NCBI GenBank assembly: GCA_963920765.1
Contig: OY987244.1
Span: 17,402,358 to 17,466,357, forward strand
DNA length: 64,000 nucleotides
Direction: 5' to 3'
Origin: Ulota crispa
Taxonomy: Eukaryota > Streptophyta > Bryopsida > Orthotrichales > Orthotrichaceae
Shown: one piece after another, positions 1 to 64,000 of the stretch
Numbering within the stretch: the stretch's first letter is position 1
Layout: each line of letters starts with the position of its first letter
The notes under the pieces: model-generated
The model's database searches: none
What the model saw: the letters and a program-made list of their open reading frames with translations, nothing else
Told to the model about the DNA's origin: nothing
Made by a program: the position numbers and the translations under genes

Positions 1-46
1 AACCAATCGGCAGGCAACAGGCTGTGCTCATTTGAATAACTTACTA

Positions 47-375
47 AGGGCCGGTTCAGACTGCGTCCCACGTCCCAAGTCCCTCTGAAATCTGAAATCT
101 GAGAATTTGATTGGCGGAGAGACAAAAGATGGGACTTCGGGTTTCAGACTATGTCTCAAATTCCACATTTCACTTGCTTACATGGAGTTTACATGGCAAC
201 ATTTTTCCAAGTTTTGGCGCCAAAACTTGTAGGACTTCACTCCAGAATTGAGTCTAGCATTTTGGGGACCCATCTTTTTGCCCAAGTCCCATCTTTTCTA
301 ACCCAAAAAGATGGGACTTTGCATTCTCGTGGGAATTTGTGAATTGGGACTTGGGACCCAGTCTGAACCGGCCCT
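47..375. mobile_element. MITE with AGGGCCGGTTCAGACTG termini (hAT- or MULE-like)
   Basis: Imperfect terminal inverted repeats of about 30 bp (AGGGCCGGTTCAGACTG at the left, its complement at the right). The flanks carry AACTTACT on both sides (38-45 and 376-383), an 8-bp target duplication that can be stretched to 9 with one mismatch. Eight bp suits hAT, nine suits Mutator-like elements. The subterminal GTCCCAAGTCCC motif recurs in degenerate form near 15140-15180 and 18810-18900. No coding capacity. Confidence 0.75.
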
Positions 376-536
376 AACTTACTTCTCTTGGGGAAAAATG
401 TGTGTGCTGAGTGCTTTTTACGGAAGGTGGTAAGCATAAATCTAGCCTCTCGGATCCTTGTTGACGCATGAGCCAGTACATCATTTGGATCTTCATAATC
501 CTTTTGATATGTTGCACCAAACAACGGGTATATGTA

Positions 537-1407
537 CAATCGGGTACAGGGTGCTTGCGAATTGCCGGTTTTGGTCATTGAGTTTTTTTGGTGAAACATG
601 GTGCACATTAATATATATGTTTGTCGAAAAAATTATCATTGCATCCTTATGCAATACCAAGCAAGTACATCAAATTTCAGCTCCAAAAGACCAAAACTCC
701 ATTTTTGGTGAATGGTTTTGTAAAAAAATTATGGTTTTACATGATAATTTATTGAAAAATATTGGTGATGAATTTTTGAGATTTGATTCCATGGATATGT
801 AGGAAACATCCAAATGCACATCTTCCATGCTAAAAAAGCCCCTTTAAGTAACAAAACTTTGAGCTACAAAAGATTCAATGAAACTTGTGATAGGCCCAAA
901 TTTTGTAAAATACATATTTTTCTATGAAAACCAAATTTTGTTGTTTGACTCAAATTTTGTAACTAAGATTGTATCTCTAAACATGATGTTTTGTTTATTT
1001 GATGAAAAGCTAGTTATAAAACAAAAATATGTATTTTACAAAATTTGGGCCTATCACAAGTTTCATTGAATCTTTTGTAGCTCAAAGTTTTGTTACTTAA
1101 AGGGGCTTTTTTAGCATGGAAGATGTGCATTTGGATGTTTCCTACATATCCATGGAATCAAATCTCAAAAATTCATCACCAATATTTTTCAATAAATTAT
1201 CATGTAAAACCATAATTTTTTTACAAAACCATTCACCAAAAATGGAGTTTTGGTCTTTTGGAGCTGAAATTTGATGTACTTGCTTAGTATTGCATAAGGA
1301 TGCAATGATAATTTTTTCGACAAACATATATATTAATGTGCACCATGTTTCACCAAAAAAACTCAATGACCAAAACCGGCAATTTGCAAGCACCCTGTAC
1401 CCGACTG
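537..1407. mobile_element. Palindromic foldback MITE, Tc1/mariner-like, copy 1 (871 bp)
   Basis: Two arms of nearly 400 bp are reverse complements around a loop of about 100 bp. The same 83-residue frame reads out of both arms in opposite directions (within 458-802 + and 1142-1393 -), which shows how exact the inverted repeat is. Ends read CAATCGGG...CCCGACTG and are flanked by TA dinucleotides (535-536, 1408-1409). Loop and subterminal motifs, such as GGTGATGAATTTTTGAGATT, are shared with the foldbacks at 28333 and 61248. Confidence 0.85.
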
Positions 1408-1413
1408 TACATA

Positions 1414-2030
1414 AAGTAGGAGGTTCTAAAATGGTGCATGCTCTAAAACTGTGCTCTTCCTCAAATGTACTCTATTTGTACATGTTATTTTCATAGCCCT
1501 TCAACAATAGTGATAGTCACGGTTGGTTTGAGATTCAGATTTCCTTGAAGTGTGAAAAATGGTAGAGTGAAAGTACAAGCCAATACAATGGGAGCAGCAA
1601 TGCGAGATGAACCCATAATTACAAGAAGTAAAAGTTCTCTTGCAAAAACTTGAAGGATGTCATTTCTCCACGCTTGGGCGAGGAATTTTTTTTTCTCAAT
1701 CTTCACGGAAAACCTCTCGCGCGAGTTGCGGACTAACAGCCACGTCGATTTCCTTGAAGATTGAGAATGATAAAAATTGAACCGTGACTACCCCTAATGT
1801 ATAGGTGATGTATATTTGAGGAGGTGCACCACTTTAGAGCACTTATGGCCTTTCCACTTCAAAATATCATAACTAAGTCCACAAAGCTCCCAAAAATATG
1901 AAATATACTGGGTTAGATGACAATTCCTCTTGTCTTTCAAGAATAATTTACTGAAAAATATTTCAAGAAGTTTCACCTCCTCAAAATTCAATTTCAGCCC
2001 TTACATGCTTAGTTATAGAACCACCTACCT
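1414..2030. mobile_element. TA-flanked AGGTAGGAGGCTC MITE, copy 1, interrupted
   Basis: Left end AAGTAGGAGG and right end CCACCTACCT are each flanked by TA. The body matches the other copies (CACCTCCTCAAATGTA, TTGAGGAGGTGCACC, TTTCAGCCCTTA) but is split by a 287-bp insertion at 1509-1795. Its left end lies directly beside the foldback ending at 1407. Confidence 0.75.
1509..1795. mobile_element. AGGGGTAGTCAC MITE, copy 1, nested in another MITE
   Basis: Inverted termini AGTGATAGTCACGG and CCGTGACTACCCCT with a 3-bp target duplication AAT (1506-1508, 1796-1798). Removing it and one AAT rejoins the host MITE sequence. Related copies lie at 11567 and 17933. The 3-bp duplication is compatible with PIF/Harbinger or CACTA; the family is not otherwise recognised. 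Confidence 0.75.
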
Positions 2031-2068
2031 TATTCCCCAAAAATCACATTCAAGTGGAAATCGTAGTA

Positions 2069-2394
2069 AGATAGGAGGCTCTAATTTGGACCAGGCTCTA
2101 AAATGGACCACCTCCTCAAATGTACTTAACTTATACATGTTGTATTTCATAGCCCTTCAACAATGTACAAATAATGTATATTGGAGGAGGTGGTCCATTT
2201 TAGAGCCCTATGACCTTTTGCCTTCAAAATTTCATAACTAATTCCACAAAACTTCAAAAAATATGAAACAACTTAGTTAGATGTTAATTCCTCTGGTCTT
2301 TCAAGGAAAATTTACTGAAAAATATTTCAAAAAGTTTCACCTCCACAAAATTCAGTTTCAGCCCTTAGATGGTCCATTTATGAGCCTCCTACCT
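2069..2394. mobile_element. TA-flanked AGGTAGGAGGCTC MITE, copy 2 (intact)
   Basis: Termini AGATAGGAGGCTC and GAGCCTCCTACCT, flanked by TA on both sides. An inner inverted pair (ACCACCTCCTCAAATGTA near 2108 and GGAGGAGGTGGTCC near 2182) makes a second hairpin. A useful reference copy for the family. Confidence 0.85.
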
Positions 2395-2396
2395 TA

Positions 2397-3437
2397 GTTG
2401 TAGTTTTTATGGAGGGAGAAGAAACAGATTCCGAAATATTGAGAAATGGAAAGCCACTGAAGGTGCAACTTCGTGATTGTATTTGAATCTTCTGGTGCAT
2501 GTGGCTCACCTTCCGACACCTTCCCGTTCGCTGCCAGCATATAAAGCTTCGAGGAAGATATGGTGCATGCCTAAAAGTTTACTAATGGTCTTCGATTGAT
2601 AAACCAACCGTCCGGAATGCTTGATGTATTGACCACCATCGATCGCCCTTGCCCCTTGGCTCCTTCTCCTTTCAATTGGGTGCTGCACTGATCCAGTACA
2701 AAATAGGGCCCCACAATGTGATATCACTTCAAACGTAACAGTCCGAGTTTGTTGCAGACTTTTCCGCCTTGCAACATCATGCCTACTTAATCACAGCTAG
2801 CTTCGGTCTTCCTTTTATTTCTGCAACCGTTAGTCATTCCATCAACTGCGAAGTTTAGAAAAAATTATGGTCACAGCACAAAATAAGACTGACGGAATTA
2901 CGGAAAGCAGTAAGAAACGGAGTTGATTTCGATGTTACAATTAGAGACGGGGAACAGGTCGGTGGGTACTTGGTGAGGCAAAGGAATATACGCACCTGAA
3001 TTACTATAGATGAGATGATGGAGGAGTCCTGTGAACATGTTAGTAAGTAATAAGGAGCGCAAGCACATGAAGAAAGCAGATTACAAGTTGCGCTGTGTTG
3101 TAGCAGCTTGTGCTCAAAGGATATTGCGTTCGCAAACCAGGAAACAGCCTCTTCTTGGTTTTTCAAATTTTTGGGTAATTTTTGGTGATGTCTGTGACCA
3201 TTCCTCAAGTTCAGACTCCCAGGATGCGCTGTTGTGAGAAAGATGGGTTTCAAAGTACTCTACACTTTTGCCCTTCCCCTAGTGAGCCTTGATTCCAATG
3301 TACAAATTATTAGACAACAGGCATGTTTACGTTTTCTGAGATGCTAGCTTGTGTGGGTATAATGGTTAGCTTGCTAGATTTCTCATGTTTCAAACGCTGT
3401 GGTGTTTGTTTTCAGTTAGAGCACAAATGCCACGATC
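2397..3437. other. Upstream region of the anion-channel gene
   Basis: No exon recognised. Frames of 130 aa or less on either strand have no recognisable domain. Presumably holds the promoter and 5'UTR of the gene starting at 3438; no convincing TATA box was picked out. Confidence 0.4.
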
Positions 3438-6400
3438 ATGACGACGATGCTGAGGGTTTCTAGCGACATTACTGATTGCAGCCAGCATAACGAAGTCCTT
3501 CCACCTCCAAACTCTTCTATCCCGGTACCGGGCCTGGTACACAGAGGGCATCATTGCTTGGCTGAAACGTACCTAGAAAGTAGGCGATCAGCTCCGGAAT
3601 ATCGCATTCCACATTCTGCTGTGTCCATTCCGGTGAAAGACTGGAGTTCCAGCTCGGCTTTGTCCAAATCTGAGCGCAAGCCGGCATATCTGCAGACCCA
3701 GCAAACCTCGAGACCAGCTTTGAGTGCATCCCCTACTCCTGCTCGCAAGCTTAGCAGGTTCAGTACACAAAATTTTACAAGTCTTTTTGGAAACAGGTTC
3801 CAGACAGAGGCTAACGATCAGAATAGGGTGGCAACTGATCAGACATCGTATAACAAGTTTCGAACGCGATCTGCTCGTTTCGACAGGTACTAAAAGCTTC
3901 TCTATCTTCACAACAAATGTTTTGCTAGCTTGGAGAATAGGTTCTAAAAATGAACTTATTAAAACAGGTTCTACACGGTGATGCTACGAAGTTGGTTACA
4001 AATTCTGGTCTTCACTTGGACTTCTACATGCTATGAATTTAGGTTTTTCTTTCTCAAATGGCAGGATTTCCAAATGGAATTGGCGTCGAATGAATTTTCG
4101 GATTATGTACGGAAAGATGACTTAACACCATATTAGGTAAATTGGGAAAATAGTATATTTTGGGACTTTTGAAGGATTATGATGATCACCTTAATCCGAG
4201 CTCCAGCATTTTTTTGGTACATGTACCCTCACCTAAGAGGAGGAATTTGGGAGGGAAAATATCAAAATCTTAATAACTTAGACTGAATCTGATACCTTCA
4301 AATTTAGTTTAAGATAACTTTTTGGGTTTAAGGTGGAGTACAAAATGGTACCCCGTTTTTCCCAATTTAACTAATATGGTGTCACTCGCTAATATACTGT
4401 TAACTTTCCGCTTAGTACATGGAATCTCACAACAGCATAGGAGGATCCTTTGTTGCTGAAAGTGATGATAAACAAGTTTGTGGTGTACAGACAAAGTTCT
4501 ACTTTGCAGGGCCTGCAAGAGTCGGAAAGCATTTCAGCGACATCACTTCCGGACGATGAAGTCGAGGACGATGATTCTCCATCGTTTATCAAGCCTGGTC
4601 GTTACTTCGATGCTCTCCACGGTCCAGAATTGGATGAAATTCGGGTTTGTAACTGTCTACCCTGTCATTTATATTGGGTTGTACTTGGACTTTCGGTTTA
4701 GGTTAGTGACATTTTGGTTCGGTTTGTTCAAACGACAAGTAAAGAGCCGTACCTTTTTTTTAAATGATAAAGGAGAGTTTTAATTTGATTCCGTGAGAAG
4801 TTTGATTAATATTACTTACTTTTTAGGGAAAACAGAGATGAAGAGGAATGCTTGATGACGTCAAACTTATCGAAAACACTTGCATTTAATTGTCTTTACG
4901 ATCTCCATTCTCTATCCATTACAACCCTAAACCTGTACAAACTCAAGCTTTCTACGTTTCATCCAGTGGTGCACATTGGGTTTATTAGTAAGAACAGAGC
5001 TGCTACAAATTGCGATTGGCAATTTCTTACAAGTAAGCTCCTATCTAGGTTCTCCATATTGTCTCCCAAGACAAGAATCTCAATACCTCGCATTCTTGAC
5101 CAAGTGAGGAGAGAGGTGTGGAAATTTGAAGACTTACCTCAAGTCAGAGTCTTGAGAGTCCCCTCAGCTAGATGTAGCTGACGAGTTCCACGTTTGGCAC
5201 CCACGAGAATATATAGAAGCATGTCTCCTGGACGCATGAATGCAAAAATTCTAGGGAAAGTTTCATGGACACCCCTGAAGTTTGCAATATTTTCATAGAT
5301 ACCCCTGTTCAGAAATATCAAAAATATTCTTGGGCCAAAAAATTTAGGCATTTGTTTTGTTGTGCATGTCACTTCCCTTCTTCTTTTGTGCGCATGCATA
5401 ACAAGAAAGAAGTACTGTGTGCACAAAGAGAGAAGGAAGTGACATACATAACAAAAAAAACGCTTAAGAGTATTTGTGATATTTCTGAAAAAGCGGGGGT
5501 AAGTATCCATGAATATACTGCAAACTTCGGGGGGTATCCATGAAATTTTCCCAAAATTCTACGTGCCAGAAGAAACTTGCAATGCAGTGTCTATTCAATC
5601 AGTAAGGTCAATAATGAATCCTGAATGTGGAGACAGAAATCACAGTACTAGTATTATATAAGAGTTGTAATACAAATTAGGGATCATCAATTACATTGAA
5701 TGACATCTCCCACAATGTTGACATGCTTCGCAGGATCATGAAATGCTGGTGCTGCCGAAGGATGAGCTATGGCCGTTCTTGCTGCGTTTCCCATTGAACT
5801 GTTTTGGAGTATGCTTAGGCTTGGGCAGTCAGAGCATTCTCTGGAAAAATCTTCACCAGTCTCATGAGCTAAGTTTCCTGAACATTCCAAAGGAAATCAA
5901 CCTCTTTCTTTGGAGCATAGCCCTGCTGGCTCTCATCGTCATTTCCACCACGTACATCTGCAAGATTCTGTTCTACTTCGAGGCTGTGAAGCGGGAGTAC
6001 TTCCATCCAGTGCGCACCAACTTCTTCTTCGCACCGTGGATTGCAAGCATGTTTCTTGCCATAGGTAGGAACACCCATAAGCGTTATAAGTGTTCTCAAT
6101 TTCCCATAACCGTCACCTCTAAAATCTTGGAAAATCGGTAGAAGTAAATTGATGCAATTACAAGGATATATAACATGTGAATATGAAACCTTAATGTTGG
6201 AATTGGGTACAATGGCAGTTTGCTTTTTAAAAATTCATAACTTGTTCTCTTAGTATCCAAATAATACATTTGAAAGTGAAAACTCATTATTTTTTTATTG
6301 CTAACAAGATTTTATAATTTGCTAGATGTTTATTACTCCCTTTGTCCCATTATAAAGCTCCAAAAAACTTCTCCATGAGGGATTAACTGTATATTTTTAG

Positions 6401-9400
6401 TCGTTATGCTAGTGACACATGCATTCTGGAATCAATATACCACCTACCAAATGTTTGCAAAATCTCCAACTTTGATGTTGCGGTTTGGGCATCCAAATTC
6501 CATGCAAAAAAGTACCATATTTGTACATGTTGCTAGCTCCTTATTATTAATGATTTAAAGATGAGTAGCAACAATGGTACCTCATATGGGCAAGACCAAG
6601 CTTGTTAGGAGAGGAAAGCTCTCTAATAGCTTAACTTGCCCCATGAGATCATTGGACATGACAAATGCTTTCCTAGCAATTGAAATTAGCAAAAGGGAAC
6701 TTTTAGTGGGACAAGAACTATGCCTAATTTGGAGTTTTATATTGGGACAGAGGGAAACCCTTAACCCCCAAACGTCAAGGAGGACAAAAAATGTCCTTTG
6801 GCCTCCAAAAAACATTTTGTATTGCACAAAAAAGTACTTGCTCATCTGATTTTTTCGTAGAAGTGACCATAGATACATGGTACACCATGAGAAGCAAAAA
6901 TAACCTTAACTAAGGCATTCATATTTTTTGATAACCCAAATTGTGAGAAGATTCAGAACCATGGTGTTAGGTCCCATGCTACCCATTTTGCAATTTTCAT
7001 GATGGCACCAATCACACCATGCACTGTTGACATTTACAACTTTAAGCGACAATATTTTATTAGTGCACACTTGCCACAATATTGTAAATACCATTGTAGA
7101 GGGCAGGCACGGCCACCCAGCCAACGTTCAAGCGTTAAGCTAACGCTTGCTTACGGGTGTTCCTTTGCCATAGGTTTACCGCCTTCCATTGCGCATTCAG
7201 CCAATTCCGCAGTCTTCTGCTGCTGCATGAGCCCCGTCTTCATCCTGGAACTAAAGCTGTACGGCCAATGGCTCTCCGGTGGGAGCAGAAGGCTTTCCAA
7301 AGTGGCCAACCCTTCCACGCACTTGTCCATCGTGGGCAACTTTGTGGGATCGCTTCTGGCTGCCATCGTGGACTGGAAGGAGCCTGCCATCTATTTTTGG
7401 TCGGTGGGTCTGGCGCATTACCTCGTGCTCTTCGTCACGCTCTACCAACGCCTTCCTACCAACGAGAAGCTGCCCAAAGAGCTGCACCCGGTGTTCTTCC
7501 TCTTCGTGGCCGCTCCGAGCACAGCCAGTGTGGCGTGGGCGTACATCACGGGGGAGTTTGATTACGTCTCTCGTGTGGTTTTCTTCATCTCGCTCTTCTT
7601 GTACGCTTCGCTCGTTGTCCGTATCAACTTCTTCCGCGGCATCAGGTCAGTCCAATTCCTCTGCCCCTTAGTTTGCTCTGAATTATTCTCTTTTAACCCC
7701 TAAACATCAAGGAGGACAAAAAAAACATCCTCTGTTTCTAAAAAAAGATTCTGTGAGTAGTAAAATAGTCATCTTTCATCCGATTTTTTTTCAAAAGTGA
7801 CCATAAATACATGGTCCATCATGGAAGATAAAAAATTACCTCTTGAGATGTATTTATATTTTTTTTGTAACCCAAATTGTGATAAGATTCAAAAATATGG
7901 TGTTAGCTCCCAAGTTGCCCTTCTTGCAATTTTCATGAGGGCACCATTCATTGTTGACTTTTTCAACTTTTTGAAACAATACTACTAGTGCCCATGTGCA
8001 AAACACTGTAGAAATCTACAGCCAGAACAAGCCACGGTGATCCATCTGTCCTTTAAGAATTAAAGTAGTGTGCTCATAAATGAACCATCTAAGGGCTGAA
8101 ACTGAATTTTGAGAGGCAAAACTTTTGGAACTATTTTTCAGTAAATTTTCCTTGAAAGACAAGAAGAGTTGACATCTAACCCAAGTTGTTTCATATTTGC
8201 TGGAGTTTTGTGGAATTAGTTATGAAATTTTGAAGTGGAAAGGCCATAGGTCTCTAAAACCGCCCACCTCCTCAAATGTACACTACTCATACATTTTGAA
8301 AACCTATGAAAAAAAGCATGTACATCAAGGGTATATTTGAGAAGGTGGGCAGTTTTAATGTGTGGATGGTTTATAAGCAAGCTATCCCTTACTGAAATAT
8401 AAAGGGGATTGATATAACCTTTTCAACTATTCTACCACACCCCAAGGTGAATTTTAGATTTCTATCATCAAATAGTTGAATTTGAGAATTTGGTATTTAG
8501 ATTTGGACTTAGAGATCCTAATTTTGTTTAGAACCATAAAAAAAAGGTTGTAATTGAACAACACCCAATGAAAAAGCTTAGCTTGGGGGAAAAGTATTAC
8601 TTTTACTTGTGTTTATAAAAATAAAATAAAAAAGCTTTTTTAATGGATGTTGTTCAATTATGAATTTTTTTTTTATGATTCTAGACAAAATCAAGGTCTC
8701 AAGGTCTCTCAATCTACATCTTAATTCCAAATTTTTGAATTCAGCTTTTTGATGGTAGAAAACTAAAATTTACCCAAGGAGAGTGGTAGAATAGCTGAAA
8801 GGGTGTGGTACACATATCAATCCCCAAATATGAAATACCCTCGTTCTCCAGTTTCTAATTTACAAACAATTTGAACGATCTACAACACTATTCAATCTTT
8901 TGCGTGTGTACATAAGGATTTAGGAACAATATCAAAAATACTCCAGTGTTCAACAATAAAAAAACGCAATCAAAGATTTGAGAGAACTATAATATATTCT
9001 GTTTTTCCATTATTTAAAAGAATGACTCTTTGGATTCAGTTCTCTCGCACATCCTAAGCCTAATATCTTTCCAATCTCAGTCCAATGTGCTCTAGATTAT
9101 TCTTCAATTGTGGAAAATGAAAACATCCTCCTTGTACAGCTCCTTATTCAGCAACATTATCATCGTTTTTGAAGGGTTTTCGATCCCTGCATGAGTACAT
9201 ACAAATTTAGAACTTAAAAGACTAAGGGTTAAAATAAAACTAATGCAGTGAAACTTAATCAAAAAATAAAACCAAAATTTTATGAGAACGAGAGTAATCC
9301 TTTTTCTAGAAACTGTAGTAATCCAGTACTTCATAATTCGGCATTGAATTCAGTTCTCTCGCTTAAGTTACCTAATCGTTCACACTGATTTCAATGCTTG

Positions 9401-9845
9401 CAGGTTTAGCTTGTCCTGGTGGGCGTACACGTTTCCAATGACGGGAGCCGCCATAGCCTCAATCGAATACTCGCACGCTGCTCCGTCATGGATCACAAGA
9501 GTCCTGGCAATCATCCTCTCCGGGGTGGCCACCGTGACCGTGTTCGGCCTCTTCTGTGCCACGCTCCTCCACATTTTCTTGTACCGCACCATCTTCCAGA
9601 ATGACAACGCCATAGCCATCACAGCTCGTGGAGTGAGGAGGTCCTACTCCCTGCACGGGGGGACCATCCCGGAGGTTCTAACGCTGGAGAACGAGCCCCT
9701 GCACAAGGTCCTGCTCCACCACATCCATCATCTCCTTTCCAAAGATGGCTCGATACGTAACGCCCTTCTTCATGAGACTGGCACTGGCCGTGAGTCGATC
9801 TCGGCGTCCCAGAGGTCTCTGTCACCGCCGTTGGAAGACGACTGA
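3438..9845 (+). CDS. SLAH: SLAC1/SLAH-family (TehA-type) anion channel, 5 coding exons
   Basis: Plasma-membrane anion (chloride/nitrate) efflux channel of the SLAC1/SLAH family, which in plants acts in guard cells and roots. Coding exons: 3438-3886, 4491-4644, 5734-6064, 7174-7645, 9404-9845; lengths sum to 1848 nt, 615 aa. Diagnostic strings: PGRYFDALHGPELDEIR (residues 185-201), LPKDELWPFLLRFP, FYFEAVKREYFHPVR, FFFAPWIASMFLAIG, LKLYGQWLSGG, KVANPSTHLSIVGNFVG, LYQRLPTNEKLPKELHPV, WWAYTFPM. The membrane core runs from about residue 205 to 540. The N-terminal 200 residues are Ser/Thr-rich and contain FRTRSARFDR (141-150), resembling the FRTKS region that kinases phosphorylate in SLAC1/SLAH. 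Exons 1-2 are less certain: the acceptor at 4491 was picked because it keeps the frame and excludes an upstream TAG. Introns are full of MITEs, and intron 3 appears to be one (see findings). SLAC1 and SLAH2/3 type cannot be separated here. Confidence 0.93.
4125..4382. mobile_element. ACACCATATT MITE, copy 1, in intron 1 of the anion-channel gene
   Basis: Inverted termini ACACCATATTAG and CTAATATGGTGT, followed inward by TTGGGAAAA and TTTTTCCCAA. Inner segments (TTTTGGGACTTT, GGTACATGTACCCTCACC, GGTGGAGTACAAAATGGTACC) recur at 47246-47456 and 49748-49999. Confidence 0.8.
5254..5552. mobile_element. MULE-like MITE with 9-bp target duplication, copy 1
   Basis: Termini GGGAAAGTTTCATGGA and TCCATGAAATTTTCCC, with almost the whole 299 bp palindromic. 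Flanked by AAAATTCTA on both sides (5245-5253, 5553-5561), a 9-bp target duplication typical of Mutator-like elements. Lies in intron 2 of the anion-channel gene. Second copy at 14771. Confidence 0.85.
6336..6755. mobile_element. Stowaway-like MITE nested in intron 3
   Basis: Left end CTCCCTTTGTCCCATTATAAAGCTCC is close to the canonical Stowaway terminus (CTCCCTCCGTCCC), preceded by TA. The right end GGAGTTTTATATTGGGACAGAGGGA is its complement. Longer than a usual Stowaway. Confidence 0.8.
6761..7090. mobile_element. TTAACCCC-ended repeat, copy 1 (intron 3)
   Basis: Begins TTAACCCCCAAACGTCAAGG and matches 7693-8030 along about 330 bp: GGAGGACAAAAAA, GAAGTGACCATAGATACATGGT, TAACCCAAATTGTGA, TGCAATTTTCATGA. 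No complementary right terminus was found, so the right border is approximate and the copy may be truncated. Confidence 0.65.
7693..8030. mobile_element. TTAACCCC-ended repeat, copy 2 (intron 4)
   Basis: Direct-orientation copy of 6761-7090, starting TTAACCCCTAAACATCAAGG. The two copies bracket exon 4 of the anion-channel gene. Right border approximate. Confidence 0.65.
8063..8389. mobile_element. TA-flanked AGGTAGGAGGCTC MITE, copy 3, decayed ends
   Basis: Body matches the family in reverse order (CATCTAAGGGCTGAAACT, GTTTCATATTTGCTGGAG, CCCACCTCCTCAAATGTA). The termini have drifted but TA still flanks both ends. Lies in intron 4 of the anion-channel gene. Confidence 0.7.
8404..8825. mobile_element. 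GGGATTGATATG foldback MITE (Harbinger-like), copy 1
   Basis: Termini GGGGATTGATAT and ATATCAATCCCC, flanked by AAA on both sides (3-bp target duplication). The arms are palindromic through ACAACACCCAATGAAAAAGCTTAG and its complement. Other copies start at 22057, 43333 and 52714. Confidence 0.8.
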
Positions 9846-11566
9846 TGCCGGGGCCACAGTACCAGTGTTCGGGAAATTTTTTGTACCTCACCAGCTAAAA
9901 ACCGGCATTTCCATTATTCAGACTGTGCCAGGTATTTTTCTAAATTTACATAACAATATACTATATTTAGAAATTTTAGTAAATTCTAACCGGTTCTTTG
10001 CCGGCAATTTCAGAATGCAGTTGGTTTTTTTCCCAATTCCACCAACTAACAATGAACTAGCAGCTGGCTTTTCCCGCACATTAGGCCACAAAGGCTCAAA
10101 ACCGGTGGTTTGAAACGGATGAAGAGTAACTTGTATTTTTGGAAAATTGGGAGACAATCATTTTTTCAAGTTTTCATCTACTATTCAACTAAAGATAACC
10201 TCTTCACCATTCTAGGGTAGGAGGTTTGAGACGCCGGTTTGTGAACTCTCAAAATTGATAGTTTTAAACAAACTAGAAAGGTAGGCCCTAGAAAGTCAAA
10301 GGATCTGCTTTTACTGAAATCAATAACTCCGACACCTATTTTTCACAAACGGGCGTTTTGAAACGCCAATTTTGGTCTGTGTGGCTCGGCCTTGAGACTT
10401 GCCACAGGTCCTAATTTTTGGTGCCAAACTGTGAGAGGTTTTCAAAATTTTGTAAGTTCGAGCGCCAAAATGTGAGAAATTTTCAAACTTTTGAAAGCTC
10501 AGTTAGCGGGCTTGACAAACTTTTGAGTAAGGTAGAAGAACCTAAAACTGACACTTTAGATGTGGCACTCTAGAAGGTCTTTTGAGAATGTAATACCATG
10601 TGCTTGTTAGGAAATGGACACAGATGCAAGCAAAATTGTTTTCAGAACTTTTTGAGATTGTATGAATAAACTACAAATTGTTGAAGATAACTCCCTAAAC
10701 TGTCCTATTGTCGTCACTAGACCCCCTTTGAAATGCTCATATTGAAATGAAAAGGCACCATCAAAAAGACCATGTCACATGCTCAGCTTTTGCGCCACCT
10801 ACACAACTTGTGTTCTTTGTACCCAGTTATAGTGACAACTTTCCTTAACCTAGGTGTTGGGATTAGGTCAAGCAGCTAGTGCATTTCCTCAACTTTACAG
10901 CTATCAGAAAACAACTAGTGTCTAATTGGATGCTCTTACTTTATAATCTTCTTTGGTCAATTGGTACCCCTCCAACCTTTGTGAGGGCATCTCCACCGGC
11001 CTCATACATTCAAAGGTTTCTATCTATTGAAGGGTCCTCAAGCGCGTTGATCTCCACCCATGCTCTTCAAAAAAGTGGACTTGCACTTTAACATGCTCTG
11101 TAAATAATCATTAGACCATTTATAAAGGAAAGTAGAGGATAAAGTTCACTAAACTCAATACGTATAAGGTAGTAGCAGCTAAAAGTAACACTTCTTGTGA
11201 CACCTAAAATTAAACCTAAAGCTCCCTACTCTTGAACCCAAACAAGACACGCAGGCACCCAATCCATACACACAAGTTAACATAAAGAAACAAAAATTGT
11301 GTATGTGGCGGTTTAGGATTGGATGTGACATGATTTTTTTGTTGTCGCTTTTTTGGAGGTCTAGTATCCACAACAAGTCAATCTAGGAAGTTACCTCAAG
11401 ATGTTCCATGTTCCATCTTTGAGAGTCTCACCTCATCTTGAAATCCCAACTCTATGAGGTTATCAAGGACAAAGATAAGTTCTAAAGAAAGTCATAAACA
11501 TTAGCCTCAAGTCCTACCAATATTTAGGCTTGAATTGACATTTGGATGCACTTCACAGTTCACACT
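9846..11566. other. Spacer downstream of the anion-channel gene
   Basis: Includes the presumed 3'UTR (an ACCGGCA...TGCCGGCA-like inverted pair around 9900-10010). No exon or recognisable element; frames found here are short and lack domains. Confidence 0.4.
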
Positions 11567-11995
11567 AGGGGTAGTCACGGTTTTTCAAAGAATGAAAAGA
11601 GAATGGAGATTGAGAAGTTGTGGAGAGAAAAGAAGAGCCAATAGGAGCTCATTCTTTGTGAAGATGGTGTGAAATCCCGTTTGTTTGTTTTGGAGAACGA
11701 GAATGGGAATGATTACCTACTATTAGAAGATGCAGTAATTACTGCGCTCTCCACCAATGGGAGTCATCAATTGCCAATAAAAACAAGCACAACAAGGTGA
11801 AATGTGGATTGCGAGAGGAGAAACTTCTCTTACTAAACTTCTCAGCGCCCCATTCTTCACCTCTGAAGGAGAAGAATGGGGCACTGAGAAGTTTCACACA
11901 CTAACTAAAACGGAAGTTTCGGCATCCAACACCAAAGGGACACGTTTGCGTTTTCATTCTCCACATGCGGCCTAGAAAGTGTTATGACTACCCTT
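11567..11995. mobile_element. AGGGGTAGTCAC MITE, copy 2
   Basis: Termini AGGGGTAGTCACGG and TATGACTACCCTT with target duplication ACT (11564-11566, 11996-11998). Contains a strong internal hairpin at about 11835-11894 (AAACTTCTCAG...CTGAGAAGTTT around GCCCCATTCTTC). Confidence 0.8.
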
Positions 11996-12473
11996 ACTAT
12001 TTCCCACGTCTTACTAAAATTTGAGAATGTGATTAGTGTGAAGTCAAAAATTAAGACTTGACATTATACACAATGTCCCAAGTTCCAAGTCCCAAGTTCC
12101 AAGTCAAGCAATGGCACAATTAAGGTATCTAAAAGGATTGTCAGATTGATAATTGGCCTCTTGTATTACTTCTCTTCCTTAATGGATAGTGTTATGTTGT
12201 TTATGTTTTGAGAATGATATGTTTATACTTGTAGATTAATACAAAACAAAAACGTTGTTTAAAATGTGGAATGTTATTATGTCCAAATGAGTCGTTTTGT
12301 AGAAAAATTGTGACTGTCCCGTTTTAGCAAAATGAAATATAGGACTTATCCATATTAAAACTTTGTTTGCTAAATTCAAGAAAAAATGGGATTATAGTTG
12401 TACAAAAATGTATGGTTCATATATGCAAGAAGTATTAGCCCATGATGTACAAAATATAGTTATTATGGTCTAT

Positions 12474-13231
12474 TTAACCCCTAAATCCTTGAGTGTCCCT
12501 TGGGGGACAAATGAGATTTTGGGTAGGTACCTATGACTAAACTACTTGGTGTGATTTTTTGAAACTTTTATGGAAGATGGGGAATTCGAAGATCCATGTG
12601 CACATCTAATTTTTTTTCATTTTGACATTTTTTGAAGAAGTATAAAATGAATTTCTGATTTTTTTTGGAGATGGAGCAGTCTGGGCAGCCCAAAAAGTAT
12701 TTTTTAAACTTTACATTTTTTTGAAATAAAAATCTGAAAATGGTTTTTTGAGTTTACATATACATGGGAAGCTTTGAATACTTGTTTCCTGTAAATGAAA
12801 TGAAAGTTATGAGGACTTTTAGTTAACTAGTAGATATGGCTTGTAGTTAATTGGTAGATATGGAGCCATATCTACCAATTAACTAAAAGTCCTCATAACT
12901 TTCAATTCATTTATAGGAAACAAGTATTCAAAGCTTCCCATGTATATGTAAACTCAAAAAACCAATTTCAGATTTTTATTTCAAAAAAATGTAAATTTTA
13001 AAAAAGTTTTTGGGTTGCCTAGACTGCCCCATCTCCATAAATAAATCAGAAATTTATTTTTTACTTCTTCAAAAAATGTCAAAATGAAAAAAAAATAGAT
13101 GTGCACATGGATCTTCGAATTCCCCATCTTCCATAAAAGTTTCAAAAAATCACACCAAGTAGTTTAGTCATAGGTACCTACCCAAAATCTCATTTGTCCT
13201 CCAAGGGGACACTCAAGGATTTAGGGGTTAA
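12474..13231. mobile_element. TTAA-flanked piggyBac-like foldback, palindromic dimer
   Basis: Ends TTAACCCCTAAATCC and GGATTTAGGGGTTAA. The two 375-bp arms are reverse complements meeting at about 12866 (GGTAGATATGGAGCCATATCTACC). Each arm matches the left half of the element at 29771 (GAAACTTTTAT, TCTAATTTTTTTTCATTT, GAAGCTTTGAAT), so this copy looks like two left halves joined head to head. Confidence 0.8.
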
Positions 13232-13650
13232 ACAATAAATTAATATGGGTTTTTCCACACCCAATATGGAACATCAAAGAATTGCAATTTTACTTTTCAG
13301 GTGGCACAAGCATGCACTTATATTTGTTTCTAGGCATGGTTGTCACATTGGACCTCCTCTCTATCCGCTTTCCTACACACCCAAAATGCCCAATTGAGCT
13401 CATGGTCCGTCCAATGTAGTCAACTCATAGTTGGCTTCAAAAAATGATGAAAAATGACAAAAAAAAAATACTTTGTGCATGTTGGTGACACTCAATGTTG
13501 CCAACATGAAGTCAAAACATGGATTCAAAGCCACATCAAGTATTGAAAATGAAAAATACAAGTGGACGCACACAACTGTGTGTGCTGTCCGCTTATGTTG
13601 TCTCATAACTAAATCTTGCCCAAAGTAAAAACCATGGCTGAGGTTAGATG

Positions 13651-13770
13651 CACTATTAGAAAATGGGAATTTTATGACTTTGAGTTATGATTGTTGTGTG
13701 TCATTTATAATTCTAAATGACTCATGACAGTCATAAATTAGAGTCATAAAATGCCCATTTTCTAGTAATG
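13651..13770. mobile_element. Miniature CACTA-type element (120 bp)
   Basis: Left terminus CACTATTAGAAAATGGG and right terminus CCCATTTTCTAGTAATG match the CACTA (En/Spm) end pattern. The flanking ATG on both sides (13648-13650, 13771-13773) is the expected 3-bp duplication. The centre is palindromic (ATGACTTTGAG...CATAAA). Confidence 0.8.
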
Positions 13771-13773
13771 ATG

Positions 13774-14770
13774 ACATACCTTATGGTGAGACTAGAGAGG
13801 CAAAATCCAATTGTTTTTACAAACCAGCAAATCTAGGTGAGAGTAATGATTTACCTCCTGTTTTGGTATTGTTCAATGGTATCCTCATTTGGAGTTTTAG
13901 ATAAAATCACGGTCTTTGAATTCAAATCTAATTTCAAAATTCCCAAATTCAATCTCTTGATGGTAAATATCTCAACACTCACATTTTTTGGCCAGTGAAA
14001 AAGGTGGAATTTTCTACCCTAGCTCTACATAATGGCATGCCATCTAATCTCAGCCCCATGAAAGCATAAAATGTGACATTGGTTAATTTGGGGAAAAACC
14101 TTAATTTTGGGAATTTTCTATTTTTCATTTTTAAAAGTTTTTAATGATTTACAGTGAATTTTATGAAGATTTTTTAAGACCTTACATCAATGATGAAATA
14201 TCTATCAAAAAACTCACTTTAAATAACCAACATATTCTCACAAATTCAAAATTTAGTATTCCAAAATTTGTTTTGGGAAAGTTGATTTTTCCCTAATTAA
14301 TATATATTGTGTTAATAATGTAATGAACCATGACAAGCAAGGTTTTCTTTCTCGGCAATTTAAGGCCCAATTGCCTTTAAAAAAAATGGCGAGCTTCAAG
14401 CTTATAGAAAAAAAAGGGGGAAAAGAATTTTAAAAATGTCAAATTGCAATAATGAAAAATTGCATTGCACACTAGGCTTTTGTAAAATTCTTATCAAATT
14501 GAAAACCAATGCCATCACTTTAAAATTATTTGAGGTGTTGCCTTACCCAATTCCATGCAATAATTTGGTAACACCAATGGTTATTTGGATATTTTCAAAA
14601 AAATGTCATTGAATACTTTTTGCCTATAGAAAAAATCCCATGATGCTGCAAAAATCCAAGCATAGGAGCCACCGGCTTCAACTCCAACCAAAAATAGGGA
14701 TGGAGCCCACAAGCTACAAACCATTTTCAAAGAATGCCACATAACCATTGGTCAGAAAACCAAAAAAAAA
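13774..14770. other. AT-rich spacer with a solo half of the GGGATTGATATG family
   Basis: About 13840-14010 resembles one arm of the Harbinger-like foldback (TAGATAAAATCACGGTCT, CCCAAATTCAATCTCTTGATGGTAAA) without a partner arm. The remainder is unstructured AT-rich DNA. Confidence 0.4.
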
Positions 14771-15078
14771 GGGAAAGTTTCATGGATACCCCTAAAGTTT
14801 GCAATATTTTCATAGATACCCTTGTTTTTGTCAAAAATATCACAAATACCTTTGGACCAAAAAAATGAAGCGTTCATTTTCTTATGCATGTCACTTTCTT
14901 CTCCCTCTGTGCGCACATTACTTATTTCTTATTATGCGTGCACACCAAGGAAGAAAGGAAGTGACATGCACAGCAAAACATATGCCTAAATTGTTTGATC
15001 CAAGAGTATTTGTAATATTTCTGAAAATATAGGGGTATCTCTGAAAATATTGCAAACTGGTATCCATGAAATTTTCCC
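14771..15078. mobile_element. MULE-like MITE with GGGAAAGTTTCATGG ends, copy 2
   Basis: Same termini and inner palindrome as 5254-5552 (GTTTGCAATATTTTCATAGA, TGCATGTCACTT, AAGGAAGTGACATGCA). Poly-A tracts on both flanks obscure the 9-bp duplication. Confidence 0.8.
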
Positions 15079-15728
15079 CCCAAAAAAACCCTGGGGACAA
15101 GGAACTTGAGACTTGGTAACTTACTTGCGACTTGATAATACGAAGTGTGAAGCGCCAAGTCCCAAGTCCCAACTTTGGGCTCTACATTGATCATCAGATC
15201 CTCAGATTTCAGTGCAACGTGGGACATGGAGTGTAAAGCGCCTTACTGTCAACTGCCAGGAGCCTCCCCTGTTGATTCTGAAAAGGGAGGTCAATTTCCC
15301 ACGCTCCTGTACCACAATCCCGACTCTCCACTGACCAGGAAAGTCACATACAAGCGCGCGTAGTAAGGTAAGAGCATCTCGTGCAGCACGTCGCGCTGCC
15401 TAGCAGTAACTGCTTTTGCATTTCAAGTCTTCAACAGCATTTGATGTGTCCATGTGCAGGTTGCGGGGCTTTCAAATTGAGCCTTGTTCTTATCAAATTC
15501 AAGCTTTCTCCAGGCCCACTTCACGGTCTCTTTCAAGTATTGTGCACGCAGGACCCCACTACATAGCTAGGTGTACATACCAGTTCGATTCGTTGTAATA
15601 CAGGTGTAGGTTCAGAAGATTTGAGAGCTGCAAGAGAACTTCAAGCCTGGCCGTGAAGGTTTGGGTCATTCACCCCATGAAACCTCATTTTTCTAGTGCT
15701 TGGAAAGCATGCTCCAGGAGATGCCCTA
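15079..15728. other. Spacer with remnant of a CCCAAGTCCC-type MITE
   Basis: Contains AAGTCCCAAGTCCCAA (about 15154) and CAGATTTCAG, reminiscent of the element at 47-375, with no recoverable borders. Otherwise nothing supported. Confidence 0.35.
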
Positions 15729-16041
15729 AGGAGGCTCTAAAAGCGTGTAGGCTCTAAAATGGTGCTCCTCCTCAAATGTATTCTGTTTGTACATGTTGTT
15801 TTCATAATCCTTCAACAATGTATATTTGAGGAGGTGCATCATTTTAGAGCCCCCTATGGCCTTTCCATTTCAAAATTTTATAATTGATTCCAAAAAACTC
15901 TAAAAATATGTGAAACAATTTGGGTTAGATGCCAATTTCTCTTGTCTTTCAAGAGAAATTTATTGAATTTTTTTCAAGACGTTTCACCTCCCTAAAATCA
16001 AGTTTCAGCCCTCTGATGGTCCATCGATGAGCCTCCTACCT
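15729..16041. mobile_element. TA-flanked AGGTAGGAGGCTC MITE, copy 4
   Basis: Right end GAGCCTCCTACCT then TA is intact; the left end AGGAGGCTCT has lost a few bases. Body: CTCCTCCTCAAATGTA, TTGAGGAGGTGCATC, TTTCAGCCCTCTGATGGTCC. Confidence 0.8.
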
Positions 16042-16073
16042 TACCTTAACTTGACTTAACTTAACTTACATCA

Positions 16074-16370
16074 AATAGTGCATTTAGGTTGCCCCATACT
16101 AATTCCTGACATTTCATACTATTTAAATATTTACCAAGACAACTGTTTCTTTTGTTATTAACTATTGTAATACACAATGGAAGAAGCAAGCAGAGGTTGG
16201 ATAAGAGTCAAAGATAAGGTACAGGGAAGCTAAACGTTAGACAAAACCAAAAATTATTGTAATATAAAGAGAGTTGCATGCACCTCCATATAACTTAGGG
16301 TGACACATGAGATAACCTTGCCAAGGAAAATAAGGCAACCTAATTGTTAAGGCAACCTAAATGCACTATT
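16074..16370. mobile_element. AATAGTGCATTTAGGTTGCC MITE, copy 1
   Basis: Terminal inverted repeat of about 20 bp (AATAGTGCATTTAGGTTGCC and its complement). Two more copies lie head to tail at 20371-21053. Located just upstream of the AIFM2-like gene. Confidence 0.75.
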
Positions 16371-16377
16371 AGGTGTA

Positions 16378-16480
16378 GCTCAGCTGCTAGCCTGCTGCTG
16401 AAGCTCCTTGAGCGCCTTCCTTCCGCCTCGGAAGAGTACAAGATCCGCAGTCTCGGAGATCCAATGAAACACTATTCGAT
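16378..16480. pseudogene. Short coding-like fragment of unknown origin
   Basis: A GC-rich island with normal codon texture between a MITE and the AIFM2 promoter. On the minus strand it reads ISETADLVLFRGGRKALKEL followed by QQQASS and a TGA, like a protein C-terminus. On the plus strand it reads LLLKLLERLPSASEEYKIRS then LGDP before a TAA, faintly like a PUB domain. Only one frame can be real and no parent gene was recognised. Possibly a captured exon fragment. Confidence 0.25.
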
Positions 16481-16677
16481 GCAATTACCCTAACCCCCCC
16501 CCCCCCAAATAATAGTCGCCCACCCTCCCACTATGCTTCGCCTGCACCTTCCTCCACTAACGTTCCAAAATAACCTCTGGACATCTCCTCTCATTCAGCT
16601 TGCTTTTGCCACTTCCAGCTTACCCGGGAACAACACACTCCAGTCTCCAGGATCAGTCCGTGCCATGACAGAAAACT

Positions 16678-16685
16678 ATATAAAG
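16678..16685 (+). promoter_or_regulatory. TATA box of the AIFM2-like gene
   Basis: TATATAAA lies about 215 bp before a strong 5'UTR splice donor (GAAG|GTAAGT at 16894/16895). A CT-rich leader with ACTC repeats follows, so transcription likely starts near 16710. A C-tract lies at about 16495-16506. Confidence 0.6.
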
Positions 16686-16904
16686 TCGGTACTCTCACAC
16701 CCTCATACTCCATGCCAACATATCTCACTCACTCACTCACTCCGAATCCGCACATTCACGTCCATAGCCACTCCTTTCTCATTTCCAGATCTCGACTTCC
16801 CTGACACACAAGTTTTGCTTCCGTTGTACAAGATCTCGCAGTTTTCACTTGCAGGAGATCGATCTGATCTGATCTGATCTGGTTCAGTGAGAAGGTAAGT
16901 ATTG

Positions 16905-17500
16905 GAAAAAGCTTGTAGCGATGGTGTTTTAAGTGTATAAGATTTATCTAGGTTTAGAAATTCTTATACTATGTGTCGATTGACTGGAACTGGTGTTAGC
17001 TAGGAAATGATCAGACTTGATGTTAGAGTTTGATATCGATCCCTCGAAGTTGGGTGTTTTAATGTTGATTTACGAGGATTCTGGGAAGGATTGGTAAGCT
17101 TGTGGCGATGATATTTAGGTTTATAAGATTTATCTAGGTTTAGAAATTTTTATAGTACTATGTGTCGATTGACTGGGACTGGTAATAGCTTAGCTGGAAG
17201 CTTGGAACTTGGAACTGATCAGACTTGACGTTAGAGTTTGATATCAATCTCTCGAAGTTGCGTGTTTTAATGCTTATTTTACGAGGATTTTGGTAAGGAT
17301 TGGAAAGCTTGTGGAGTTGTGGCGATGATATTTTAAGTTTATAAGATTTATCTAGGTTTAGAATTTCTTATACTATGTGTCGATTGACTGCGACTGGTAT
17401 TAGCTTGGAACTGATCGGACTTGATGTTAGAGTTTGATTTTGATCTCTTGAAGTAGGGTGTTTTAATGTTTATATACGAGGTTTTTGTAGGAGGATTGAG
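16905..17500. repeat. Three tandem units of about 200 bp in the 5'UTR intron of the AIFM2-like gene
   Basis: TATAAGATTTATCTAGGTTTA followed by TATGTGTCGATTGACTG, GATCAGACTTGA and GTTAGAGTTTGAT occurs three times (starting about 16938, 17120 and 17340). The units lie wholly inside the leader intron that runs from the donor at 16895 to an acceptor at 17532 or 17535. Confidence 0.85.
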
Positions 17501-17585
17501 GTTTAATGAATCTGTTTGGTTCGTTTCTGTAGCAGGAGGGAGGAACTAGTGGCATTGAAGGAAGGAAGGGGCAGGAGCTGAAAAA

Positions 17586-20500
17586 ATGGCAGAGAAGCGA
17601 CACATCGTGGTGGTGGGGGGAGGAGTGGCGGGTACCACCGTCGCTCACGCCTTTGACACTGACGCTTACAAACTCACGCTCATTGATCCGTAAGTATTTC
17701 ATAACTTATCTTACCCTCTTAAAATATGCCAGTTTCACGAATACGAGTACGTGGGTATATTTACACAATTCAGCTAAGTACTTAGAATATGTATTTTCCT
17801 TCTGAAAGCCTAACATGTTACTCTGATACGTTTGAAGTTGGGGAGGCTTGAATGACAAATTCAACTAGCTATGGACAATGTAGTGATTTCTCAATACATC
17901 TGTTCTCTACTACCTTTCAAGTGTTCTCTATTAGGAGTAGTCACAGGTGCCTTAATTGCCCCATTCTCAATCTGCAAAGAATGGGGGCATGGCACTTTCT
18001 CCTTAATTTGTGGAGGCTCTCTATTGAGAAGTTTTTTTCTTCATCTCGAGAAGAGAAAAAAATAGGCGAGAATAAGTTTTAGCACGTGAAGTTTTGATTG
18101 ATGCATGGTTCTTCTTCACCCATCTCACTCTTCTTACTTTCACCCTTCTTGTAATTGGAAACTTGAGTTGAGTGTGTGAATGCAACTTGCTTCTTATAGC
18201 ATCACCACTTTTGAAGTACACTCATTCTCCATTCTCCACCTCCCACAAAGGGGAGCCACACCATCCATAGAAAATGCTCCCATGATTCCTATTTCCACTG
18301 CACAACATTTAGGAGAAGGTGTGACTACCCCTATCGTTTAACAAATACCTCCAAGTGTTTTGCAAACCAAAACAGTTTTTTCAGTTGCTACTGACATAAG
18401 GACTTCGGATAATTTAGATTTTTAGTTGAATGCGTCATTTGAGCTGGCTGGCTGGATGTTGCATGTGCGCAGGAAGGATTACTACGAGGTTCCCTACTCC
18501 AAATTGAGATGCGTGGTGGAGCCCAAATTTGCGGAGAGGTCGGTCATGAAGCACTCCGAGTACATGAAGAAGGGCAAAGTGTTGCGAGATTCAGCAAGCA
18601 GTGTGACAGGCTCCGAGCTCGTGACAGACTCTGGTGAACGAGTGCCGTTCGATGTCCTTGTCGTCAGTACCGGCACTGTTTTCACCGGACTCACGACCAA
18701 GGAGGAGGTCCTTAAGGATTATCAAGCAGGTAAGCAGGACTAATGCCTTTCACCAACCCAAATCCACACCTTTGAAAGGCAAGGTAACCTTTTTTCCAAA
18801 ATAGATTGCAGAGAGACGGTTCATATTACGTCCCATGTCCCACTGAAATCTCAAAATTCGGTTGGTGAGAGGTAAAAAGTGAAGACTTAATAATTCACAC
18901 TATGTTCCAAGTCTCATGTCCTGGTTCAATGCATTTTGCTTACATAAGATCATTTTTGGAACGAAAGTTTTGATGTCAAGTAGGTGGGATTTCACTGAGG
19001 GTTTGGGTTAATCATTTTGCTGGAGTGACCTACTTTTCAACCCAGGTCCTAATACTATTTTCGCATGAAATATTCACAATTTTCTTTTGTACTCCTTTTG
19101 ACCCTTAATTATCCAACAAACTTTGAATTCAGTATCAGGGATGATATACACGACGTCCCATGTCTCATTTATGCAAGTCCCACATCATCACATCTATCTC
19201 ACTGGTCTGGTTGCCTTTACCATTACCTAACCGTATGCAACATATGAGTACATGATTGCATAATACCCCAAGGATTACCAAGCTAGTAACCCAATCTCCG
19301 TTACTACACTAAGTTACATTCTTCTTCTGAGTCTTTGCATAACCTGTTCAAACAGCTAGCCTTATTCAACACAAACAAAGAACTTCACCCCTAAAATTCC
19401 TACGTTCTCTAAATCCACTATCTTTGAGCTCATTAGGGTTCCCCTTTCAAAGAGATTAGCACAATATTCGTTAATTTGGAAAGAACTCTTTCTCATAACA
19501 GATTTTGGGATATTGAATTTTGCATTTGTGAGAACATTTTGGTGATTTAAATTGAATTTTTTGATTTATTGCTTTGAGATGTATCATCAAAAATAATCTT
19601 AGAATTTACTCTAAATCACTATAAAAACTCACAAAAGTGAAAAATAGAAGTCTGAAAATTGGTGTTTCTTCCCAAATTAATGAATATTCTGTTAAGAGAC
19701 TCTAGACTCATGAAAATGTTTGAGAAGGTTCAGAGATCTGAGGAAGCGTTATTTCGGTTTTTCTTTGACCCAGAGAACGCAAAGCTTTTGGCGGCGGAGT
19801 CGGTGCTGATCGTGGGCGGAGGACCGGTGGCCGTGGAGTTAGCGGGAGAGATCGTGACCGACTTTCCGAACAAGAAGGTGACGCTGGTGCACGGGGGAAA
19901 CCGGCTGATCGAGTTCGTGGGAGCCACGGCGTCCACGAAGGCGCTCAAGTGGTTGCAGTCGAAGAAGGTGACGGTCATCCTGAACGAGAGAATGGACGTC
20001 GACGACCTCGCGGGTCCCAACTACGTGACCAAGAACGGCACCGCGATTCATGCTGATATGCACTTCGTTTGTGTCGGACAGAAAGTGGGGTCCTCGTGGT
20101 TGAGAGGCTCCGACCTCGAAGCTGTGATGGACAGCAATGGGCGCTTGAAGGTGGACCGCCACATGCGAGTCGAAGGCCACTCCAACGTCTACGCCCTCGG
20201 CGACATCTGCAACACCAAGGTACACTACTGCCCAAACCTGCTCAAAAGCCCTAAACCCTCCCCTCGTGATCTCCGCCCAAAACCCTAAACCCTCCCTTGT
20301 GATCTCCGCTCAAAAACCCCTGTGAACTTGAGCAATGAGCTCACTGAACTTGCTCAAGGATCCTGCACCAAATAGTGCATTTGGGTTATCCCAGATTAAT
20401 TTCTTGACGTTATACATTGTTTATATACTTACTGCCGTTACAATAATTTCAGCAAGAACTACTTACTGTTACAATAATTTCAGCAAGAACTACTTACTGC

Positions 20501-21359
20501 AAGAAGTAACTTTTAAAGGCCCTGGCAATAACAACACAGACTTAGAAATGACAAATCAGCAGTGTTCATGTCATAAACCATGTGAAAATTCTAATATCTA
20601 AAGAGTTACATGCATCTACAAGTGGCCAAGCCATGATATGTTAGATAACTTTCCATGGTAAGGTAACTTAATTGTTAAGGCAACCTAAATGCACACTAAA
20701 TAGTGCATTTAGGTTGCCCCATACTAGTTTCTTGACATTTCACACTATTTAAATATGTATCAAGACTACAATAACTTTAGTCAATAATCACTATAATAAA
20801 CAATGGAGTAAGTAAGCAAGCAAGCAAAGATTGGGTGCAATAACATGCGCCAAAATCAAGGAATAGGAAAGTGAGAATCTTAGATAGAACCAAGAATTAC
20901 TGTAGCATAAAGACAATTGCATACTCCTCCATGTAGCAAAGGTTGAATCATGAGGTAACTTTGCCTAGGTAAGGCAATCTTATTGTTAAAGCAACCTAAT
21001 TGGCAAAGCAACCTAATTGGCGAAGCAACCTAATTGTTGAGGCAACCCAAAATTCAATATGTGGTGTGTACTAAACTTGTTGGGGGTGGTGATTGCAGGA
21101 GAGCAAGCAGGGATATTTAGCGCAACAGCAAGCGGCGGTGGTGATTGCCAACATCAAGAAGCAGATCAAGGATCCACAGGTGGCGAAGCTGTCGGAGTAC
21201 AAGCCTGCCACGTCGACCATGGCGGTGGTGTCGCTGGGTCGGAATTTGGGGCTCATGCAAATGCCGCTGGGCACTTTGCTGGGGCGCTTGCCTGGCATGC
21301 TCAAGAGCAAGGACCTGTTTGTCGGCGCCTCCAGGAAAGTTGTCGGTTTGCGTGCTTAG
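17586..21359 (+). CDS. AIFM2: AIFM2/FSP1-like FAD-dependent NAD(P)H oxidoreductase, 4 coding exons
   Basis: Pyridine-nucleotide disulfide-reductase-type flavoprotein related to apoptosis-inducing factor homologue AIFM2/FSP1, which reduces quinones with NAD(P)H. Exons 17586-17689, 18473-18729, 19774-20219, 21099-21359 (1068 nt, 355 aa). FAD-binding Rossmann motif VVVGGGVAGTTVA (residues 8-20), then LIDPKDYYEVPYSKLR. Second nucleotide-binding motif VLIVGGGPVAVELAGEI. FAD-closing motif VYALGDIC. C-terminus about 85 aa. The start ATG follows a spliced 5'UTR and gives the first Rossmann strand a normal N-terminus. It starts MAEK, without Gly2, so the N-myristoylation that places human FSP1 on membranes is not available. 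Introns hold MITEs at 17933, 20371 and 20699. The acceptor at 19774 follows a strong pyrimidine tract and joins YQA to ENAKLL. Confidence 0.92.
17933..18332. mobile_element. AGGGGTAGTCAC MITE, copy 3 (intron of AIFM2-like gene)
   Basis: Termini AGGAGTAGTCACAGG and GTGTGACTACCCCT. The flanking triplets ATT and ATC are an imperfect 3-bp duplication. Contains an inner inverted pair GCCCCATTCT / AGAATGGGGGC near 17957-17985. Confidence 0.75.
20249..20314. repeat. Tandem duplication of about 34 bp with ACCCTAAACCCT core
   Basis: CCCTAAACCCTCCC followed by TCGTGATCTCCGC and then, with two changes, the same again. Lies just inside intron 3 of the AIFM2-like gene; the core resembles a telo-box. Confidence 0.7.
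20371..20698. mobile_element. AATAGTGCATTT MITE, copy 2
   Basis: Left end AATAGTGCATTTGGGTT, right end AGGCAACCTAAATGCAC. Contains an internal duplication of CAATAATTTCAGCAAGAACT (20441, 20470). Directly followed by copy 3. Confidence 0.7.
20699..21053. mobile_element. AATAGTGCATTT MITE, copy 3, tandem to copy 2
   Basis: Starts AATAGTGCATTTAGGTTGCC where copy 2 ends. The right end is amplified into several short repeats (AAGCAACCTAATTGG at about 20990-21045). It stops about 45 bp before the last acceptor of the AIFM2-like gene. Confidence 0.7.
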
Positions 21360-22056
21360 ACCCAAAAAAAATAAAATTCGAACTTCTGTAAAAGACACCA
21401 GAAAAAGGAAAGAAAATTACTAGGGAAAAGCGGAGGAGAAGGAAAAGCATGCAGCTTTCTGGAGGATTGGATTTTCAGAAATCTGGAAATCTTCTAGGTT
21501 CTTTGATTTGATGTAATGTTCTGCTTTTTGTTTTTGTTATTTGGTGAATCGGGGACTGTGTAGAATATTGAGGTAGAGTTTATGATTATTTTATTTGAGA
21601 AAGACTGATTATGTTGAAAAAATAGATTGTTTACAAAGTTCTTCGTTTTTGTCTTGAGGTGTAAAGAAGTAGAGTATTAGGAGCATTTGAAACTGCCATT
21701 CAAATTGTAGAAATGGTAGGTGCAGATGAATATATACCATATTTTAATAAAATTTGATATATTCATGTCCTTGAATACTACAGATTCTCTGATCTTTTGC
21801 ATATAGTTTCCCCAAAAGTGTTGCTTATATAATGATTTGGGATGTGACTCACAGTGTTTTGCAAATACTTCTCAATATTTTGCAGCTACTTCTCAGTGCT
21901 TTGCAAGACAAAATGTTTTTTGGACTATTCCTTATGGATTTTGGATAGCCGAATGAGATATATTGCGATTTGTGTATAAAATTGGAATTATGCATATGAT
22001 AATGAAATTGAGAGTTACTATTGCAAGGGAGTTTTCATTAAACAATATTAATTTTA

Positions 22057-22488
22057 GGGAATTGATGTGTACCACACCCTTTCAATTACTATACCACACT
22101 CTTTCAATTGCTGTACCACACCCTAGAGTAAATTTTAGATTTCTATCATCAAAAAGCTGGATTTGAGAATTTGAAATTCAGATTTGGACTTGAAGACCAT
22201 GATTTAGTCTAGAACCACAAAAAAAAGTTGCAATTCAACAACACCCAATGAGAAAGTTTAGTTAGGGAGAAAAGTGTTACTTTTACTTTTGTTTGTAAAA
22301 AAGATAAGCTTTTTCATTGAGTGTTGTTGAATTGCAACTTTTTTTGTGGTTCTAGACTAAATCATGGTCTCTAAGTCCAAATCTGAATTCCAAAATCTCA
22401 AATTCATCTTTTTGATGGTAAAAATCTAAAATTTACTTTAGGGGTGTGGTATAGTAATTGAAAGGGTGTGGTACACATATCAAGTCCC
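22057..22488. mobile_element. GGGATTGATATG foldback MITE (Harbinger-like), copy 2
   Basis: Termini GGGAATTGATGTGTACC and GGTACACATATCAAGTCCC, flanked by TTA on both sides, the classic PIF/Harbinger target. Near-perfect palindrome of 432 bp. TACCACACCCTTTCAATTAC is repeated inside each end. Confidence 0.85.
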
Positions 22489-23792
22489 TTAATTTTATAC
22501 AATCAAGTGTAGCCACTTTATGCATGTTGTACACACTTTGCATTGTGTCTCTCAATTTCCAATGACCTTTTGCCCTCCATTTTCTTTACCTTTTCCTCCC
22601 CCTCCCACCTTTGAAATTCAAATTTGGGGTGACGGACGAACACCCAATGCTGGACATCCAGTGCTTTATAACAGAGAAATTTGAACGTCGATTTATATTA
22701 CCTTACGGGCAGACGACCCATGCTTTATATTGAAGATTTGTTCCTTATTCCTTAGATTGTCAATATTTGGGAATTTTTTAGTAAATGCAGGAAGTCTTTT
22801 TGGCTATAATGATAAATGGTTATGTGGAGCAGGTGGCAATTAGAAGGTGGCAATTAGGAGGTATTCAAAAATATCAATATGACATGGTAGATCCAAGCAG
22901 ATATGATCAATTCGTGTACCTGAAGCTGAAGTCTGATCTGTGCTCCCTCTTAATTCGCTCATGGTAAAGCCATTTCAATGCAAATATTTCAAACATAGCA
23001 GCCGACCTAGTTTTACTTAATACATACTGCAGTTACAGTAAAGGTTGGGCCACAGTCAAAGCCAAGGAATCACAAAGTAACAGATTTCATAACCTCCGCA
23101 AATACGCGACCGTTTTGCCATTTCAATACCAGTAGCTTCAACTTCCGCACCGTACACCCAACTGTGCTGGTATAGATTCAAGTTTCATTTCACACCCCAC
23201 ATAATTGCATAGAATTGCGCAAGAATCTAAAACCCTAGCAAAAGTTATACCACTAACATACTACTAAGCTCCTCGTTACAAAGAATGTACCAAGGTGTTA
23301 TTCTCGTCTTCGTCACAGACTTCAAGTCAGCAAGATGTTTACAGTCTTTGACTCAGCTCAAGTGATAAAAATACAAACTTCTGAGTGTGGGCATGCCGCT
23401 CACACTTTTTATTCTTGGCCTACATAACAGCAAAAACTACAGGTTAGAAACAAAGATAGCTTAAGCTTTTGGTTGAACACGCATCACAACTTAAAAAGAA
23501 GCCTCAGTAGACATTGGAAAGATTTTCATCATCGCATGCGTGAAGGAAATTTTGGGTAGTGCAATAGTAAGCCGGGCCATAAACAGAATTCAAGATGCTA
23601 ATTCTAGATGAACGTTAAAATGGAACCGTACTTCTAACCCCCGTACCTGGAATGAATGTGTCTGTGCCAGTGCAGAGCCAACAGACACAAATAGGTGGAA
23701 TGGCGACTTCTTTCTCCGCTTTCCATCATGTCGAAAACCCCATAACCTGCACGGCGATTTACAGTGTCGAATCCCAAAGTTTACCCCGTCTT
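22489..23792. other. Spacer between convergent AIFM2-like and PPR genes
   Basis: No exon or bordered repeat recognised. The right part (about 23000-23790) is less AT-rich and probably contains the PPR 3'UTR. Confidence 0.4.
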
Positions 23793-26198
23793 TCAGCCAA
23801 CCTTATTTTCCCGGTTAGCCAGAAACCTGACTCTCTTTACCTTCTGAGCTTCCTCAACTCTGCCCTCTTTCCTAAGAGAATCTATAAGAGAGCTGTAGGT
23901 TACAGCATCAGGAGCGACCTTCTTCGTTGTCATGGTCCTAAAAACTGTGAGCGCATGATTGATCTTACCGCCTTTAGCAAGGACATCCATGAGTGAAGTA
24001 TAAGCTACAACATCAGGTTCACAGCCTTCCTCTGCCATTTTGGTGAAAACACTGAATGCCTCTTCTAATCTTCCGGCTTTTCCAAGCCCATCAAGAAGAG
24101 AGCTGTATGTGATAAGATCCGGCAACACGTTCCGACTCTTCATGCTGTCCACCACCTTGCAGGCCTCGTCTACACGATTGGATTTCACAAGCCCGTTGAC
24201 CATGACATTATAAACAAACGTATCAGGGACCAAACTGCTTCCATCCAGCTCATTGAAAACCTGCAAGGCCATGTGGATTTTCTCATCTCTGACGAGAGCA
24301 TCAAGTAAGGTTTTGTAAATCCCCAATGAAGGCACCCACGACTCTTCTTTCATCCTCCCGAAAGTCTCCAAAGCTTTCTCCACGTCGTTGGACTTGCAGA
24401 GACAACTGATCACTAAACTATACGTGGCCACATCAGGAACGCAACCTTTACTAATCATTTCGTCATAAAAGCTCAAGGACTCCTCCAATTGGTCTCTCCT
24501 TGAAAAGGAAGCCATGAGAGAAGAGTAAGTCACAACAGAAGGCTCGCAACCCTGATTCTCCATCTCCCGTAGCAGCGTCACCGCCTGCTCCAATTGCCCA
24601 GCCTTGCCGAGCCCATCAATTAAGGTAGTGTAAGTGACCACGGTTGGAGCACATTCATGCTTCTTCATCACGTCCAGCAGTTTGACAGCTTCATCCACAT
24701 GTCCGTTGTGCATAAAAGCAGACATCAAAGTGTTGTACGTTATCTCGCTAAGTGACTTGAATCCCAGCGAGGGATCTTCTGCAACCACTTCCACAGCGGC
24801 CTCAGAAGAATCCACCCTCTTCTCTACCATCTCTTTAATGAGTGTGAGAACCTTATCCATGTGACCACCTTTGCCAAGGACATCAATCAAGGTATTGTAG
24901 GTGAAAACATCAGGAACGGCCCCACGCTTTTTCATGTCGTGAAACAGCTGCCAGGCTTCAGGTTGGCGACTGGCTTTCCCCAAAACAGCAATCATGATGT
25001 TGTATGTGCACAGATTAGGCACTAATCCCTTATCCATCATCTCCTTGAAAAGACCGCATGCCATGTCCGCTTCACCAGCTTTACCCAGTCCATCAATAAG
25101 AGTGTTATAAGCAATGGCATCAGGAGAACAACCATTCTCCTTCATTTCCACAAAGACTTCACATGCTTCCTCTAATCTCCCAGCCTTCGCCAGACCGTTA
25201 ACAAGCGTAGTATACGTCACCACATTCGGCACACAACCAAGAGCCTTCATTCCTGTAAAAGCCTTGCAAGCTTCCTCAACATTTCCAGCTTTCGAAAGTG
25301 CGTCGATCAACACTGTGAAGCTCTGCACTCCTGGATTAACCCCTGCCTGAATCATATCTTGCACTGGCTCCGACGCCAGATACAGCCTCCCAGATCTAAT
25401 AAAACCATGCACAAGTACGCGAAACGTTTGCGCATCAGGTGTAACCCCTAATTGACCTAATTTCCCAAACACAATCACACTGCTATGATACAACCCGCCC
25501 TTCACAAGAAGCTCCAGCACAAAGTTGCACATACTGATACTCGGACGACAGCCAAAACTTTGCATCTGATTGAAAAGCTCAAGAGCACCGGGTATGTTAC
25601 TCCCTCGGCCATAAATCCGTAGCAGCGATGTGATGAGATGCGTCGAGATCGCATGTCCATCTTTCCACATGGCGACTAATAATCGATTCACTGGCTCTAT
25701 CTCCTGCGATCCAGCAAGCCGTTTGATCATTAAATTGTACGTCCCTAAGGAATGGCGGTATCCTTCCTGTTGCCCTGCCCATGCGAAAAAATACCGAGCA
25801 AGCTTGAGATCCTTTTGTTTCATCACAACGTCGCATACAAGCGCAGGACTGAGCTTGAACTTCAGCCGCTCCAGCTGCTTCCCCGTTTCCGCATCCCATT
25901 TCCGTCGCCTGATTACTCCGTTTATCTTTTGCAGCTTGAATTTGTTCGCAAGCTCAGCTACTTTCACCTCACCAATCTCGGATACGACCAGCCTTGGAAT
26001 CCGAATGTTTGTTGTTAACGTTCGGTGTCCGAAACCAAAACAGTCAGTCGCGGAACGGAGGGGGACGGTGCCATTCAAGACAAACCCTAACCCGTGCCCA
26101 TGGAGGTGAGGAATCGAGGAATGCTGCTTGCAATAGGCAGCCGTGACCGCGTGTTGCATACTCCTTGAATGCCATCTCCGCACGGCAACGGGCAGCAT
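23793..26198 (-). CDS. P-class pentatricopeptide repeat protein, organellar
   Basis: RNA-binding helical-repeat protein, expected in mitochondria or plastids, where P-class PPRs stabilise or process specific transcripts. Intronless, 801 aa from the ATG at 26198; the frame stays open 11 codons further upstream, but only with a TTG start. The N-terminus (MLPVAVRRWHSRSMQHAV) is Arg-rich without acids, like a mitochondrial presequence. About 18 motifs of 35 aa run from near residue 140 to the end, for example VVTYTTLVNGLAKAGRLEEA, AIAYNTLIDGLGKAGEADMA and LITYSSLLDGLGKAGRLEEA. No E, DYW or SMR domain follows, so editing or nuclease activity is not expected. One motif is lengthened by about 18 residues (VDSSEAAVEVVAEDPSLGF). 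No Arabidopsis orthologue is assigned. Confidence 0.93.
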   Translation of the reverse strand: MLPVAVRRWHSRSMQHAVTAAYCKQHSSIPHLHGHGLGFVLNGTVPLRSATDCFGFGHRTLTTNIRIPRLVVSEIGEVKVAELANKFKLQKINGVIRRRKWDAETGKQLERLKFKLSPALVCDVVMKQKDLKLARYFFAWAGQQEGYRHSLGTYNLMIKRLAGSQEIEPVNRLLVAMWKDGHAISTHLITSLLRIYGRGSNIPGALELFNQMQSFGCRPSISMCNFVLELLVKGGLYHSSVIVFGKLGQLGVTPDAQTFRVLVHGFIRSGRLYLASEPVQDMIQAGVNPGVQSFTVLIDALSKAGNVEEACKAFTGMKALGCVPNVVTYTTLVNGLAKAGRLEEACEVFVEMKENGCSPDAIAYNTLIDGLGKAGEADMACGLFKEMMDKGLVPNLCTYNIMIAVLGKASRQPEAWQLFHDMKKRGAVPDVFTYNTLIDVLGKGGHMDKVLTLIKEMVEKRVDSSEAAVEVVAEDPSLGFKSLSEITYNTLMSAFMHNGHVDEAVKLLDVMKKHECAPTVVTYTTLIDGLGKAGQLEQAVTLLREMENQGCEPSVVTYSSLMASFSRRDQLEESLSFYDEMISKGCVPDVATYSLVISCLCKSNDVEKALETFGRMKEESWVPSLGIYKTLLDALVRDEKIHMALQVFNELDGSSLVPDTFVYNVMVNGLVKSNRVDEACKVVDSMKSRNVLPDLITYSSLLDGLGKAGRLEEAFSVFTKMAEEGCEPDVVAYTSLMDVLAKGGKINHALTVFRTMTTKKVAPDAVTYSSLIDSLRKEGRVEEAQKVKRVRFLANRENKVG

Positions 26199-26400
26199 TA
26201 TCCGTGGCAGAAGAGTGAATTGGAATTGCAAAACGTGCTCTCTCTCACCTGCGACGAATTAGATCGCCCGGCAGCGACGGAGCTTGGCTGTCCAGGCATC
26301 ACGAGCGGAAAGGTCGAATTGCAGCGACGCTACTGCCATTATCGCTAAGAAGATCAAGCCGGAGTTGCTGTGTCGCAATGCTGCAACTCCGGCAGGTGTG

Positions 26401-26432
26401 TCTCTCTCTGTCTCTGTCTCTCCGCCACAGTC
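26401..26432. repeat. TC-rich microsatellite upstream of the PPR gene
   Basis: TCTCTCTCTGTCTCTGTCTC stretch about 200 bp before the PPR start codon, on its 5'UTR/promoter side (GA-rich on the sense strand). Confidence 0.7.
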
Positions 26433-26542
26433 TCCGAGCACTCTGTCTGCTCCGAGCTTCGACTTCTCCGAAACAAGAGCCTGCGGAGTCCAGACGACTG
26501 AAAGGATGTAAACTAGTATGAACTCAGAATTAATATTCGACC

Positions 26543-26944
26543 TTAACCCCCGAACGCCCTTTGCGGCCGTAATGTGCTGTTTTGCCGGTATTTGGGGACG
26601 TCTCCGCATTTTCAAACTTTCGTGTACATTGATGACTTGTAAGAAATTTCAAGTTGGATCTGTTTGTGCATTTTTTTTGAGAAGAGACCCTGTCAAATTC
26701 CACATGTTGAGGTTTGTATCCACACTTGCATATAGTATAGGTATGGTACTTGATTTCTACGTCAACAAGGTCACTTGCCTCCACAGCAACGCAAGCCGTA
26801 CCAGACACGTGGCCGTATTGCGGAATTGCATGGCTCATCTCTAGGTGGCCTAATGCCCATTAAAGTCGCCTAAATCATGCATATCCCATTTTGCTACAAA
26901 TACGTACCTATATCTTGGAGGCCCAAGGGCCTTTCAAGGGTTAA
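26543..26944. mobile_element. TTAA-flanked CCC-ended element (piggyBac-like), first of an abutting trio
   Basis: Left TTAACCCCCGAACGCCCTTTG, right AAGGGCCTTTCAAGGGTTAA. The terminal TTAA at 26941-26944 also opens the next element. No coding capacity. Confidence 0.7.
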
Positions 26945-27189
26945 CCCCTGAGCGCCAATGCCATATTCACTCAAATCCATACCCTTGTGTATTTAGTCTA
27001 ATAAAAGTATTACTTAAGTAGAGTCAAATAGCTTGAATTTTTTTTAAGTGGTAGTAGACACATGCCTATAGGTACATGAAAAAGTACAAGTCCTTTGACT
27101 TTATTATTAAAAAGTAGATAAGAGTCAAATGTGGACATTTTTAAAAACAAAGCGTCCCATTTATTGCATGTGGGGCAATTAGGGGTTAA
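26941..27189. mobile_element. TTAA-flanked CCC-ended element, second of the trio
   Basis: Left TTAACCCCTGAGCGCC, right GGGGCAATTAGGGGTTAA (TTAA at 27186-27189). Inner palindrome around AAGTATTACTTAAGT and the complementary pair ACTTTATTATTAAAAAGTAG. Confidence 0.7.
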
Positions 27190-27424
27190 TCCTTTGACCC
27201 CTGAATGGCCCGAAAGCCCTTTGCGGCCGTATGTACGGCCATTTGTAGAGACGTATTTGAGCTGTACTAAGGGCTTTCTAAAAAAATTATGCACCCATCA
27301 TCATACAACCCTTCAATATGTATGGTTGTAATACTTAATTTCTAGCTGATTCAAATTTTTGAATATTGGTTGCAACCATATTTGGTACCGTATCTCTAGA
27401 GCCCAATGGCCCTTCAGGGGTTAA
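27186..27424. mobile_element. TTAA-flanked element, third of the trio
   Basis: Opens at the shared TTAA (27186) and closes with GGCCCTTCAGGGGTTAA (27424). Contains GCCCTTTGCGGCCGTA, as in the element at 26543. The left terminus is irregular (TCCTTTGACCCCTGAATGG). Confidence 0.6.
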
Positions 27425-27519
27425 CGACCAGTTGATTTAACCCTTTAATGACAGATCAACCACTTTGTAGTCAATCCGGCCCCTTTTCCTCGTGTAGAAA
27501 GAGAATGGCAATGGATCTA

Positions 27520-27833
27520 AGGTAGGAGCACCCATAAAACGTCAAACTAAGGGTTTTGAACATGATGACTATTAATAAACAACTAGCAAATAATAAGATC
27601 CTATTAGGAACAGAAAAAAAATGAGTTTGCACTTTTGAATGTATTATTTGGATACTGTGAGAATAAGTTATGAATTTTTAAAGAGCAAACTACCATTGCA
27701 ACTATAACCACTTTTAAGATTTCATGTTCACACGTTGGACATCCTTGTCATTACATCTATTCACTTCCACAGATCTCCAAGATTTCAGAGGTGATAGTTA
27801 TGGGGACACTAACGCTTATGGGTGTACATACTT
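27520..27833. mobile_element. AGGTAGGAGCACCCATAA MITE, copy
   Basis: Left AGGTAGGAGCACCCATAAA after TA; right TTATGGGTGTACATACTT before TA. Body GGGTTTTGAACATGATGACT, CTAGCAAATAATAAGATCCT and AATGTATTATTTGGATA matches 39587-39897 in reverse. Confidence 0.8.
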
Positions 27834-27899
27834 TAAATTAGTATGAACTCAAAATTAGTATTCAACCTTAACCCTTTAACAACCGGTCAACTTAACCCT

Positions 27900-28148
27900 T
27901 TAACCCCTGAGCGCCCAAGGGGTCAAAATATGGCCTCTCAATTTTGAAAAATTTCCTTGTTTGACTGTTATAATCTTTTTCAATGGTACAATGAAAGGAT
28001 GTGTCATTTTCCTTGGAGCTCCAGGCCTATGTTCACTACCAATTGGTACGGTCCATTTTTGTGGATCTCTTTTAGGTGATAGTTTGATTGGAATGAGTTC
28101 TAAAGGGTTTGGATTTGAGTGAACTTGTGCTGGGCACTTAGGGGTTAA
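27900..28148. mobile_element. TTAA-flanked CCC-ended element (piggyBac-like)
   Basis: Left TTAACCCCTGAGCGCCCAAG, right CTGGGCACTTAGGGGTTAA. Length 249 bp, no coding capacity. Confidence 0.7.
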
Positions 28149-28332
28149 CGACTAGTTGACCACTTTGTGGTCAATCTGGCCCCTTTTCCCTACGTAGGAA
28201 GAGAATGGCAATGAATCTAGTGATTAGCCAAAGGGGACGTGTATGGGGAATTGGGAAGTGAAGAGTTTAGGATAATAACCAAGCCAATTTGAGGTGGCAT
28301 GTGGCCAGAGGGTTGAAAAAACTCAAAGAGTA

Positions 28333-29207
28333 CAGTGAGGTAGAATAAGTTTTAATCCACCTTGTTTTACCATTCAAAGGACTTAGCATTTTATAGAATG
28401 CAATTGGATTTTTTAGTATCTTATATCACCTATCTTTCATTCTTACACAATCCTAATCAAGCATACCAAATTTGAGTTTCAAATTACCAAAATCGTATTT
28501 TTGGTGGATTATTTTAGACATAGTTCATGGTTTTATATGATGATTGATTAAAAAACATTGGTGATGAATTTTTGAGATTAGATTGCATGGGTATGTAGAA
28601 AACATCCATACGCACATCTTTCTTTTTAACAAAAATCTCCAAAAAAGTCTCAAAATTCTCCTTATAGAGATTTCAATGTTGAAGTGATCATAACCAAATT
28701 TAGCAAAATAGATATTTCTTTATGGTAATTAGAGTTTGCTAATTGACTCATACATTATGATTGAGTTTGTAGCTTTGAGCATGATGATATGATTATTTTG
28801 CCAAAAGCTAACCAAAAAACAAATAAATCTATTTTATTAAATTTGGTTATGATCACTTCAACATTGAAATCTCTATAAGGAGAATTTTGAGACTTTTTTG
28901 GAGATTTTTGTTAAGAAGAAAGATGTGCGTATGGATGTTTTCTACATACCCATGCAATCAAATCTCAAAAATTCATCACCAATGTTTTTTAATCAATCAT
29001 CATATAAAACCATGAATTTTGTCTAAAATAATCCACCAAAAATATGATTTTGGTAATTTGAAACTCAAATTTGGTATGCTTGATTAGGGTTGTGTACGAA
29101 TTAAGGATAGGTGATACAAGATACTAAAAAATCCAATTGCATTCTATAATATGCTAAGTCATTTGAAGAGTAGAACAGGGTGGACTAAAGCTTATTCTAC
29201 CCCACTG
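28333..29207. mobile_element. Palindromic foldback MITE, Tc1/mariner-like, copy 2 (875 bp)
   Basis: Ends CAGTGAGGTAGAATAAG and CTTATTCTACCCCACTG, flanked by TA (28331-28332, 29208-29209). Arms of about 390 bp are complementary. The loop near 28770 shares GAGTTTGTAGCTTTGAGCATGA with the complement of the loop in the 61248 copy. Confidence 0.85.
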
Positions 29208-29426
29208 TATTGGATGAAAATACACCAATGAATGCAAAAAGATGGCCATAACAACTATAGAGTGAGCATAATTCTTAGTGCATAACACTAAACCCTATAT
29301 AAGATACTTCCATTTGTATGGTCAGCTTTGTGGTAGGCATATGTATTCAACAATTTTAAAATTTCCCCCAAATGGCCATATAAAGGATTGCCCACCCCCA
29401 AAATCGACCACAATGGTTAAAAGGTA

Positions 29427-29729
29427 AAGGTAGGAAAACCATAAGCGTTAGTTTAAGGGTTTTGAACATGATGACTATTAGTAAAAATCTAGCAAATTAT
29501 AGGATCCTCTTAGCAACAAACAAATAATGAGTTTGCACTTTCAAATGTATTATTTGGATACTGTGAGAATAACTTGTGAAATTTTAAAGAGCAAACTACC
29601 ATTGTACCCATAACCAACACTAAGGTTTCATATTCACATGTTGTACATCCTTATAATTACATCTATTCACTTCCCCAGATTTTCCGAGATTTTAGGGGTG
29701 ATGGTTATGGGTGTTGGGTGTTGCTACCT
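29427..29729. mobile_element. AGGTAGGAACACCCATAA MITE, copy
   Basis: Left AAGGTAGGAAAACCATAAGCG after TA, right TATGGGTGTTGGGTGTTGCTACCT before TA. Near its right end it carries GTGATGGTTATGGGTG, the sequence that is amplified in the minisatellite at 42829. Confidence 0.8.
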
Positions 29730-29770
29730 TACCATCCAGGCAATGATGGAGATGCTCATAACCAATCTTG

Positions 29771-30690
29771 TTAACCCCTAAATGACTATTTGTCCATTTG
29801 AGGGACAATGGATTTCGGGCATGTACCTATGGTTAAACTATTTTGTGCAATTTTTTGAAACTTTTATTGTAGGTGGAGAATTCAAAGATCTATGTGAGCA
29901 TCTAATTTTTTCTTCATTTCGACATTTGACGAAGAAATTATGCATGATTTTATGAAAATTTAGGGAGGATTGCCCGTCTGGGCTGCCCAAAAATTTCTTT
30001 AAAAATTACATTTTTTGAATTTCATTTTTTGAAATTGGTTCTTTAGATTTTTTTATACGTGAGAAGCTTTGAATCATTCAATTTCAATCAATGAGATGAA
30101 AGTTATGAGGAGTCTTTGTTTGTGGGTAGTTAGGGATTCTCTACTCTAAAATAAACTTTGAAGTCCTTTATTTTACTCAATTTTCATTGTTTTGGAAAAA
30201 ATAAATAAACCTAAGGAAGTAGATTGTTTATTACAACATTATAACCGTTGGGATTAGCATTTTTCATTTTAATAATTAAATTCTTAACAATTTAGTGATT
30301 TGAATCATTCTCTACTTCTTTCTACTTACTATTTTTTTCTCATGGGTTGTATAGTTCCAATTGATTTGAAAATTCTTGCACATATAACTAACTTGATCTC
30401 CTACATGGGAAAAATAAACCTCAACTTTGTGTAGAGTAATTTTTTTGATGTAAGAGTGGTTAAAGACTTTTGAAATTTTTGAACAGTAAGGAAAAAAACT
30501 TTTTTTACACTTCAAATGTAAATATCTCACTCCTCTATATCTAAATTGACATTATTTTTTCCCACAAGTTCCTCTAAAAATCTAGAGCAAGATCCTACGG
30601 CTGGATTTTGAAAAAAATAAATTTTCCTACTTTTCTACTCATTCCCTCAGAAGTGGCAGTTATCAGAATCTTCAATATCTAACAGCAGAA
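29771..30690. mobile_element. TTAA-type piggyBac-like element, right end lost
   Basis: Starts TTAACCCCTAAATGAC. Over roughly 900 bp it is the reverse-complement match of 47695-48630 (GGGAGGATTGCCCGTCTGGG, CTCTACTCTAAAATAAACTTT, GATCTCCTACATGGG, AGATCCTACGG). No closing GGGGTTAA is found, so the right border is approximate. It ends about 320 bp before the bestrophin start codon. Confidence 0.7.
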
Positions 30691-31013
30691 TCTTCAAGAA
30701 GCTTTATGACCTAATTTTGGGACAGTCAGACAAACCGTAGACACCGACGCGTGCCAACGGTTTTATGCAATTTTTCTTATTGACGTCGCCGTGGGGCATT
30801 TGAATTTTGTTTGTGTTTTTTGGAAGTTCGTTGCAAAGGTTTTCGGCAAGTTTCAGAGATAGCGAGATTCATACAAATTCTCAAGAGATATCGTGAGGCT
30901 CGCGTGGTTGTGATAAGTAGCACAGGATGCTTTCAATTGCGGGATTAGTGATGCGCAATCTTCTTCTTCACCGCGTGCGAATTTTTTGATGAGGAGCTTT
31001 GCAAGGGCGGACC

Positions 31014-32201
31014 ATGGCGATGAGCACCTTGCAGCAAACTGTCAACAGGACACCCGTGGCTGTGGCGATGGCGGATTCTCATCAATTTCTGGTGCCTTCA
31101 AAGTTGCGAATTAGGGTTGGACATCATTGGTCTCCGCGAAGGAAGCTCTATGCGGTGGTGAGCGCGGCCAGCAAGCACAACATTGGTGGCTATTTGGATC
31201 CGACGGTGGCGGACAAGGAGAAAGAGGAGGCGATGGAGTACAGGAGGATGGTGTTTGATCACGAGGATTGGATTCGGCACAGGAGCAGTGCCAGGCACGG
31301 GCGGCATTTGTTCTCAATCGCATCGTCTAGGGTTATAATGGCGCTTGGACCTCCGGTGTTCTCTCTCAGTGCCGTGGCGGCTGTCGTCACAATCTACAAC
31401 GAAGCTCTATCATCGAACATGCTACCCGCATGGCTGCCTCTTCTGCGCATTTCAAGCCTGCCGTTCTCACTCACAGCACCAGCACTGGCACTGCTACTCG
31501 TTTTCAGGACAAACGCTTCGTATGCCAGGTTTGACGAAGGTCGGAAGGCATGGGGCATGAATATGAACCGATCCCGAGACGTGTGCAGGCAAGCCCTAAC
31601 TTTCATGCGCTCCCCTGCAGATGCATCCAGGCTGAAGAGCTTTTTGCACTACGCCGCTGCTTTTTCATACACTTTGAAGAGTCATTTGTGTCAGGGCGGA
31701 GATTTGGAGGCAGAGTTAGAGGGCTTACTGGACGAAGACGAGCTTGCCTCCGTTCTGTCGGCCTCTCATCGACCGAACTACGTGTTGCAAGTTATGTCCG
31801 AGCTCGTTTACAGCTCCAGTATGGGCGACATGGAGAGGGCGAACATGGACCGAAACTTGACACAGTTTCATGACAACGTTGGCTCTTGTGAGAGGATTTT
31901 CAAAACTCCCATACCTTTGTCATACACGAGGCTTACTTCAAGGTTTCTGGTCATATGGCATATAGCACTACCGTTCGGGTTATGGGATCAGTGCAGATGG
32001 CTTGTCATCCCGGCCGTCTTTTTTAATGCTGCAGCTTTGCTGTGCATCGAAGAGGTAGGGGTGCTTATTGAGGAGCCATTCTCTTCGCTCGCTCTTGGTT
32101 CCATCTGCCTTACCATCAGGAGCAACATCACAGGTCTGGTTGAAGCTCATACAGAATTTCTTCAAAAAACGAGCCGCAGAAGTTGCGAGGCCAAGCTTTG
32201 A
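31014..32201 (+). CDS. Bestrophin-like chloride channel (VCCN/UPF0187 family), chloroplast
   Basis: Voltage-dependent anion channel of the plant bestrophin-like group; Arabidopsis VCCN1 sits in the thylakoid membrane and balances charge during changes in light. Intronless, 395 aa. The ATG at 31014 was chosen because it sits in ACCATGG; an in-frame TTG 15 nt upstream is unlikely. Residues 1 to about 50 are basic, Ser/Ala-rich and poor in acids (transit peptide). Then YRRMVFDHEDWIRHRSSARH, first membrane span after VIMALGPPVFSLS, signature RTNASYARFDEGRKAWG (165-181), and the C-terminal RIFKTPIPLSYTRLTSRFL, WHIALPFGLWD and GVLIEEPF, the last being the conserved acidic patch of bestrophin-type channels. 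VCCN1 versus VCCN2 cannot be told apart here. Confidence 0.92.
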   Translation: MAMSTLQQTVNRTPVAVAMADSHQFLVPSKLRIRVGHHWSPRRKLYAVVSAASKHNIGGYLDPTVADKEKEEAMEYRRMVFDHEDWIRHRSSARHGRHLFSIASSRVIMALGPPVFSLSAVAAVVTIYNEALSSNMLPAWLPLLRISSLPFSLTAPALALLLVFRTNASYARFDEGRKAWGMNMNRSRDVCRQALTFMRSPADASRLKSFLHYAAAFSYTLKSHLCQGGDLEAELEGLLDEDELASVLSASHRPNYVLQVMSELVYSSSMGDMERANMDRNLTQFHDNVGSCERIFKTPIPLSYTRLTSRFLVIWHIALPFGLWDQCRWLVIPAVFFNAAALLCIEEVGVLIEEPFSSLALGSICLTIRSNITGLVEAHTEFLQKTSRRSCEAKL

Positions 32202-33278
32202 GGGCAAAGCTTCCAGACTCGTGCAAATTGTTTGGGGATTGATATTATTTCTGTGGCTGAAGAACTATGAAGATTAACTTGGGTACCATTGTACTGACAT
32301 CTACAACTATCCAGGCATGGAAGAAGCATGCGTTAACATCAATGCAAACATCTTCTTAGTCATGTGGCATTTGTGTAGCAGCTTCAACTTCCATCTTATT
32401 CCAGAAGCATCTCTTAAAGCTTTCCAAAGAATGCTACCAGATGTTTTTACGTCACAAAGCAATCTTCAAGGTTTAGCAGCTCGTGCTTGGCTACTCTACG
32501 GCTTCAGAGACAACGATATTATCATTACTCACCCGGGTAAATTTGAAGGTGAGCTCTGCGTTACGTCATTCGTTTAATCTAAACATGGCATTTTCAATAT
32601 GCTCACCTGTGCTCATCCTTCTCTTAGTTCATTCTCATGACAAGAAGTCTCTGAGTTCTTTGTTGGCAAGTGCTTGAATGTCTTTGTTCTCCAGGAAATG
32701 CGTGTGCCTCATTGATGTCTCTAGCATGATTTACTCTAACCTTCCGATTTTCTGTTGATGTTGCAGGAAATATAGCTTGGTTGACAATCAGCTGCAATTT
32801 GCTTCGCAGTCATTCTCATTATCAGTACCATGTTTCTTCCGTCGGTATTGTACTACTGTTTCATAGTTTCTTCGCATGAAAGAGGCCATTAAAGGGAGGC
32901 TGTCTGATGCAAGCTGAGTTCAGATTTACTCTTTGATATACATAAGCTAAACAGTGGTGGTACGCATGTCCGAACTTATGATGGGAGTGTGTTAGTATTG
33001 CAAGTTCTCAGAGTTCAAAGTATACAAAAAAAAAATTTTCGTTAGCCTAGATAGTAGGCTAACAACATAGTACACTTCATGTTTACACTGCACTTTGTTC
33101 AAATTGAACTGAGATGGGTGTCTGCTTCTACTTGAGAATTATGTACTGTAAAATGTACAACACTGACCATCTCTGATGAGAAGAATTAGTTGTTTCAACA
33201 GTGGTTGCAAGGATACAAGAATCAAAATTGATGGTACATATGTTACCTTTCACACTAGTTTGAGTGAATTTTGTCTAG
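32202..33278. other. 3' flank of the bestrophin gene
   Basis: Moderately AT-rich and without further coding signal; probably 3'UTR in the first few hundred bases. An AG acceptor followed by GAAATATAGC at about 32767 could reflect a spliced 3'UTR, but this is not supported further. Confidence 0.35.
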
Positions 33279-33934
33279 TTAACCCCTCACCGCCCATGGC
33301 ATTTTGGAGTATCTCAGAATTTGCTTGAAAGTGAACAGAATGCCGGCATTTTGATCAATCTTATCAATTTTCTCTGAAGCGCAATTGTACAAATTCAAAG
33401 TAGACATGTTATAGATTACATAGGAGAAGAAATCACAACAATATCATTTATGGATTGAAAGATTCTATTGTTTGATCATGAGGGTGTTAAAACTACAAAA
33501 GTGATTTGAAGTCTTTCAATCCTCTTTTTGCCTCTCAAACCTAAAATTGAGGGTACCAAAAAAATATGAGTATGTAAAGTATAACATGCGTAACCCCAAT
33601 CAACTTATGGCTTCTCAAAATCTATTTTACAATTTTTTAAATTGAATTTTTAATGTGATTTTTTTTCCAAGTTCTAGTGTACTAGAGGCTCATTTCCAAG
33701 AGCCTTCAACACTAGAAAGTGAAGATTTGCAATGGACATCCTTGCACAAAATCTTGAATAGACAAATCACTTTAATTCATCTTCAAAATCAGACACTTGA
33801 TGTTGAAACTAGACTTCAATTAGAATTTAAAAATAATAATAATCACTAAAAATTATCTTGAAAAAAAAGGTTGCATATCTTTGAACTTTATTCAGAGGGA
33901 CCCAGTTTGGGTCTCTTGGACGATGAGGGATAAC
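33279..33934. mobile_element. TTAA-type piggyBac-like element, right TTAA mutated
   Basis: Left TTAACCCCTCACCGCCCATGG; right GGACGATGAGGGATAAC. The body is the reverse-complement match of 50966-51530 (ATGGATTGAAAGATT, GATTTGAAGTCTTTCAATCC, CATTTCCAAGAGC, CACTAGAAAGTGAA). Confidence 0.7.
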
Positions 33935-34873
33935 ATAACATTCAATAGCACTAGTAAAGGTTGCCCTCCCTCCAAAAGAATGGTGTGGAATATTCCACAC
34001 CCATCTTTAGCTATGGGGACACTTAGCTAAATTTGTCAAAGAGTCTATGAAAGAGAGGCTTAGTTTAGTGCACATATGTCAATGTGGAGACCAACCACAT
34101 TAAGGAATTTTTTTTTTTTTTTTCTTTTTTTTTGTCAAGATGAAGTTCATGTATGATACCTAAAGAGAGGGTAAGGCAACCTCTCTTTAGGCTACTGAAT
34201 GTTATGTATTGTGATTTTTGTGAAGCTTTGCAATTATTGTGAAATTGTGATTAAAATAAGAACAAAATTTACGTCAAACACAAAAATCCCTACAAAACTA
34301 TAAAGTTGTAAAATTTCACCATGTGTAATACGCTAGATTATAAACAATCGAAAATCGAGTGTACATCAAAATTTCGTGTCATTGTAAATTATGAAGACGT
34401 GGTTAGCGGCTCTCAATATTAAATTTCAATAAATTACTCATTTTTAATAGATTTTCCATATCATACAAGAACAATAAAATTTAGGCTTGGTATTACAACA
34501 GGAATAGACCCTCAAACGGGCCTCAAGTTTTTTCCTCTGAACTAGAGACATCAAAACCTAAGAAAGAAACTCAAGCCTTATTGATGTTTTGTTGAGGAAA
34601 CATAGTCAAACATTAAAACGAACACTTTAATAATATTTTGATAAATTCTTCAGACATAACAATGATTTCACCACAAGATGAACAACCATTTTATGACCTC
34701 AGCAACGCTTTCATTTTTTTTTGCAATAAAATGACATAAATATTAAGTTACAAAATCAAGTTCTAAGAATAAGAAGCCAAAAGTACTAAAATTCACCATA
34801 TGGATATACCATTTGTCTTCATATAATATCTTGCAGAACATAAAGAATAAATTCAGTGACATAGACACACTAC
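33935..34873. other. AT-rich spacer with a poly-T tract
   Basis: T-tract at about 34109-34133. No exon or bordered element recognised. Confidence 0.35.
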
Positions 34874-34875
34874 TA

Positions 34876-35103
34876 AGGTAGAGGGCTCTAAAATGGAGCG
34901 GGCTTGAAAATGGTGCACTTCTAGGAATGGCTGACATGTTCCTCTCACATATCTATTACAGTTATTGATGATTTAAGTGAGACTAGCTTTATCTAGTCCC
35001 ACCTAACTCATCAATGACAGTAATAGATATGTGAGAGGAACATGTCAGCCATTCCTAGAAGTGCACCATTTTAGAGCCCGCTCCATTTTAGAGCCCTCTG
35101 CCT
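34876..35103. mobile_element. Near-perfect hairpin MITE, 228 bp
   Basis: Both halves are reverse complements over about 95 bp (AGGTAGAGGGCTCTAAAATGG ... CCATTTTAGAGCCCTCTGCCT) around a short loop near 34990. TA flanks both ends. The termini relate it to the AGGTAGGAGGCTC family, but the inner arm (GGAATGGCTGACATGTTCC) is unique to this copy. Confidence 0.85.
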
Positions 35104-35105
35104 TA

Positions 35106-35852
35106 ACTGCTAACAAAGCTGTACCCAAAATGGATTAGAAATTGTTCATGGTTGCATAAAAATCACGCATTTGCCCTAACATTGTTACAAAGTTAAACAA
35201 AAGCTCAACCGTCCAAGATGATTTACAACATCCACGCAGTTGCTAGTTAAAAGCGGGACACATGTCAAATATCAAACTTGATACCAAACTTGGATGCCAA
35301 GTACTCCAGCCCCTCAAACAATAGCCCCTCGAATGTTCTCATGCCGTGCAATCCTAGAGCCTCAAGCAATGGCACTTCAAATCATTGTTTGCCGTAAGTA
35401 TATCGATCTCTATGCTATCATATATTCCACTTGGTGATTGATCAATTTGACTGGGTGAAAGACAAGAGTTTTGAGGGCTCGTCAAAAATAGGTGTAAACT
35501 TTTAGGGCGTCAAGTTTTGGCTAAGTAACCATGCAGATGCTCTTAGCCCGTATAAAAAGTTACTAAGTACAACAGTAAAAAGAGACCAACCTTCATTTGT
35601 CACACGTGGATCTCTACAAGTAACAGCAACCTCTCTCAAAAAGGTAAGGATCACAAGATCCAGTGAGTTGCAACAGAAGCATTGGGTTGAAAAGCACTAC
35701 AAATTCTGGCAGGAATCAGGAGCCGTGCTGATGCAATCTCAGTTTAATAGCACCGAATAGAAAACTACATGAGCTCATGTTACTCTAAAGACAAAGTTAC
35801 GCAAAAGAATAATTGCTAGACCTACAACAAAGAAACGACAACTGTTAAATTT
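35106..35852. other. 3' flank of the LeuRS gene
   Basis: Presumed 3'UTR next to 35852 (minus-strand gene). Nothing else supported. Confidence 0.4.
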
Positions 35853-38800
35853 TTAATCCAGTCTTAAATCTGCAAAACTGACCTCCGAAGTGGAAAGGAA
35901 GGCTGCCACAGGGTTTCCAGGGGAAGGAGGTTTTTGCTGCAACTGGGTCTGCTGCTGAGGGCCAGCCAAAGACAGAGCACCAGCATCAGAGTAAGCGAAG
36001 ATTTTCACCTTCTCCAACAACAGCTGACTCGTGACAAACTCCAGATTCTCTTCCAGAACTTCGATTTCACCGAACGGAAGCGTAAGGTCCAACGCATGCT
36101 CACCAACCAACAGCGCCTCATCTTTCTTAAATTTAATAAAAGGCATGCATTGTTGCTGAAGCTGCTTAAACCCTGACTGCTTCGCCAAGTCACTGCTCTT
36201 CAACGAAGCCACAATCTGAGAGTCCGGAGCGAAGGTTTTTGTACCGGATTGATAGTTGCTCTGTAAGATCCTCAAGCACTCCTCTTGCCACCCACTGTAC
36301 TTCTCCGCAACAAAGATGAGCGCAACTGTGGGCTTAGCAGCAGGTGGGGGAGGAGCACCTTTCCCTTGCTTCACCTTCTTCGGAGCAGACTGCTTTTGCA
36401 ACACATTTCTCAAGGTTTTGATCACATCCTGGAGGTAAGTATTAGCACGTTGCAGAATGAGATCCCTGGGAGAAGTAGTTGCAGGCCATCCTGCAGTGAC
36501 AGCATACCCCTTTTTCTTGAACAGCTCCGTCCACACATGCTCAGCATAATGAGGGCAAATCGGAGTAATAAGCCTGGTTTGCACGTCCATGAACCTGAAA
36601 ATATGATCCTTGTGCATGCCAGCAGCGCCACATGCCAGCCGGTACTCATCCCGCGCAGCTTGAAGATCATAGAACCCGGTTTTCAACGCATCTCGAAACA
36701 TGTAGTTGTTGTAGTTCTTCTCCGTCTCTTCAATGGCGATGTTCATCTCATTCTCAAACACCCTGTCCGCAAAAGAAGTGGCAGCAGCGCCAGCCCGAAG
36801 CGCCACCTCAGCTCCAATGACTTGCTCCATCCACGCAATCTCCTTCGTCAGACGCAGAATAGCAGAGTTCGCCGTTTCAAAGACGAAGTTCGCATCGTCC
36901 ATGGCGTCACCCGCGTCAGCGAGTGCAAACCTCGTGGCGTCCGCCGAGAAGAGCTCGATGGACGAGAGAATAGTCAGAAAGTTTCCAGTGGATTTCGACA
37001 TCTTCTCCGAGTTGAGCAAGAGATGGCCGTTGCAGCGGAATCCCCGAGGCCAGTTCTGCCTGGGAAACATGGCAGTGTGATTGTAGATACAGAAAGTTAG
37101 ATGGTTTTGTATCAAATCCTTTCCTGACACACGGAGGTCGAAGGGATACCAGTACTCAAATTCAGTTCTCATCTTCTCCAAAAGCGGTACTGGAATCTTA
37201 GTTTCCTCTGGCAATGGGCCTTCCTGGAATACGTAATCCCAGACAGCGTGTGTCATGTCCTCTGGATGGATTGTATTAACAGTCTTTCCATACATATCAC
37301 CATTTTGAAGGAGATGTGCAACTGTATAAAAAGCCATGTAAATGGTGGAATCTGAAAGAGACTCGATCAGGAACTGAGGATCCCAAGGCACACGCGTGCC
37401 TAAACCGAAGGACCGTGAACAAGCCCATTGGTTCAACCAACCTAAAGTGTGCTCAAACCCATGCCGTGACTCATCGTTGTAAAGCTCCATCCCCTTGAGA
37501 CACTCTTCGGAGAGTGCTTTCCACTCGTCTTCTCCGTAGAGCAAGTACCATTGGTCTGTGAGTGCAACAACACACTCATCTCCAGATCTCGACATCACCT
37601 TCTTCTCGGGCTCGCTGTAAGGAATAGCCAGATCTTCCTGCTCTAACCTCTTCCGGATCAATGGCTTCGCTGCAGAAACTTTCATGCCCTTGTGCTCTCC
37701 CACGAGCATCACTCCATCTGTGAAACCTTTGAGATAAGTCTGTCTCTTGGCCTCGGCTAACTTCTCCTTGTCATTCTGGCTTTGGATCTTCAGATCTGTG
37801 CACACCTTCTCCGCTGCGACGTCGCCAAAGCCGGGGATGTGGATGACAGGGATGATTTCGAAAGGCATGATCCACTCGTCTTTCACGTTGAACTTCTGAC
37901 GCAACGCAGGCTTCGACTTCAAGTCCTTCATTGCCATGAAATCGTCTGGGGAATCACTCGGCACACATGTGACAATCCCTGTTCCTTTGTCTGTCAAGAC
38001 GGTGAGCATGGGAAGCACGTAGATGGTAGGGTTAGTAGTAAGTGGAGACGAAAGTGGCAACCCGATTAGGTCACGTCCTGTGAGCTCCACCAAGCAGGTT
38101 GGCTTCTCCGGAAGCTTGGACTTGCGCTGGTAAGCAAGGTTGAGAGCTGCACGGGAGGTGACGATGAACACAGTAGTGTCGTCCACTTCGAAAGCTCCGT
38201 ATTGACCATCAGGTAGCACCCACGCATTTGTCTGTCCATACATCGTCTCGGGACGGAGCGTTGCAGCAGCGAGAAAGACTTTCTTGCCAGTGAGCGGGGC
38301 AAGCTTTCCAGTGAACGGCGCTTGAACCTCCATCTTGATAAGAGTGTAATCCTGAGGCTGCACGCCCTCGCCCGAAGCTCTGTCGTGATCTGCACACGGC
38401 TGACCATCAAACGGAGAGTAAATTGCATACCGTGTAGCCTTCTCCACTTTGCCCTTGTTCTTCAGCGACTGAAGATGCCACCTCACAAACGAGTCGTAAA
38501 ACGGATTCATGTCGGTGGTGATGAACGAGCGGCGCCAATCGACTCCAAGTCCAAACGCTTTCAGATGCTGCTTCGCTACCGGCGGGAAAAACTCGAGCCA
38601 ATAGTAGGGATCCTGGAACTTCGAAATCACTTCGTCTTCGATATCCAGCGACTGCATGATCTCCCATTGATGCTTCGCAAGGCCTGATTTCGACGCCGCT
38701 TTCGACTTCTTGCTCTTGAACTTCGCAGGCTCGGCTTTCTCCGCCTCTTGCTGCTGTACCTTCTCCGCCGCGGCTGCTTGCGCTTTGTCGTAAATTACGC

Positions 38801-39194
38801 TGTTGTCTTCGTCGTCGTGCTTCGGAAACGTCGGAGGGTTTCCGAATTCGGCAACCTCGCGGGATAGCTTGTCCGCGCAAGCCTTGATTGGCATGCCCGT
38901 GCAATGAAATGCGAAAGGGAAGAGCACGTTCTTCCCTATCAAGCGGTGATACGCCGCGGCGAACTCGAGCTTCGAGATTGTGAATCCATGGCCGAGATGC
39001 AAGTACCCGTTCATGTACGGGTACGGAAAATTGCCGAAGAACTTCTCCCCTTCCTTCTTGGGCTTCGTTTGTGGCGCTTCCACCTCGAACACCTTCCCAT
39101 CCTCCCACTTCTTCTGCACCGTTCGTTCGATCTCGAGAAGCTTGTCGCGCCGAGCGTGGCTCTTCGGCGCCTCCTTGCTGCCTCCGTCCGCCAT
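35853..39194 (-). CDS. LARS1: Cytosolic leucyl-tRNA synthetase
   Basis: Class Ia aminoacyl-tRNA synthetase that charges tRNA-Leu for cytosolic translation. Intronless, 1113 aa, the usual size of eukaryotic cytosolic (archaeal-type) LeuRS and longer than organellar LeuRS. ATP-binding HIGH-type motif HLGH at residues 66-69 (YPYMNGYLHLGHGFTISK); KMSKS at 731-735. An editing (CP1) domain lies between, with TLRPETMYGQTNAWV and DKGTGIVTCVPSDSPDDF. C-terminal extension carries the Ala/Pro/Lys linker KQGKGAPPPPAAKPTVA. No transit peptide (starts MADGGSKEAPKS). The start ATG is in GCCATGGC. A telo-box pair lies 45-65 bp upstream. Confidence 0.97.
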   Translation of the reverse strand: MADGGSKEAPKSHARRDKLLEIERTVQKKWEDGKVFEVEAPQTKPKKEGEKFFGNFPYPYMNGYLHLGHGFTISKLEFAAAYHRLIGKNVLFPFAFHCTGMPIKACADKLSREVAEFGNPPTFPKHDDEDNSVIYDKAQAAAAEKVQQQEAEKAEPAKFKSKKSKAASKSGLAKHQWEIMQSLDIEDEVISKFQDPYYWLEFFPPVAKQHLKAFGLGVDWRRSFITTDMNPFYDSFVRWHLQSLKNKGKVEKATRYAIYSPFDGQPCADHDRASGEGVQPQDYTLIKMEVQAPFTGKLAPLTGKKVFLAAATLRPETMYGQTNAWVLPDGQYGAFEVDDTTVFIVTSRAALNLAYQRKSKLPEKPTCLVELTGRDLIGLPLSSPLTTNPTIYVLPMLTVLTDKGTGIVTCVPSDSPDDFMAMKDLKSKPALRQKFNVKDEWIMPFEIIPVIHIPGFGDVAAEKVCTDLKIQSQNDKEKLAEAKRQTYLKGFTDGVMLVGEHKGMKVSAAKPLIRKRLEQEDLAIPYSEPEKKVMSRSGDECVVALTDQWYLLYGEDEWKALSEECLKGMELYNDESRHGFEHTLGWLNQWACSRSFGLGTRVPWDPQFLIESLSDSTIYMAFYTVAHLLQNGDMYGKTVNTIHPEDMTHAVWDYVFQEGPLPEETKIPVPLLEKMRTEFEYWYPFDLRVSGKDLIQNHLTFCIYNHTAMFPRQNWPRGFRCNGHLLLNSEKMSKSTGNFLTILSSIELFSADATRFALADAGDAMDDANFVFETANSAILRLTKEIAWMEQVIGAEVALRAGAAATSFADRVFENEMNIAIEETEKNYNNYMFRDALKTGFYDLQAARDEYRLACGAAGMHKDHIFRFMDVQTRLITPICPHYAEHVWTELFKKKGYAVTAGWPATTSPRDLILQRANTYLQDVIKTLRNVLQKQSAPKKVKQGKGAPPPPAAKPTVALIFVAEKYSGWQEECLRILQSNYQSGTKTFAPDSQIVASLKSSDLAKQSGFKQLQQQCMPFIKFKKDEALLVGEHALDLTLPFGEIEVLEENLEFVTSQLLLEKVKIFAYSDAGALSLAGPQQQTQLQQKPPSPGNPVAAFLSTSEVSFADLRLD

Positions 39195-39238
39195 GGCTTC
39201 TTGTTCTACCAGAGATAGGGCCGCCTTGGTGTGCGTCT

Positions 39239-39260
39239 CTCCTAAACCCTAAACCCTAAT
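39239..39260 (-). promoter_or_regulatory. Telo-box (AAACCCTAA) pair upstream of LeuRS
   Basis: CTAAACCCTAAACCCTAATC lies about 45-65 bp before the LeuRS ATG. AAACCCTAA telo-boxes are typical of promoters and leaders of plant translation-apparatus genes. Confidence 0.65.
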
Positions 39261-39586
39261 CCGTCAAAACAGACAATGCATCCCTTCGGTAGATGAACTT
39301 GAACGAGAAAGACGGATAGATGCCGTCGTCCTGTGGAATTTGCACTCAAAACTCCGAGGAAAATGAAAATGGTGAATTTCGGAGGACGCTTGCAGCCCAC
39401 TCGAGAGAGACGACGCTCGGAGCACGAGCCGCAGTGCCGCGATACTTGGTCCCAGGGGACGATGGTTGGGATGTGGTTTCAGGTGACATAAGGAGGGCCC
39501 TTTCGTTTAGGACCTGAATCCTTCACCTACAGCAGACTTCCATGCAATGTAACTTACGGGATGAGCCGAAAACAACACAAAGTATA

Positions 39587-39897
39587 AGGTAGGAACACCC
39601 ATAAGCATTGGTGTCTCCATAACTGTCACTTCTGAAATCTTGAAAAATTTGTGGAAATGAATAGATGTAATTACAAGAATGTACAACGTGTGAACATGAA
39701 ATTTTAAAATGATTATGGGTGCAATGGCAGTTTGCTATTTAAAAATTCACAACTAATTCTCCCAATATCCAAATAATACATTCAAAAGTGTAAAATCATT
39801 TTTTCTGTTCCTAATAGGATCTTATAATTTGCTAGTTGTTTATTAATAGTCACCACGTTCAAAACCCTCAATTTGACGTTTATGGGTGCTCCTACCT
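39587..39897. mobile_element. AGGTAGGAACACCCATAA MITE, best-preserved copy
   Basis: Termini AGGTAGGAACACCCATAAGC and TTTATGGGTGCTCCTACCT, flanked by TA (39585-39586, 39898-39899), 311 bp. Other copies: 27520, 29427 and, interrupted, intron 3 of the anion-channel gene. Used as the reference for that intron. Confidence 0.85.
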
Positions 39898-39899
39898 TA

Positions 39900-40036
39900 G
39901 GGCAATGCTCGAGGAGGAGGGCATTGCCAAGAAAAAAGTGTCGACAAGGAGGGCGGAGCTCGACAAGGAGGCGCTTTTTTCCCCGCAATGCCCAACGATG
40001 AAGGTGTTGCCTGATGTAAATCACAAGCAGGTTTGA
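39900..40036 (+). pseudogene. Orphan coding-like fragment
   Basis: GC-rich stretch after the MITE reading LRAMLEEEGIAKKKVSTRRA then ELDKEAL on the plus strand, charged and coil-like, with a TGA at 40034. No start codon of its own, no recognised family, no partner exon nearby. Possibly the remnant of a gene or a captured exon. Confidence 0.3.
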
Positions 40037-40423
40037 AGATGAGAGCTGAGGTCGGATGAAAATTCTATAATGTCCAATTACGCAAGAAGACTTGCAAAAT
40101 CAAGCATTATGGTGCAGAAGCCTCCCTCCCAGGAATTGAACGGCAAGTTTCCTGAGAGTGGTTTACGTCAGCCAAATGAAATGTGGAAAAATCTACTGAA
40201 AATCGATTAAATTTATTTTTAAAAAAAATCTAATTAAGTGTACAAGGAATAATCGATGCATGTACTAGAAAAATTGAATGAAAATGAGAAATGTAGGCTT
40301 TTTGCCGAAGAATTTTAAAAATTCCCTGCACACTGCTTTCATGTGTCGGCTACACTAGCAAAAAGCCAAAATATATAGGGCAACTTCAATGACAAATGGC
40401 ACATGAAACCGGTAATTAAGCCA

Positions 40424-40782
40424 GGGTAAATTTTGGTTATTTACCATCAACAATTTGAATGTGGGAAATTTGAATTCAAATTTGGGTTTAGAGACCTTGA
40501 TTTCATTTAGAATTACACAAGAGATTACAATTAAACTAAGACCTAGCGGAAAAGCTTAGATTTTTTTATAAACAAGAGTAAAGGTAATAAATTGCTCCCT
40601 AGTTAAGTTTTTCCACGAGGCGCTATTTACTTGTATCTTTCATGATTCTAGACTAAATTAAGATCTCTAAATCCAAATTTGAATTCAAACTTTCCAAATT
40701 CAACTTGTCGATGATAAATATCAAAAATCTACCCCCTAGAGTGCATGCATCAAACGCTAGTGTGCACATATCAATTCCCATC
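40424..40782. mobile_element. Decayed GGGATTGATATG foldback MITE
   Basis: Arms resemble the Harbinger-like foldbacks: TTTGGGTTTAGAGACCTTGATTT, and AATTAAGATCTCTAAATCC with ATTCAACTTGTCGATGATAAA; the right end GTGCACATATCAATTCCC is recognisable. The left terminus is lost. Confidence 0.55.
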
Positions 40783-41016
40783 TTTAGTTCCTCTTGATAC
40801 ATTCTTCATGTGAAAAAATATTTTTAGAACCAAACTTAAATTGCACATCAGTGAGTTTTACAAAAACAAATCGTAAGAATAATGTGCCTTGAAATTACCA
40901 AATAGAATTACCAAATATAGTGGTGCTTGATTAGCGTCAACCTTTGTATGCGCAACAATTGGATAAGATCTCAGCCCCACTCCCCTTAGGCTAAAAAGCA
41001 TGTATTATGAGCTTGG

Positions 41017-42325
41017 TTAACCCCTCATTGCCTAAGGCCCAAAGAGGGTTTAGGGCATCCTTGCTTTTTAAGTGTTGTAAGTTTTAATGCTTGTGGAGTA
41101 TGAAAATCTCAACCATACAACCTTGTAGTGTGTATGTTGTAGATGATGTGGGTCAAATTTGGGGTCATTTGACCACATAGATTAGAAGAATACAATGTTT
41201 TGATGCTGATAAAAGATGCTGAAACTTTCCTAAAAATACTTTTGGAGGTGAAATTTCATATCTAAACCTACTCAAATGAAAAAAAATGAAAATGTAAAGT
41301 ATTTCAAACCAATATACAAACATATTGGTGAAAGAAAATATCAATTAATATACTTATTTTGTTAGCAAAATTGTTTTGAAATGTCAAAAAATAGTGAAAA
41401 AGTAGCAAAATATCACATCTATGCCTAAACCTCCCTCTACTAAAATGCTTGTCATTCACTCATAACTTCTTAGATTGATATGAAGTTTCTAACCACAACA
41501 GCTAGGCTAATATATGCAACTTTTTCAATAACAAAGATTGAAAATGAAGTTTCTATGAAGAAGTTATAAGCCACCAAAGTTCATTGTAATGCAAAAATGT
41601 GTGGATTTTGAACTTTGAGTTGCTCCCAAACTTTCAAGAAAACTTGGATTGATGTGAAAATCTTACCACAATTACTAGACTTTAAAGGGAACAAAACCCA
41701 ACAAATTTCATTGAAAAAAAACTTTTGATGAAAAAGATACAAGCCCCCAAAGTTGCAGCCATCACAATGCAATGTGGTGAACTCAAATTGACCCTGTGAT
41801 CTTTAAAATGACTTTCACAAACTCAATATGTATTAAGGTAGGAGGCTCATGAATGAACCATCTAAGGGCTGAAACTAAATTTTGGGGAGGTGAAACTTCT
41901 TGAACTATTTTTCAATAAATTTTCCTTGAAAGACAAGAAGAATTGACATCTAATCCAAGTTGTTTCATATTTTTTGGAGCTTTGTGGAATTAGTTATAAA
42001 ATTTTGAAGTGAAAAGGCCATAGGGCTCTATAATGGTTCACCTTCTCAAATGTACACTGCTTGTACAATTTTGAAACCTATGAAAAACAGCATGTACACA
42101 TGGGATACATTTGAGAAGGTGGACCAACTTTGAGCCTGAGCAGAACATGAGCCTCCTACCTTAGATTGATTTGAAAATTCTGTCACAAAGATTAGACTAG
42201 TATGTGCAACTTTGTCAACAAATTTTACTAGATTTGGACAGTCAACACAAAAGTTATAGCACTTCAAGTTGCAAAGACAGTTTGCTAGAGGACATAAATT
42301 GTCCCCTTAGGCGATGAGGGGTTAA
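41017..42325. mobile_element. TTAA-type piggyBac-like element hosting a nested MITE (1.3 kb)
   Basis: Left TTAACCCCTCATTGCCTAAGG, right CCTTAGGCGATGAGGGGTTAA. Length 1309 bp including the nested MITE 41836-42161, or about 980 bp without it. Several TTGAAGTTGC / GCAACTTTG-type repeats inside. No transposase frame. Confidence 0.75.
41836..42161. mobile_element. TA-flanked AGGTAGGAGGCTC MITE, copy 5, nested
   Basis: Termini AGGTAGGAGGCTCATGAATG and CATGAGCCTCCTACCT, TA on both sides. Inserted within the TTAA element. Confidence 0.85.
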
Positions 42326-42565
42326 GGTCAAGTGCTTGCGTATGGTCAACATTTATTTTTCATCAATGCCCATTTTGACTCATTAGTTAGAAAGGCATTT
42401 ACTTAGTGTACCAAACACATGGGTGGGAAAGCACCTCCAAAATTGCAACCCCTAGAACTAGGAAAAGTAATACAAATAGGGTGTTTATTTATAAATCAAT
42501 GCTTGAATAAGGTCAACACTTTTTAATAGCCAAAATTGTTGATGCTAACCAAGCACCATTGTATA

Positions 42566-43294
42566 AAGTAGCCGCATCCATAAGCGTGGAAATAAGGGTT
42601 TTGGAATAGGTAGAACAATTGACTAACTTTGAAAAAAATACTCTGAGTTAGCAAGAAGAATCTAAAAATATTGGCATCAATTTCAAGGTTCCAACTACAA
42701 GCATCTATTCACAAAGATTTTTCAAAGTCCAAAATCACTGAAAATGTAAAGCCATGTGTAAGAGATGCTAAAAACAAGGCTTGTTGGTTCTTAAATAGTG
42801 AGATGGGATACTCAAAACTTTCATGCCAATCACCCACAACCATCACTTTGTCACCCATAACCATCTCTTAGTCACCCATAACCATCTCTTAGTCACCCAT
42901 AACCATCTCGTAGTCACCCATAATCATCTCTTAGTCACCCATAACCATCTCGTAGTCACCCATAATCATCTCTTAGTCACCCATAACCATCACTTCATCA
43001 CCCATAACCATCACTTCATCACCCATAACCATCACTTCATCACCCATAACCATCACTTCATCACCCATAACCATCACTTCATCACCCATAACCATCACTT
43101 CATCACCCATAACCATCACTTCATCACCCATAACCATCACTTCATCATCCATAACCATCACTTCATCACCCATAACCATCACTTCATCACCCATAACCAA
43201 TTTTTTTAGTAATTATTAATTTGACAAGGTCAGATCAAGTTTATGGAGGCACCCTCGCTTATGGAGACACCCTCGCCTATGGGTGCGGCTACCT
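42566..43294. mobile_element. TA-flanked MITE carrying a minisatellite
   Basis: Left AAGTAGCCGCATCCATAAGCG after TA, right CGCCTATGGGTGCGGCTACCT before TA. These ends are related to the AGGTAGGAACACCCATAA family. The centre contains the 21-bp array at 42829-43206. Confidence 0.8.
42829..43206. repeat. Minisatellite, 18 units of 21 bp
   Basis: Unit CCCATAACCATCACTTCATCA or its variant CCCATAACCATCTCTTAGTCA. Read in frame, it gives 18 heptapeptides: one ITHNHHF, six VTHNHLL/VTHNHLV (partly alternating), one VTHNHHF, then a nearly homogeneous ITHNHHF block with one IIHNHHF, ending in a degenerate unit. The open frame across it is a by-product of a unit length divisible by three, not evidence for a protein. 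Confidence 0.95.
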
Positions 43295-43332
43295 TATGTC
43301 CATTTCCTAAAGCTTGGGAAGAAAACAAAGAA

Positions 43333-43746
43333 GGGAATTGATATGTGTACCACACCCTTTCAATTATTGTACCACAGCCCCAAAGAAATTTTTAGATTTA
43401 TACCATCAAAAAGCTGAATTTGAGAATTTGGAATTCAGATTTGGACTTAGAGACTATCATTTATTCTAGAACCACAAAAAAATTTGCAATTCAACAACAC
43501 CTAATGAAAAAATTTAGTTAGGGAGAAAAGTGTTACTTTTACTTTTATTTGTAAAAAAATATAAGCTTTTCATTGGGTGTTGTTGATGAATTGCAACTTT
43601 TTTTGTGATTTTAGACTAAATCATGGTCTCTAAGTCCAAATTTGAATTCCAAATTTTCAAATTCAGCTTTTTGATGGTAGAAATCTAAAATTTTCTCTGG
43701 TGTGTGGTATAGTAATTGAAAGGGTGTGGTACTCATATCAATTCCC
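43333..43746. mobile_element. GGGATTGATATG foldback MITE (Harbinger-like), copy 3
   Basis: Termini GGGAATTGATATGTGTACC and GGTACTCATATCAATTCCC; palindromic arms with ACAACACCTAATG and CATTGGGTGTTGTT. The flanking triplets do not match cleanly. Confidence 0.8.
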
Positions 43747-43782
43747 AACAAAGAATTTGATATTAGAGAACGATATAATAAA

Positions 43783-43816
43783 GAGGTCCCAAGCGAGGTC
43801 CCAAGCGAGGTCCCAA
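43783..43816. repeat. Three 12-bp tandem units AGGTCCCAAGCG
   Basis: AGGTCCCAAGCG twice followed by AGGTCCCAA. Lies about 340 bp before the proposed Mpv17 start codon, in its likely promoter. Confidence 0.8.
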
Positions 43817-44158
43817 TATATTCGTTGGTTATTTTGCTCATTGTCCCTGTTCACACCGGGGCAACCATTTTCAAAGTGTAGGGCAAAGAAAAGCTTCGGC
43901 CATTCAATGGATCGCGCTGCATGCTGCATTTTCGATCAAGCCATGGAGTCGCGGTGATCGTGTGATTCCGATGTGAGTAAGGAGATGTAAAAAGATGGCT
44001 TTACGACGATCATCATGCCACATGGAACTTGGAAGGAATTTAAACTACGCGCAGAATGAGTAAGAAAATTCAAATCTCGGAGTTAATTAGGTGTGTAGGA
44101 TAGGTCGAGTCGCTGTTGAAGGTTCAAAACATAATTACGGTGTCGATCTGCTGCGAAG

Positions 44159-47005
44159 ATGCGCTATCTGGTGAACTCTTTCACAGGTTTCAATTCTGGA
44201 AACGATATATATGAGTCGATTTAGGAGAAGTTCAGAGTGTATAAGTTATTGCTTTTGTAAGGTGCAAGTACGAGCCCGCCAATGTGTGCTTATTATGTAT
44301 TGAATTGGATTTGAGGTAACTTAACCTAGAAGCGGCAGTTTTAGTGCTGAAAATAGGTTCTATGGTCAAATTCTCATGTATTCTTGTTGAAGAATTAGAG
44401 AAAATTCTAATGTTATCAAAGAGTTCATTATCTGGATGTCGTAGAAAGATTCAAAGTTCACGACCTAATATCGACACAAGCAAAGGTGGTATAGATTCTT
44501 AAATTTAAATATATTCGTCATATTTAGGTGCGTGTCTGTACCTGACGCTCTTTGTATCAGAACGTCTGGAAACAACAATCCTATTAAAAAACACTCATAC
44601 GGACAACGATGAACGAGAATGTCAATGCGGATGTTTATTATTTATCAGAGTACGTGGTTTAGAGGAGTAACTTCTTTTCTTTTGCTTCTTGTTTTGATCT
44701 TTGAAAGTGAGGACGAACTTTGGGCTGCAGGTAATTACTAAATGTGACTGATAATCGTCTGTGCATTCGAGGATATTACAGAAGTGACGAGAAGAATTGA
44801 TTTCCTACCGGTGGGAAGGCAAAGACAGCCATGAGACGGCGAGGACCACGTAATAATCTCTATAACTTAACTCTAAAGCTTGAACCTGCGTAGTGTATTT
44901 GGTCATTGCATTCAGTGAGGATATATGCCATGTAGGTTTAGGGTTGCTTTAACAAAAAAAATTGGTGTTTATCAAATTTCGGATAGCAATCTGAGATTAT
45001 CAGGTATCGTATAAGCACGGAAAATTTGGAAAAGACATGTTGATATTTTTAATTGTGAAGAATTGACAGGCAGGAATCAGGATTGAATTCTGTTGCATGT
45101 CTGTGTATGTGAGATCGTTGAATCTGAGCATCTCGAATCTTGGTCACTGGGTCAATCTAATTTTCTATTGATGCTCTTCAATAGCATCACCTAACCGGGC
45201 TGCCACATCCGCACCAGCACCAGGCGCTGCATCAGGTGGCTGGTATTGTATCAATACAACACAGGTCTTATTTCAATTTTCGTTTTAGAACATTCTTAGC
45301 GATATAGCTTTTTCTTACCTCTCGAGTTGAACGTAATCATGGTGATTTGTCCAGGTACACCAGACTTCTTACAACACACCCTATAAAGACGAAGGCCATT
45401 ACACTCGGTATTCTCAATCTTGTGGGAGATGTTCTCACCCAGGTATAGTCGATCGAATGATTCGACCTTGTGATGTGCTGCGTTGTGATGGATTATAAAA
45501 TGTGTACCCACAATATTAGACAAATTCTTGGACAGTTGAGGTCTTGGAGAGGATTATGGTCACAATTTTGCAGAACTGTACATTCCTGGCAAGGGGTCAA
45601 TTCAAAACCATGTCGTTCTCATGGTTCAAGAATTTCATTCCAAAGATTCTATCCAATTTCTCGTCGTTTTCCAGTACAGAAGTACAATGATTAAGTTAAT
45701 CTTTCTCAAGCCTTCATCTCTGCTAAAATCTAGACTTGAAGCACGTATTCAATATATGCTGAATCACGTTTTAGTGTCGTGTACTTAAAACAAAGTTGAC
45801 TGAGTCGTTGCTTTGTTGTAACAAATGTTCATTGGCAGCTGTTTGTAGAAAAATCTAGTGAGTTGGATTTAAGACGGACGGCGTCCATGACATCGTTGGG
45901 GCTTTTCATCGTGGGACCAAGTCTTCACTACTGGTAGCCTTCTCAAGTCTTGATGCTTTCTCAACTGTTATGATGAGATGTTTGTGGCATGCAAAAAGCT
46001 TTTAACAAGAGGTTGATTGTACTCAATCTAAATATCTCCAGGAACAAGAGACTTAATTTTTGGACTCTCTAAACTCTAAAGTACTCAAGTAACCGTGTTC
46101 CTGCCGCAGGTATGCCTTTCTCAATAGAGTAGTGAAGTCACCGGGTTTGAAGGGTGTTGCGTTTCGACTATTTTTGGACCAGGTCTGCTCATTATCTTCT
46201 TTCATAGTTGTTAGCCACGTCTACATTGTACAAGTGTTTGCATGACTCCTCCACATGAGCTTGTAAGTTTCCAACTTAAGACCAATATTAATACAAGAAT
46301 AGGGTGGACAGTTCGTTTTTGCACCAATTTTCATCGCTTTCACTTTCGCCTACTTGCTGTTTATGGAGGGAAACGCCAACCAAATTCAGCAAAAGATTCA
46401 AAGTGTATGATAATCTTGTACCTCCTGTTAGGATTCGTTCTGACTGTATATGTACCTCATATACATAAAGCTCTATTCATATGTCTGCTAATGATATGAA
46501 CACGGGTTGTGCAGGACTGGAAGCCTACTGTAATTGCGAACTGGAAATTATGGGTTCCCTTCCAGTTTTGCAACTTTATGTTTGTACCTCCTCTTATGCA
46601 GGTATCTTCTGTGTCCCTATCATCAACCGTCAGCTTCATAGTCAACTCAAGAAAACATGAATAATTTGGCTTGTGTTTAAACTCTGTGCATCAGTTCTGC
46701 TCTTCATTTTTTGAAATTTGCGAAATGTTTGCTCGTCGGTAGAGGTGTCTCTTGTTTAAAAATTATCCCAGTTCTAATTTACACGGAGTGTGATGAACTT
46801 GCAGGTTTTGTTTAGCAATGTCGTTGGCTTAGCATGGAATGTGTTCATTTCATACACCAGCCATAAGCCTGCAGATCAGGGGGCATCTAACAAGGAAGTT
46901 TCACAGCAAATACAAAACATAGAGCATATACCTCACGACCCTCAGCAACCATTCCTTGCAGAGCCTCAAGGGCAGTTGCAAGACATTCAACAACAAATAC
47001 GTTGA
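44159..47005 (+). CDS. Mpv17/PMP22-family integral membrane protein, 8 exons
   Basis: Small four-span membrane protein of the Mpv17/PMP22 family (peroxisomal, mitochondrial or plastid inner membranes; pore-like role proposed). Exons: 44159-44186, 45185-45242, 45355-45442, 45839-45933, 46110-46182, 46312-46404, 46515-46601, 46805-47005; sum 723 nt, 240 aa. Family landmarks in order: WYTRLLTTHPIKTKAITLG, NLVGDVLTQ, DLRRTASMTSLGLFIVGPS then LHYWYAFLNRVV, FRLFLDQ, FVFAPIFIAFTF, LFMEGN, DWKPTVIANWKLWVPFQFCN, NFMFVPP, NVVGLAWNVFISYTSHK. C-terminal tail Gln-rich. Exons from 45355 onward are firm. Exon 2 is likely because it supplies the split TGG codon. Exon 1 (MRYLVNSFT) was chosen only by phase and donor and is tentative; a different first exon would change the first ten residues. 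Confidence 0.87.
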
Positions 47006-47245
47006 ACATATGCTTAGAGGACATTGCTAGCTGGATCACAAGTTGGATCACAGGGTGAATTTTAAATAGATTTGACGGTTTGATTGACTGACAACGTGGA
47101 TTGTTCCCTGTGGTTGCACTTTGTATCAAAAGTCACAGCCAGGTAGTCTGCTACTTTTGGGCCATCTACTCAATCAAGAACAATCTCAATCAACACAAGT
47201 AGCTCAGGGGCAAGGATGCTACATTTCTTCGATGGATTACTGCTA

Positions 47246-47456
47246 ACACCATATTCGTTAATTTGGGAAAAATGGTACATTTTGGGACTTTCAAAAAGTT
47301 TGAGGCGATCACCTCAAACCGTGCTCATCGTTTTTTTTGTACACGTGCCCTCAGACGAAATCGGATACCTTCAAATATGGTTTAAAGTAAATTTTTGGGT
47401 TTGAGGTGGAGTACAAAATGGTACCTCTGTTTTTCCCAAATTAACGAATATGGTGT
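47246..47456. mobile_element. ACACCATATT MITE, copy 2
   Basis: Termini ACACCATATTCGTTAATTTG and CAAATTAACGAATATGGTGT, 211 bp. Inner GGGACTTTCAAAAAG, GTACACGTGCCCTCA and GGAGTACAAAATGGTACC are shared with 4125-4382. Confidence 0.85.
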
Positions 47457-47694
47457 TTGCTCTTCTTAAATCAGGTGCTACAAACTTTGTACACAGAACC
47501 ACGCTCCAAATTCTTAACTCGAAGTTTGAACTGGAAATGGCAGGCCCTAATAGAATGAACTACGGTACTTTCAACACGTCCTTAATTTAGAACGTGTAGA
47601 TGCCCCGGAATCCTGCTGTTCATATGCTAACTAGTTGAATACCCCATAGTAGGCTGAAATTTTTGATTGCGGCGGCAAATGCATTCAAACTGAG

Positions 47695-48630
47695 TTAACC
47701 CCTGAAGGACGGAGTCATTTTTTCAGTGAAAATCACTCAAAGCTGCCACTTTTGGGGGGTTAGAAAGAAGGTAATTTTTCTTGAAAACCTGGGAAATCCA
47801 ACCGTAGGATCTTGCCCTAGACTAGATTAGGTACTTGTGGAAAAAAAATCAGGTCATTCAAGATGCATGAGTGAGATATTTACATCTAAAGTGAAAAGAA
47901 AAGTTTTTTTTCATATTGCTCCAAAATTTCAGAAGCCTTTGACCATTCTTACATGAAAATAATTGCTCTACACAACTTTGCGCTTTATTTTACCCATGTA
48001 GGAGATCAAGTTAGCTATGTGTGGGAGAATTTTCAAATCAATTGGAACTACACAACACATAGGAAAAATCAATATGTAAAAAGAAGTAGAGAATGAGTCA
48101 AATCACTAAATTGTTAAGAATTTAGTTATTAAAATGAAAATTGCAAATCCTAGTGGTCAAAATGTTGTGATAAACAAACTACTTTTGTAGGTTTAATTTT
48201 TTTCCAAAATATTGAAAATTGAGTAAAATAATGGACCTCAAAGTTTATTTTAGAGTAGAGAATCCATAACTACCCGCAAACAAAAACTCCTCGTAACTTT
48301 GATCTCATTGATTGAAATCAAATGATTCAAAGCTTCCTAGATACAAAAAAATCTAATGAACCAATTTCAAGTTTTAATTTAAAAAATAAATAAATTTTAA
48401 AGAAGTTTTTGGGCTGCTTGATCGGGCAATCCTCCCCTATTTTTCAGAAATTCTTGCGTAACTTCTTCAATAATTGTTGGAATGAGGAAAAAAATTTGAT
48501 GCCTGCATAGATCTTTGAAATCCCCAACTTCAATAAAAGTTTTAGAAAATCACACAAAGTAGCTTATCCAAAGGTACATGCCCAAACTCCCACTTGTCCC
48601 CCAAAGGGACAACAGTCCTTTAGGGGTTAA
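47695..48630. mobile_element. TTAA-flanked piggyBac-like element, full length (936 bp)
   Basis: Left TTAACCCCTGAAGGACGG, right CAGTCCTTTAGGGGTTAA. Reverse-complement relative of 29771-30690. No transposase frame. Confidence 0.75.
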
Positions 48631-48673
48631 GTAGAAGAGGAGATGGAGCAAGCACAAACTGATGTCCCTTTAC

Positions 48674-49588
48674 TTAACCCTTTAAAGACCACACACATTT
48701 TCCCAAAATCCACTAGAAATCGCGGCAATAAAATTAGATGTGCATTTGAATCATATATGGACCCAATTTGAATAATCCAACCGTACAAATGAGAAATACT
48801 CCTTGTTTTGTTGTAATGTATCAAAATTTCAACTAGATCTACCGTTGGAGGTGAAACATTATAATGATTGAGTGAGCCATATAAGGAAACTCTTTAGTTT
48901 TTCATGCTTGTGTGGTTTTGATTGTTAACGCTTCATGCAAGTTTTGGTTGAGAAGAGCCTTACATTTCTAAAAAGCAGGGTTTCCCACCTTTCCAACAAG
49001 ACTAGTTTCACACAAAGTAGACAAAAATAGCAATCACAAGGTGTAGCTATGTGGACAAAAAGGGTTAAAAATCCCATTTTCTTTGCTACCCTAAAACAAT
49101 TCTACAAGAAATTTGATGATTGTTGTGGAAAATCCGATTGGTGAAAGCAATCAAGAATTGACCTTAAATGTAGGATGATTTTAAAATAAAATAAAATGAT
49201 AGTATCATTTCAATGGATTCTGAAATACTACAATTATACTACTACCGTTTAGAGAAACAATACATGCATGTTTCTTAAGCAAATTGAATTTTTTTAGATT
49301 GTACAATTGAAGGGTGACATTCTTTTTGGATGTTTGATGTATTGTGTTGTTGCTTTGATCCATCTTTGACCAAATATAGATACGTATTTTGGGGCCATGC
49401 TGTATAAACACCATTATTTATTAACTCATATACCCAATTCCATTGTTGTTTTTTTGGTTGGATGCAAAATTCTTGTAACCGCAAGTGTTCCTCAAGAACA
49501 ATTTCCAAATTGTCAAGTGATTTTACTATACATGCCAAAAACCACTCTGCTAAACCAAAATATGGTTCGGTGGTCTCTAAAGGGTTAA
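48674..49588. mobile_element. TTAA-flanked CCCTTTAAAGACCAC element (piggyBac-like)
   Basis: Left TTAACCCTTTAAAGACCAC, right GTGGTCTCTAAAGGGTTAA, 915 bp. Different interior from the neighbouring element. Frames inside (up to 87 aa) show no domain. Confidence 0.75.
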
Positions 49589-49747
49589 TGATCTTGTGTG
49601 ATGGAATTCCTTATTTCTCCATGCCTATACATCTTGTCTTGGATCAAGTGATATTATAATATGCCCTATATTTTGCAGCTAAATATTAGACATGAGAATC
49701 ATATATTTTCTTGAAGGTCTTGCTAGACTTGGACTTTAACAGAAAAA

Positions 49748-49999
49748 ACACGATATTCATTGAATTGGGAAAATGCAATTCCCAAGTTGTACTTCACTAA
49801 ATCCAAAAATGTCACTTTAAACCAAATTTGAAGATATCAGATTCAATTTGAGCCACTAAGATTTTTGCGCTCGCAAATTCCTCCTCTCAGGTGAGGGCAC
49901 ATGTACCCAAAAAAATGTTGAACTCGATTTAAGGTGATCACCTTAAACCTTCAAAAGTCCCAAAATGTACTCTTTTTCCCAATTTAAAAAATGTCGTGT
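49748..49999. mobile_element. ACACCATATT MITE, copy 3
   Basis: Termini ACACGATATTCATTGAATTG and AATGTCGTGT. Opposite orientation to copy 1 (GGTGAGGGCACATGTACCC; GTGATCACCTTAAACC; AGTCCCAAAATGTAC). Confidence 0.8.
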
Positions 50000-50965
50000 T
50001 AAAATAAAAATCACCAGTTTTGGCACGACATGGGACGTGGGCTAACAATTGCAGATGCAAGTAACTTCGCGTGGTTATAAAGTGGTATTCACCATTGATT
50101 GACGAGGTATGGAATCTCTTCATTTACATTTAACCAACCAACAAAGTATCAACAACAAATAAAGAACCTGCAAACATGTAAATGAATAATCCTTAATGCT
50201 GTATGCTTCCTCAAGCGGATCCATGGTTGGGCAATTTGGTTTGCTTGTTCAAACAAAGTCAAGAAGCTGAACATGAATTATATTACTATCTGGAACGTAA
50301 TGTTGCACTCATCTTTTGGATCTTTTACATCCAAAAGACCCAAAGCTATATATTTTTTGTTGCATGAATGAAAATTTTCTTAGGTGAATGTGGGTATATT
50401 TACCTTAATTTATGATGTCAAATTTTCACATTTCAAACTAAGCAACTACTTCAAACAAAACCCGTCCATCAACTAAGGAACTCTCCTTACATAAATTGGT
50501 TCATAATGCATAAAAAACCACCCATTACAGATCAAAATATTGACTTAGTTGTAAGAACTAGAAATGTCTACGTATAAACCAAGGAGTACAATTTTTATGT
50601 TCATGTTTGCAAAGTGTTGTTTAGGAATGTCAATCATGTTTTGTGGGGCTAGGCCTTCATATATCATAGTTTTGCTAAGTTTAGCAAGTTTTATACATTT
50701 GGATGGCCTTTTGTTCCTAGTACTCTTTAGATTCATAATAACAAATGTTAGGTGATAAATTTTTAACAAAAAAAGAAAGGGTATACTATAAATAAACATT
50801 GATATATGCTTATATGTTTCTATAAGCATGAAAGTAATGAGGAGTAACAAAAAAAACATGTTACAAGTTACAACCACTACTTCAAAAGAGAACTTCCTAT
50901 TTCCATATTTCCATATTTCCATATTTTCATATTTTCATATCATGAAGTACACTAATATTGCATTG
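50000..50965. other. AT-rich spacer with a short TATTTCCA tandem
   Basis: CATATTTC(C)-type 9-bp units at about 50897-50940. No exon or bordered element. Confidence 0.4.
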
Positions 50966-51530
50966 TTAACCCCTCGCTGCTTAAGGGGCCCTAAACTGTC
51001 CACCTCTATATTTCCATTTGGAAATGACTAATTTTCTTGAAGATTAATTTTATTGGTTATTTTTTTAAATTATTCTTGTTGAAGTCTTGTTTTAGAATCA
51101 AAAGTTTGATTTTGAAAATAAATGATTATGATTCGTCTATTCAAGATTTTGTGCAAGGGTGTTCATTGCAAATTTTCACTTTCTAGTGTTGAGAGCTCTT
51201 GGAAATGAGCCTCAAGTACACTAAAACTTGGAGAAACAATCATATATTTTTGATATCCTCAATTTTAAATTTGAGATGTGAAAAGAGGATTGAAAGACTT
51301 CAAATCACTTTCATTGTTTTAACACCCACATGATCAAATCTTATAATCTTTCAATCCATAAGTGGTATTGTTGTGTTTTCTTTTCCTATGTGATCTCTAA
51401 CATATCTAGTTTGAATTTGTACGGTTACAATTTAAAAAAAGTGATGCAACTTATCAAAATGTTGCCATTTTGCTCATCCAAGAGCAGATTTTGAGATACC
51501 CCAAAAAGTCCATGGGCAGTGAGGGGTTAA
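50966..51530. mobile_element. TTAA-flanked piggyBac-like element (565 bp)
   Basis: Left TTAACCCCTCGCTGCTTAAGG, right CATGGGCAGTGAGGGGTTAA. Relative of 33279-33934. Confidence 0.75.
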
Positions 51531-52713
51531 TAAACATAATCAAATCATTTGTTTACAACAAATTTGGAAAAAATGAATCAACTAAAGTTTGCTGAGAGTT
51601 AGCACTAGGATTTTGTCATTCTATCAAGTGCTCAAAGGTCTTCAATGAAATGCATGATATAGTAGTGCCTGGCTAAGATGAAGGTATCTAGACAAAATAT
51701 TCATTTCATGTTAAGAAAGCATTCATCGTAACCAAATACCCCTTGCAGCTCCCCAATACTGGACCTACTGAACTACTTCCATATCAAGGACAATGATCTT
51801 ATCCAAGCATTTTTCTTACATAGGTTCATCTTAGCCAAGTACTACTATACCTATAAACCTGTTGTTCAAGAAATGTGTCCAAAGTATCACTTGAAGGAGC
51901 TTCATTACGTTTCACTATTGCATGTTCAATATCTTCAAGAAAAAATATGTCCATTAATTCTTTGTTTGTTGACTAAAACAAACTGTTTAGATTTGTTTCA
52001 ATACCACCATTGTCAAAATCATGAGTAGTCATGGTAGGAAGGTGTCAAAACTCTCACATAATAAAATTGTGAGCTATGCCAACAAGAATGTAATATACTA
52101 TAAAGATTACTCTACACAAATGATGTGCTTCAACAAAAGAACATTGATCCACAAAAATTGTGTGCTCAAAAAAGGAAAAATAGCTGTCTTTATTTACCAC
52201 TCTCATTGAATACCATGTTTAGTTATTTTAGGATGACAAATCTACCAATATTATTTTTACTCATATGTGTTGAATTTAAAATAAATTCAAGTGCAATTTA
52301 ACCAACGAAACATTAATAGACAAGAGTATTGTCTTCTTGAATGGTTGGTTCTTTGATCTTATCTTCCAAATTACATACTACATACCGTGTCTTTTGACTT
52401 TCTTTGTTAATTTGTAAGATTAATTTCTAGTAGAGATACTATAAACTTTGAATTGATATTAAACTTTGAATTGATATTTTTGCATTGTGATCTACACTTT
52501 CTAGTGGAATACTTTCCTTGACATCTTGAGTACAAGAATTTATAGACAAATGAATAAGCACCACGTCCACTAAAAACCAAAAATATATAACGAGAAGGAT
52601 CTTAAACTTCATTTATAACAATTATTGTTTTATTGTTCCAGTCAAGCCAATCTATATTTGAGATCGTTAACTCTACAGCTCCAATGCTTGCTTTCATTGA
52701 AGATTCTAATTTG
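51531..52713. other. AT-rich spacer
   Basis: No coding signal. Small 18-bp tandem (AAACTTTGAATTGATATT) at about 52444-52480. Confidence 0.4.
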
Positions 52714-53127
52714 GGGATTGATATGTCTACCACACCCTTTCAGCTATTCTACCACACTCCTAAGGAAAATTTTAGACTTCTACCATTAGATAGTTGAATT
52801 TGAGAATTTGGAGTTTAGATTTGGACTTAATTAGAGACCTTGATCTATCTAGAACCATAAAAAAAGGTTGTAATTGAACAACACCCAATAAAAAAGCTTA
52901 GCTTGAGAGAATAATATTACTTTTAATTTTGTTCATAAAAAAAGATAAGCTTTTTCATTGGGTGTTGTTCAATTCAAACCTTTTTATGATTCTAGACTAA
53001 ATCACGGTCTCTAAGTCCAAATCTAAACTCCAAATTCTCAAATTCAACTATTTGATGGTAAAAATCTAATATTTACCCTAGGGTGTGATACAATAGTTCA
53101 AAGGATGTGGTACACATATCAATGCCC
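52714..53127. mobile_element. GGGATTGATATG foldback MITE (Harbinger-like), copy 4
   Basis: Termini GGGATTGATATGTCTACC and GGTACACATATCAATGCCC, with target duplication TTG (52711-52713, 53128-53130). Arms palindromic. Confidence 0.85.
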
Positions 53128-53130
53128 TTG

Positions 53131-53782
53131 AATAACTTTTCCATATAGTATAACTCCTCTAAATTGATATGATTGGGACCCCAAGAATTAAATTAGTTTA
53201 AGTAAGTTATTAGTTAATTACCTTAAAGTTAGTGCCGGGATACCACCAAGGAATATTACTACTATTGGATTAATTACTTTGGTTTTTACTACTATTGGAT
53301 TAATTGTTTTGGTTTATGATTGACGTATGGTCTGACACTGAGATTTGTGTTATACATTAATTTACAAAGCATATTAGCTTATAGGTATTAGCTTACAGGA
53401 GTTCTACTGTATCAAGTTCTAAATATACGAGAACCCGTTTCCATTTGCTCGGTGAAATTAGAGAGCGGTGAGTTGTAGGGAAAAGTAATTAGAAAATAAT
53501 CCTTCAGCAATAAAGCAACCTCACGATACCACTTGTCACACACACAAGAGCCCACCTCCCATACGCTCACATCAGCACACCCCGTATACAACTCCACATA
53601 CGAATACAAATACAATACGCCTTATCCCTCCCAATCCAACCCCTGAGGGGTTTTGCAGTGTTCAGTGCAGTCATTTCGCCATAGCCATTCCGCCATAGCC
53701 ATCCCCGCGGCACAATTCCTCCTTTCCGACCAGAGCGCCTTTCCATTCAACGCACGAGAGGCTTTGAAATCAAACCGAAGCG
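53131..53782. other. Upstream region of the EbfC-like gene
   Basis: Contains a 31-bp tandem duplication (TACTACTATTGGATTAATT...TTTGGTTT at about 53256-53316). The last 200 bp become GC-richer and probably include promoter and leader. No clear TATA box. Confidence 0.45.
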
Positions 53783-56700
53783 ATGGCGTGCGCAAGCGTG
53801 GCAGTCGCCGGAGTGTCCACTTTCCAGCAAACGGCGGCTTCATCGTCGTCGTCCTCGTCAACCTTCGGTAAGCTTACATTCGAAAAACCTGAAAACGGAT
53901 TCAATTGGATTAGTCACATACTTGCTCAAACAATTTCAGACTCAGACTTTTCTAGCCTAAAAGACGTGCTGGACAGGTTTGCTTGTGTCAAGTTTGGTGC
54001 GAGGGTGAGTAAGATTTCTAGACGTTCGGTAGGGTTGGAGACGAAGAGTGTGCATAGCATCTTGATTTATAAATTCTGTTCTCTTTTTGAAGAGATTTGG
54101 TGTTTGTCGTTCTGTGTGATTGCTATGTAGCTACGGTTGTTGCATATTGACGTGTTAAGGTTTCTGTTTTCGGAAGCGGAAGAATTGATAGAGATGACTG
54201 GAATTTTTTGCGGAGATGCCTTGTTGTGTGCTGGAATTAGGGTGAGGTTTGACAAGCTCTTATTCTGTTCTAGAGATTTGGTGTTTGTCGTTCTTTATGC
54301 TTGCAATATAGCTACGGTCGCATTTTGACGTATCAAGGTTTCTATATTTGGAAGCGGAAGAATTGATAGAGATTTACTGAAATTCGTTTGCGGTGATGCG
54401 TTGCTTTGTGCTGGAATTAGGGTGAGGTTTTTTGACAAGCTCTTAGGGAATTGCGGTCGCCTTCTTTTTGTCGAGTATATTTGCTCCTGTTGAATCCGTT
54501 TCTGCGTGGTTTAGTGAGAGTTCGGCATGTTTATATGTATATTTGGTAAGGTTGGATTTTGAGTAGTTCTCTTGCTGGTTTCGCTTATGAATCACGTGGA
54601 ATTCATTACGATTTCGGAAGAGGTTTGGCGCTTGTGCTTGGTATGTTGCTCGGTTGGCATTTGGTGAACCGCTTTCTTTGTTTATTGGAGCGGTAGGTTT
54701 GATTTTGATTTTCTGGAACTGTTGCGGGGGTGCTGTACTTTGTGTCAGAATTAGGGTAAGGTTTAAGAAGCTTTAGGGAGTCTGAATGTCGTATGCACTT
54801 GGTCCCGTCGAAGTCATTTCCGAGGGTTTAGTGCTGCGTTAAGGTCAACACACCCATTCCCGACCACTCCCCAAGTCCGCACCTTTTTTTGATGCTTTCA
54901 CCACACACTCTTGAACCCATACTGGAGCAGCGAACACTCCTTGCACAAGTAAATCTTGCCACATGTCAGTTGCTGAATTGTTTTGAGATGGTTGGGATTG
55001 GGACCATCAAATGCCATTATAGGAACACATCCAAGCAGTTTCAAGGTTAGTCTAGAGCCGCTATAGGGACCCTATGAGCTGCAACTTTGCCCTTTAATAT
55101 AAAATAATCTACAGCACATTTTTCCACAAAAATCACATTCCATGATAGCTTATTGAAAGGCTAAGCCTGCGGAGTTTTTTCCGGAATTTTCTGAAACCTG
55201 GAGGTACCCCAAACCCTTAAACAGTCGGGTATGGGTCTATCTACCTTATTGAATGAGCGTGGTGTAATATTCTGTGTCCTAATGTTTTCTTCTTATTAAA
55301 TCTGCTTAATCATAATGCGACCTTGTTGAACGAGCTTTCTGTGTTTATGTCTCTCCAGCATTCCGGTCTTGTGTCGACTTTGCGAGTGGTTATCTTGGTT
55401 GATACCTTTAAGTTCGTTTGCATTTGAAATAGTCATCGACAGAACTAGCAGAATGGGTCTTTTATTTATAAGTATGTCTAACACTTGATTTTTGAGTCCT
55501 AGGAGAATGTTCCTTATCGAGTTGCCTTCTTTCATTGCATTTAGACTTGGACATTTAAGGTTTTATCAATAGAGATTTAACCACTCACCATTGTGAGAGT
55601 TATAAGCTTTCATTGCGAGTTGAATATCTGCAGTTTTTGTGGGCATTGAAAATTAACTGCTGGACGAACTCTTTATGTATATTTTTCCAGCTCACAATGT
55701 ATATTGGTGTTGACATCTAATTTTTCTTGCTTGATCATGTGTTGAAACGTGTCGGAGTGTTTTTGAGATGTCCTGAATGACCGAATGTGGTTTTCAGGTT
55801 CTAGGGTTACGAGTGTTTTCTTGAAGAGGAGGAATACACCTCTTTGCTGTGCCCAGCGTCCTCTTAGTATTACCAGCTTGTGGGGTCAGAAGAAAGAGGA
55901 GAACCCTGATGATGCGTCCAAGAAGGTTGGTTTTCTTACTTTTTTCACTTCGTATAGGGCCTGACTCTGGTTAGAGAAATTTGATTTGTGTGAATAGTAT
56001 CCAAGTTTGCTGTGATTTCTCCTTCGGATAGTCTACATTTTAAAAGCCTGTTGGCTTATTATATCACCTGTCTGTCGGTGAAAAGTCAAGAGATAGAATT
56101 GAGGTGGGAGCGTTAAACACGTACATTAGAACGTCGAAGAACTGGTTTCGTTTGAGTTACATTCAATCCTTAAATTTTAGTTTTTTCAGTCCTTGGTGTT
56201 GTAGGCGTGGTACATTTTCACTATTCCAGTGTTCTGATCGCTGATTAGACCTCTGCACCATGAACCACCGAATGTATGACATTAGGAATCTACCTGTTTT
56301 TCATTCATACTAAAATATTTTTTATTCTGTGTTGCACCAGGGACTAGGAAACATGTTTGGCAATATGCAAGGGCTTTATGATACCGTGAGAAAAGCCCAA
56401 CAAGTGGTCCAAGTTGAGGCTGTCCGCGTTCAGAAAGAGCTTGCTGCGTACGTTCCCTATCTTTTATACTCCGTGAACGGATCTTAGGTAAATCGAGAGG
56501 TTAAATGTAAAATGCTTTTGATGTACGAGGCACGTCCTTTTAAAGAGTAGCTGTACTCATCGTAAGTTGACTTGGTGGATATATCTGGTGTTGTTGGTGT
56601 CTGGTTTGAAATCTTGATGTGGGTGGTGTTTATAGTTGATTTTTCTGCATTTGTCTTTTATCCACGAGGATGGAGAAATTGAGTTAGATGCACTTTACAC

Positions 56701-57420
56701 TCTTTTAGGTCAGGTTCAAAATATTCTTTATCCCATTCCTTCGGCGGTGCTTGTTTGCAGTGCGGAGTTTGATGGCTATTGTGAAGACGAGCTTGTGAAG
56801 GTTACCCTATCTGGAAACCAAGAGCCAATTCGTGTTGAGATTACAGAAATCGCCATGGAAAAAGGAGCTGATGTGAGTACCATTTCAAATCTATAAAACA
56901 GAGGACGCTGTTTCTATGTTTGGTTTAATTATGGATGCACAATTGTTTAGTGCGTTTATTGAGTTTGTTACGTAAGTCGGCCAAGCTAAAAAATAAGTCT
57001 CTTTTGTATGTGTAGGCCCTATCAACATTGGTGAACCAAGCATACAAGGACGCTCACACAAAAAGTGTTGCGGTAAGAAAGCTTGCTTTCGTTGATTTTA
57101 TTTGTTGATATGTAGCAATAAGCTGGATGAGAGGTCTATTCATATTGCCTGATGTTGCAAGAACCTCTCTTGGCATGAGTAGTTTTTGTGGTATTCCCTT
57201 TCAACCGATAGTGAGCAATGAATGGTCTGAAGAGCTACTTCGGAGACTGTTAATTTGGAATTTGAGATAATTGAAAGGCTTTGTATGTCGTCTAGTGCAC
57301 GTACGAGTATTCCTGACCCTCGTCTTAACTATTTTTGTGCAGGCTATGAAGGATCGTATGAAGGGTTTAGCAGAAAGTCTTGGTATGCCACCTGGCCTAG
57401 GTGGCGGCCCTGGTATGTAG
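53783..57420 (+). CDS. Chloroplast YbaB/EbfC-family nucleoid-associated protein, 6 exons
   Basis: Plastid member of the YbaB/EbfC family, small dimeric proteins that bind DNA in bacteria; Arabidopsis relatives include STIC2, linked to thylakoid protein targeting. Exons 53783-53867, 55798-55925, 56341-56447, 56761-56872, 57016-57072, 57343-57420; sum 567 nt, 188 aa. N-terminal transit peptide with a serine run (MACASVAVAG...ASSSSSSSTF). The mature part starts around LFGxxKKEENPDD-like residues (WGQKKEENPDDASKK). YbaB domain: GLGNMFGNMQGLYDTVRKAQ, VEAVRVQKELAAAEFDGYCE, VKVTLSGNQEPIRVEITEIA, ALSTLVNQAYKDAHTKS. C-terminal GMPPGLGGGPGM is the usual Gly/Pro/Met tail. Intron 1 is 1.9 kb and contains tandem repeats. 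Short introns elsewhere lack MITEs. Confidence 0.94.
54073..54446. repeat. Two tandem units of about 185 bp in intron 1 of the EbfC-like gene
   Basis: TTCTGTTCT, GAGATTTGGTGTTTGTCGTTC, AGCTACGG, GGAAGCGGAAGAATTGATAG, TGCTGGAATTAGGGTGAGG and ACAAGCTCTTA occur in the same order twice. A partial third unit ending CAGAATTAGGGTAAGGTTT lies at about 54715-54770. Confidence 0.85.
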
Positions 57421-59530
57421 GTGTTGAGTAGAACTTTCGCTTATGTAGACGGCTGTTGATTGGAGATGGCTCATCATGAGTCATGAGAGCGTCATTCTGA
57501 GAATCTGAGTTTCTTTTTCAAAACTTTTTCTTTTTCTTTTTCTTGAAGACATTTCTATTTGGAGTTTTTCAAGATTTAGAGGACTTAACACAGATACCTT
57601 GCGAATGTGCCCTCACACAAATCAGCAAATTCTGATATTTGGGGTCTATTCTTTCATTTATTTGTTTAGTTTGATATGACCAAAGCAACCTGAAGGAAGC
57701 TTTTTTCCCTGGAAGATGTACACTCAGTCCTCTCTAATTACACGCTTAATTGCACATTCTCTAATATCTCGAGTAACCGGTATCTTTTGTACACCCCTCT
57801 CTGTCTGCACCTCCTTGATGTTGATGTGTTTGTTGTTTGTAGGGATGCCATGACTGTACTTAATCATTTTTAAGTGGCTTGTTAGCCCTTCCCAGAGTAT
57901 TCATTTGTCACCAATTTTAGAATAGTGCAAGAACCACTCAAGAGTCAAGACAGATTCATGATAACTAGCATGGGTTGTTTCCACCTGGGTGAACGTTGGA
58001 AATATTTTGGCGTAATTCTCCAGGCAATAGAGATGCTGTCTAGGCTTTTCGAATGATTCAAGTTTTGAAGGATAGAGATGGAAGAATTTGAAAGATTCCA
58101 TGATTCAAGAATTTAAGGTCTTGGGATGCTCGAATATTCTTTGACGATCTACGAGTTTTTCCCTCCAAAGTATAAAAGCTATCTTTGAGGAACCAAGTTT
58201 GTTTGTAGTTGATTTTTGGGCATTCAGCCTTATTCCTTTGTGTACGATTGGTTTGTGAGTTGTGCACATCAATGTCATATTATTTTGAGAACTATTGGAC
58301 TCTTGGATTGGAGAGGTTTTGCCTCAAAGACCGCCAGTAAATCCTTCAACAAGTGGGCCAAGTGAAGACCAAAGCTGAAACTGAATTATTTTATTTTTTA
58401 AAATAGTCTAGGCAAGGTTTTTTATAGTATGAGTGAAGAATAATGTCGAGCTAAGGGCCGCGTTTTTTTAGTGGCAAAATATTGTCACCTCTGATAGATT
58501 TTGGCCCGTGAATCTTCCCTCCAAATATACTTCAATCTCATGAGGACAAGACAACACTTGTTGTCACTTACAAATTACCTTGCTAGTTCACACTATGACC
58601 AAAGGTTGGTAAGTTGTTGATTTCCACCAATGCAAGAAACCAAGAGTTTGGCCTCTCGACCCTTCACACTAGAAGCCAAAGTCCAAAGTCCCTCACCTCC
58701 TATGACATCACTCTTTTATCCAAAACGATGGCCGCTCAAGAAAAGTTTGGGTCAAGCAAAATGGAGACCCAAACTATGGTTGAGAGCTGTCAACTTTTTT
58801 TCTTAAAATAATCAAAAGCCAACAAGATCTTGGCCATTAGATTGGGGGAGATTTTAATATATGATACAACTTTGGACTTTGAGCTCGGCCTTTGGAAACT
58901 TTGCACTATGACCATTCAAGGTGAGAAACTATGGAAGTTCATTGCTAAGAGCTTGGCCTTTGAACTTGGCCTTTTGGAGCCTTCAATGCAATCCAACCCC
59001 TTATTTGGCCTATATTTGTAAAGATATTCAATTTGTAGTGTAAAATTCAATGCAATCCAACCAATCCCATTAGTAAATTGAGTTTGGTTTGAGTTTTTAA
59101 CCCTAGTTTTGTTATAAAGCGTAACACTTAGAAAAACCACATGTCACATTGTATAGCAACAAGTGTAAACAAATATTCAATTCCAACCTGGTCATTAGGC
59201 TCGTCTCATTCACAAAGAGCAACTCCATCGGTGACTCCAACACGCTTAAAGTGGATGAAATATGCTCAAGCCCCTCTCAAAACCCTCTCTAGACTCTGGG
59301 TCTTGCAGTGTTTAACAAGGGCCCTTCAAGCCACTATTCATTCACTATTCACCCTAAGTTTAGTGAGCTTTGTCCTCTATTTTTCTTGATAAGTGGTCAA
59401 TTGCTTATTTGTGGCGTGTGTTGGAGTGCGAGGCCACCTTTTTGAAGAGCATTGGTAGAGATCCAAGGGCTTGAGGGCTAGCCAAAACAGATGGAAAACT
59501 CAAAAAGAGCCCAGGCTCGTGGAGATGCGC
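57421..59530. other. Spacer downstream of the EbfC-like gene
   Basis: First 400 bp likely 3'UTR and terminator region. The rest has only short frames without domains. Confidence 0.4.
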
Positions 59531-59532
59531 TA

Positions 59533-59926
59533 CGGCAGGTAGCTTGAATTGCGTCCCTTGTAGATAATGTGTCCCATAGGTAGCCCAAGAATGGATTCAC
59601 AAGTGGTTCTTGAATGAACCCTCCTAGTTAGCCTTAAAAGAAAAGATGTTTTTTATTGCAAGACCCAATCATACTCCTTGATTTCACCTCATCTCTTTCT
59701 AAGTTATAGGGGACAGTTTATGAGAGATGTAGAATTGCAAATAGGTGCCTACTACAAAAAACTTTGAAAATTCATCAACAATTCAATAATACTTCAAAAA
59801 ATATGAAAAAAATTGTGTTACATTTAGCATCCATTATTTTTCTGAGACACAAAAAATCTTCATGTCTTGGAAGGCCATGAAAAAGCAGATCAGCCCTTGA
59901 ACTGTCGCTTTCCGAGCTACCTACCT
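59533..59926. mobile_element. Possible TA-flanked MITE with AGGTAGCT ends, decayed
   Basis: Left CGGCAGGTAGCTTGAATTG after TA, right CCGAGCTACCTACCT before TA. Shares the style (TCAGCCCTTGAACTG near the right end) of the AGGTAGGAGGCTC family, but no second copy is present to prove it. Confidence 0.4.
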
Positions 59927-60064
59927 TAATCACACACTCGAAAACGTGAGATACCCTCTCAGAAGCTGTACCATGCCTTCAAACCATCCATACACCGATT
60001 ACCTGCGAAGACTGATACCCTGAATCATACCCGCTGCAACGTGTATTTTGTTGACTCCGTTGTA

Positions 60065-60389
60065 AGGTAGGAGGCCCAAAAACCGATTAGGCTCTAAAAT
60101 CGCTCACCCTCCGAAATGTGCGCACGCAACACATGTTTTTTTCATAGATTTTCAAAATGTACAAGTGGTGTACATTTGAGGAGGTGAGTGATTTTAGAGT
60201 TCTATGTCACTTCAGCTTCAAAATTTCATAACTAATTCTACAAAATTCCCAAAAATATGAAACAACTTGAGTTAAACGTCAATTCTTCTTGTTTTTCAAG
60301 AAAATGTTGTTGAAAAATATTTCAAAAGGTTCTACCTCCCCAAAATTCAATTTCACCCCTTAGATGGTCGGTTTATGAGCCTTCTACCT
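60065..60389. mobile_element. TA-flanked AGGTAGGAGGCTC MITE, copy 6
   Basis: Left AGGTAGGAGGCCC after TA, right GAGCCTTCTACCT before TA. Body CTCACCCTCCGAAATGTG, GAGGAGGTGAGTGATTTTAGAG and CAAAATTCAATTTCACCCC as in other copies. Confidence 0.85.
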
Positions 60390-60391
60390 TA

Positions 60392-61245
60392 GTAGATATT
60401 CTAGGTTAATGACAATGCCGAGGCCTACTAACCTTCAATATAGTCGCACTGTCTTGCCTAAGAGCCACTTTCCATGGGGGGGGGGGTGGAGGGATCCGGG
60501 CTAGACCTCTAGCCTTCGATTCTTGTAAAACTTGACTTACATTCCTAGAGGCTTGGACCCTTGATAGGAGGTTTCTTTCTAAATTCTATGTCCTATAACG
60601 ATTTTAGAGTTTTTCCTTTGTTCTACCTAGGTCAGCCTGGAGGCCCCCTCTAGTTTTGGTCTCCATGAAAACTAGGCTCAGTTTACTACACATACGTTGA
60701 TGTGGGGCTAGGGCAAAATAACTCAGGTGTTTTCTCCAACAAGTAGGGTAATTAATAGTTATAATTTGCCCCCTATTTTCAGTTGTTCAATTGTATCCTA
60801 CTCTAGAGCCTTAGACTAAAGCAGGGTGTCTAAATTGAAATATGAATTCCAAATTCTCAAATTCAATTTTCCATAGTAAATATTTGAACTCTCACATTAT
60901 TTGGTTGGTGAAACAAATAGTGCCATTCCACTTTATATTTTTGTTATTAATTATAAATTGATATTTTTTAATAGTAAAGTGTTTCTTTATTTACACAAAA
61001 AACACATTTAAAATAAATAAATTGTTAGTAAATTTATCGATTTTTATTTGTAAAAAAATGGCTATTATTATAGTAGATTTTACTAAACATAATAAAATGA
61101 TCAATAAATTTGAGTTAAAGGGATATTCACAAACATAAATAATGAAGGCCACATTGACGTATGAGCAGTAATATGAGCCTGGAAACTGGCTCTAATTCCA
61201 TATTTTGTCTCTATCTATGGCACTTTCACGTTGCTCAAGTTGATG
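60392..61245. other. Spacer with G-tract and a solo MITE arm
   Basis: G-tract at about 60476-60487. 60750-60920 resembles one arm of the Harbinger-like foldback, as at 13840-14010 (GTTCAATTGTATCCT, CCAAATTCTCAAATTCAATTTT, CTCACATTATTTGG). The rest is very AT-rich. Confidence 0.4.
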
Positions 61246-62210
61246 TACAATGGGGGGACAAAAAGATTGGGACCACCCTGTTAGGCCATTCAAAGAACTG
61301 TGCCTAATATATAGAGTGTAATTGATATTTTATTATCTTGCATCATTGGTGTTGAATTCTTATGCAACCCCCATCAAGCATATCAAATTTCAACTCCTAA
61401 AAATCAAAACTCTATTTTTGGTGAATTATTTTACACAAAATTCATGATTTTACATGATAATTAATTAAAAAACATTGGTGATGAATTTTTGAGATTGGAT
61501 TGCATGGGGATGTAAGAAACATCCATACACACATCTTTCCTTCAAACAAGTATCTCCAAAAAGCTACAAAATTTCTTCTACATATGTTCTAATGTTGGAA
61601 TGATTATGACCAAATTTTGTAAAATAGATATAATCAAATTTTAGTAAGATTTTGGCAAATTAAACATATTGTCATGCTCAAAGTTACAAACTTAATCATA
61701 ATGGACAAGTCAAATTGCAAAATATCTGATTATCATACAATTATATCTATTTTACAAAATTTGGTCATAATCATTCCAACATTAGAACATATGTAGAAGA
61801 AATTTTGTAGCTTTTTGGAGATGCTTGTTTGAAGGAAAGATATGTGTATGGATGTTTCTTACATCCCCATGCAATCCAATCTCAAAAATTCATCACCAAT
61901 GTTTTTTAATTAATTATCATGTAAAACCATGAATTTTGTGTAAAATAATTCACCAAAAATAGAGTTTTGATTTTTAGGAGTTGAAATTTGATATGCTTGA
62001 TGGGGGTTGCATAAGAATTCAACACCAATGATGCAAGACAATAAAATATCAATTACACTCTGTATATTAGGCACAGTTCTTTGAATGGCCTAACAGGGTG
62101 GTCCCAATCTTTTTGTCCCCCCACTGTATAGTAATATGAGCCTAGAAACTGGCCCTAATTCCGTATTTTATCTTGTCCACAGCACTTTCAAGTTTCACGT
62201 TGCGTGAGCT
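61168..62210. repeat. Direct repeat of about 75 bp flanking the third foldback
   Basis: GTAATATGAGCCTGGAAACTGG...CACTTTCACGTTGC at 61168-61241 recurs at 62131-62210 with a few substitutions and one small insertion. The foldback 61248-62126 fills the gap between copies, so it probably landed at the junction of an older tandem duplication. Confidence 0.75.
61248..62126. mobile_element. Palindromic foldback MITE, Tc1/mariner-like, copy 3 (879 bp)
   Basis: Ends CAATGGGGGGACAAAAAGAT and ATCTTTTTGTCCCCCCACTG, flanked by TA (61246-61247, 62127-62128). The CAGTGGGG-ACAAAAAG-type terminus resembles Tc1/mariner ends. Arms of about 400 bp are nearly perfect; the loop is around 61690. Confidence 0.9.
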
Positions 62211-64000
62211 TACTGTATTTTGTTTCTACTTTGCGTCTATTGCTCGAAACCATGGCAATTTTCTTTCTCTTTCTCTTGGTTCTGGTACTATTTTTGTGTT
62301 ATAAGTTTTGATTTTATATCGCTAAGAAGTGGCTACAAGGTGCGGTGGGAGCAGGATTTGTGCGCGGCACTGCAAATGGATCACTCCCTCATGCTCACGG
62401 CGATGCAGATGGATAGCTTGGCAGCAACTCTTCTAGCACAATTTATGAACAAAAGATGCACTCTCTTTACCTCCTAGATGCGCTACATATTCTCAAACTA
62501 CACGGTAAGAGCTCATTTTAGGTCTTGGTCTGTTTAAATTAAGGTCAACTTGCACTTGGCGTTTATAAATATTCTTGTTAAAAGATAGGAATGAGCACTG
62601 TAGCAGGAACAGTGAATGCAAAAGTTGTGATAACCAAAAATGAGGGCTTTGGAATTAGACGAAGGTGTTAAACCTTGGCCGTTCACACATGAGCAAAAAA
62701 GTGAGCCTTGATATTTGCCTTTAGAACCGTTGTTTCCTAGTTCATCTTTGGAGCTGGCACTACCAAAGAATGGTCTAAAGCTCCTAGTTATCCTTGAAAT
62801 CTACGTTATCGGCAGAAGTCAATGCTACAAAATTCTTGCAAATTATCCCAAAAGATATGGAGTCTTATCCTCTAATCACCCTAAGAACACAACTCTTGCA
62901 TTCTTGCCATACAGGCTTTGAAGTAGGCGCAAAGCAAATAATGAAGTTTAGTGGGAACACCTACGTAACAATGCACTTCTAAAACCAATACTTGGAACTT
63001 GATAAGTACAAGTGCAAATGGGCCTTTAAATAATTAAAGATTGTATTAGTTATTTAGTGTGTAGGTTTTGTTAATTTAAAAGATCCAATCTATACATTTA
63101 TTATTCATAGTTAGGAACCTTCTGATGAAGGCTATCCTTGTCTTGATTGATCAAGCGGATGTTGACAAATGTCTCCAAGATGCCAAAATGTCTCTAAGAT
63201 GCCAGATAGTTTGGGCAATTAATAAATTGGAGAATCCTTGGTCACTATTATGCATGAGGTACCTACCTTTGTGTATTGTTGTCTTTGACAATTTCTTTTG
63301 TTAGTTTTTTGTCAAAATGTTGGTGAAAGTGTGTGGGGAGTTGTGTGGTTTGGGGTTTGTAGAGGAGGAAGCTAGAATTATTGGTTTAGGGTTAGTTTGA
63401 ACTAGTCGGAGTTATTGTTTTCTGGAATGTGTATCTCTTTGAAGTTTGAGCGTGAGACTCAGATTGAAGGTTACAAGGTGCTTTGCGTATGATGTTTTTA
63501 TTTATATTTTGGTTAGAGAGTGGAGATGTGTACTATTGGAGGACAATTCACACTCTCACAATACTTACACTTTCTTGGTTAAATGAATATTTTCTAGAAG
63601 ATGGCCAAGAAATACGCAAGGGACTCTGGGTGGATCACTTAGTGCATTTTATAATTGACATGCGGCATAATATAGCAAAAGTTTTATTCATTTGAGATAA
63701 AAATTATAAAAAACTTACAAATAAAAGAGAGAATATTCGAAGTAATACATCTGATATAAATAATATAGGCACACTATAAATCTAAAGCATTAATTTTTTT
63801 ACAATAAATATATGAGCACAAGATTTGAACTTATTCTATGCATAAGACCATATTTTGTACATGTTTGTATAGGCAGCTGGGTATTTGAGGAGTCAAGTTG
63901 TATTATATAAGAAGTCAAAACAAAAATGACTTAACAAAAATAATATGAAGTAAATAAAATTCAAAATTCAAAGTCAACCAAATTGTCATAGCCTACATCA
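62211..64000. other. AT-rich terminal spacer
   Basis: A slightly GC-richer patch (62335-62480) is open for 85 aa without any recognisable domain. No element borders found. Nothing else supported to the window end. Confidence 0.35.

Follow-up and report, generated by a model that had tools for sequence, protein, structure and literature searches.

The SLAC1-Type Gene and Its Third Intron

The window, that is the whole 64-kb stretch of DNA analyzed, carries a gene encoding a voltage-dependent anion channel of the SLAC1 family (PF03595), for which three of three tested exon pieces scored above the family cut-off. Its protein matched solved SLAC1 and SLAH3 chains with 376.5 bits (7en0_A), 374.2 bits (7wnq_A) and 362.7 bits (9m7r_A), scores so near to one another that the assignment to SLAC1 or SLAH3 is not clear-cut. 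The exons at 4510-4644, 5734-6064, 7174-7645 and 9404-9845 join into a single open frame that runs from exon 2 to the stop. Exon 3 (5734..6064, + strand), with a PF03595 match at 5734-6063, ends in GCC ATA G (phase 1) and keeps its frame open when spliced to exon 4 (7174..7645, + strand), which starts GTTTACCG and has its own PF03595 match at 7176-7649. From the frame and the homology on both sides, a phase-1 intron 3 of 1109 bp with GT-AG borders (GTAGGA...CCATAG) is predicted at 6065..7173 (+ strand).

Both borders of this intron lie in an 11-bp direct repeat described in the initial annotation of the locus. The sequence TTGCCATAGGT stands at 6056..6066, where it contains the donor AG|GT, and at 7165..7175, where it contains the acceptor AG|GT (both + strand); the two copies are exact, a third occurrence is absent from the 64-kb window, and two copies arose in 0 of 100 shuffles. 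Immediately inside them, at 6067-6082 and 7149-7164, are inverted termini of 16 nt that are 94% complementary, evidencing the miniature inverted-repeat transposable element (MITE) that the initial annotation had placed there. The MITE spans intron 3 from border to border and the intron holds no sequence outside the MITE ends. When the repeat is collapsed, the codons ATG TTT CTT GCC ATA G|GT TTA CCG read M F L A I G L P in an open frame, which bears out the restored F-L-A-I-G-L-P that had been proposed, and MFLAIGLP over the joint 6064/7174 is identical to chain 7en0_A and free of gaps. A few residues past the joint the alignment has a gap of 4 residues to 7en0_A and of 3 to 7wnq_A, corresponding to an insertion in the solved chain; this gap of 3-4 residues was counted against the explanation preferred below.

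Anatomy of Intron 3 and the MITE Family

Intron 3 is one MITE of a family here called A, afterwards opened by two other elements, in agreement with the two later insertions that had been noted. The left part of the MITE (6063..6335, + strand) starts AGGTAGGAACACCC and reaches 83.9% to the family consensus over 273 aligned positions. Element B (6336..6755, + strand), nested in A, has the ends CTCCCTTTGTCCCA and TGGGACAGAGGGA, which we take to be Stowaway-like, and similar copies in L066, L026, L006 and L069. Element C (6761..7138, + strand) has the form TTAA...TTAA and is nested in A at CCC-TTAA, the TTAA of A being its insertion site; it is 85% similar to L130 and more weakly similar to L036 and L064. 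A 5-bp remnant of A separates B from C, and about 20 bases of A are absent there as judged by eye against the consensus. The right end of the MITE (7139..7164, + strand) stands without the usual ACCT. It includes the motif CTAAC (7140..7144, + strand), which resembles the branch-site consensus, lies within the MITE inverted repeat with its A 30 nt upstream of the final base of the intron, and is a candidate branch site. Elements B and C entered intron 3 at a later time, and its length of 1109 bp is due to them.

The first 19 bases inside the left repeat, searched with up to 3 mismatches, matched the 274.8-Mb genome 3829 times in forward and 3912 times in reverse orientation (7,741 family-A terminus matches in total), against only 28 forward and 44 reverse matches of a reversed control pattern. 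Family A thus has the short length (modal value about 314 bp, 80 copies), terminal inverted repeats (TIRs) and high copy number of a MITE, and its end reads AGGTAGGAACACCCATAAGCG after a dinucleotide that is usually TA. A complete reference copy lies in the window at 39587..39897 (+ strand), where an intact member had been noted, and a further copy at 27520..27833 (- strand). Stowaway elements, MITEs of the Tc1/mariner group, have TIRs starting CTCCCTCC; as family A begins AGGTAGGAACACCC, its classification as Stowaway was rejected. At 83.9% to the majority consensus built from 90 full-length copies, the window copy is more diverged than most (median 90.4%, range 76.7-94.9, n = 90); the insertion event is thus not recent, a point counted against the explanation preferred below.

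Borders were compared in a sample of 114 different copies for which two ends could be paired, including the window intron; the sample amounts to about 3% of the family and was partly chosen by pattern. The other 113 came from an altered-end set (40), a TAAG set (34), a TAGGTAGG set (28), the first search (8) and the window (3); a copy was counted only when its ends paired within 150-1300 bp, one-ended fragments being left out. The border dinucleotides were equal in 84 of these 113 copies (TA/TA in 72, AA/AA in 8, TT/TT in 4), shares that differ in meaning from genome-wide rates since the copies were partly chosen by pattern. The TA borders attributed to other family members are therefore right for most sampled copies, and so is the view of the 11-bp repeat as unusual: the norm is a 2-bp, mostly TA, duplication, from which the window copy departs with 11 bp. 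The repeat common to both edges (within 6 bp of each) is at most 7 bp in the 113 other copies and at most 10 bp in 22,600 shuffled pairings of their flanks. Among 46 altered-end places, where AGGA follows a base that is not T, 30 loci were read (25 two-ended, 5 without a second end), the other 16 joining the sample if both ends were recognized; a common edge stretch longer than 6 bp occurred in 0 of the 25 two-ended loci. A family variant lacking the left A was also sought: TAGGTAGG stands at 46 places, and the 29 loci fetched besides the window read TTAGGT in 25 cases and another base in 4, the CATAGGT of the window appearing in 0 of 29.

Origin of Intron 3

Based on this evidence, intron 3 was very probably created by a family-A MITE that entered an uninterrupted SLAC1-type exon at TTGCCATAG|GTTTACC with duplication of 11 bp. 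The MITE origin of the intron is well supported by the position of the element ends at the splice borders, by the 11-bp repeat that abuts both TIRs and by the exact restoration of the coding sequence; the GT-AG borders and the open spliced frame likewise count for it. The exon would have read TTGCCATAGGTTTACC, uninterrupted, before the MITE landed in it. Owing to the duplication of 11 bp, AG|GT, a known protosplice site according to the available part of PMC3443670, would be present at each end of the intron, the left one serving as donor and the right one as acceptor, and splicing would give back the old mRNA letter for letter. The inverted repeat of the MITE would contribute GTAGGA after the donor, together with CTAAC, which could act as branch site.

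The derivation of the donor from the left AGGT and of the acceptor from the right copy, as proposed in the initial annotation, holds in that AG|GT is present at both borders, but the left AGGT may be the MITE's own. The left border, AT|AGGTAGGAACACCC, is a normal family-A end, whereas the right border reads GGGTGTTCCT|TTGCCATAGG in place of the usual ACCT followed by a dinucleotide. Since the normal family-A terminus is AGGTAGGAACACCC, the left AGGT beside AGGAACACCC also fits the element's own end, and the informative repeat then shrinks to 7-8 bp. TTGCCAT, the 7-mer that remains of the repeat once the stretch common to the MITE end is set aside, has a chance of 6e-5 by base composition, and a duplication longer than the 2 bp of family A is likely at intron 3 whether or not the left AGGT belongs to the MITE. 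As the family norm is a 2-bp duplication and the window copy is without the right ACCT, the integration would have been atypical. The likeliest route is that a MITE without its outer four bases at both ends was captured in a staggered break, fill-in of which would have produced the 11 bp, the outer AGGT then coming from the target; alternatively, a normal insertion may have been altered on its right side by repair. The MITE is the source of the intron under either route.

A rather unlikely variant holds that the MITE made the intron by its usual 2-bp insertion (at TA with later loss of one A, or at AT) and that TTGCC(A) on the right arose by later repair or chance, so that the 11 bp would be no target duplication. 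The normal element end after a dinucleotide at the left border AT|AGGTAGGAACACCC and the 2-bp duplications of the family agree with it. As judged from the letters, splicing of a TA insertion at the element's AG|GT and at TAG would leave the mRNA one base longer, so that loss of one A would be favored within this variant; the observed form adds none. However, it requires that ACCT changed to TTGCC or TTGCCA, the same as the left flank (chance of the 5-mer 6e-4 by composition), and AT/AT borders were found in 0 of the 113 other copies. It is a sub-case of a MITE-made intron, and its odds overlap with those of the insertion with 11-bp duplication.

It could also be supposed that the intron is older and that the MITE landed inside it, with deletions then moving both MITE ends to the splice sites. 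Such elements do accumulate in introns, two more having entered intron 3, and Brassica SLAH3 genes have 5 exons according to the available part of a published study, which gives no positions, so that a shared intron is conceivable (PMC8125795). Nevertheless, this reading is highly improbable, as it needs two deletions ending exactly at the borders and, in addition, a repeat that arose by chance; beyond the MITE ends nothing remains of any other intron sequence, and another SLAC-type locus is without an intron at this position.

The latter locus, on contig C5, is one of at least two SLAC-type loci in the genome found at E up to 0.001 by protein search and PF03595. Its exon reads through the intron 3 position as LLLLLGAPTWADD and was read as ending farther downstream, at AGTG|GTATGG, where an intron follows. 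This read-through agrees, to a modest degree, with a gain in the window gene; it is weak evidence because the paralog is distant (matches 39-49% identical to the window gene) and the other introns differ between the two genes as well. The PF03595 match of the C5 locus has one TGA, which was read as intronic, just before the acceptor. A second copy of the SLAC gene with an empty site was found in none of the genome matches listed.

Returning to the insertion with 11-bp duplication, repeats at intron borders have to be considered in general terms. In the window gene, introns 2 and 4 have only 2 and 5 bp in common at their borders, in register, which was counted in favor of this explanation. AGGT is also present at both borders of intron 4, which was counted against it. 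In the available part of one published work, direct repeats were reported at or near the borders of 213 of 213 introns examined, with a mean of 11.4 bp and a similarity of 71-100%, more than 80% of them within 10 bp (PMC11782384). In Drosophila, repeats of at least 5 bp flank 26% of conserved and 25% of gained introns, as given in the part of PMC3443670 available. These published frequencies weigh against the preferred explanation.

Family A and the Introner Question

Intron 3 itself has the features by which introners are recognized, namely TIRs and/or a target duplication, and splice sites that come from the element or the duplication. An introner family would be expected to have produced many similar introns, and family A was examined for this by removing each element and counting open codons on both sides, with 230 bp of flank visible (less than 123 bp in 2 of the 114 copies). 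Only in 1 of 114 copies, the window intron, did each of the two sides offer 40 open codons or more. Thus, the reading of a MITE turned into an intron stands in so far as a MITE made intron 3, while the comparison to algal introners overreaches on the present evidence, and the suggestion that family A may be found at exon-intron borders elsewhere gave 0 of 113 sampled copies that reach this threshold. An introner family is consequently not supported, on the basis of 1 in 114 sampled copies and of a threshold that short exons would escape.

That family A makes introns in many genes is, in the same sense, extremely improbable, in spite of ends that look suited to it: of 226 ends examined, 150 have AGGTAGGA on the left and 210 have a branch-like YTNAY close to the right end, although so short a motif is in part to be expected by chance. 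At least 30 open codons on both sides were seen in 13 of the 113 other copies and at least 25 in 24 of 113, which leaves room for insertions into short exons; the copies passing at these lower thresholds are taken for chance. Two other copies pass at 38 codons, these nearest cases (L085 and L123) having 38 on the shorter side. Eight long junction frames, including L123 and not L085, gave no Pfam match above its cut-off and six of them no match of any kind; the matches below the cut-off were to CHAT (E 1.6e-4) and Cyclin_D1_bind (E 0.06). Moreover, splice sites of the element itself could restore the mRNA exactly only at TAAG, and 0 of the 34 copies in the TAAG set reach 40 codons.

The ends of family A have AG|GTAGGA on one side and a branch-like motif followed by ACCT and TA on the other, the same in both orientations. 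It could be hypothesized that this inverted repeat alone is close to a complete intron, which would make family A, in a land plant, an introner in latent form, and that other copies, outside the sample or in short exons, have also become introns; we consider this quite improbable. In the available part of the wide introner survey, the land plants studied are reported to have no introners (PMC9860276), and the single case of intron 3 does not change that result.

Relation to Known Cases of Intron Gain

Intron gain by transposon insertion between AGGT copies is reportedly a model of Yenerall and Zhou. As described in the part available, a transposon comes to lie between two copies of AGGT, duplication of the target supplies donor and acceptor, and the coding sequence stays as it was (PMC3443670, Biol Direct 2012). 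Intron 3 resembles this scheme, with AGGT on both sides (the left one possibly the element's own) and an unchanged coding sequence; in contrast to it, the MITE family normally duplicates 2 bp, 11 bp being unusual, and its own TIR also ends in AGGT. The same source counts 35 cases of transposon-insertion introns over four genera, its Table 1 listing Oryza, Drosophila, Oikopleura and Zea (PMC3443670, in part).

Introners, as far as the available text goes, are like intron 3 in being nonautonomous DNA elements that have TIRs and take their splice sites from the duplication around them, but occur as families of many similar introns, whereas here 1 of 114 sampled copies qualifies (PMC9860276, PNAS 2022). 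The Daphnia introns attributed to double-strand break repair are like intron 3, if its MITE was captured in a staggered break, in having short direct repeats from such repair around an insert; in intron 3 this insert has both TIRs of a MITE and would be about 4 nt short at its ends (PMC3443670, in part).

Among plants, intron 3 may be set beside maize Ds, likewise a DNA transposon that is reported to be removed as a new intron. Giroux et al. in 1994 are said to have described the splicing of Ds as a new intron in a mutant allele. Ds belongs to another superfamily, with 8-bp duplications; the intron 3 element is old by divergence. A title on the maize Ds intron stands in the available reference list of PMC3443670.

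Neither SLAC-type genes nor family A appeared in any title or abstract found on MITE-made or introner introns in plants. Intron 3 is a new, well-preserved case of a transposon-insertion intron, an event of a kind that is already known, also in plants. Few gained introns still allow their source, the target duplication and the precise splice borders all to be read. This one illustrates how entry at AG|GT with a longer duplication can permit the traceless removal of an element that in the normal case would disturb the frame, and the case provides a gene and a position that can be checked directly in related species.

Element C, a later insertion nested within the family-A MITE of intron 3, is a TTAA-bounded repeat (window 6761-7138) with the ends TTAACCCC and GGTTAA. 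A relative that is 73% alike lies at 7693-7994, in intron 4 of the same SLAC1-family gene, and another was observed at locus L130 of this genome, where it is nested in a different family-A copy.

A second SLAC-type gene was located at L045 (G000:C5:14047000-14056999). The positions of both intron 3 and intron 4 of the window gene are read through in this second gene, which in turn has introns that are absent from the corresponding places in the window gene.

Among the 113 sampled family-A copies, TT/TT borders instead of TA/TA were found in 4, a class that the search pattern favoured, and AA/AA borders in 8 (8/113); either pair would be unusual for family A if it were strictly Tc1/mariner. At 42566-43294 the window also carries a longer and diverged element whose ends (AAGTAGCCGCATCC...) resemble those of family A.

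In the flank of the family-A copy at L032, a CHAT-domain match below the cut-off (E 1.6e-4) was detected in a frame that begins at one end of the MITE, and a gene may adjoin the element at this locus.
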